From assembly GCA_011042225.1 (NCBI GenBank), contig DQXT01000111.1, positions 1-36,393 of the forward strand: a stretch of 36,393 bases of DNA. The letters are read 5' to 3'. Below are positions 1 to 36,393 of the stretch, one piece after another (the stretch's first letter is position 1; each line of letters opens with the position of its first letter). The notes beneath the pieces are model-generated. The model was not told the DNA's origin and did not search any database. It saw only the letters and a list, made by a program, of their open reading frames with translations. The stretch is from Deltaproteobacteria bacterium (lineage in GTDB: Bacteria > Desulfobacterota > Dissulfuribacteria > Dissulfuribacterales > UBA3076). Position numbers and translations under genes: made by a program.

Positions 1-1022
1 CAAAAACCTACGATTATCTGTCTGCCCTTACGACTCTTTACCAACTGCGACAAGATATCATTCGTCCGTACAAGATCTAAATGCAGTTCAGGGGTGTCTT
101 TTTTGATCTTCTGATCGGCTTTAGCTGCAGGGGCATAATCGGCTACTGCGGCAGTCATTATTATTACATCAGCTTCCTGCGAAAGTCTGCTGATCGTATT
201 TCCCATTTCATGGGCGGTCTCCACGGGATAGAGCTTTATCTCCGGAGGAGGCGGGAGTGAGACCGGACCACTTACAAGAGTGACTTTCGCGCCGCGCCTG
301 ACCGCAACCCTGGCTACAGCATAACCCATGAGTCCTGAGGAGCGATTGGAGATATACCGAACAGGATCCAGATATTCTCTGGTAGGACCTGCGGATACAA
401 GGACATTCATACCTTTAAGCGTCTGGAGAGTTGTTGCCTTTAATATGGCCTCCTTAACAACGGGCCACTCTGCCAGTCTTCCCTGACCTGGATCTCCACA
501 GGCCGTTTCTCCCTTCCCAGGCTCTATTACTCTATATCCAAGTGTTTTAAGGCGCTCTGTATTTTTCTGAGTTGCAGGGTGTGCATACATAGCGGGATTC
601 ATTGATGGGGAAAATAATACAGGGCCTGAGAATGCCAGAAGTAATGTGGAGAAAAAATCATCTGCCAGACCATTTGCCGCTTTGCCGATTATGTTCGCTG
701 TGGCGGGCAGCACCAGAAAAAGGTCGGCAGATTTGGCGAGCTCTATATGAGGGATGTTTTCAGCACCCTCTATGCAAAATAAATCCGTATATACCTTTTC
801 ACCCGTAAGGGCCGCGAACGTAATGGGCGACAAAAATTCGGTTGCATGATCGGTCATAACCGGTATTACCCGTGCACCCAATGCACGAATCTTCCTGGAA
901 TAATCAGCCGCCTTATACGCGGCAATCCCGCCGGTTATTCCAAGAAGGACCGTCTTTCCCTCTAATGGTTTATAAGAGACCGCCTCCTCTGATAAGATCT
1001 CCGGGCCTGGAATCCGTTTCAC
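1..1022 (-). CDS. coaBC: Phosphopantothenoylcysteine decarboxylase / phosphopantothenate-cysteine ligase (partial, C-terminus beyond window)
   Basis: Manual reverse-strand translation gives VKRIPGPEILSEEAVSYKPLEGKTVLLGITGGIAAYKAADYSRKIRALGARVIPVMTDHATEF...SPSMNPAMY, typical of the CoaB/CoaC flavoprotein. GTG start at 1022; open at the left edge and absent from the ORF track. Confidence 0.9.
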   Translation of the reverse strand, partial: MKRIPGPEILSEEAVSYKPLEGKTVLLGITGGIAAYKAADYSRKIRALGARVIPVMTDHATEFLSPITFAALTGEKVYTDLFCIEGAENIPHIELAKSADLFLVLPATANIIGKAANGLADDFFSTLLLAFSGPVLFSPSMNPAMYAHPATQKNTERLKTLGYRVIEPGKGETACGDPGQGRLAEWPVVKEAILKATTLQTLKGMNVLVSAGPTREYLDPVRYISNRSSGLMGYAVARVAVRRGAKVTLVSGPVSLPPPPEIKLYPVETAHEMGNTISRLSQEADVIIMTAAVADYAPAAKADQKIKKDTPELHLDLVRTNDILSQLVKSRKGRQIIVGF

Positions 1023-1029
1023 ATTATCA

Positions 1030-1506
1030 CTAGCCAAGTGGTTTGCTCACCCAAATCTGAACTTCAGTTTTAAAGCCCATTGATCCCTCGTATAACTGGA
1101 TAAGACAATAGGAGTTATCCCCTTTGGAAAATGCGAGAAAGCTCCGCTTGGCGTTCAGCGTACCTTCCAATACCCAACCATGGCTGGTCATAGATTTTAT
1201 GAAAAATTCCACCAATGAAACTACGGTTACCCTGCCCTTATATATCAATATTCCACCCTGAAAGCCCGATGTCTTAATAATTATTGTCTTATCTTCCACC
1301 TTTTCAAGTTCTATGGGGATAGGAAGATCCGGGAATTCGTAAATAACATTGGCCGCCTCAGAACTTGGAGCAGTTTCAGAGAATCCCGTCGAGGACTCCC
1401 CTGGTGCCGAACTAGTCTGGGCGCACGACGTCAGAAGAAAGTTTGGCAGACAGAAGATCAAAGCACTAATGAAAAAGACAGCGGATAATTTTCTGTGAAA
1501 ACGCAT
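1030..1506 (-). CDS. Putative lipoprotein of unknown function
   Basis: 158-aa ORF with signal peptide and lipobox-like LLTSC, directly upstream of coaBC. Confidence 0.7.
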   Translation of the reverse strand: MRFHRKLSAVFFISALIFCLPNFLLTSCAQTSSAPGESSTGFSETAPSSEAANVIYEFPDLPIPIELEKVEDKTIIIKTSGFQGGILIYKGRVTVVSLVEFFIKSMTSHGWVLEGTLNAKRSFLAFSKGDNSYCLIQLYEGSMGFKTEVQIWVSKPLG

Positions 1507-1547
1507 TTTACATCCTCCTATACTTGATTACACTGCAAAAACCCTGG

Positions 1548-2054
1548 TTATTTTTCAAATATTATCACTTCTTCAAGCGATTTGCGTGTTGAAGTCTGTT
1601 TTCTATGTGCAGGATGACCCAGGGCCAGGACTGCCATGAGTGCGAAATTTTGTGAAAGACCCAGCAGACCTCGCACTCGATCGGAATTCTTCAGGATTTC
1701 TCCCAGCCAAACAGCTCCCAGGTCTAATGAATAAGCAGCGAGGAGCATATTTTGAATACAGGCACCAATGGCCTGATAGTCTTTTAGTTCATTGTACATG
1801 GCATCTTTGTCAACAAAGACTGGAATCAGGGCCTTAGACCCCTGTATGACCTTTTCATAACGGGTCAATTCGGCAATCTTGGCCTTTAGCTCTTTGTCCG
1901 TTACTATTGCGAAACGCCATGGCTGATTGTTGAGACCCGAAGGCGCCCAGGTACCTGCCTTGATAATTTGTATAAGCGTTTGATGCTCTATAGAGTCAGC
2001 GGTGAAATCGCGAATACTTCTTCGTTTATGTATGGCATCCAATACCGGATTCAT
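1548..2054 (-). CDS. Nitroreductase family protein
   Basis: RRSIRDF...GTWAPSGLNNQPWRFAIV...GAVWLGEI matches the FMN-dependent nitroreductase fold. Confidence 0.9.
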   Translation of the reverse strand: MNPVLDAIHKRRSIRDFTADSIEHQTLIQIIKAGTWAPSGLNNQPWRFAIVTDKELKAKIAELTRYEKVIQGSKALIPVFVDKDAMYNELKDYQAIGACIQNMLLAAYSLDLGAVWLGEILKNSDRVRGLLGLSQNFALMAVLALGHPAHRKQTSTRKSLEEVIIFEK

Positions 2055-2135
2055 GAAAAAGACCTTTAATCATTAGACATCCTTCACGACAAGTCAAAAA
2101 TAGTTTACACTTTGTTGATTTTGTATTTTGGCAGT

Positions 2136-2207
2136 GAAACTTGAAATTTGAAATTGGGAAAAACACAAAGATATAGATGCGTTACCTAATTTCAAATTTC
2201 AAGTTTC
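2136..2207. repeat. Perfect 20-bp-arm inverted repeat (GAAACTTGAAATTTGAAATT / AATTTCAAATTTCAAGTTTC)
   Basis: Arms at 2136-2155 and 2188-2207 are exact reverse complements; the stem can extend by a G-T and two G-C pairs. Confidence 0.9.
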
Positions 2208-2358
2208 GACACCGGCATTCAATTCGACAATACACGCTTTTTCAAAAATAGTGTAAACTGATAAATGAAAAATGCCAATAATTAAAAGTCTTTCATATCA
2301 ATTTTCTTATACCTAAACAAAAAAAGCAACCTAATCAGGCGAGTGTTTTATAGTATCT

Positions 2359-2586
2359 ATGTCTAGCGGCAAAAAAGAAAAAGAGCCCCGCAACAGCTCC
2401 AGAAGTTCTAATTGGGGCAGGCGCAAGCAGTATCGTTGCCATGTCTGTAACAGGGAACTGCCTTTTTGCTGGAATTGCCCCTGCGGTTTTCAGATTTGTG
2501 ATGACTGTCTGAAAGAAAACATGTGGGGCATGAGCAATAATGCAATATGGATCTGCCCTGACTGCGGACGGATAAGGGGCTTTTGA
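2359..2586 (+). CDS. Small Cys-rich zinc-ribbon protein
   Basis: 75 aa; YRCHVCNRELPFCWNCPCGFQICDDCLKENMWGMSNNAIWICPDCGRIRGF contains several CxxC pairs. Confidence 0.75.
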   Translation: MSSGKKEKEPRNSSRSSNWGRRKQYRCHVCNRELPFCWNCPCGFQICDDCLKENMWGMSNNAIWICPDCGRIRGF

Positions 2587-2621
2587 CAATCTCGCCGGAT
2601 ATCCTTATTGTCCGAATCAGG

Positions 2622-4430
2622 CTAGAGAGCCTGTTCAATATCTATTTCCATAGCCAGTTCCTCTATTTCCTTAACCATATCGTCAATTACATTGAGACCT
2701 TGGTGCCAGAAATCGGGGTCATGGAGGTCTATGCCGAAAGACTTAAGTAACACATAGGGTGTATCGCTTCCTCCTGCGGCCAATAGATTCAAATAGCGCC
2801 GGGCAAAATCCTGCTCTCCTTTTTCATACATAGAGTAGAGAGACAAGACCAGAAGTTCACCAAAGGCATAGGCATATACATAGCCTGGTGTATGGATAAA
2901 GTGTCCTATGTAAGACCACCAAATACCATAATCATCAGTAAGGGTTACACTTTCGCCGAACATTTTTTTCTGGGTGCTGACCCAAATATCGGAAAACTCA
3001 TCCGGAGAAAGTTCTCCCTTTGAACGTCGCTTATTATGAACCTCATTTTCAAACTGGTTCATGGCAATTTGACGAAACACAGTGGCAAAAATAGACTCGA
3101 TCTTGCCGGCAGCGAGCCATAATTTTTCTTCCGGCCTTTCCAGTTTTCTCATTAGATCTTTGAAGACCAGCATTTCACAAAAGACAGAGGCGGTCTCGGC
3201 TAAAGCCAAGGGAGTATTGCTGTTTAAATATCCCTGTTCGCCTGCCAGAATCTGGTGAATACCATGGCCAAGCTCATGCGCCACTGTCTCAACGTCCCTG
3301 AGATTCCCCGTAAAATTTACAAGCACATAAGGATGGACCTCTGGAACCACAGGGTGCGCAAAGGCCCCTCCGGTCTTTCCCTGTATCACCGGGGCATGTA
3401 TCCATGGCTTGTCAAAAAACCGATTGGCAATCGAGGCCATTCTGGGAGAAAAATTTCCAAATGCATCTAGCACTATCTCTTTACCTTTTTCCCAGTCGAC
3501 AACCCGCGAAGGCAGATAGGGCAGGGGAGCATACCTGTCATAGTCAAAAAGTTCTTCCAGCCCGAGTAAACGCTTTTTTAGACCATAATAGCGCTGTACT
3601 ATGCCGTAACGATCAGTTACGGATGCAATCAGGGAATCAACAGTGTCGTCGTCGAGTTCATTTGCCAGGTTCATGGACTTAATCCAGTTATGATAGTCCC
3701 GAAGCCTGTCATAAATCATCTTATCCGCAAGCACTGTATTAAATATGTGGGTAAGTACAACTGATTGAGTGTGCAAACCATCCGTGAGGTCCTTTGCGGC
3801 ATTTTCCCTGACCTTGCGGTCTGGGGAATAAAGATCGGTCAGCACTTCTTCCTGGGTGCGTGCCTTTTTGCCGAAACGCTGGGCCGCCAAGACCTTTTCA
3901 AACAAGTTGATCCAACTTGAACGACCTGCCGGACTGATTTCGATTATGAGTTGTTCTTCTGTTTGTGAGAGAAGATGAGGTTTATATCGCCTCGCTGATT
4001 GCAAATAGTGCCTGTAGTGATTTAATATGGGGTCGGTGAGCAAGTCGTCCGCTTTTTCATCAGGAATGTTTGCCCAATCGATGTCGAAGAACACCACGTC
4101 TTTATTCACAGTACTCAAGAATTCGTTGACTCTCTGCAAAAAGGCACCGGCCTCCGGATCATTGACATGGGTTGAAAAATATAGATGGGCAAATGCGCTG
4201 AGTTTTCCCAAATGGACATCAAGGCATTCATATTTACTGACGGCATCAAAGAGCTCGGCAGCGGTGAGTTCTGAAATCCTGCCGGAATATTTATCTACAA
4301 TCTCAATGGCCGATTTCTTACATTTTTCCATGTCATGATGGATTCTGGAATCATCAATGCCTTGGTACAGATCACCAAGGTCCCAAAGGACGTCTTCCGT
4401 CCCCAGTTTTTTTATTAAATCATTATTCAT
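2622..4430 (-). CDS. pepF: M3 family oligoendopeptidase (PepF-like)
   Basis: 602 aa with HELGHGIHQ zinc-peptidase motif and M3 context (VNFTGNLRDVETVAHELGHGIH). Confidence 0.92.
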   Translation of the reverse strand: MNNDLIKKLGTEDVLWDLGDLYQGIDDSRIHHDMEKCKKSAIEIVDKYSGRISELTAAELFDAVSKYECLDVHLGKLSAFAHLYFSTHVNDPEAGAFLQRVNEFLSTVNKDVVFFDIDWANIPDEKADDLLTDPILNHYRHYLQSARRYKPHLLSQTEEQLIIEISPAGRSSWINLFEKVLAAQRFGKKARTQEEVLTDLYSPDRKVRENAAKDLTDGLHTQSVVLTHIFNTVLADKMIYDRLRDYHNWIKSMNLANELDDDTVDSLIASVTDRYGIVQRYYGLKKRLLGLEELFDYDRYAPLPYLPSRVVDWEKGKEIVLDAFGNFSPRMASIANRFFDKPWIHAPVIQGKTGGAFAHPVVPEVHPYVLVNFTGNLRDVETVAHELGHGIHQILAGEQGYLNSNTPLALAETASVFCEMLVFKDLMRKLERPEEKLWLAAGKIESIFATVFRQIAMNQFENEVHNKRRSKGELSPDEFSDIWVSTQKKMFGESVTLTDDYGIWWSYIGHFIHTPGYVYAYAFGELLVLSLYSMYEKGEQDFARRYLNLLAAGGSDTPYVLLKSFGIDLHDPDFWHQGLNVIDDMVKEIEELAMEIDIEQAL

Positions 4431-4550
4431 AAACAGGCCTCGTCACGCGGCTGAGCTGAAACCAAACAGAAATTTGCTCCATAAGGATCTAAGGGACAAT
4501 AAAAAATGGGTTGTCAAAGCAGGCAGGGAGATAAAAAATTTTAGATTATC

Positions 4551-4850
4551 CTAAAACTTCGAAGCTCTATGCTTGGAAGAAAGCAGGGCATATTTGTAGG
4601 CTTCGGCATTTTCTAGTTTGATCCAGCGGTCACCGGAAAGAAAATACCACTGATTGCCGTCGAGCTTGGCGACAAGTGCACCGTGGTAGGACAACATCGT
4701 TTTAACTTCATCAGCAGTATAGGGATTATCATATTCTCCGGTGACTGGAGCATCCGTACAAGACGTAAAGAGAAAAAGAAGACCGACGATGACCAAAACC
4801 ACGCGTAAACAGCGCAGATAATTTATAAGGATATTAAAGTAATTCTTCAC
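4551..4850 (-). CDS. Hypothetical small lipoprotein
   Basis: 99 aa; hydrophobic N-terminus followed by LLFLFTSC lipobox-like motif. Confidence 0.5.
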   Translation of the reverse strand: MKNYFNILINYLRCLRVVLVIVGLLFLFTSCTDAPVTGEYDNPYTADEVKTMLSYHGALVAKLDGNQWYFLSGDRWIKLENAEAYKYALLSSKHRASKF

Positions 4851-5032
4851 AATAGTATTAATTTAACATCTATATTGTCCGCGTCAAGGACTACATTTCA
4901 GCTCTGGATATTTTATATAAGCATATAGATACATTATATGGCATATCACCTGTAAGATAACGCGATATATAGCGGGCACTAATTATATGAAATATCTCGT
5001 TTCAGTATGAAAAATGGTGTTTGTCCATTCAG

Positions 5033-6736
5033 TCAGGAAATTACCTTTTCCGCATCCTGTATTTTCTTTTCCAATCTCGGTTTGTCTGTTAACTCCTTCA
5101 ATAGTTTGAGGGCCTTCTGATAGGCCTGTAACGCCTCATTGAAATTACCCACGGCCATATAGGCATCGCCGAGGTGTTCCGCTATAATCGGATCATCAGA
5201 AATTAAATCATGTGCCTTCTTGAGATATAAAACGGCCTGGTCATATTTGCCCTTTTTGAAGTATGCCCACCCTAGACTGTCTATGATATAACCATCGTTC
5301 GGCTGAATAGAAAGCGCCTTTTTTATGAGAACAACAGCCTCATCCAGCTTAATTCCCTCTTCAGCATAGGTATATCCTAGGAAGTTAAGGGCTTCTGCAT
5401 AGTCTTCCGCCTTTTCAATAGCCTTTTTGGCACACTCAATAGCCTGTTCTCTCTGTGCCAACTTATCCAAGACTATCGCAAGTTGTAATAACAACTCCTT
5501 ATCATCCGGGTCTGTGTCTAATGCCTTTCGAAGAATATCCTCGGAATCCGGCAGTCTCTTTGCCGCATCGTAAAGAATGGCAAGGGAGATAATCCATTGT
5601 TTCGTATTGGGACGCTCTTTTAGGCTTTTTTCAATAAGGTGTAATGCCTGATCGAGTTGTCCCTTCTCTTTAAGCAGGTATGCCAAACGAACCCTTGCTT
5701 CTACGGCAAATTCATCATGAATGTGTATTTGTTCAAGTACTTTTATGGCCGCATCAATATCGTCTTTTTGCTCATAGACAATTGACATATAATAAAAAAT
5801 TTGACCCCGATCAGGATAGGCATCAGCCATTTCCGTAAGAATCGATAATGCATCGTCATACATTTTATTATAAAGGCACAGTATCGCGACATTAAAACCG
5901 ATTGCAGGGTAGTTTTGTGATAACCGCTTTAGTTGTTGAAATTCTGAGAATGCCTCATATACTCGCTTTTCTTCAATTAAAAGCATCAAGAGCCGCTCTC
6001 GTGTCTCACGATCGTTGGGCTGTTGATCCAGCAGCGCCCTGCAGGAATCAATAGCTTTATCTATCCTTCCCTGCCTTCTATAAACATCAGCCAGATCCTG
6101 ATATACTATCGTAAGTTGTGGATTTAGCCTTAATGCCTGGTTGAGATGTTCTTCGGCCTTTGAAAGGTTGTCGGAATCTCGATATATTCTTCCCAGATAA
6201 TAATGTGCCATGAAAGACTGCCTGCCCTCCTTCCCGGCGGCCTTCTCCATGATTTCAATCGCCTTTGGATACTGCTTGGCCTTAGCGTAAATAGTACCGG
6301 TTAAAAACAGCGCCTCCACGTTATCGGGTTTTTCGCTTAGTATCTCCTCCAAGAGTTCTAATGCCTCGACCAAACGGTTTTTATCGGCATAAATTCGAGC
6401 GAGTACCATCTTCATGTCCAGGTTGTCGGCCTCGAGTGCCATGACCTGTTCGGCCCATTGCTCGGCCTCCCCTAGATTACCTATACAGGCTGCCACTTTG
6501 GCCAAATCCTCCATTACGGCTACGGATTCAGGATCAATAGCCAAGGCGCTTTTCAAGGAAAACAATGCATCCGAAAGCCTGCCTGACGCCTTCTCCATAA
6601 TTGCCTGTAGATAATAGGTGTAGGCTGCACTGCGGGATGGGTTCGCCTTGGCCATGACATTGGCGGGGAATAGCATAAGAAGAATAGCCAAAATAAAAAA
6701 AAGTTTGATCAAAAAATGAAAAAGGCTTGTAATCAT
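5033..6736 (-). CDS. Tetratricopeptide repeat protein with signal peptide
   Basis: 567 aa with many degenerate 34-aa TPR units (e.g. PDNVEALFLTGTIYAKAKQYPKAIEIMEKA); overlaps the upstream sigma-factor ORF by 4 nt. Confidence 0.9.
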   Translation of the reverse strand: MITSLFHFLIKLFFILAILLMLFPANVMAKANPSRSAAYTYYLQAIMEKASGRLSDALFSLKSALAIDPESVAVMEDLAKVAACIGNLGEAEQWAEQVMALEADNLDMKMVLARIYADKNRLVEALELLEEILSEKPDNVEALFLTGTIYAKAKQYPKAIEIMEKAAGKEGRQSFMAHYYLGRIYRDSDNLSKAEEHLNQALRLNPQLTIVYQDLADVYRRQGRIDKAIDSCRALLDQQPNDRETRERLLMLLIEEKRVYEAFSEFQQLKRLSQNYPAIGFNVAILCLYNKMYDDALSILTEMADAYPDRGQIFYYMSIVYEQKDDIDAAIKVLEQIHIHDEFAVEARVRLAYLLKEKGQLDQALHLIEKSLKERPNTKQWIISLAILYDAAKRLPDSEDILRKALDTDPDDKELLLQLAIVLDKLAQREQAIECAKKAIEKAEDYAEALNFLGYTYAEEGIKLDEAVVLIKKALSIQPNDGYIIDSLGWAYFKKGKYDQAVLYLKKAHDLISDDPIIAEHLGDAYMAVGNFNEALQAYQKALKLLKELTDKPRLEKKIQDAEKVIS

Positions 6737-7683
6737 ACGTCTTCAATACCCTCTGGATAAGAACCTAAATCCGGAATTCTTTTTTGCAGAAATTTCCGCA
6801 ACTTCTTTTTTAACCTGGTCTCTATTTGTCTCACCCTTTCTCTTGAAACCCCAAAAACGGTTCCGAGTTCCTGAAGGGTTTTGGGCTCCTCGGTTAAAAG
6901 CCGCTCCACGAATATAACGCGCTCCTTTCCATGGAGTTGTTCTGCAAAGGTTGCAAGATGCTCCTTGAGGCTGGCTTTTATCTCTTTCCTGGCTACGTCG
7001 GCTTCTACCGACATAACGTCGGCCGGGAAAAAATCCAGGTATTTATCTTCAGAGCCGTCCTTGACAGGGGCGTCCATGGAAAGCTCCCACGACCCCATTC
7101 GCTGTTCCATATCAATTACATCCTTTTCTGGAACATTAAGGCGGTCAGAAATGAGCTTGGGCACTGGTTCAAAGCCTAAAGCAAGAAGATGGCTTTTCTC
7201 CTTACCAAGATTATAAAAAAGTTTTCGTTGAGCCTGGGTGGTTCCGATCTTTACTAAGCGCCAATTGTCCATAACAAATTTGAGTATATATGCCTTGATC
7301 CAGAAAGAAGAATAATATGAAAATTTTACACCCTTATATGGGTCATATTTTTTTATTGCCTGCATCAATCCAATATTTCCTTCCTGAACTAAATCTGAAA
7401 AATTCTGCATCCAGAATTTCTGAAAATCCAAGGCTATTTTTACGACCAGCCTCAAGTTTGCAGTAACGATCTTTGACGCCAGCTTGGGATCTCTTGTTTT
7501 ATAGTATTCCTTGGTTAGAGTCTCCTCTTCTTCTCGACTCAGCAAGGGATACCGGCTGACCTCTGCAAGATATTGTTGAAGAGGTCCATGGCCTCCAATG
7601 GGGACCAGTCCTCCCTGTTCATTTTGGGGCGATGGGTTAAAAATCTTATCTTCCGTCTTTTCAGGTCCGTATTTCTTTGTCAT
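6733..7683 (-). CDS. rpoH: Alternative RNA polymerase sigma factor, sigma-32 (RpoH)-like
   Basis: Region 2 LASKIVTANLRLVVKIALDFQKFWMQNFSDLVQEGNIGLMQAIKKYDPYKGVKFSYYSSFWIKAYIL; region 4 LQELGTVFGVSRERVRQIETRLKKKLR. Confidence 0.88.
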   Translation of the reverse strand: MTKKYGPEKTEDKIFNPSPQNEQGGLVPIGGHGPLQQYLAEVSRYPLLSREEEETLTKEYYKTRDPKLASKIVTANLRLVVKIALDFQKFWMQNFSDLVQEGNIGLMQAIKKYDPYKGVKFSYYSSFWIKAYILKFVMDNWRLVKIGTTQAQRKLFYNLGKEKSHLLALGFEPVPKLISDRLNVPEKDVIDMEQRMGSWELSMDAPVKDGSEDKYLDFFPADVMSVEADVARKEIKASLKEHLATFAEQLHGKERVIFVERLLTEEPKTLQELGTVFGVSRERVRQIETRLKKKLRKFLQKRIPDLGSYPEGIEDV

Positions 7684-7705
7684 AAAGGCTTTTTAAACAA
7701 AACAA

Positions 7706-8272
7706 TTAATTAATTCGGGCTAATAAGCCACTATTTACATCAAGCATCTTATCTCTTCCTATAAGAACTTCAACAAGCTTCAAAGCGAACTCAACGGCAG
7801 TACCCGGACCCTGGCTTGTAACAAGATGACCATCCCTGACCACACGGTCTTCTGAAAACCTGGCCTTCTGTATTGCGGCTCTGCAGGTAGGATGACAAGT
7901 TATGGTTTTCCCACGGGCAAGGTCATGTCGGTCCAGAATCGTCGGAGCGGCACATATCGCCCCGACACCTCTGCCTGAAACCAGTTGATTTTTAAGCATC
8001 TTTATTACCCTCCGGTCCTCGGCAAGGTTTTCTGTCCCCTCTAAACCGCCGGGCAGAACTATAAAATCAAAGTCCTCTTCTTTTACCTCATCAAAGAACT
8101 TGTCGGGCAAAACGCTGACATTACGGGCTGAAGTGATTGGTCCGGGAATCGTTCCTGCGGATATAACCTCCAGGCCGGCCCTTCTTAAGATATCAATAAC
8201 AGCTATTGCCTCAAGCTCCTCAAAGCCGGGAGCAAGAAGGACTAAAATACGTTTTTTGGACATAATTATCAC
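7706..8272 (-). CDS. DJ-1/PfpI family protein
   Basis: ILVLLAPGFEELEAIAVIDILRRAG...VGAICAAPTIL nucleophile-elbow cysteine motif. Confidence 0.92.
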   Translation of the reverse strand: MIIMSKKRILVLLAPGFEELEAIAVIDILRRAGLEVISAGTIPGPITSARNVSVLPDKFFDEVKEEDFDFIVLPGGLEGTENLAEDRRVIKMLKNQLVSGRGVGAICAAPTILDRHDLARGKTITCHPTCRAAIQKARFSEDRVVRDGHLVTSQGPGTAVEFALKLVEVLIGRDKMLDVNSGLLARIN

Positions 8273-8544
8273 CTGCTCAAATCCCGTAGAAAAATTCAGG
8301 ATGCAAAAAATACCATAACAAAACTAAAGACTCTTTACAGATTAGATGACTACTTAGGTTATCGTCAAGCATACTTCTTTAAACGACAAAATAATAATCA
8401 GTGAAAATTTCGCTGGTTGCACTATATTCGGTATATTATCAGCCGAATCGCCTTGCCTTTTGTATTACTGAAAAAGTTTCAGTAGCCGCTTCCACGGCGA
8501 GGGTGATGACGGTGATTAAAATAACCAGGCTTTATTACGACGAT

Positions 8545-9945
8545 ATGGATTCCATGCCCAAAAACAAAAAGATAATGCCGAAAGTTGCACTGGTAGGACG
8601 GCCAAATGTGGGGAAATCTACACTTCTAAACCGGCTTACACGAACAAGAGACGCACTTGTAGATTCGCTTCCAGGGCTCACCAGAGACCTTCGATACGCA
8701 GAACTCACATGGGATGGTCTTGCGATGCAACTTATAGATACCGGCGGCATAGACAAATCGTCTAATTTAAACACTATATCCCAAATTGTCCATGAACAAA
8801 GCTTAAAGGCAGTAGAAAAATCTGATCTGCTTTTGATAATTCTAGATGTTAAAGAAGGCCTCACTCTGGCGGATAGGGAGATTGTTGATGAACTGCGTTC
8901 ATATAAGAAACCATATTTAGTAGTAATAAACAAGGTGGATAATCCTTCTCTTGAACTCAACCTAAGTGAATTTTATGAATTGGGTGTGAGCGAAATTATT
9001 CCGGTCTCGGCTGAACATGGCAAGGGAACAGATGCTCTGATGAGAAGAGTGATTGATGTCCTTAGGCACATGGATTGGCCCCTGGAAGACTCTTCAGCAA
9101 ACCTGGAAGGCTTACCTCTGGAAACTATGCAGGATGAGGATCAGCCGATAAAAGTGGCCTTAATCGGTAGACCCAATACTGGCAAATCTTCCTTATTTAA
9201 CAGGCTGGTGGGTGAACCTCGAATGATTGTTACGGATTTGCCGGGTACTACCAGAGATTCCATAGATACACTTATCCAGCGACCCGGCATAAAAGACATT
9301 CTGCTTACTGATACTGCAGGCATAAGGCGAAAGGCCAGGGTCAATGATAAAATAGAAAAATTCAGTATCATTAAGGCTATTAATGTTATAAAGGGCTGTG
9401 ATATCGTCCTTATTGTAATGGATATTTCAGAAGGAATTACAGATCAGGATAAGCGGTTGATCGGCTACACGGAAAGATATGGACGGGCGTGTATTACCCT
9501 GTTCAACAAATGGGACCTGTTACAGCAAGACCAGAGATTAGCAAAATTAAGATCCAGGGAACTTGATCAGGCAAAACGGTTTATTCCATATTCTCCCCAC
9601 CTCAATATTTCGGCATTCACCGGGAAATATGTCAAACGGATTTTGCCGTTGATAGATGATGTATATGTTGATTTTAATAAGTTGATCAATACGGGCGGAG
9701 TCAACAGTGCCCTGCAGAAGGCATTGGCAAAAAGGACTCCTCCCATATCCAGGGGGCACCACCTGAGACTGTACTATACCACGCAGATAACGGCAAAACC
9801 CCCAACTTTCCTGATATTTGCGAATTATCCTGACCTCATACCATCTCAATATGAACGATTTCTGGCAAACCAGTTTCGCGAACAATTGGGCCTAAATCAT
9901 ACCCCTGTTCGAATACTTTTTCGTAAAAGAGAGAGGCGCGCCTGA
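8545..9945 (+). CDS. der: Ribosome-associated GTPase Der (EngA)
   Basis: Two GTPase domains: KVALVGRPNVGKSTLLNRL and KVALIGRPNTGKSSLFNRL. The track starts at GTG 8401; homology begins near MPKVALVG, so an in-frame ATG (8545, 8554 or 8575) is more plausible. Confidence 0.92.
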   Translation: MDSMPKNKKIMPKVALVGRPNVGKSTLLNRLTRTRDALVDSLPGLTRDLRYAELTWDGLAMQLIDTGGIDKSSNLNTISQIVHEQSLKAVEKSDLLLIILDVKEGLTLADREIVDELRSYKKPYLVVINKVDNPSLELNLSEFYELGVSEIIPVSAEHGKGTDALMRRVIDVLRHMDWPLEDSSANLEGLPLETMQDEDQPIKVALIGRPNTGKSSLFNRLVGEPRMIVTDLPGTTRDSIDTLIQRPGIKDILLTDTAGIRRKARVNDKIEKFSIIKAINVIKGCDIVLIVMDISEGITDQDKRLIGYTERYGRACITLFNKWDLLQQDQRLAKLRSRELDQAKRFIPYSPHLNISAFTGKYVKRILPLIDDVYVDFNKLINTGGVNSALQKALAKRTPPISRGHHLRLYYTTQITAKPPTFLIFANYPDLIPSQYERFLANQFREQLGLNHTPVRILFRKRERRA

Positions 9946-10134
9946 CCCAAATTCCATTAGGCTGAGATAGGGGTTTTTATTTTTCTATAATTTAAGAGAA
10001 TACATGAAATTTATATTTATAATCGAATTTTAAGACATCTAATTGCAAATCCATCGGTCTTGAAAAAGTAGCTTACAGAGGGCATCCAGCGTATGCAGAT
10101 TCGGAAAATATATGGTAGTATACAAAAAATCAGT

Positions 10135-10211
10135 GGTGGGCGTAGCTCAACGGCTAGAGCGTCGGGTTGTGGCCCCGAAGGCTGTGGGTTCGATTCCCAT
10201 CGCTCACCCCA
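10135..10211 (+). tRNA. tRNA-His (GTG)
   Basis: Acceptor GTGGGCG/CGCTCAC with encoded G-1 and C73, anticodon loop TTGTGGC (anticodon GTG), T loop GGGTTCGATTCCC, encoded CCA. Confidence 0.95.
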
Positions 10212-10220
10212 GTGATATCA

Positions 10221-10256
10221 AAGAGCTACAGGCTTTTGCCTGTAGCTCTTTTTTGT
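10221..10256 (+). terminator. Rho-independent terminator downstream of tRNA-His
   Basis: AAGAGCTACAGGC-TTTT-GCCTGTAGCTCTT followed by TTTTGTTTTG. Confidence 0.9.
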
Positions 10257-10394
10257 TTTGCTAACATGCAGGGTAAAGGAGTTGTGCGATTAACAGTCGT
10301 TGTTTCCGGGGATACTGGTGTTTTGTAATGATAATGAGAGAGCCGGGTTGCACACGGACTTGAACATGCGGGTGTTATGATAAAACGTCAAAAA

Positions 10395-10416
10395 AATGTC
10401 ACAAAAAATTGACATT
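10395..10416. promoter_or_regulatory. Inverted repeat AATGTCA-N8-TGACATT upstream of response-regulator gene
   Basis: Perfect 7-bp arms, possible operator; function not shown. Confidence 0.35.
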
Positions 10417-10669
10417 TATCACTGCGTTATGTAATTTTAAGTAAAGTATTTAAATTATTTGCTGAAAATAGTCCATCAATTCAACCAGAGGATCAGTCAC
10501 GGCGATTACGCCGAAGAGGCGTTTTCAGTTTTAAAAGATCGCGAACCTTGCACAAGGATTATTTTTAGATGAGTAGATTTTTAGACCTTTTCTGTTTTTA
10601 TAGTAATAGTACAATTGAAAATTGTTTGAAGATACCTTCAGCCTCACATGATAGATAGGGAAGAATAAG

Positions 10670-12100
10670 ATGCGGAACGAATCAATACTAGTGGTAGACG
10701 ATGCCCCTGAAATTCGGTTAAGCATATCTGAAATCTTAAAACGTGACGGCTTTAATATAGACGTGGCTTGTAACGGCCAGGAAGCTATAGATAAATGCGG
10801 CAGGAATTTTTTTGATTTAGTTATCACAGACCTCTATATGCCTATCAAGAATGGAATGGATGTCCTGTACTTTCTTAAAGAATATTCTCCGGAGACCATC
10901 TGTATAATTATCACTGGTTTCGGGACTATACAGGGGGCTGTAGAGGCCATGCGTCAAGGGGCCTTTGATTACCTTACCAAGCCTGTCAAACTGGGAGAGG
11001 TCATTCTCATAGTAGAAAAGGCTCTTGAATTCAGAGAACTCAAGAGGGAGCATCGGTTATTCAAACAGGAACTGCGGGATATCCATCGTTTTGAAAGCAT
11101 AGTCGGGGTCAGCAAGGCAATGCAGGAGGTCTTTGATCTGATAGGAAAAGTCGCCAAAGTAGACAGCACGGTCTTGATTTCCGGCGAATCAGGTACAGGT
11201 AAAGAGCTTATAGTCCATGCAATACATTACAACAGTGAACGTAAGGATAAACCGTTTATTCCTGTGAATTGTGCTGCTATTCCTGCAGAACTTCTGGAAA
11301 GCGAACTCTTTGGCCATGAAAAGGGGGCATTTACCCACGCAGTTAGTACCAGGATAGGTCGTTTTGAGCTTGCGAACAAAGGAACAATCTTTTTAGATGA
11401 AATTGGAGATATGAGCCCGGTTCTTCAGGTCAAGCTCTTGCGTTTCTTGCAGGAACGGCAGTTTGAAAGAGTTGGAGGAACCAAGACCATACATGTCGAT
11501 GTCAGGATAATTGCGGCCACCAACGTGGATCTTGAAGAGGCTGTTAATAACGGTAGTTTTAGAGACGATTTATACTATCGTCTGAACGTGGTACCCATAC
11601 ATATACCTCCATTAAAGGAACGGCCTGAGGACATTCCTTTATTAATCCAGCATTTTTTGCTGAAATTCTGTTCCGGTAAAAAAATACGCGTAGAAGGTAT
11701 AGAAAAGGATGTAATGAGATATCTGGAAAGCTATGACTGGCCAGGCAATGTGAGGGAACTCGAAAATACAATTGAGCGTATGGTTATACTGGCCGACGGC
11801 CCTACACTGACGGTTAAAGATATCCCCGCCAGGATTTTAAAGGTATCCGAAAAGCTTACAGGCGGAGATTTGTCTATGGGGGTCCTGCCGAGAGATGGAC
11901 TTTGTCTCAGTTCCGCCGTGATAAATCTGGAAAAGACTTTAATTCTTCAGGCCCTGGAACAAACAGGTTGGGTGAAAAATAGGGCTGCCAAGTTGTTGCG
12001 AATGAACAGAACCACCCTTATTGAAAAGATGAAGAGACAGAATCTTATGGCACCAAACCATGAGGGAGTAAAACGAGGCATGAGCAAGCCTGTACAATAG
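10670..12100 (+). CDS. NtrC-family sigma54-type response regulator (REC-AAA+-Fis HTH)
   Basis: Receiver DLVITDLYMP, Walker A GESGTGKE, variant loop GAFTHA, DEIGDM, GNVRELEN, C-terminal HTH KNRAAKLLRMNRTTLIEKMKR. Confidence 0.93.
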   Translation: MRNESILVVDDAPEIRLSISEILKRDGFNIDVACNGQEAIDKCGRNFFDLVITDLYMPIKNGMDVLYFLKEYSPETICIIITGFGTIQGAVEAMRQGAFDYLTKPVKLGEVILIVEKALEFRELKREHRLFKQELRDIHRFESIVGVSKAMQEVFDLIGKVAKVDSTVLISGESGTGKELIVHAIHYNSERKDKPFIPVNCAAIPAELLESELFGHEKGAFTHAVSTRIGRFELANKGTIFLDEIGDMSPVLQVKLLRFLQERQFERVGGTKTIHVDVRIIAATNVDLEEAVNNGSFRDDLYYRLNVVPIHIPPLKERPEDIPLLIQHFLLKFCSGKKIRVEGIEKDVMRYLESYDWPGNVRELENTIERMVILADGPTLTVKDIPARILKVSEKLTGGDLSMGVLPRDGLCLSSAVINLEKTLILQALEQTGWVKNRAAKLLRMNRTTLIEKMKRQNLMAPNHEGVKRGMSKPVQ

Positions 12101-12145
12101 GAGACTGATTTCTGGTGTTGGTGTTTCACAAAGGATTCAATAAAC

Positions 12146-13138
12146 GTGATGGAAAATATTATTCAAAGAATATTTAGGGCAGCGCTTGGTCTATTTATTG
12201 CCTTTGTCATCTGTCCTATAATAAGTATTGAAGCCGCTCAGCGTGAAGTCAAAGTCGCAGTGCTTCCCTTCGATGTCAGTTCCGCTGGTCGGTTTTCTTT
12301 TGTCGGTCCTGCTATGGAAGAGATTTTGAGCAGCAGGCTGGCCACGCTGGCCTCGGACGGCATGTCTGTTATGGATTCCCTTGAGATTCGGCATATAACC
12401 GGCAAGAAACAGGGGGCTATTTCCTTTCAAGATATAAGAGATATGTCCGGCAAGTTGAGAGTGGACTATGGTATCACCGGCAAGCTGATTTCAGAAGGGG
12501 AGCATATAAGAATAGCTATGGATCTGCTGCAGTCGGATTCTGAATCTCCATTATATTCTCTTGTCTTTGTTCCCGAATCACTTGATGAAGTGCCGCTCAG
12601 GATCGAAGATTTTGCAACTCAAGCAGCAAACCACATCATGAATGTCCCAAAATCATTGACAGCAGAATCTGATACCGAGGACGAGCAAAAAGTTCTTCAA
12701 AAGTCGTCACTTGAGGAAACAGCTCGGAATGAAGATCTGTTAACGGCAAGGATGCATCCTGACTTACTGGTCAAGCAAGCCGACAGGGACTCCGGCAAAT
12801 CAGAACAGGTTCCCGACGTGTCAGCAGGGGAGTTATATACTCAGGGACTTCCACCTATGCCGCCCGAACCCCTTCCGGATCCTGCCTCAACCATTTCCTC
12901 TCTGCCGCCGAAAACCGAGGCCGCAGATAAAAAAAATAAAAAAGGCTGGTTCTCCTGGATTAGAAAACCCTGGGGGAGCCAGGATACGTCTGTTCAAGAT
13001 GCAGCTTCTGTCTCAGTCATTCCTGATAAACCAACAGAAATCAAGACTGCGGAAGACCATGCCGCCGCTGTTGTCCCTCAGGAATCAAAGGCTGAACAGC
13101 CCATTCTCACTGATGGGCCTGTATGGCAGTGGTATTGA
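12146..13138 (+). CDS. Secreted FlgO/TolB N-terminal-like protein
   Basis: Signal peptide, then REVKVAVLPFDVSS...FVGPAMEEILSSRLA; Pro/Lys-rich low-complexity C-terminal half ending in PVWQWY. Confidence 0.65.
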   Translation: MMENIIQRIFRAALGLFIAFVICPIISIEAAQREVKVAVLPFDVSSAGRFSFVGPAMEEILSSRLATLASDGMSVMDSLEIRHITGKKQGAISFQDIRDMSGKLRVDYGITGKLISEGEHIRIAMDLLQSDSESPLYSLVFVPESLDEVPLRIEDFATQAANHIMNVPKSLTAESDTEDEQKVLQKSSLEETARNEDLLTARMHPDLLVKQADRDSGKSEQVPDVSAGELYTQGLPPMPPEPLPDPASTISSLPPKTEAADKKNKKGWFSWIRKPWGSQDTSVQDAASVSVIPDKPTEIKTAEDHAAAVVPQESKAEQPILTDGPVWQWY

Positions 13139-13940
13139 TTTCCCCTGAGTAGACCAAGACGGCTTCTCCTTCAAGGAAAACGTCCCCGACTTCCCGGCCC
13201 TCTAGATGGAAGTAGACAGTTAATATTTCACCACTTAGTGTCGAGACCTTGACCGGGCTCTCAGTCAAGTTTTTGCAGGCAGAAAGTATGGCACTGGCCA
13301 CTGCCCCGGTACCACAGGCCAGTGTCTCATTTTCCACTCCTCTTTCATAGGTCCGGATAAGTATAGTCTGCCTGTCGGATATTTGAACAAAGTCTACATT
13401 AGTGCCTGCAGGCTGAAAGAGCGGGTCAAATCTTATGAGCCTTCCCCATTCTAATATAGGGACTGACTCCAAGTCCGGAGTTAAATATATTGCGTGTGGT
13501 ACGCCGGTGTTCAGGCAATGAAGAAAAAAGGTCTTATTGTGGATCTTTATTGGTACATCCAGCTTGAGATCTTTTGGTCGGGTAAGCTGAAGCTTTACAG
13601 TAGATTTCTCTACAGCTGCGTGTATGATTCCTGCCTCTGTCTCAAAACTGAGTTTTTCAGGGGCAATGCCTGAAAGATGGGCGAATCTGGCTGCACAACG
13701 TCCGCCATTTCCGCACATTTCTGCTGTGCTGCCATCGGCATTAAAAAAATGCCATTTAAAGTCTGCCCTGTTTGAGTTTTCAATGAGTATAAGCCCATCG
13801 GCACCTACTCCAAACTTGCGCCTGCACAGAAGTTTGGCCAGATTAGGCCCTTGGCGGTCATCGATCTTGCCTTGACGGTTGTCTATCAGGATGAAATCAT
13901 TTCCACTTCCGTGCATCTTTTTAAAAGAAAGGAATTCCAT
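13107..13940 (-). CDS. dapF: Diaminopimelate epimerase
   Basis: FKKMHGSGNDFILID, GNGGRCAARFA and ETLACGTGA active-site motifs. Confidence 0.96.
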   Translation of the reverse strand: MEFLSFKKMHGSGNDFILIDNRQGKIDDRQGPNLAKLLCRRKFGVGADGLILIENSNRADFKWHFFNADGSTAEMCGNGGRCAARFAHLSGIAPEKLSFETEAGIIHAAVEKSTVKLQLTRPKDLKLDVPIKIHNKTFFLHCLNTGVPHAIYLTPDLESVPILEWGRLIRFDPLFQPAGTNVDFVQISDRQTILIRTYERGVENETLACGTGAVASAILSACKNLTESPVKVSTLSGEILTVYFHLEGREVGDVFLEGEAVLVYSGEINTTAIQAHQ

Positions 13941-13946
13941 AACAGA

Positions 13947-15191
13947 TTACCAAATGGTCTCTCCCAGTAGAAGGCGTGCATAGGTTTCACGTTTTCTAAT
14001 TACCTTAAACTGATCGTCCCTTACCATGACCTCCGGAACTCTGGGCCTAGAGTTATAATTGGAAGACATGCTGAAACCGTAAGCCCCGGCACTCATGACC
14101 GCCAGTAAACTGCCCTGGTTAAGGTCCGGCATGGGCCGTTCTCTGGCGAGGAAGTCCCCTGTCTCACATATTGGCCCCACTATGTCTGTTGTATGTAAAT
14201 GCGTGTCGGTCTTTATTACAGGTATGATTTCGTGGTATGCTTCGTAAAGAGAGGGGCGGGCAAGGTCATTCATGGCGGCGTCAACAATATAAAACCGCTT
14301 TTCTCCCGTATCTTTGGTATATAAAATCTTTGTTACCAAAATGCCGGCGTTGCCGACAATGGACCTACCTGGTTCTATAATCAGGCAGTGCGAAAGATCA
14401 TTGATTTCAGACAGGAGTGCCTGGGCATAAGCATCAGGCTGAGGTGGGATTTCATCCTGATATTTTATGCCAAGACCGCCACCTATGTCGATGAAATCGA
14501 GCTTTATTCCAAAGTCATCAAGTTCCCGGAGTAAGAACTTAATTCTCCTTATTGCGTCTACAAAGGGCTCAACCTGGATTAGCTGAGAGCCTATATGACA
14601 ATCTATTCCCACTACATCAAGCTCATTTCTTTTAGAAGCAATCTTATAAGCCTTCAGGGCCTGAGACATGGGCAGGCCGAACTTGTTTTTCTTAAGGCCG
14701 GTGGAAATATAGGGATGGGTATTTGCGTTTACATCAGGATTTACCCTGAAAGAGATTCTGATACGGCATTTAAGGCGTCGTGCCTGTCTGGAGATGGCAT
14801 CCAGCTCCTCCATAGACTCTACATTAAACATGAGGATGTCGGCCTTTGCGGCTTCGCGGATCTCTTTTTCCGTTTTGCCCACACCGGAATATACTATTTT
14901 ACCTGCGGGGATTCCTGCTTTGAGTGCCCTGTGAAGCTCTCCTCCTGAAACGATATCGGCGCCGGCCCCTAATTCTCCCAGGAGGTTTAATACAGTCAGG
15001 TTGCTGTTCGCCTTGACAGCAAAACATATCAAGTGCGGGTGCCCTGAGAATGCCTTGTCAAAGGCATTGAAGTTATGGGTCAGAGTAGCTGAACTGTACA
15101 GATAGAAAGGTGTCTTTACCTTACTTGCTATCTGCTTAACCGGTATGTTTTCGCAGTATAGTTCTTTATCTTTATAATGGAAGTAATTCAT
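13947..15191 (-). CDS. lysA: Diaminopimelate decarboxylase
   Basis: PLP-binding YAVKAN-like FAVKANSN; IGGGLGIKY; CETGDFLA; SAGAYGFSMSSNYNSRPRVPEVMV. Confidence 0.96.
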   Translation of the reverse strand: MNYFHYKDKELYCENIPVKQIASKVKTPFYLYSSATLTHNFNAFDKAFSGHPHLICFAVKANSNLTVLNLLGELGAGADIVSGGELHRALKAGIPAGKIVYSGVGKTEKEIREAAKADILMFNVESMEELDAISRQARRLKCRIRISFRVNPDVNANTHPYISTGLKKNKFGLPMSQALKAYKIASKRNELDVVGIDCHIGSQLIQVEPFVDAIRRIKFLLRELDDFGIKLDFIDIGGGLGIKYQDEIPPQPDAYAQALLSEINDLSHCLIIEPGRSIVGNAGILVTKILYTKDTGEKRFYIVDAAMNDLARPSLYEAYHEIIPVIKTDTHLHTTDIVGPICETGDFLARERPMPDLNQGSLLAVMSAGAYGFSMSSNYNSRPRVPEVMVRDDQFKVIRKRETYARLLLGETIW

Positions 15192-16264
15192 TGTTCATCC
15201 GGTCTTTCCTCAACCACCTCCACCTTTGCAGGTTTGGACAAAGGGCTTTCGTTTGGTGGATCCGCCTTGTCAATTGCGGTTACCCAATATGTATACACTC
15301 CGCTGGGCAATATGGTCCGGTCCACAAACCTGGATATAGGTAAAGGCTTGTTATTTAGTTTGTCTAGTAGGTCATCGGGTCCTTTTCTATATACAATATA
15401 GCCTGAAATGTCCGACTCCGTTTTGCCCTGCCAGAAGAGCTCGGTTCCCATGGGAACCCTGATAGCAACCAGATCCAATGGTGCAGCCGGCGGGATAATA
15501 TCCTCCGGCTGCACCGGGTTTTCAGGCGTACAGGGTCCCTCAATTTCAGTACCATGATATAGTAGAACCGCCGCCACCTTATATTGATAACGAGTCCTCT
15601 TCTTTGTCGAGAGATCTAAATAGTCTGTGGAATCTACCAGATCAGCGACGATCTTCCATTTATCCGCCCCCTTTCTGGCCCGGTAGATCCTGTATAAAAG
15701 TCCTTTGTCCACAGGACTGCCGTCCATCCATTGTGATGGTGACTGCCAGGAGAGATAAACCCCGTTTTTTGTCAGCTGAACTAAGAATCCTGAAGGCGCT
15801 GATGGTAAAACATGCCAGGCCAAAGAGACCTGATTCGACATATCGCTGACATTCAACCATCCCTTTACGGTACGGACTTTGTATATATAATGCATACCGG
15901 AACGAACTGTTCGGTCTTCATATACCATCTTCCTTGCCTTTTTGGGTTCCGCATCAAATGGAACTTCAATAATTTGTCCAAAAGGCGGTGGGCAACCCTC
16001 ACAATATTCCTTATGTGGTATCTCTGCCTTTAACAGCCGGAATCCTTTGATCCTGACAAGGGGGCTGTCATCTCTGTTTCTTATCGGAATACTCCATTTC
16101 AGCTCAATACCATCAGGGATAATTTTATAGCTTAAGTCATTGATGGGCTTAGGCCGGAGTGTACCGGGAGGGACAGGAGGCGCCTTGCGTCCACAGGAGG
16201 CCAGTAAAATGCAAAGGGTAAAGATGGTTAACCTCCAAAAAATTATCTGAGCGATATTATTCAT
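15188..16264 (-). CDS. Fibronectin type III-domain lipoprotein with LptM-like N-terminus
   Basis: Lipobox [16 protein letters not shown] followed by FnIII-like repeats ([11 protein letters not shown]..., YRIYRARKG..., SGYIVYRKG...). Confidence 0.75.
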
Positions 16265-17657
16265 AAATGATTTTTTTCTCTGCCTTTGCCAGTGCCTCCT
16301 TCACTCGCTCGGGTGCAGTACATCCAGGACAACGCCTTGTTCCCACAGAACCCTCTATTGACAGTACATCAAATATCTCCTCGTCTATAAGGGACGAAAA
16401 GGCCTTTAGGTCTTCAAGACTCATATCTGTAAGGTCTTTGCCCTGGGAAATGCACTGTAAAACCGCCTTGCCGACTACTGAATGGGCCTGTCTGAAAGGC
16501 ATTCCTTTTTTTACAAGGTAATCAGCAAGGTCAGTGGCAGTGAGAAAACCCCGTGTTACAGTCCGGTGGATATGTTCTTCCTTTGGGACAAGTCTGGCCA
16601 CCACAGCAGCCATTATCTCCACTGAGGCGCATACGGTATCAACCGTGTCGAATAGCGCCTCTTTGTCTTCCTGGAGATCTCTATTGTAGGCAAGGGGAAG
16701 ACCTTTAATAATAGTGAGAAGAGACATCAGACTGCCGTACACCCTGCCGGTCTTTCCTCTCACCAGTTCGGGCACATCTGGATTCTTTTTCTGTGGCATT
16801 ATGCTTGAGCCGGTACAAAAGCCGTCAGGGAGATCCACAAAGCTGAATTCTGCAGAGGTCCATATAATCAGTTCTTCAGATAGCCGACTCAAATGGGCCA
16901 TTATAATGCTCGCCGTTGCCAGAAATTCGATAATAAAGTCCCTGTCACTTACCGCGTCCAGGCTGTTAGCGGTAATTCCCTGAAAGCCAAGCTGCTCCGC
17001 CACGTATTCTCTGTCTATAGGAAAGCCGGTTCCGGCCAGGGCAGCACTTCCAAGGGGGCAAATATTTACCCTCTTTCTGCAGTCTTGGAGTCTATCCCTG
17101 TCGCGCATGAACATTTCAAAATAGGCCAACATATGATGCGGCCAGAGAACCGGCTGTGCTCTCTGGAGATGGGTATAGCCCGGTAGTATCAGATCCTCGT
17201 GTGACCTGGCCTGATGCAAAAGTGCTTTCTGCAGCAACGAGAGGAGTCCAGTAAGGCGATCGATTTCTTCTCTTAGATAAAGTCTGCTATCTGTAGCAAC
17301 TTGATCATTGCGGCTTCTGGCTGTGTGGAGTCTTTTCCCGGCTTCTCCAATACGCTCAATCAGGGCCTGCTCTATGTTCATATGTATATCTTCAAGCTCT
17401 TGGCTCCAGACAAAGTCTCCAGACTCGATTTCTTCTTCTATCTCACTAAGTCCATTAACTATGGCGTCGGCGTCTTTATCCGAGATAATCCCCTGTCTTG
17501 CCAGCATGAGGGCATGGACTTTACTTCCTGCTATGTCCTGACGATAAAGTCTGCAGTCATAGTGGACTGACGCGGAAAACCCCTCCAGTATTTTTTCAGT
17601 TGCCTCAATAAATCTGCCGTCCCACGGTTTTTTTGAGACCTTTTTGTCCTCATTCAT
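16257..17657 (-). CDS. argH: Argininosuccinate lyase
   Basis: [12 protein letters not shown] fumarase/lyase signature; KPWDGRF N-terminus. Confidence 0.96.
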
Positions 17658-17827
17658 AGTATCATAATACCTTCTGATATCTAAAAGTGCCTTTGCTTAT
17701 TCAATTGATTGGGTGCTCGATGTGTCTTTTCCCCTCTTTGCATCTTTTTCAGGTTAATTACTTGTTGTAACCAAGGCAACCAGGATTTTTCAGAAAAGTA
17801 TAAAGAGGAAGTAGAGATGTCCTTGAT

Positions 17828-18940
17828 TTAAGACAAGGAATTAGTGGCCGATTCCGACATTTCCCCCATGGGATATGAGCCCAGCCATTCAAGAAAGGCG
17901 CAGCCTTTTCGGATGGCTTCAATTCCTTTTTGTACGGTGGAATCTTCTATATGGCCTTCAATATCTACATAAAACAGATATCTCCATGGCTCGTTTTTTA
18001 TGGGCCTGGACTGTATTTTTGTAAGGTTTATTCTAAGCTTTGCCAATGGCTCTAGTAATTTAAACAGTGACCCCGGACGGTCTTCCAGGCTTAAAAGCAG
18101 GGACGTCTTGTCTTTCCCGCTCGGCTTGGGACACTCATTGCCGAGAACCAGAAAACGGGTGGTGTTTCCTGCAAAGTCCTCGATATGCCTGGCGACTGTC
18201 TGCAGATTATAAGTGCGGGCTGCCAAGGGACTGGCAATAGCCGCTACGGAAGAATCAACCGCTGCCCACCGTGCGGCCTGTGCAGTGCTGACCACTTCTT
18301 CTGTCGGGATTGCGCGCATATTACTTTGCAGCCATTTCCTGCACTGGGCCAGGGGTTGGGGATGGGAAAGGATGCGGCGGATTTTGTCTGTTCTGCCGCT
18401 CTGACTGATAAGGTCGTGAATAATAGGCAAATAAACTTCCCCGCATACCTTGACCTTAAAATCGCAAAGCCCGTCCATGGCAAGGGCGACAGTCCCTTCA
18501 ACTGAATTTTCTATAGGTACCACTCCATAGTCCGTACGTCCTCGTTCTACTTCTTCAAATACCTCGGTAATGTTCTCCATGGGAATAAACTCAGGGGTAT
18601 TACCGAAGAACCGGGCTGCTGCCATATGGCTAAAGGTTGTCTCAGGGCCTAAGTATCCCAACCTGACCGGCCGTTGCGCGTTTCTGCAGGCGGATATTAT
18701 CTCTCCGAATATGATCCTTAGACCTCCCGGAGGGAATTTATTCGCATTTTGCTTCAAAATGTGCTGGATTACTTCGCGTTCACGCGAGAGATCAAGGGGC
18801 TGTTGGGAGGATTCTGCCTTAGTCCGCCCGATCTCTTCCGCTACCTTCAGACGTTCTTGGAGCAGGCCTACAAGTTCTGCATCTATTTCATCAATTCGTT
18901 GTCTTAGACGCTTAAGTTCTTTATGCTGGTTGTCATCCAT
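17828..18940 (-). CDS. pheA: Bifunctional chorismate mutase / prephenate dehydratase
   Basis: N-terminal chorismate mutase (LRQRIDEIDAELVGLLQERL); PDT domain (LGYLGPETTFSHMAA, VVPIENSVEGTV); ACT region (SLEDRPGSLFKLLEPLA). Confidence 0.95.
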   Translation of the reverse strand: MDDNQHKELKRLRQRIDEIDAELVGLLQERLKVAEEIGRTKAESSQQPLDLSREREVIQHILKQNANKFPPGGLRIIFGEIISACRNAQRPVRLGYLGPETTFSHMAAARFFGNTPEFIPMENITEVFEEVERGRTDYGVVPIENSVEGTVALAMDGLCDFKVKVCGEVYLPIIHDLISQSGRTDKIRRILSHPQPLAQCRKWLQSNMRAIPTEEVVSTAQAARWAAVDSSVAAIASPLAARTYNLQTVARHIEDFAGNTTRFLVLGNECPKPSGKDKTSLLLSLEDRPGSLFKLLEPLAKLRINLTKIQSRPIKNEPWRYLFYVDIEGHIEDSTVQKGIEAIRKGCAFLEWLGSYPMGEMSESATNSLS

Positions 18941-19268
18941 TATTGGAATCGATTATCTCTTTGATGGCAATTAGTTCATGCCTGATTTCCTTGAGCAACT
19001 TATCTGTGCTGTCTCCGCCGTTCTTCATTTTTTGTTCTTCTGCAATCCGCCTTCTGGCACCTGCTATGGTAAATCCTTGATCGTAAACTAGAGTCTTTAT
19101 ATGCCTTATAAAATCTATATCTTCGATCCTGTAAAGACGTTGTTTTGCAACCCTATGAGTACGGATTTGCCGAAATTCGCCTTCCCAATAGCGAAGCACA
19201 TGAGGTTCAACTCCGATTAACTCACTTACCTCACCTATCCGGTAATATTTCTTCCCCTTTCCTGGCAT
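18933..19268 (-). CDS. MerR family transcriptional regulator
   Basis: YYRIGEVSELIGVEPHVLRYWEGEF HTH_MerR signature. Confidence 0.92.
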   Translation of the reverse strand: MPGKGKKYYRIGEVSELIGVEPHVLRYWEGEFRQIRTHRVAKQRLYRIEDIDFIRHIKTLVYDQGFTIAGARRRIAEEQKMKNGGDSTDKLLKEIRHELIAIKEIIDSNNG

Positions 19269-19545
19269 TTATGGTCCTCTTAAGTGCTCGGCTGGGGTGG
19301 AAAACAACTGTACGCTGGGCGTTAATAATAATAGGTTCTCCATTAACAGGATTAGTCCCTCTGCGTGCTAGTTTTTGCACACTGCGCAAAGTACCAAACC
19401 TCACAATCTTTACTTGATCGCCATTTAGAAGTGTTGACTTGATATGGCTGAAGATCGCATTAACCAATTGCTGGCTGACACGCATGGAATAGCCAAGTTC
19501 ATTGCTCACTGTCTCAGCGATTTCCCGCTTGGTCAAAGCGCCCAT
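19231..19545 (-). CDS. ihfA: Integration host factor subunit alpha
   Basis: HU/IHF fold: TKREIAETV...GDQVKIVRFGTL...ARRGTNPVNGEPIIINAQRTVVFHPS; directly downstream of pheT as in E. coli. Confidence 0.93.
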   Translation of the reverse strand: MGALTKREIAETVSNELGYSMRVSQQLVNAIFSHIKSTLLNGDQVKIVRFGTLRSVQKLARRGTNPVNGEPIIINAQRTVVFHPSRALKRTINARKGEEILPDR

Positions 19546-21965
19546 CAGTTCCTCAGACTTGCCTTAAAGGATTGAAGAATAGAGCTGACAACTGGATCAT
19601 GGACTTCTGAAACTTCACGATCTGAAAGTGTATGGTCGAAGGCCCTGTATGTAAAGCGCATGCCTATACTTTTTGATCCTTCCGGAACAGGTTTCCCTCT
19701 GTAAACATCAAATATCCTGACTTCTTCAAGAAGATCCAGGCCCTGGCTGGAAATATATTCCAAGAGATCTTGAGCCGAAAGCCTGTCAGGGACAATTACC
19801 GCGATATCTCTTTCCACAGCAGGATACTTGGCAAGGGGAGTAAATTTAAGTTGTTTTGACGCGGCTGTTTCTAAAGCAGTAAACGAGAGTTCAAATATAA
19901 ATACCGGTCCGTCTATATCCCAAAATTCCAAAACATCGGGATCGATTTGACCAAAGCTGCCCAAGACTTGATTTTCTTTACATACTATACTGGCTGAAGT
20001 CCCCTGCAGATAAAAAGGAACATCCGCGTTCTTTAATAGGGTTTTCCACCCTGATATTCCAAGGGCCTGAAACAGACCTTGCAGTACTCCTTTTAAATCA
20101 AAGAGATCCACTTGCTCACTAGGCCATGACCATGATTCGGGATAACGTGCTCCTGTATACAGGCCGACTATTTCCTGTTCTTCAAAGGGGAGTTCGCCTG
20201 CTTCCCTTGCATAAAATACAGTGCCAATCTCAAAAAGTCCAAGGTCCATGTTGCGCCTCGACTGATTTCTGGCTACTGTCTCCATAAGTGAGGGGATAAT
20301 ACTGGTTCTCATTACTGATTGATCGTCGTTTAAAGGGTTCTGCACATTCAGCATTCGCATCCTTGGATCATTTTTATCCAGGCCCAAGACCTTTATTTCC
20401 GCTGGTGACATAAAACTATACGAGATTACCTCTGTCATGCCCTGAGATGTGAGTATACTTCTTATCCTTTCAACAAGTTCTTGAGATGGATACGGAGCCC
20501 TGGTTGCAATTCCCGCGCGGGGTACATGAGTCGGTATATCAGGAAAGCCATAGAGTCGGGCTATTTCTTCTACAAGATCTACCTCTTCTTTCAGATCGAG
20601 ACGGTATGTGGGTACCGTCCCTTTTATTTTTTGATCATCAATATGGTCTAGTTCAATACCGATCCTTTTAAGAAATTGGGCTATCTGTCCGGTCTCAAGC
20701 CCTGTACCGAGTAGTCTGTTGACCCTTTCTGGACGAAGAGCCAGATATCCAGGTTTATATGGTTTTGGATAAATATCCTTAATCTCCCCAACCATACGGC
20801 CGCCGGTTATCCGACTAACGAGTTCCACTGTCCTGTAAAGCGCACTTAATACGCCTTCCGGGTCAACTCCCCGCTCAAACCGGTACGAGGACTCTGTAAT
20901 CGTTCTAAGAACCTTTGACGTCCTTCTTACTTGCATTGGAATAAACCAGGCGCTTTCAAGGAGTATACGTCTCGTATCATCATTGACTTCGGTTTCGGCT
21001 CCACCCATGACACCGGCTACCGCTACCGGTCTCTCTGCATCCGCAATAACCAGCATGTCCGGACGGATTTCTCTGTGTTTTCCGTCAATGGTCTTTATTT
21101 TTTCTCCGGGCCTTGCTGCCCTGACTTCAATAACCGGCCCTGCCAAACTATCAAGATCAAAGGCATGGAGCGGTTGCCCCCGTTCGATCAGTACGTAGTT
21201 TGTCACATCCACTACATTATTTATCGGCCTGATTCCACTGGCCTGTAATCTCATGGCCATCCAGTGAGGGGAAGGACCGATCTGGACCCCTTCCATTACG
21301 GCAGCTGTATATCTGCCGCACAGCTCAGGGAGCTTTATGGAAATGGGGATCTGTTGATTTGGGGATCTGTTGATTTGGGGATCTGTTGATTGAGGGATTG
21401 TCAAAGGGATGCCGTATATGGCGGATACTTCTCTGGCGACTCCCAGGACGCTGAGACAGTCAGGACGGTTTGGAGTAACGGCGATATCCAGGATCCAGTC
21501 GCTCAATCCCATAAAATCTATAAGGGATTTACCCGGCTCGCATCCGGAGGCGGGTTTCAGTTTAAGGATTCCTGTTTTGTCTTCACCGATACCAAGTTCA
21601 GCCTCTGAACAAAGCATTCCATCAGAAAGTATTCCATAGACGTTAGAAGATTTCACGGTCGTACCGTCGGACAACACGGTTCCGGGCCTTGCCAACGCTG
21701 TCAACATCCCTTTTTCTACATTGGCTGCCCCACAGACTACGTCAAATTCCTGTTCACCTGTTGTTACCGTGCAAACTTTCAAATGCGACGCATGGGAGTG
21801 AGTGACGATCTTCTTGACCGCGCATATGGTGACCGGGGTCAGACCTTTGTAGAAATACTCCACCTCTTCTACTTCAAGGCCTTTCATGGTGAGATCTTCC
21901 GCCAGCGTCTCTACAGGCACGGTAAAATGTACAAATTCTTTGAGCCAGGAGGTCAGGATTAGCAT
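19545..21965 (-). CDS. pheT: Phenylalanyl-tRNA synthetase beta subunit
   Basis: 806 aa; VTPNRPDCLSVLGVAREV, NNVVDVTNYVL, FDVYRGKPVPEGSKSIGMRFTYRAFDHTLSDREV. Confidence 0.97.
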   Translation of the reverse strand: MLILTSWLKEFVHFTVPVETLAEDLTMKGLEVEEVEYFYKGLTPVTICAVKKIVTHSHASHLKVCTVTTGEQEFDVVCGAANVEKGMLTALARPGTVLSDGTTVKSSNVYGILSDGMLCSEAELGIGEDKTGILKLKPASGCEPGKSLIDFMGLSDWILDIAVTPNRPDCLSVLGVAREVSAIYGIPLTIPQSTDPQINRSPNQQIPISIKLPELCGRYTAAVMEGVQIGPSPHWMAMRLQASGIRPINNVVDVTNYVLIERGQPLHAFDLDSLAGPVIEVRAARPGEKIKTIDGKHREIRPDMLVIADAERPVAVAGVMGGAETEVNDDTRRILLESAWFIPMQVRRTSKVLRTITESSYRFERGVDPEGVLSALYRTVELVSRITGGRMVGEIKDIYPKPYKPGYLALRPERVNRLLGTGLETGQIAQFLKRIGIELDHIDDQKIKGTVPTYRLDLKEEVDLVEEIARLYGFPDIPTHVPRAGIATRAPYPSQELVERIRSILTSQGMTEVISYSFMSPAEIKVLGLDKNDPRMRMLNVQNPLNDDQSVMRTSIIPSLMETVARNQSRRNMDLGLFEIGTVFYAREAGELPFEEQEIVGLYTGARYPESWSWPSEQVDLFDLKGVLQGLFQALGISGWKTLLKNADVPFYLQGTSASIVCKENQVLGSFGQIDPDVLEFWDIDGPVFIFELSFTALETAASKQLKFTPLAKYPAVERDIAVIVPDRLSAQDLLEYISSQGLDLLEEVRIFDVYRGKPVPEGSKSIGMRFTYRAFDHTLSDREVSEVHDPVVSSILQSFKASLRN
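21345..21391. repeat. Three tandem 16-bp units (GGGGATCTGTTGATTT) inside pheT
   Basis: 21345-21360 and 21361-21376 identical; 21377-21391 matches the first 15 nt. Confidence 0.95.
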
Positions 21966-21981
21966 AAGATTCTTTTGTTAA

Positions 21982-22992
21982 TCAAAATTGATGGAGAAAA
22001 CGTAGGTCGTTATCATAAAAAAGACGGATATCGTCAATACCGAATTTGAGCATTGCGATTCTTTCTACTCCAAGGCCGAATGCGAAGCCGCTAAATTCTT
22101 CGGTATCATAACCCACGTGCCTGAATACCTCTGGATGCACCATGCCGGCCCCCAGCACTTCCAGCCAGCCGGTCTGAGAACATATTCTGCAGCCCTTGCC
22201 CTTGCATATGACGCACTGAATGTCTATTTCCGCGCTGGGCTCCGTAAACGGAAAGAAGCTCGGTCTGAAACGTACCAAGGTATTCGAATCAAATATCTGT
22301 TGGACAAAGGCGGTCAATACCCCTTTGAGTCCTGCAAAGGAGACATCCCTGTCCACCATAAGACCTTCTACTTGGTGGAACATCGGGGTATGGGTTATAT
22401 CCGAGTCGCACCTGTACACCTTGCCCGGTGCAATTACACGAATCGGCGGCTGTTGCCTTTCCATGGCGCGGATCTGTATCGGGGAGGTGTGAGTTCGAAG
22501 CAGGACCTTGTCGTCAATATAAAAAGTGTCCTGCATGTCTCTGGCAGGATGATCGGGAGGAATATTCAGGGCCTCAAAGTTATAAAAGTCAAGTTCTACT
22601 TCAGGACCCTGGACCACGATAAAGCCCATCCTCTCAAATACAGCACATATTTGATTCATCACCTGTGTGATGGGATGTAATCTGCCAAGCCGTCTTTGCC
22701 TTCCTGGAAGTGTAGGATCCAGTCCTGGAATAAAGGTGCTGACATGGACGTCCTTTAACGCCTTCTTGCGGGCATTGATAGCTGCCTCTAGATCCTTTTT
22801 GAGCCTGTTGGCCAGTAGCCCGACCTTTGGACGTTCTTCGGCAGAAAGCTTTCCTATGGCCTTTAAGACCAGAGTCACTTCCCCTTTACGGCCAAGGACC
22901 CTGACTTTTATATTTTCAAGATCTTTATCGCTGGACGCTGATTTTATGGCCTCAAGGGCCTGAGACCTGATTTCCTCTAGGCGCTCCTGCAT
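21982..22992 (-). CDS. pheS: Phenylalanyl-tRNA synthetase alpha subunit
   Basis: FYNFEALNIPPDHPARDMQDTFYI; LRTHTSPIQIRAM; FGLGVERIAMLKFGIDDIR. Confidence 0.97.
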   Translation of the reverse strand: MQERLEEIRSQALEAIKSASSDKDLENIKVRVLGRKGEVTLVLKAIGKLSAEERPKVGLLANRLKKDLEAAINARKKALKDVHVSTFIPGLDPTLPGRQRRLGRLHPITQVMNQICAVFERMGFIVVQGPEVELDFYNFEALNIPPDHPARDMQDTFYIDDKVLLRTHTSPIQIRAMERQQPPIRVIAPGKVYRCDSDITHTPMFHQVEGLMVDRDVSFAGLKGVLTAFVQQIFDSNTLVRFRPSFFPFTEPSAEIDIQCVICKGKGCRICSQTGWLEVLGAGMVHPEVFRHVGYDTEEFSGFAFGLGVERIAMLKFGIDDIRLFYDNDLRFLHQF

Positions 22993-23007
22993 ATATTCGG
23001 TTCTTTA

Positions 23008-23358
23008 TCAGGCGCCCTTTGCCGTTTCTACAAGAGAGGAAAAGGCATTTAAATCTGTTACTGCAATATCGGCGAGCATTTTTCGGTCTATCGCAATCCC
23101 TGCCTTGGTAATACCTTTAATAAAGCGGCTGTAGGAAATGCCATTCAGCCTGCAGGCCGCGTTAATGCGGATTATCCACAAGCGACGAAACATGCGTTTT
23201 TTGGTCTTGCGATCTCTGTAGGCATAGCAAAGTCCCTTTTCCACAGTCTCCTTTGCCTGTTTGAAACAGAGGCGTCTGGCACCTCTGTATCCTTTGGCCA
23301 TATTGAGTATCTTTTTGCGACGACGATGGGCCTTAAAGCCCCTTGTAACCCGTGGCAT
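23008..23358 (-). CDS. rplT: 50S ribosomal protein L20
   Basis: [29 protein letters not shown]. Confidence 0.98.
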
Positions 23359-23399
23359 TTTTTTAAGCTCCTTTTAGGTCAAAATTTATGCTGAGCGCA

Positions 23400-23597
23400 T
23401 CAGATAAAAGGCATCATCCGCCTAATTGATTTGACCCTTGCTTCAGAAATCTCAACGTCTTTTCTAAGGTCCCTTTTGCGTTTACGTGTCTTGGAGGTCA
23501 AAAGATGGCTCGAACCCGCCTTTCTGTACATAAACTTCCCGGTCCCCGTCTTTTTGAAGCGCTTTGCGGCAGCGCGTCTGGTCTTTATCTTTGGCAT
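23400..23597 (-). CDS. rpmI: 50S ribosomal protein L35
   Basis: [42 protein letters not shown]. Confidence 0.98.
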
Positions 23598-23706
23598 AAT
23601 TATTTATCCTTAATAATCTGCTGAAAAATCGCAGGCGGCCCAAAGGCCGTACTAATCCCCTGTAAATTATACAAACATTAATAAATAAACCCATAAGGGT
23701 TTCAGG

Positions 23707-24225
23707 TCAATCTTTTCTGGGAGCAAGTATTGTGTGCATTAACGGACCTTGCTTGACAGGAACGTTCTCAGAGACGGCAATATCGGTCATCTCCTCCACA
23801 ATTTGTTTTAATAAGGTATATCCCAATTCAGGGTGGGCGTTTTCCCGGCCTCTAAACCTCACAGTAACCTTTACTTTATTCCCGGCGCCAATGAACTGCC
23901 TTATTCGTCTCTTTTTTACATCGAGATCATGCACATCCGTTCTTGGACGCATTTTGATCTCTTTAACTTGAATAATGGTCTGTTTTTTCCGGGCCTCCTG
24001 AGCCTTTTTGCTCTGCTCATACTTGAACTTTCCGTAGTCCATAATACGGCAGACCGGTGGCTCGGCATTCGGGGCCACCTCTACCAGATCTAATCCCACA
24101 GCTTCCGCTTTTGCCAAGGCTTCATCCAGAGTTACTACTCCGAGCTGCTTTCCGTCCTCACTCACGAGGCGTATTTCCTTGGCCCTGATCCTATAGTTTA
24201 CATTGACTGGAATTTCTCTTGCGAT
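23707..24225 (-). CDS. infC: Translation initiation factor IF-3, probable AUC start
   Basis: Track begins at internal GTG (MSEDGKQLGVV). Upstream in-frame codons read ATC GCA AGA GAA ATT CCA GTC AAT GTA AAC TAT AGG ATC AGG GCC AAG GAA ATA CGC CTC, giving IAREIPVNVNYRIRAKEIRL, the conserved IF3 N-terminus, preceded by GGGGGTGTAGT. Confidence 0.9.
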   Translation of the reverse strand: MAREIPVNVNYRIRAKEIRLVSEDGKQLGVVTLDEALAKAEAVGLDLVEVAPNAEPPVCRIMDYGKFKYEQSKKAQEARKKQTIIQVKEIKMRPRTDVHDLDVKKRRIRQFIGAGNKVKVTVRFRGRENAHPELGYTLLKQIVEEMTDIAVSENVPVKQGPLMHTILAPRKD

Positions 24226-24352
24226 ACTACACCCCCACTGTTTTTCAAGTTAATACCCTTTGACCGAGTTAAAAAATCTCTGACACTGATCAGACTGCTC
24301 TAGTTCTGTATGCACATTTTTCTAAAAAGTACATTTTTATACTATTAACTTG

Positions 24353-26302
24353 TCAACAAATAAAGACTTCCCTGCATTCTTTTTGCACCATAGCGATAAA
24401 ATCATTAACAGACATAGCCGTCAGTTTCCGGCCTTTTTGAGTACGAGGACTTACGGTCATGTCAATTATTTCCTGATCGCCGATTACCAACATGTAAGGG
24501 ATCTTGTCAAGTTGGGCCTCCCGGATCTTTTTGCCCAGCTTTTCATTTTTGAGATCGGCTTTTGTCCTGATACCTGCAGTCCTGAGTTTTTTGACAACTG
24601 ATCCAGCCCACTTGTTCTGTCTGTCGGTGACGGTTATAACAATGGCCTGAACAGGGGCCAGCCAGAGAGGAAAGGCCCCTGCATAGTGTTCGATCAGTAC
24701 ACCGAAGAACCGCTCCAAGGAGCCAAGCAGGGCCCTGTGTACCATGATCGGTGTATGGGGCCGGCTGTCTTCTCCTATATAACGTACATCAAATCTCTCA
24801 GGGAGGTTAAAGTCAACCTGTATGGTCGAACACTGCCATGAACGATCCAGACAATCTTTGATTTTTATATCGATCTTGGGACCATAAAACACGCCTTCAC
24901 CAGGATCTATTTCATAGGTCAATCCCTGCTTCTCAAGTGCCTGCCTGAGTGCGTCGGTTGCACGCTCCCAATTTTCGTCCGAGCCTACATATTTGTCGGG
25001 ACGGGTGGAGAGATAGATTTCATATCGCTTGAAGCCAAATACCCTCAGGACATATAGAGTTAAATCCAGAATTTCATGAATTTCCTCGTTGAGTTGATCC
25101 GGTCGGCAAAAGACATGTCCGTCGTCCTGGGTAAATCCTCTGACCCTCATGAGTCCGTGCAGGGTACCTGTCCTTTCATAGCGATAGACAGTACCGAGTT
25201 CGCACCAGCGCAAGGGAAGTTCCCTGTAACTACGTATCTGTGATTTGTAGATCGCTATGTGAAAGGGGCAGTTCATTGGTCTTAACTGATAGGCCACTTG
25301 GTCGATTTCCATGGGGAGATACATGTTCTCAGTGTAGAAATCCAGATGGCCGCTGGTCTTCCAGAGGTCCCTGCGGGCAATATGAGGAGTAAAGAGTAGG
25401 TCGTAATCCCTCCGGAAGTGCTCATTTCGCCAGAAATCCTCAATTATCTTGCGGATAATGCCCCCCTTGGGGTGCCATAGTATAAGCCCTGGGCCGATTT
25501 CTTCATGTATGGAAAAAAGGTCCAGATCTCTGCCAAGACGACGGTGATCCCGTTTTTTGGCCTCTTCCAGACGATTCAGGTGTTCTTTTAGAGATTTTTT
25601 ATCAAAAAAGGCCGTTCCGTATATACGCTGGAGCATCGGCCGGGTCTCATCTCCCTTCCAGTATGCCCCTGCAAGGCTGTTTAGCTTAAAGGCCTTCAAG
25701 TGACCCGTGTGGGGAAGATGAGGCCCTTTGCATAGATCTATGAATTCTCCCTGGCTGTAAATTGAGACCGTTTTTACCCCTTGATCATCAAGTTCATCCA
25801 GTATTTCTAGTTTATATCTCTCACCAAGCTTCTCAAATCGTTTTTTTGCCTCATCCAGGGATATATTTTCTCTTGTTATGTCTTGAGACCTCTTTACGAT
25901 TTCCTTCATCCTGGCCTCTATCTTTCCCAGGTCTTCAGGGGTAAAGGGCCTTTGGTAATCAAAATCATAGTAAAACCCATTTTCTATTGCCGGTCCTATA
26001 CCTAATTGTATATCTTGGAAAAGCTCCTTAACGGCCTGGGCCATAATATGTGATGCAGTATGCCTTAAAACTTCAAGGCTATTATCATCTCCGGGTAATA
26101 TAGCCTCTATTCTGCAGTCATGTGTAAGAGGTGTGGAAAGGTCTTTTAATTCCCCGTCAATTCGGACAAGAATCGTCTTTTTTTGCTTACTCTTACTGAG
26201 TACGCCGGACAGGAATTCAGAAGCAGGAGTCCCGTCTTTAATCCGCTCTATGTTTCCGCCATTAAAATTTATAGTGATGACATGTGTTTCAGTCTCTGCC
26301 AT
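24353..26302 (-). CDS. thrS: Threonyl-tRNA synthetase
   Basis: 649 aa; TGS domain, HTASHIMAQAVKELF, RPMNCPFHIAIYKS, YERTGTLHGLMRVRGFTQDDGHVFC. Confidence 0.98.
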   Translation of the reverse strand: MAETETHVITINFNGGNIERIKDGTPASEFLSGVLSKSKQKKTILVRIDGELKDLSTPLTHDCRIEAILPGDDNSLEVLRHTASHIMAQAVKELFQDIQLGIGPAIENGFYYDFDYQRPFTPEDLGKIEARMKEIVKRSQDITRENISLDEAKKRFEKLGERYKLEILDELDDQGVKTVSIYSQGEFIDLCKGPHLPHTGHLKAFKLNSLAGAYWKGDETRPMLQRIYGTAFFDKKSLKEHLNRLEEAKKRDHRRLGRDLDLFSIHEEIGPGLILWHPKGGIIRKIIEDFWRNEHFRRDYDLLFTPHIARRDLWKTSGHLDFYTENMYLPMEIDQVAYQLRPMNCPFHIAIYKSQIRSYRELPLRWCELGTVYRYERTGTLHGLMRVRGFTQDDGHVFCRPDQLNEEIHEILDLTLYVLRVFGFKRYEIYLSTRPDKYVGSDENWERATDALRQALEKQGLTYEIDPGEGVFYGPKIDIKIKDCLDRSWQCSTIQVDFNLPERFDVRYIGEDSRPHTPIMVHRALLGSLERFFGVLIEHYAGAFPLWLAPVQAIVITVTDRQNKWAGSVVKKLRTAGIRTKADLKNEKLGKKIREAQLDKIPYMLVIGDQEIIDMTVSPRTQKGRKLTAMSVNDFIAMVQKECREVFIC

Positions 26303-26319
26303 TAGTCTCTCTTCAAAGC

Positions 26320-26366
26320 AAAAAAGGCATCTTTGACCCTTGGTGTGGGCAAAAAAGATGCCTTTT
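26320..26366 (-). terminator. Terminator/attenuator-like hairpin between tRNA-Val and thrS
   Basis: Minus strand AAAAGGCATC...GATGCCTTTTTT; inner TTTG/CAAA and CC/GG pairings possible; T-run ends 17 nt before the thrS ATG. Confidence 0.75.
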
Positions 26367-26396
26367 AAAAGTCATAGGAGGACAGAAAATGGATAT

Positions 26397-26471
26397 TGGT
26401 AGGCGCGGGCGGGATCGAACCGCCGACTTCTACCGCGTCAAGGTAGCGCTCTCCCCCTGAGCTACGCGCCT
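26397..26471 (-). tRNA. tRNA-Val (GAC)
   Basis: Minus strand AGGCGCGTAGCTCAGGGGGAGAGCGCTACCTTGACGCGGTAGAAGTCGGCGGTTCGATCCCGCCCGCGCCTACCA; acceptor AGGCGCG/CGCGCCT, anticodon loop TTGACGC, encoded CCA. Confidence 0.95.
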
Positions 26472-26739
26472 TCCCACGGTTATTTAAAATTATACAAAAA
26501 TTTGTCCTCAAGGCGTTAAAGTTGATAACAAGATTGGCCGGAGGTGTCAAGGTAATTGCGCAGGGAGAATCAGGTGCTGAGTCAACAAAGATATCCAATA
26601 AACAAAAGTAATTGGAGGAAATATAGTTTCAAAATAAGTACTATTTTATAAGCCCTTGACCCGGGCTCAAGCTGTCCATAATTTATCTTTTAAAATCATC
26701 TATTTTTCAAAAGACTCGATAGATAATGGGGGATATATC

Positions 26740-27222
26740 ATGGAGAAAAGTCAATACGCCAGAATGGATAGGTTGGTTAAAGAGAAACGGCATGATACTT
26801 ACAGAGAGCCCGGCAAATGGACAGAGCCGACAATGTGTACTGAATGCAAGGCCCTTTTCATGGACGGACGGTGGTCCTGGAAAAAACCTCCGGTTGATTC
26901 CAACAAGGTGGTCTGCCCGGCCTGCAAGCGCATTGCCGACAACTATCCGGCGGGTCGCATAGAGATAAAAGGCCCTTTCTTTAAGAGGCACCGGGAAGAG
27001 ATTTTGAATCTCATGCGCAATGAGGAAGAACAGGAGAAGAGAGAACACCCAATGGAGAGGATCATGTCCGTTGTTGATGAAGAAGATTATACACTTGTAA
27101 CCACGACAGGGGTCCATATAGCACGTCGGATCGGAGATGCCCTTTCTAGGGCCTATCAGGGTGATCTTGATTTCCAGTATGGTGATGCGGAAAAAAGTAT
27201 AAGGGTCTATTGGCATCGATAG
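26740..27222 (+). CDS. BCAM0308-like protein (zinc-binding CxxC pairs)
   Basis: MEKSQYARMDRLVKEKRHDTYREPGKWTEPTMCTECKALFMDGRWSW...VVCPACKRIADNYPAGRIEIKG. Start moved from 26656 to ATG 26740 where the conserved region begins. Confidence 0.75.
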   Translation: MEKSQYARMDRLVKEKRHDTYREPGKWTEPTMCTECKALFMDGRWSWKKPPVDSNKVVCPACKRIADNYPAGRIEIKGPFFKRHREEILNLMRNEEEQEKREHPMERIMSVVDEEDYTLVTTTGVHIARRIGDALSRAYQGDLDFQYGDAEKSIRVYWHR

Positions 27223-27420
27223 CAGCATCAAAAGCAGTCTGATTAAATCCGTTAGGAGTTTGACTGGTCTAAGATACTTTAATTTGCTTGGAAGCTATTT
27301 ACGTCAAAGAGAAAAGAGTATTAAAACCTTCAAAAATGTGTTCGGCTCTCTTTGAATCAAGGAAGTAGAGACGGTCAGTTCTTCCCTAACCTTTATTCTG
27401 AAGGCGGAGTTAGTTGAGTT

Positions 27421-28977
27421 ATGGATAAGATTATTCCGGTTTTAATATTTATTGCAGGCGTTCTTTCAGGGGCTGGTCTTTTTTGGCTTTTTCATCGTGC
27501 TGAAATTACTCGGGTTCGGAGGCAATTGAGATTGGAATGCGAATCCGAGCGTATCGCCCTGAATGAAAGGGTCAATGCCAGAGATAAACAGCTCTATGAT
27601 CTCGAGGCCGTTCTTGAAAGGGTCAACAGTGAGACAAAGGACCTTCGAGATCAAATACATGCCGAATCCGAGAGACGGTCGGCTGCAGAGGAAAGGATCT
27701 CCCGCATTCCGGAACTGAAGGATTTATTGAGTACTAAAGAAGCAAGAATTTGCCGGCTTCAAGAGGAGAATACCCGACTTAAGACGCGATTATCGGAATT
27801 AGAGACCCATATTACAGATGAGAGAAAATCAATCCAAGAGAAGATGGATGTGTTAAACAATGCCCGGACAAACTTGGCTGATGCTTTTAAGGCCCTTTCC
27901 GCCGAAGCCCTGAGGAATAATAACCAGTCATTCATAGATCTTGCAAAGGCCACGCTTGAGAAATTTCAGATTGAGGCCCATGGCGACCTTAAACAGCGGC
28001 AAAAGGCAGTAGAAAATCTGGTTTTACCTGTCAGGGAGTCTTTATTAAAGGTGGACTATCAGATACAGGAGATAGAAAAGGCGAGAAAAGAGGCCTATGG
28101 CGGTCTGTCTGAGCAGGTAAGGTCACTGATTACCACACAGGAGAAACTTCAATCTGCAACAGGAAATCTGGTTAAGGCACTTCGCACCCCTTCTGTGCGC
28201 GGTCGTTGGGGTGAAATTCAGCTAAAGAGGGTTATCGAAATTGCCGGCATGTTGCCATACTGTGATTTCGTCGAGCAAAAGACAGTTACTGCCGGTGACT
28301 GCCATATCAGGCCTGACCTGATAGTCAACCTGCCAGGCGGGAAAAATGTGGTGGTCGATGCCAAGGCCCCGCTGCAGGCATATCTGGAGGCCATGGAGGC
28401 CAAAGATGACAGGACAAGACTGGAATACCTGAAGGACCATGCACGTCAGGTGAATGAACACATGAGGAAATTGAGTTCAAAGGCCTATTGGCAGCAGTTT
28501 GAGTCTACACCTGAGTTTGTAGTCATGTTTTTACCCGGGGAGAACTTCTTTAGCGCGGCCCTTGAACAGGATCCGGGATTAATTGAAAAGGGCGTAAAAG
28601 ACTGCACAATCCTTGCCACACCTACCACACTGATTGCCTTGCTCCGTGCTGTGGCATATGGATGGAGACAGGAGAAAATCGCAGAGAGCGCTCAGTCAAT
28701 AAGCAAGATCGGGAATGAACTCTATGAACGCCTTTGTGTCTTTACCGATCATTTTTCCGGAGTAGGTAAAGGACTGGATCGAGCCATAGAGAATTACAAC
28801 AGGGCAGCAGGTTCTTTGGAGAGTCGAGTACTGCCGGCGGCTCGGCGCTTTACGGAGCTTGGCATTGCTTCAAAAAGAGAAATTCCACCTGTGTCGCTTG
28901 TAGAAAGGTCGTCCAGGACGCTCCAGGCGACGGAGTTTGTTTGTGACCAAGGTACTGCAGAAAACGAGAAGGGGTGA
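27421..28977 (+). CDS. rmuC: DNA recombination protein RmuC
   Basis: N-terminal TM plus coiled coil; LRTPSVRGRWGEIQLKRVIEIAGM; VVDAKAPLQAYLEA; EFVVMFLPGENFFSAAL. Confidence 0.95.
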   Translation: MDKIIPVLIFIAGVLSGAGLFWLFHRAEITRVRRQLRLECESERIALNERVNARDKQLYDLEAVLERVNSETKDLRDQIHAESERRSAAEERISRIPELKDLLSTKEARICRLQEENTRLKTRLSELETHITDERKSIQEKMDVLNNARTNLADAFKALSAEALRNNNQSFIDLAKATLEKFQIEAHGDLKQRQKAVENLVLPVRESLLKVDYQIQEIEKARKEAYGGLSEQVRSLITTQEKLQSATGNLVKALRTPSVRGRWGEIQLKRVIEIAGMLPYCDFVEQKTVTAGDCHIRPDLIVNLPGGKNVVVDAKAPLQAYLEAMEAKDDRTRLEYLKDHARQVNEHMRKLSSKAYWQQFESTPEFVVMFLPGENFFSAALEQDPGLIEKGVKDCTILATPTTLIALLRAVAYGWRQEKIAESAQSISKIGNELYERLCVFTDHFSGVGKGLDRAIENYNRAAGSLESRVLPAARRFTELGIASKREIPPVSLVERSSRTLQATEFVCDQGTAENEKG

Positions 28978-29999
28978 TTTACATAATGATTGATTTTTTG
29001 GGATCAGGGGCACTCAATATAGATCTTATCTATGAGGTCAATAGTCTTGAGGATGTTAGGTCGGCTGGCTTCGATCTCTATGCTGGACACGAGATATCGG
29101 GAGACCATAAAACGGCAAAAGCACTTATGGATTTTCTCCATAGCCATGGAGTGCTCATGGCCAAAAGCGGGGGCGGCTCTTCCGCTAATACCGTATGTGC
29201 CCTCGGACGTCTTGGTCACGAGGTTTGCTTCATTGGTACGGCAGGTGAAGACGAGGCCGGTGATTTTATACTGAGTTCTATGAGGGGTGTGGATTCCTCC
29301 CTTGTGAAGCAGGTCGGCAGGAGTGGAATCTGTATAATTGTAATAGAAAAGATGGCAATGGACAGGGCCATGTTTGTTGTTTCTCATGACCGTGAGATGG
29401 AATTTCTTAGTCCTGTAGTCCTGAAAAGGGTTCTGGATACTAGAGTACTCCATTTCAGTTCCCTGGTTCAGCCTCATGGAATTTCTATCCAGAAAGAGCT
29501 GGCCGATGTCCTTAGAGAGGAACAGATACTGTCTTTTGACCCGGGGGAACTTTATGCAGCAAGGGGCATTGAGGCCCTGTCAGACGTTCTCAAAAGGACG
29601 GATATACTTTTTATAACGGAGGAGGAGGTAAGGTTAATGACAGGCAGGACAGGTAATGCCGGGTTTGATGCCATTTATCCCCTGTTGAGTGAGAACCGGA
29701 CAAATCACGATTCTTCGGGATTAAGGCTCTTCCAGGACATGGGGGGTTCTGCCATAGTATGCAAACAGGGTTCAAAGGGTGCAACCATTTATAGTCCTAA
29801 TTTATCTATGACAATTCCGGCTGAGAATGTTTTAAAAGTAGTTGACAACACCGGTGCGGGAGATGCATTTAATGCAGGCTTTTTGCATGTTATGCTTCAA
29901 GGGGCATCGATCCATAAATGTCTCATGTCCGGTATAAGACTGGCCGCTCTTTCCATGTCGGACTTCGGCAGAGGCTGGTTGGACAGGCTGAATTTCTGA
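28974..29999 (+). CDS. PfkB family carbohydrate/nucleoside kinase
   Basis: GGGSSANTVCALGRLG and VVDNTGAGDAFNAGFL PfkB signatures; overlaps rmuC by 4 nt. Confidence 0.93.
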   Translation: MIYIMIDFLGSGALNIDLIYEVNSLEDVRSAGFDLYAGHEISGDHKTAKALMDFLHSHGVLMAKSGGGSSANTVCALGRLGHEVCFIGTAGEDEAGDFILSSMRGVDSSLVKQVGRSGICIIVIEKMAMDRAMFVVSHDREMEFLSPVVLKRVLDTRVLHFSSLVQPHGISIQKELADVLREEQILSFDPGELYAARGIEALSDVLKRTDILFITEEEVRLMTGRTGNAGFDAIYPLLSENRTNHDSSGLRLFQDMGGSAIVCKQGSKGATIYSPNLSMTIPAENVLKVVDNTGAGDAFNAGFLHVMLQGASIHKCLMSGIRLAALSMSDFGRGWLDRLNF

Positions 30000-30012
30000 A
30001 AAAGGAGGGAAT

Positions 30013-30819
30013 ATGTGGAGTTTCGGTTGGTGGACAACAGGTAGAGACCAGGCAGCCATTGATTTGTTTGAGGCCGTTTTTAATGCTATTACAGATCGGG
30101 TTATCCCCGGAAAAATTTCATATGTATTTTCTTCGAGAGAAACCGGAGAAAGCGAATTTAATGATAGGTTGGTGAAAACGGCTGCACACTTCGGTATTTC
30201 TGTGATCAGTCTTTCAGCAGCGCGTTTCCATCCTGATCTCAGAAAACAGGATCGTGAATTATGGAGACAGGCATATCACAAAGAGGTCTTTGATAGAGTG
30301 AAAGGTTTTCCGGCCCAAGTGGTAGTGCTTGCAGGCTATATGTGGGTAGTCAGTCCGGAGATCTGTAAGAAACTCTCAATTATCAACCTCCATCCTGCAG
30401 CCCCTGGAGGCCCTTCCGGCACCTGGCAGGAGGTGATCTGGCAGTTGCTGGATAAGAAGGCCGATAAGACCGGAGTCATGATGCACCTTGTGACTTCGGA
30501 ACTCGACAAAGGGCCTGCTATCACCTATTGTTCCTTTCCCATACAGGGAGGTGCATGGGATTCCCTGTGGGAACAGTTTGAGCACATGCTTCAAAAATCA
30601 AGCCTTGAAGAGATAAAGGAAACATATGGAGAATTGCAACCACTTTTTGCCAAAATCCGCAATGAGGGAGTAAAAAGGGAGCTTCCGCTCATTGTCCAGA
30701 CCATAAGATCACTTGCAAAAGGAGAGATTTCAATCAAGGGTTCCCAGCTATACGACAGCGCAGGAGGCAAATTGGCCGGGCCCTATGATCTTACAGATGC
30801 TATCGTTACAACCGCATAG
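30013..30819 (+). CDS. Formyltransferase family protein (PurN-like fold, substrate unknown)
   Basis: VVLAGYMWVVSPEICKKLSIINLHPAAPGGPSGTWQEVIWQLL ... TGVMMHLVTSELDKGPAITYCSFPI; N-x-H and D catalytic-type positions retained. Confidence 0.8.
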   Translation: MWSFGWWTTGRDQAAIDLFEAVFNAITDRVIPGKISYVFSSRETGESEFNDRLVKTAAHFGISVISLSAARFHPDLRKQDRELWRQAYHKEVFDRVKGFPAQVVVLAGYMWVVSPEICKKLSIINLHPAAPGGPSGTWQEVIWQLLDKKADKTGVMMHLVTSELDKGPAITYCSFPIQGGAWDSLWEQFEHMLQKSSLEEIKETYGELQPLFAKIRNEGVKRELPLIVQTIRSLAKGEISIKGSQLYDSAGGKLAGPYDLTDAIVTTA

Positions 30820-31277
30820 GCGGACATGCCCTCTCCGGTCCCTATAAACCCAAGTCCTTCTGTGGTAGTTGCCTTTATATTGATCTTATTTACCGATACT
30901 TCACAGGCATTAGATATATTTTTTGCTATCTCAGTTACATAAGGAACGATTTTAGGGGCCTGGGCAACCAGAGTGATGTCGGCATTTCCCAATGTCCAAC
31001 CGGAAGAGCCGATTTTTTGAATCACCTCTTTGAGGAGTTCTATACTTGAAATTCCTGCGTAACGTGGATCACTGTCAGGAAAATGTTGCCCCAGGTCGCC
31101 CAAGGCGGCAGCTCCAAGGATCGCATCACACAAGGCATGTGTTATGACGTCTGCATCAGAGTGACCAAGGAGGCCATAAGGATATGGGATCTTTACCCCC
31201 CCCAAGATAAGGGAGCGTCCGTTCACAAGCCTATGCACGTCATAGCCGAAACCTATTCGAACCGCATTTATATTCAT
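30783..31277 (-). CDS. ispF: 2-C-methyl-D-erythritol 2,4-cyclodiphosphate synthase
   Basis: RIGFGYDVHRLV, LGHSDADVITHALCDAILGAAALGDLGQHFPDSD. Confidence 0.97.
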   Translation of the reverse strand: MNINAVRIGFGYDVHRLVNGRSLILGGVKIPYPYGLLGHSDADVITHALCDAILGAAALGDLGQHFPDSDPRYAGISSIELLKEVIQKIGSSGWTLGNADITLVAQAPKIVPYVTEIAKNISNACEVSVNKINIKATTTEGLGFIGTGEGMSAYAVVTIASVRS

Positions 31278-33280
31278 GATGTATAGCTGTTCAGACCCAC
31301 TCCAAGCTCTTTTCTTGTTATTTCAAGTTTATCCTGATTCTGTTCCCATTTCAGTAGCAACTTATCCTGTTTTTCTCTGAGTGCTTTGTGCTCTCTGATG
31401 AGCGGTACACTCCTGTTCTTATCACTAAAAATGTCCGGATCACCAAATAATTTCTCTAAATCTTTTTGTCTTAGTTCAAGCACAGCGATTTGTCCCTCCA
31501 ACCTTTTTACTTCAGCCAGGAGCGGTTTCAGGGTATTGTATACCAGTTGCCGTCTTTCCGCCTTTTGCCTCTTGTCTTTTTTTCTGTCTTGCTCTTTTTT
31601 GTCTAATATCTTGTTTTTACCACTTTCTTCATTTGTGTAATTCCAGGCGGAAGAGCCCGCCGACTCATTTTTCATAACCGCAATGTGGTGAAAATATTCT
31701 GTTAGATTTCCGGGATATTCTATTATCTTACCTTCTCTGACATCCCATATCTTTGTTGCCAGATTCTTGATAAATGACTGGTTATGAGAAACAAACAGCA
31801 GGGTGCCGTTGTATTCGGAAAGCGCATTGATCAGGGCCTCTGAAGATGAAATGTCCAGATGATTGGTGGGTTCATCCATCAACATGAGATTTCCAGGCTT
31901 GACAAGAAGCTTTGAGAGAGAGACGCGTGCCTTTTCCCCTCCGGAAAGGACATCTATAGACTTGTCCACATCCTGACCCGAGAAAAGAAACGCTCCACAG
32001 ACCCCTCTTACAAAACCGATGCTCTTTTCAGGGACCGCCTTGCGCACCTCCTGAATTACTGTATTCTGAAGGTCAAGCATATCTGAGTGATGCTGTGCGA
32101 AATAGGCCATGCTGACCGAGTGTCCGAGAGATATCTTTCCCTCATCCGGCTCTGTTTCACCGGCCAGCATCTTGAGCAGGGTTGTCTTGCCGCATCCATT
32201 TCTACCTATAATCGCTACCCGTTCTCCCGTTGATACAGTCAAATTTATGTCTTTATACAAAAGGTTTTCATTAAACCCCTTTGCCATGTTATTAATTGAT
32301 ACTACAATTCTTCCGCTTCGGGGGACCTCTGGAAAAGAAAAACGGGTTGCCTTAATTCTGGAGTGGCCCTTTACCAGTTCCATTTTTTTGAGCAATTTAA
32401 TCTTGCTCTGTGCCTGTCTCGCCTTACTGGCCTTTGCTCGAAACCTTTCAATGAATTTTTCTGCCTGTTTGACCCGTTGCTCCTGCTTTCCGGACTTTGC
32501 CTCCAGTGTTTTACGTTCTTCATCACTGGCCTTTACGAAAAAGTCGTAATTGCCGCTGTAAGATCTCATTCCTTCATGCCCAAGGCTGATAATGCTTTTG
32601 ATCTGACGGTTCAGGAATTCTCTGTCATGGGAGACAAGAATAATGGCGCCGTCGAAGTCCTGAAGAAATTGCTCAAGCCAGTGCACGGCAGGAATGTCAA
32701 GATGATTGGTCGGCTCATCCAGGAGGAGCAGATCATGCCTTTGGTAAAGAAGGCTGGCCAGAGCCGCTCTCATTTTCCATCCACCACTCATAGAAGAGAC
32801 GGGTCTGCCAAAATCAGACGTAACAAAGCCAAGTCCTGAAAGGATCTTACCCGCCTCATGAGGTGGATATTTCATGTCAAGTCGGTTGATCTCCTGAAGG
32901 ATTTCCGCCAAATTTCCGGCAGCCTTTATTTGATCCGGTTTGCAAGACACGTTTTTAAGGGATGCATCTGCCCTTTTGAGCTCATTTTTAAGCTGCACCC
33001 TTCCGGGAACAGATTCGACAACAGATTGCAGGAGAGGACCGGACAAGGTCTCTTGGACATCCTGTGGCAGGTATCCGACCCGGCTCCTTTTTGCCAACCT
33101 GACCCCGCCGCTGTCCGGAGTAATATCCCCGATTATGAGACGGAACAAAGTGGTTTTCCCCGATCCATTAGGGCCTACCAGGCCTACACGGTCTTTGGCC
33201 CCCACTTGAAAGCCGATTCCATTAAAAATTTGCTTCCCCGTAAATGAAAGAGATGCCTTTATGACTGTTAAAAGACTCAT
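31274..33280 (-). CDS. ABC-F family ATP-binding protein
   Basis: Two ABC cassettes (GPNGSGKTTLF, GRNGCGKTTLL; two LLLDEPTNHLD-type motifs). Start refined to MSLLTVIKASLSFTGK at 33280, preceded by AAGGAAG; track uses GTG 33310. Confidence 0.93.
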   Translation of the reverse strand: MSLLTVIKASLSFTGKQIFNGIGFQVGAKDRVGLVGPNGSGKTTLFRLIIGDITPDSGGVRLAKRSRVGYLPQDVQETLSGPLLQSVVESVPGRVQLKNELKRADASLKNVSCKPDQIKAAGNLAEILQEINRLDMKYPPHEAGKILSGLGFVTSDFGRPVSSMSGGWKMRAALASLLYQRHDLLLLDEPTNHLDIPAVHWLEQFLQDFDGAIILVSHDREFLNRQIKSIISLGHEGMRSYSGNYDFFVKASDEERKTLEAKSGKQEQRVKQAEKFIERFRAKASKARQAQSKIKLLKKMELVKGHSRIKATRFSFPEVPRSGRIVVSINNMAKGFNENLLYKDINLTVSTGERVAIIGRNGCGKTTLLKMLAGETEPDEGKISLGHSVSMAYFAQHHSDMLDLQNTVIQEVRKAVPEKSIGFVRGVCGAFLFSGQDVDKSIDVLSGGEKARVSLSKLLVKPGNLMLMDEPTNHLDISSSEALINALSEYNGTLLFVSHNQSFIKNLATKIWDVREGKIIEYPGNLTEYFHHIAVMKNESAGSSAWNYTNEESGKNKILDKKEQDRKKDKRQKAERRQLVYNTLKPLLAEVKRLEGQIAVLELRQKDLEKLFGDPDIFSDKNRSVPLIREHKALREKQDKLLLKWEQNQDKLEITRKELGVGLNSYTS

Positions 33281-33549
33281 TGGGAAAAACTTCCTTAACA
33301 GAGAGTGCACATAATTACTATTTTATTTTGAAAGCATGAAAGGCATTTATGCCTGCGTATTTTCCGTGCCTGATTTATCCTCATCAAAGTCGATGATCTA
33401 TATTACATGAATCATTGTTTTTTCAACAGAATAGATACAGGGGAATGTCATACAGATATTCCTGGACCAAGATCGGGGCTGCAGGCTTTTTGTCGAGACA
33501 AATTTTACATCAGGGGCCGCAATTTCATGAATCCGCATTCATTCTGTTC

Positions 33550-33578
33550 TTGACAAAAAGAAGGGGTTGTAATAAAAA
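33550..33578 (+). promoter_or_regulatory. Candidate sigma70 promoter for sat
   Basis: TTGACA - 17 nt - TAAAAA in the 450-bp gap between divergent ABC-F and sat genes. Confidence 0.4.
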
Positions 33579-33762
33579 ACCTATGTCGCAATGTCTCCGT
33601 TTCGGAGAGATTACCAGACACTGTTACATCATTCAATTAAATTTTTGGACTCCAGGTGTTGAAAAAATTAGGGGTGGGTTAGGTTGCATTGCTAATTCTC
33701 CGAAATTACCGAAGATATATGCATCTTTTGCAAATAATATAACATAAAAGGAGACAAAAAAC

Positions 33763-35061
33763 ATGTCAAAATTAGTTCCTCCCCATGGCGGAAAAGGCTT
33801 GACCCTGTGCTTACTCCATGGCTCAGATCTGGCAGCTGAAAAGGAAAGGGCCGAAGGCCTCAAGAAGATCGAGATTACCCCGGGCGAGCGAGGTGATCTT
33901 ATCATGATGGGTATCGGCGGCTTCAGTCCGCTTACCAGATTCATGAACAAGGCTGACTGGCAGAGCGTCTGCGAAAAGTTTATGTTGTCCGACGGAACCT
34001 TCTGGCCTGTTCCTGTCATGATGACCGCTACCAAAGAAGATGCCGACGCCATCAGCGTCGGTAGCGATATCGCCCTAGTCTGCAATGGCGAGCTTATGGC
34101 CACCATGAAGGTCGACGAAAAGTTCGAGATGACTGAGGACATGAAGCGCAAGGAATGCGAACTTGTATACAAAGGTGAGGGTGAGGACAGCGCTGACGAC
34201 AAGTTTTGGAAAGTGGCCCTTGAGGACCATCCCGGTGTCCAGCGCGTCATGAACCGTAAGCCTTACTGCCTGGCCGGTGAAGTAAAGGTCCTCTCCGAAG
34301 GGGAATTCCCGACTAAATTCAAAGACATTTACCTGCGTCCGGCCGAGACCCGCGCCATCTTCGATGAGAGAGGCTGGAGCACCGTCGCTGCCCTTCAGCT
34401 GCGGAACCCCATGCACCGCTCCCATGAGTATCTTTGCAAGATCGCCGTTGAGGTCTGTGATGGTGTTATTATCCATTCCCTGATAGGCGCTCTCAAGCCG
34501 GGCGATATTCCTGCCGACGTCCGCGTAAAGTGCATCGATACCCTGGTGAAGGGCTACTTTGTGGAAGATAACGTCGTACAGGGCGGTTATCCCCTGGATA
34601 TGCGTTATGCCGGTCCCCGTGAGGCCCTGCTCCATGCCACGTTCCGCCAGAATTACGGCGTAAGCAGAATGATCATAGGCCGGGACCACGCCGGTGTGGG
34701 TGACTTCTATGGGATGTTCGAGGCCCAGGAAATTTTTGACAGGATACCTTATGCTACCTACGAGGACGCATGTAAGGTGCCGGGCAAGGCCCTGCTATGC
34801 CAGCCGCTCAAGATCGACTGGACCTTCTACTGCCATAAGTGTGACGGTATGGCCTCCATGAGGACCTGTCCCCATGGTAAGGACGACCGCGTTATCCTCA
34901 GCGGTACCAAACTGCGCAAGATGCTCTCCGAGGGCGGAGACATTCCGGATCACTTCGGCCGCGATGAGGTCCTCGCCATCCTTCGTAAATATTACGAGGG
35001 CCTGACTGAAAAGGTCGAGATCAAAATGCAGAAGGCAGCTTCCGGCGATGCCATGAAGTAA
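33763..35061 (+). CDS. sat: Sulfate adenylyltransferase (dissimilatory type)
   Basis: [60 protein letters not shown]; strong RBS AAAGGAG. Confidence 0.97.
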
Positions 35062-35094
35062 GTAGCCGCTGAGGCCTGTGCTTTAGCTGAGTAT

Positions 35095-35130
35095 ATAAAG
35101 GGAGGCGCTGGATCCAGCGCCTCCCTTTAT
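35095..35130. terminator. Perfect 36-bp palindrome, likely bidirectional terminator between sat and ispD
   Basis: ATAAAGGGAGGCGCTGGATCCAGCGCCTCCCTTTAT is its own reverse complement; lies between convergent gene ends. Confidence 0.85.
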
Positions 35131-35165
35131 TATTATGTGAATATTTTAAGGTTATCTTAAGAGGC

Positions 35166-35858
35166 TCATACTGTCTTAATAGAAGTAATCAGCGCTTCAG
35201 CCATATTGAGGTCTTCCTGAGTGGTAATCTTGAAGTTGCTGGGGCTGCTCTCCGCTACACCCACGCTAACTCCTGTGATCTCCAGGAGGCCTGCTTCATC
35301 GGTAGCCCTTATGCCCTTGTCTTCCGCCAGTCTATAAGCCGAGCGCAGATCCTCCTTTCTGCAGACCTGGGGCGTTTGGGCCATATAGAGACGTCTTCGG
35401 TCCATGCCCTTGATAATCAGTCCTTTTTCATCCACTACTTTTACCGTGTCCCATACAGGGACGGCAAGGATGGCAGATCCTACCTTACGGGCCAAAGAAC
35501 ATACAGCCTCTATCTGTGCAAGGGTAACAAGTGGCCTTGCGGCATCATGTACCGCTATCCACTCAAGTCCTGGATCTACTGCATCCAGACCTGCCTTTAC
35601 TGATTCTTGTCTGGTTGTCCCTCCAGGTACCACCTTGACCCTGACCCTGTTTACCCATTTCTCTGTTATTTTGATAGTACGGCAATCGTCTGAAGGAGGC
35701 GCTACCACTACCAGTTCGTGTATCATGTTTGAACTGTCAAATGTTTTAAGACTCCAGGCAAGAACAGGCCGTCCTCCAAGGGCTAAAAACTGTTTCGCTA
35801 TATTTGCACCGACACGAATACCAGCACCGGCCGCTACAATAATGGCTGAGATTTTCAT
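35166..35858 (-). CDS. ispD: 2-C-methyl-D-erythritol 4-phosphate cytidylyltransferase
   Basis: ISAIIVAAGAGIRVGANIAKQFLALGGRPVLAWSL; AVHDAARPLVT; ATDEAGLLE. Confidence 0.96.
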   Translation of the reverse strand: MKISAIIVAAGAGIRVGANIAKQFLALGGRPVLAWSLKTFDSSNMIHELVVVAPPSDDCRTIKITEKWVNRVRVKVVPGGTTRQESVKAGLDAVDPGLEWIAVHDAARPLVTLAQIEAVCSLARKVGSAILAVPVWDTVKVVDEKGLIIKGMDRRRLYMAQTPQVCRKEDLRSAYRLAEDKGIRATDEAGLLEITGVSVGVAESSPSNFKITTQEDLNMAEALITSIKTV

Positions 35859-36005
35859 GTTATTCTCAACGCGTAATATTGGAAAAAGAATTCCGAGTCA
35901 TGAATGGTTGTTAGGTCATTGCATTGGTATGTTCTATATTAATTATAGATGTTTAAATGCAGGTTCGAAAGGAGGGAATAGCTGTAAATCCTGTTTTCAA
36001 GGCCC

Positions 36006-36393
36006 TTATGGAAACACTTTCCCGGGATTCAGAATATTCGCTGGGTCAAATACCCTTTTTATACCCTTCATGATCTCGAGGCCTTTCTTGCCTATCTCCA
36101 TTTGGATAAAAGGCCTTTTAGTAAGGCCAATCCCGTGTTCTCCTGAAATAGTTCCTCCGAGTGCCAAGGTTGCTTCCATAATCTCCATTACAGCGGCTTT
36201 TCCTCTGAGTTCCTCCTCTCTATTACTCAGGTCAAGCAAAAGATTTACATGAAGATTTCCATCACCTGCATGTCCAAAGGTAAGGATTGTGATCTGATTT
36301 TCCCGGCCTATTTTTTTCAGCTTACTCATTATCTCAGGCAAACAGCCCCTTGGAACACATATGTCTTCATTAATTTTGTTAGGGAAACCAAGG
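36006..36393 (-). CDS. FAD-linked oxidase C-terminal domain (GlcD-like), partial
   Basis: TFGHAGDGNLHVNLLLD...GGTISGEHGIGLTKRPFI...FDPANILNPGKVF; frame stays open to the right edge (LGFPNKINEDICVPRGCLPEIM...). Confidence 0.93.
   Translation of the reverse strand, partial: LGFPNKINEDICVPRGCLPEIMSKLKKIGRENQITILTFGHAGDGNLHVNLLLDLSNREEELRGKAAVMEIMEATLALGGTISGEHGIGLTKRPFIQMEIGKKGLEIMKGIKRVFDPANILNPGKVFP

Follow-up and report, generated by a model that had tools for sequence, protein, structure and literature searches.

Introduction

The intergenic region between a nitroreductase gene and a small cysteine-rich gene in a deltaproteobacterial contig contains nested inverted and direct repeats, and raises the question of whether such a structure is a mobile element, a regulatory cruciform, or a structured RNA. 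The window, i.e., the whole stretch of DNA that was analysed (36,393 nucleotides, contig DQXT01000111.1), originates from a member of the genus UBA3076, which is Seep-SRB2, a group of syntrophic partners of methane-oxidising archaea. Two congeners of the host, UBA3076 (DFBQ) and FWG174 (JAJSZR), have been assigned to Seep-SRB2, class Dissulfuribacteria, as syntrophic partners of ANME archaea (PMC10553843).

The first-pass annotation placed the repeats between divergent nitroreductase and zinc-ribbon genes, and this arrangement is borne out by a PF00881 protein encoded on the minus strand and a cysteine-rich 75-aa ORF on the plus strand. A Pfam search with the latter (2359-2586) returned no match; in congeners too, a small cysteine-rich ORF adjoins the nitroreductase gene. 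The analysis below indicates that a MITE, a non-autonomous DNA transposon found in Seep-SRB2 and Seep-SRB1a bacteria, almost certainly occupies positions 2076-2276 as a degenerate copy.

Boundaries and Terminal Structure of the Element

Every repeat string quoted in the first-pass annotation is found where it was reported, and each extends further than first read: the central inverted repeat to 26-nt arms with 92% complementarity (2136-2161 and 2182-2207), the outer inverted pair to 15 nt at 87% (2102-2116 and 2245-2259), and the 11-bp direct repeat to 18 nt at 89%. The outer inverted pair and the direct repeat overlap, being for the most part one sequence viewed in two ways, and the perfect 20-bp arms and the TCAAAAATAGT direct repeat occur only in the window copy and are not family features. 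The repeats are thus present, but the element boundaries read from them, 2094-2259, were too narrow. Alignment with 25 further copies from dispersed sites, flanks included, shows that similarity to the window sets in sharply at GGCATCCTTC and breaks off sharply at GAAGGATGCC, beyond which the flanks are unrelated. Directly outside the aligned copies lies an 8-bp direct repeat, in which 158 of 208 flank positions match, compared with 86.9 ± 7.3 when flank pairings are shuffled (10,000 shuffles, maximum 120 matching positions). These sharp ends, together with the duplication immediately outside them, define an element of 201 bp (Table 1). The direct repeats at 2094-2104 and 2242-2252, previously taken as possible target duplications, are both internal to the element, and the true duplication lies outside 2094-2259.

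Table 1. Features of the element and its surroundings in the window.
Feature	Position	Strand	Basis or remark
Nitroreductase gene	1548..2054	-	PF00881, E 8.8e-28
Left target-site duplication AATCATTA	2068..2075		7/8 match with 2277-2284; orthologous loci
MITE copy, left to right end, 201 bp	2076..2276	+	alignment with 25 dispersed copies
Left terminal inverted repeat GACATCCTTC (family GGCATCCTTC)	2076..2085	+	copy alignment
Outward-facing -35-like TTGACT, first base 22 bp from left end	2092..2097	-	sequence
Left subterminal motif AGTTTACACTTT (the outer inverted repeat of the first-pass annotation)	2102..2113	+	both ends of MITEs with unrelated interiors
Palindrome left arm, 7-bp units (TTGAAAN)n	2136..2161	+	repeat parsing; copy lengths 201/208/215
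Palindrome right arm, 7-bp units (AATTTCN)n	2182..2207	+	repeat parsing
Right subterminal motif AGTGTAAACT, inverted copy of left motif	2250..2259	-	MITEs with unrelated interiors
Right terminal inverted repeat GAAAAATGCC (family GAAGGATGCC), decayed	2267..2276	+	copy alignment
Right target-site duplication AATAATTA	2277..2284		copy alignment, orthologous loci
75-aa cysteine-rich (zinc-ribbon-like) ORF	2359..2586	+	sequence

In the window copy, 2 of the 10 bases in the right terminal repeat and 1 of the 10 in the left depart from the family consensus, and the left target-site duplication reads AATTATTA in the congeneric genomes G001, G004, and G005. The 201-bp element contains no ORF of at least 80 aa. 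The subterminal motif AGTTTACACTTT is a putative transposase-binding site, as judged from its recurrence in other short elements described below.

A Dispersed Family with Target Duplications and Empty Sites

Window positions 2060-2300, used as a query against the host genome, matched approximately 15 distinct further places in full or in part; several of these matches stop at contig ends, as is usual for repeats, which break assemblies. Each of seven congeners yielded at least 23-29 scored matches, and two members of another genus of the host family gave weaker ones, while 30 other genomes of the host order, as well as the viral contigs, plasmids, and phages searched, gave none. The mobile-element reading of the first-pass annotation had been made to depend on the repeat being neither single-copy in the host and its relatives nor subject to gradual divergence with no insertion boundary; the element is multi-copy, and sharp insertion boundaries are observed in relatives, at other loci.

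The 8-bp duplication is perfect in 36 of 74 independent full copies and matches at 7/8 positions in 17 more, so that 53 of the 74 retain at least 7/8. An empty site is provided by locus L054 (G001, JAUWHV), which is filled, and its counterpart L180 (UBA3076, DFBQ), which is empty; the two are 94% identical over 792 bp with 0 gaps, and the target CATATTTG occurs once in the empty locus. A second, slightly diverged pair consists of the filled locus L055 and the empty locus L145, with the target AATTTTCC. Insertions favour AT-rich, mostly intergenic 8-mers (80% A+T, pattern NAAWWTTN) and avoid genes, with 13 of 50 lying inside an ORF of at least 100 aa compared with 244 of 285 control positions. 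Family members are 161-225 bp long, their lengths clustering at 201, 208, and 215 bp. The family thus has these features of a MITE: a length below 500 bp, no transposase gene, terminal inverted repeats, a constant 8-bp duplication, and dispersal with empty sites.

Copies in assemblies other than the host reach 98% identity to the consensus, while the intact end pattern has no exact match in the host, indicating that the host copies are decayed. Other small repeats have been inserted into members of the family. A second dispersed palindromic repeat, containing CTTCTCAATAAGTCCGGGCAAATCATATTTTGCGACTATC, is nested within MITE copies at L197 (G004:C167, 2025-2367) and L110; a small inverted-repeat insert (GGGGTATGCACTTGACTC ... 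GAGTCAAGTGCATACCCC) lies inside a copy at about 2707-2854 of L093; and in JABZFQ, copies at L094, L095, and L126 are interrupted by a repeat with TTAGGAACGTGGACGAAATAACTT at its start and the inverse of that sequence at the far end.

History of the Insertion at the Window Locus

The congeneric genomes G001, G003, G004, and G005 all hold the window-locus insertion or its remains. G001 and G005 have a 27-bp deletion in common, most of the element has been lost in G003, and another repeat is nested in the element in G004. An empty version of this locus was not found: the nitroreductase gene occurs in five genomes of the genus, counting the host, and the insertion or what is left of it is present in every one. 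More distant relatives cannot be aligned at this locus. Most simply, the insertion is older than the split of at least five congeneric species. The left end of the element lies 21 bp from the nitroreductase start codon, and most of the upstream region of the gene is therefore element sequence. On the MITE reading, the window copy is an old insertion, immobilised by decay, that makes up nearly all of the nitroreductase upstream region.

The Internal Palindrome and Alternative Readings

The palindrome at the centre of the element could also be read as a structured RNA or a regulatory cruciform, the latter having been put forward in the first-pass annotation, that is maintained by selection at the window locus. 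Its position between divergent genes is compatible with such a role, and the window copy folds strongly: the 201-nt fold has a free energy of -54.3 kcal/mol (z = -6.1; none of 200 dinucleotide-shuffled sequences folded as well), and the z values on the two strands are -6.1 and -5.9. However, an Rfam search with the element returned no match, and in the consensus structure computed from 34 copies covariation contributes -0.05 kcal/mol and the central stem is not kept, although gaps arising from differing unit numbers weaken this test. The number of units on one arm does not correlate with that on the other (r = 0.04, 30 parsable copies), and orthologous copies have been deleted or interrupted in G001, G003, G004, and G005. 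The variable number of 7-bp units and the lack of covariation do not support an RNA or cruciform function, which we consider very unlikely; the palindrome is more probably passenger DNA, in which units have been gained and lost. A REP/BIME or RAYT-type palindrome moved by a tyrosine (Y1) transposase would likewise be palindromic, intergenic, and multi-copy, as the window element is, and in G042 another MITE of the set has a Y1-like gene nearby (L285). REP/BIME elements of the RAYT type are mobilised by a Y1 transposase through single-strand transposition without target-site duplication, and they are not known to make 8-bp duplications. The present copies, in contrast, show clear 8-bp duplications in most cases and have DDE-type inverted ends, making this alternative scarcely credible. 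Of the earlier proposal of a small non-autonomous mobile element, MITE-like or REP-like, the former part holds, given the dispersal, the 8-bp duplications, and the empty sites, whereas the latter fails on the duplications. The palindrome is explained as ordinary mobile DNA, and its treatment as an RNA or regulatory device is unnecessary.

A further reading, which adds to the MITE reading and is compatible with it, is that the element or its ends act as a putative mobile promoter, in which the outward-facing TTGACT is combined with a -10-like hexamer supplied by the AT-rich target. At the window locus, TTGACT and AATGAT (2074-2069), separated by a 17-bp spacing, form a promoter-like site directed toward the nitroreductase gene, whose start codon is 21 bp from the element, and TTGACT is present in 50 of the 53 copies with a duplication. 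Matches of at least 4/6 to a -10-like hexamer occur in 36% of left flanks compared with 13% of shuffled ones, and matches of at least 5/6 in 14% compared with 4%. This excess, however, follows automatically from the target preference NAAWWTTN and is therefore not evidence of selection, and the leader at the window locus would be very short. Judged from these sequence features, a promoter function appears rather doubtful.

Shared Ends and the Missing Transposase

The two ends of the element are dissimilar, and each has GGCATCCTTCA at the tip and AGTTTACACTTT further in. Exact matching of the tip plus AGT against 16 genomes uncovered further end variants. Other short elements, with unrelated interiors, have the same layout, in which one end comprises GGCATCCTTCA, approximately 8 bases, and AAAAGTAGTTTACACTTTT, and the other comprises GGCATCCTTCATT, a few bases, and AGTTTACACTTTT; these are also flanked by 8-bp duplications. 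The same ends and duplications on unrelated interiors suggest that one transposase serves many passengers. The tip would then be the putative cut site, and AGTTTACACTTTT the putative binding site, of a single shared transposase. A transposase of the DDE type, provided in trans by an insertion sequence or transposon that was not found in these assemblies, may recognise the subterminal motif and cut at the GG/CC tips, and MITEs with other interiors would use the same transposition machinery. MITEs that have these ends but whose interiors are built from other, unrelated repeats (e.g., CTCACGCAAAGGCGCAAAGA or GAACCGCAGAATATCGAA) are located at L250, L252, L253, L255, L257, L262, L266, L278, and L285-L287.

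A MITE is also expected to have ends in common with the autonomous element that mobilises it. No such parent was found among the PF00872, PF01610, PF12762, and PF01609 loci of the genus, PF00872 and PF01610 having also been searched in 12-13 other element-bearing genomes. None of the transposase loci searched is flanked by GGCATCCTTCA or AGTTTACACTTT ends. In approximately 40 regions inward of exact end matches, the other end, where found, belonged to a short MITE, and a transposase was not seen; among end pairs 0.45-3.5 kb apart (L111, L141, L155, L178, L184, and L190), those examined held ordinary genes or gaps rather than a transposase. A multi-copy parent can drop out of a short-read assembly, so the absence of the parent is weak evidence.

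Four transposase families were considered as parents, and none showed the MITE ends at the loci inspected. ISL3-family elements have GG-starting ends and 8-bp duplications, and an ISL3 element occurs in G007, while the host retains remnants. The intact G007 copy, however, ends in GGTTCTTCGCTATTTAGTGTGGGTA (GGTTCTTCGCTATTTAG), unlike the GGCATCCTTCA termini of the present MITEs, and the other ISL3 loci lack matching ends; the family is absent from several element-rich genomes, e.g., C00003060, JAUWQO, and JABZFQ. The IS256 family, with GG-starting ends and 8-9-bp duplications, is present in G002 and some congeners and absent from the host and the element-rich G041, G042, G043, and G046. IS256-like ends in the genus are GGTACTGTCAACTTTTTT rather than MITE ends, with GGTACTGTCAACTTTTTTGTGT in place of the MITE tip GGCATCCTTCA. 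IS256-like elements and remnants in G002, G005, and G007 have this one end, GGTACTGTCAACTTTTTTGTGT, in common (L078, L082, L083, L086, L087, and L089). IS1595 (PF12762) is nearly absent in the genus, and no fetched DDE_Tnp_1 (PF01609) locus has MITE ends.

Comparison with Known MITEs

Literature searches, conducted without ISfinder and most subscription papers, returned no earlier report of the element, but several described MITEs resemble it in part. Chunjie from Geobacter uraniireducens is described as a mostly intergenic, non-coding MITE of 178-235 bp with 38 copies, conserved inverted ends, and direct repeats, plus partial copies (PMC10969869); by that description it is like the present family, which is also non-coding, similar in size, and mostly intergenic. 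In a contig scan, no record with a Geobacter title matched the 32-bp end pattern that characterises the present family. BrickBuilt from Porphyromonas gingivalis contains internal tandem repeats whose unit number varies between copies (PMC4596501), and like the present MITEs it combines variable internal units with the occurrence of several MITE types with similar ends in one species. Its units, however, are 23 bp long and form one array, in contrast to the 7-bp units on both palindrome arms here; it occurs in a single species, and it has ends similar to those of the IS5-family ISPg1/ISPg9 (PMC4596501). The hupL MITE of Ca. Thiomargarita nelsonii is likewise a high-copy element of an uncultured seep bacterium, for which the authors reported no likely parent in ISfinder, but it has 10-bp direct and 19-bp inverted repeats (PMC4853749) instead of 8-bp duplications and inverted ends of ~10 bp.

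Distribution across Classes of Sulfate-Reducing Bacteria

A scan of 84,980 species with the 32-bp end pattern yielded 105 stretches in 17 assemblies, and in an evenly drawn sample of the phylum the element occurs in 3 of 395 genomes, the host included, and so has spread horizontally. Two of the matching assemblies, CR9063A (JAJSZT) and JABZFQ, belong to Seep-SRB1a of the class Desulfobacteria (PMC10553843); JAUWQO, JAPVVG, and JAFDFV were placed in Seep-SRB1a by the similarity of their flanking DNA to JABZFQ and JAJSZT rather than by a published table. In five Seep-SRB1a-type assemblies, 25 copies are 93-97% identical to the nearest Seep-SRB2 copy, whereas the proteins of the element-bearing JAFDFV contig L108 are far less similar to those of the window (pheS 61, pheT 42, rplT 60, and infC 57% identical). 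Given such copy identity against 42-61% for housekeeping proteins, and the rarity of the element in the phylum, vertical descent does not explain the distribution. The MITE copy of L108 (3544-3758) lies between infC and rplT, within the translation-factor/ribosomal-protein cluster.

Two apparent extensions of this range were set aside. C00003060 (MAXP), which supplies many element copies, is not claimed as an independent third lineage, as its uup protein (L172, MAXP01000217, 4406-5896) is 79% identical to that of the window, in the Seep-SRB2 range; the assembly may be mixed or misnamed. The single archaeal occurrence, L093 (QENJ01000012, "Methanophagales archaeon"), is on a contig whose genes look bacterial and is a probable bacterial contamination of an archaeal bin.

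The tree of copies is poorly resolved, but host labels cluster on it, with 7 changes compared with 34.6 in shuffles, so that a small number of transfers and subsequent local amplification fit best. A set of MITEs that differ in their interiors but have one pair of dissimilar ends in common, and that are served by one transposase, may circulate among sulfate-reducing ANME partners of different classes and mark gene exchange in or around the consortia, a tentative proposal to which we give somewhat less than an even chance; shared sediment habitat, rather than shared consortia, is a strong alternative for the cross-class distribution. The MITE itself is of an ordinary kind, and the shared ends, the missing parent, and the cross-class distribution are the less ordinary part. 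Near-identical and multi-copy in Seep-SRB2 and Seep-SRB1a and rare elsewhere in the phylum, these MITEs provide a sequence tag for DNA exchange among ANME partners.
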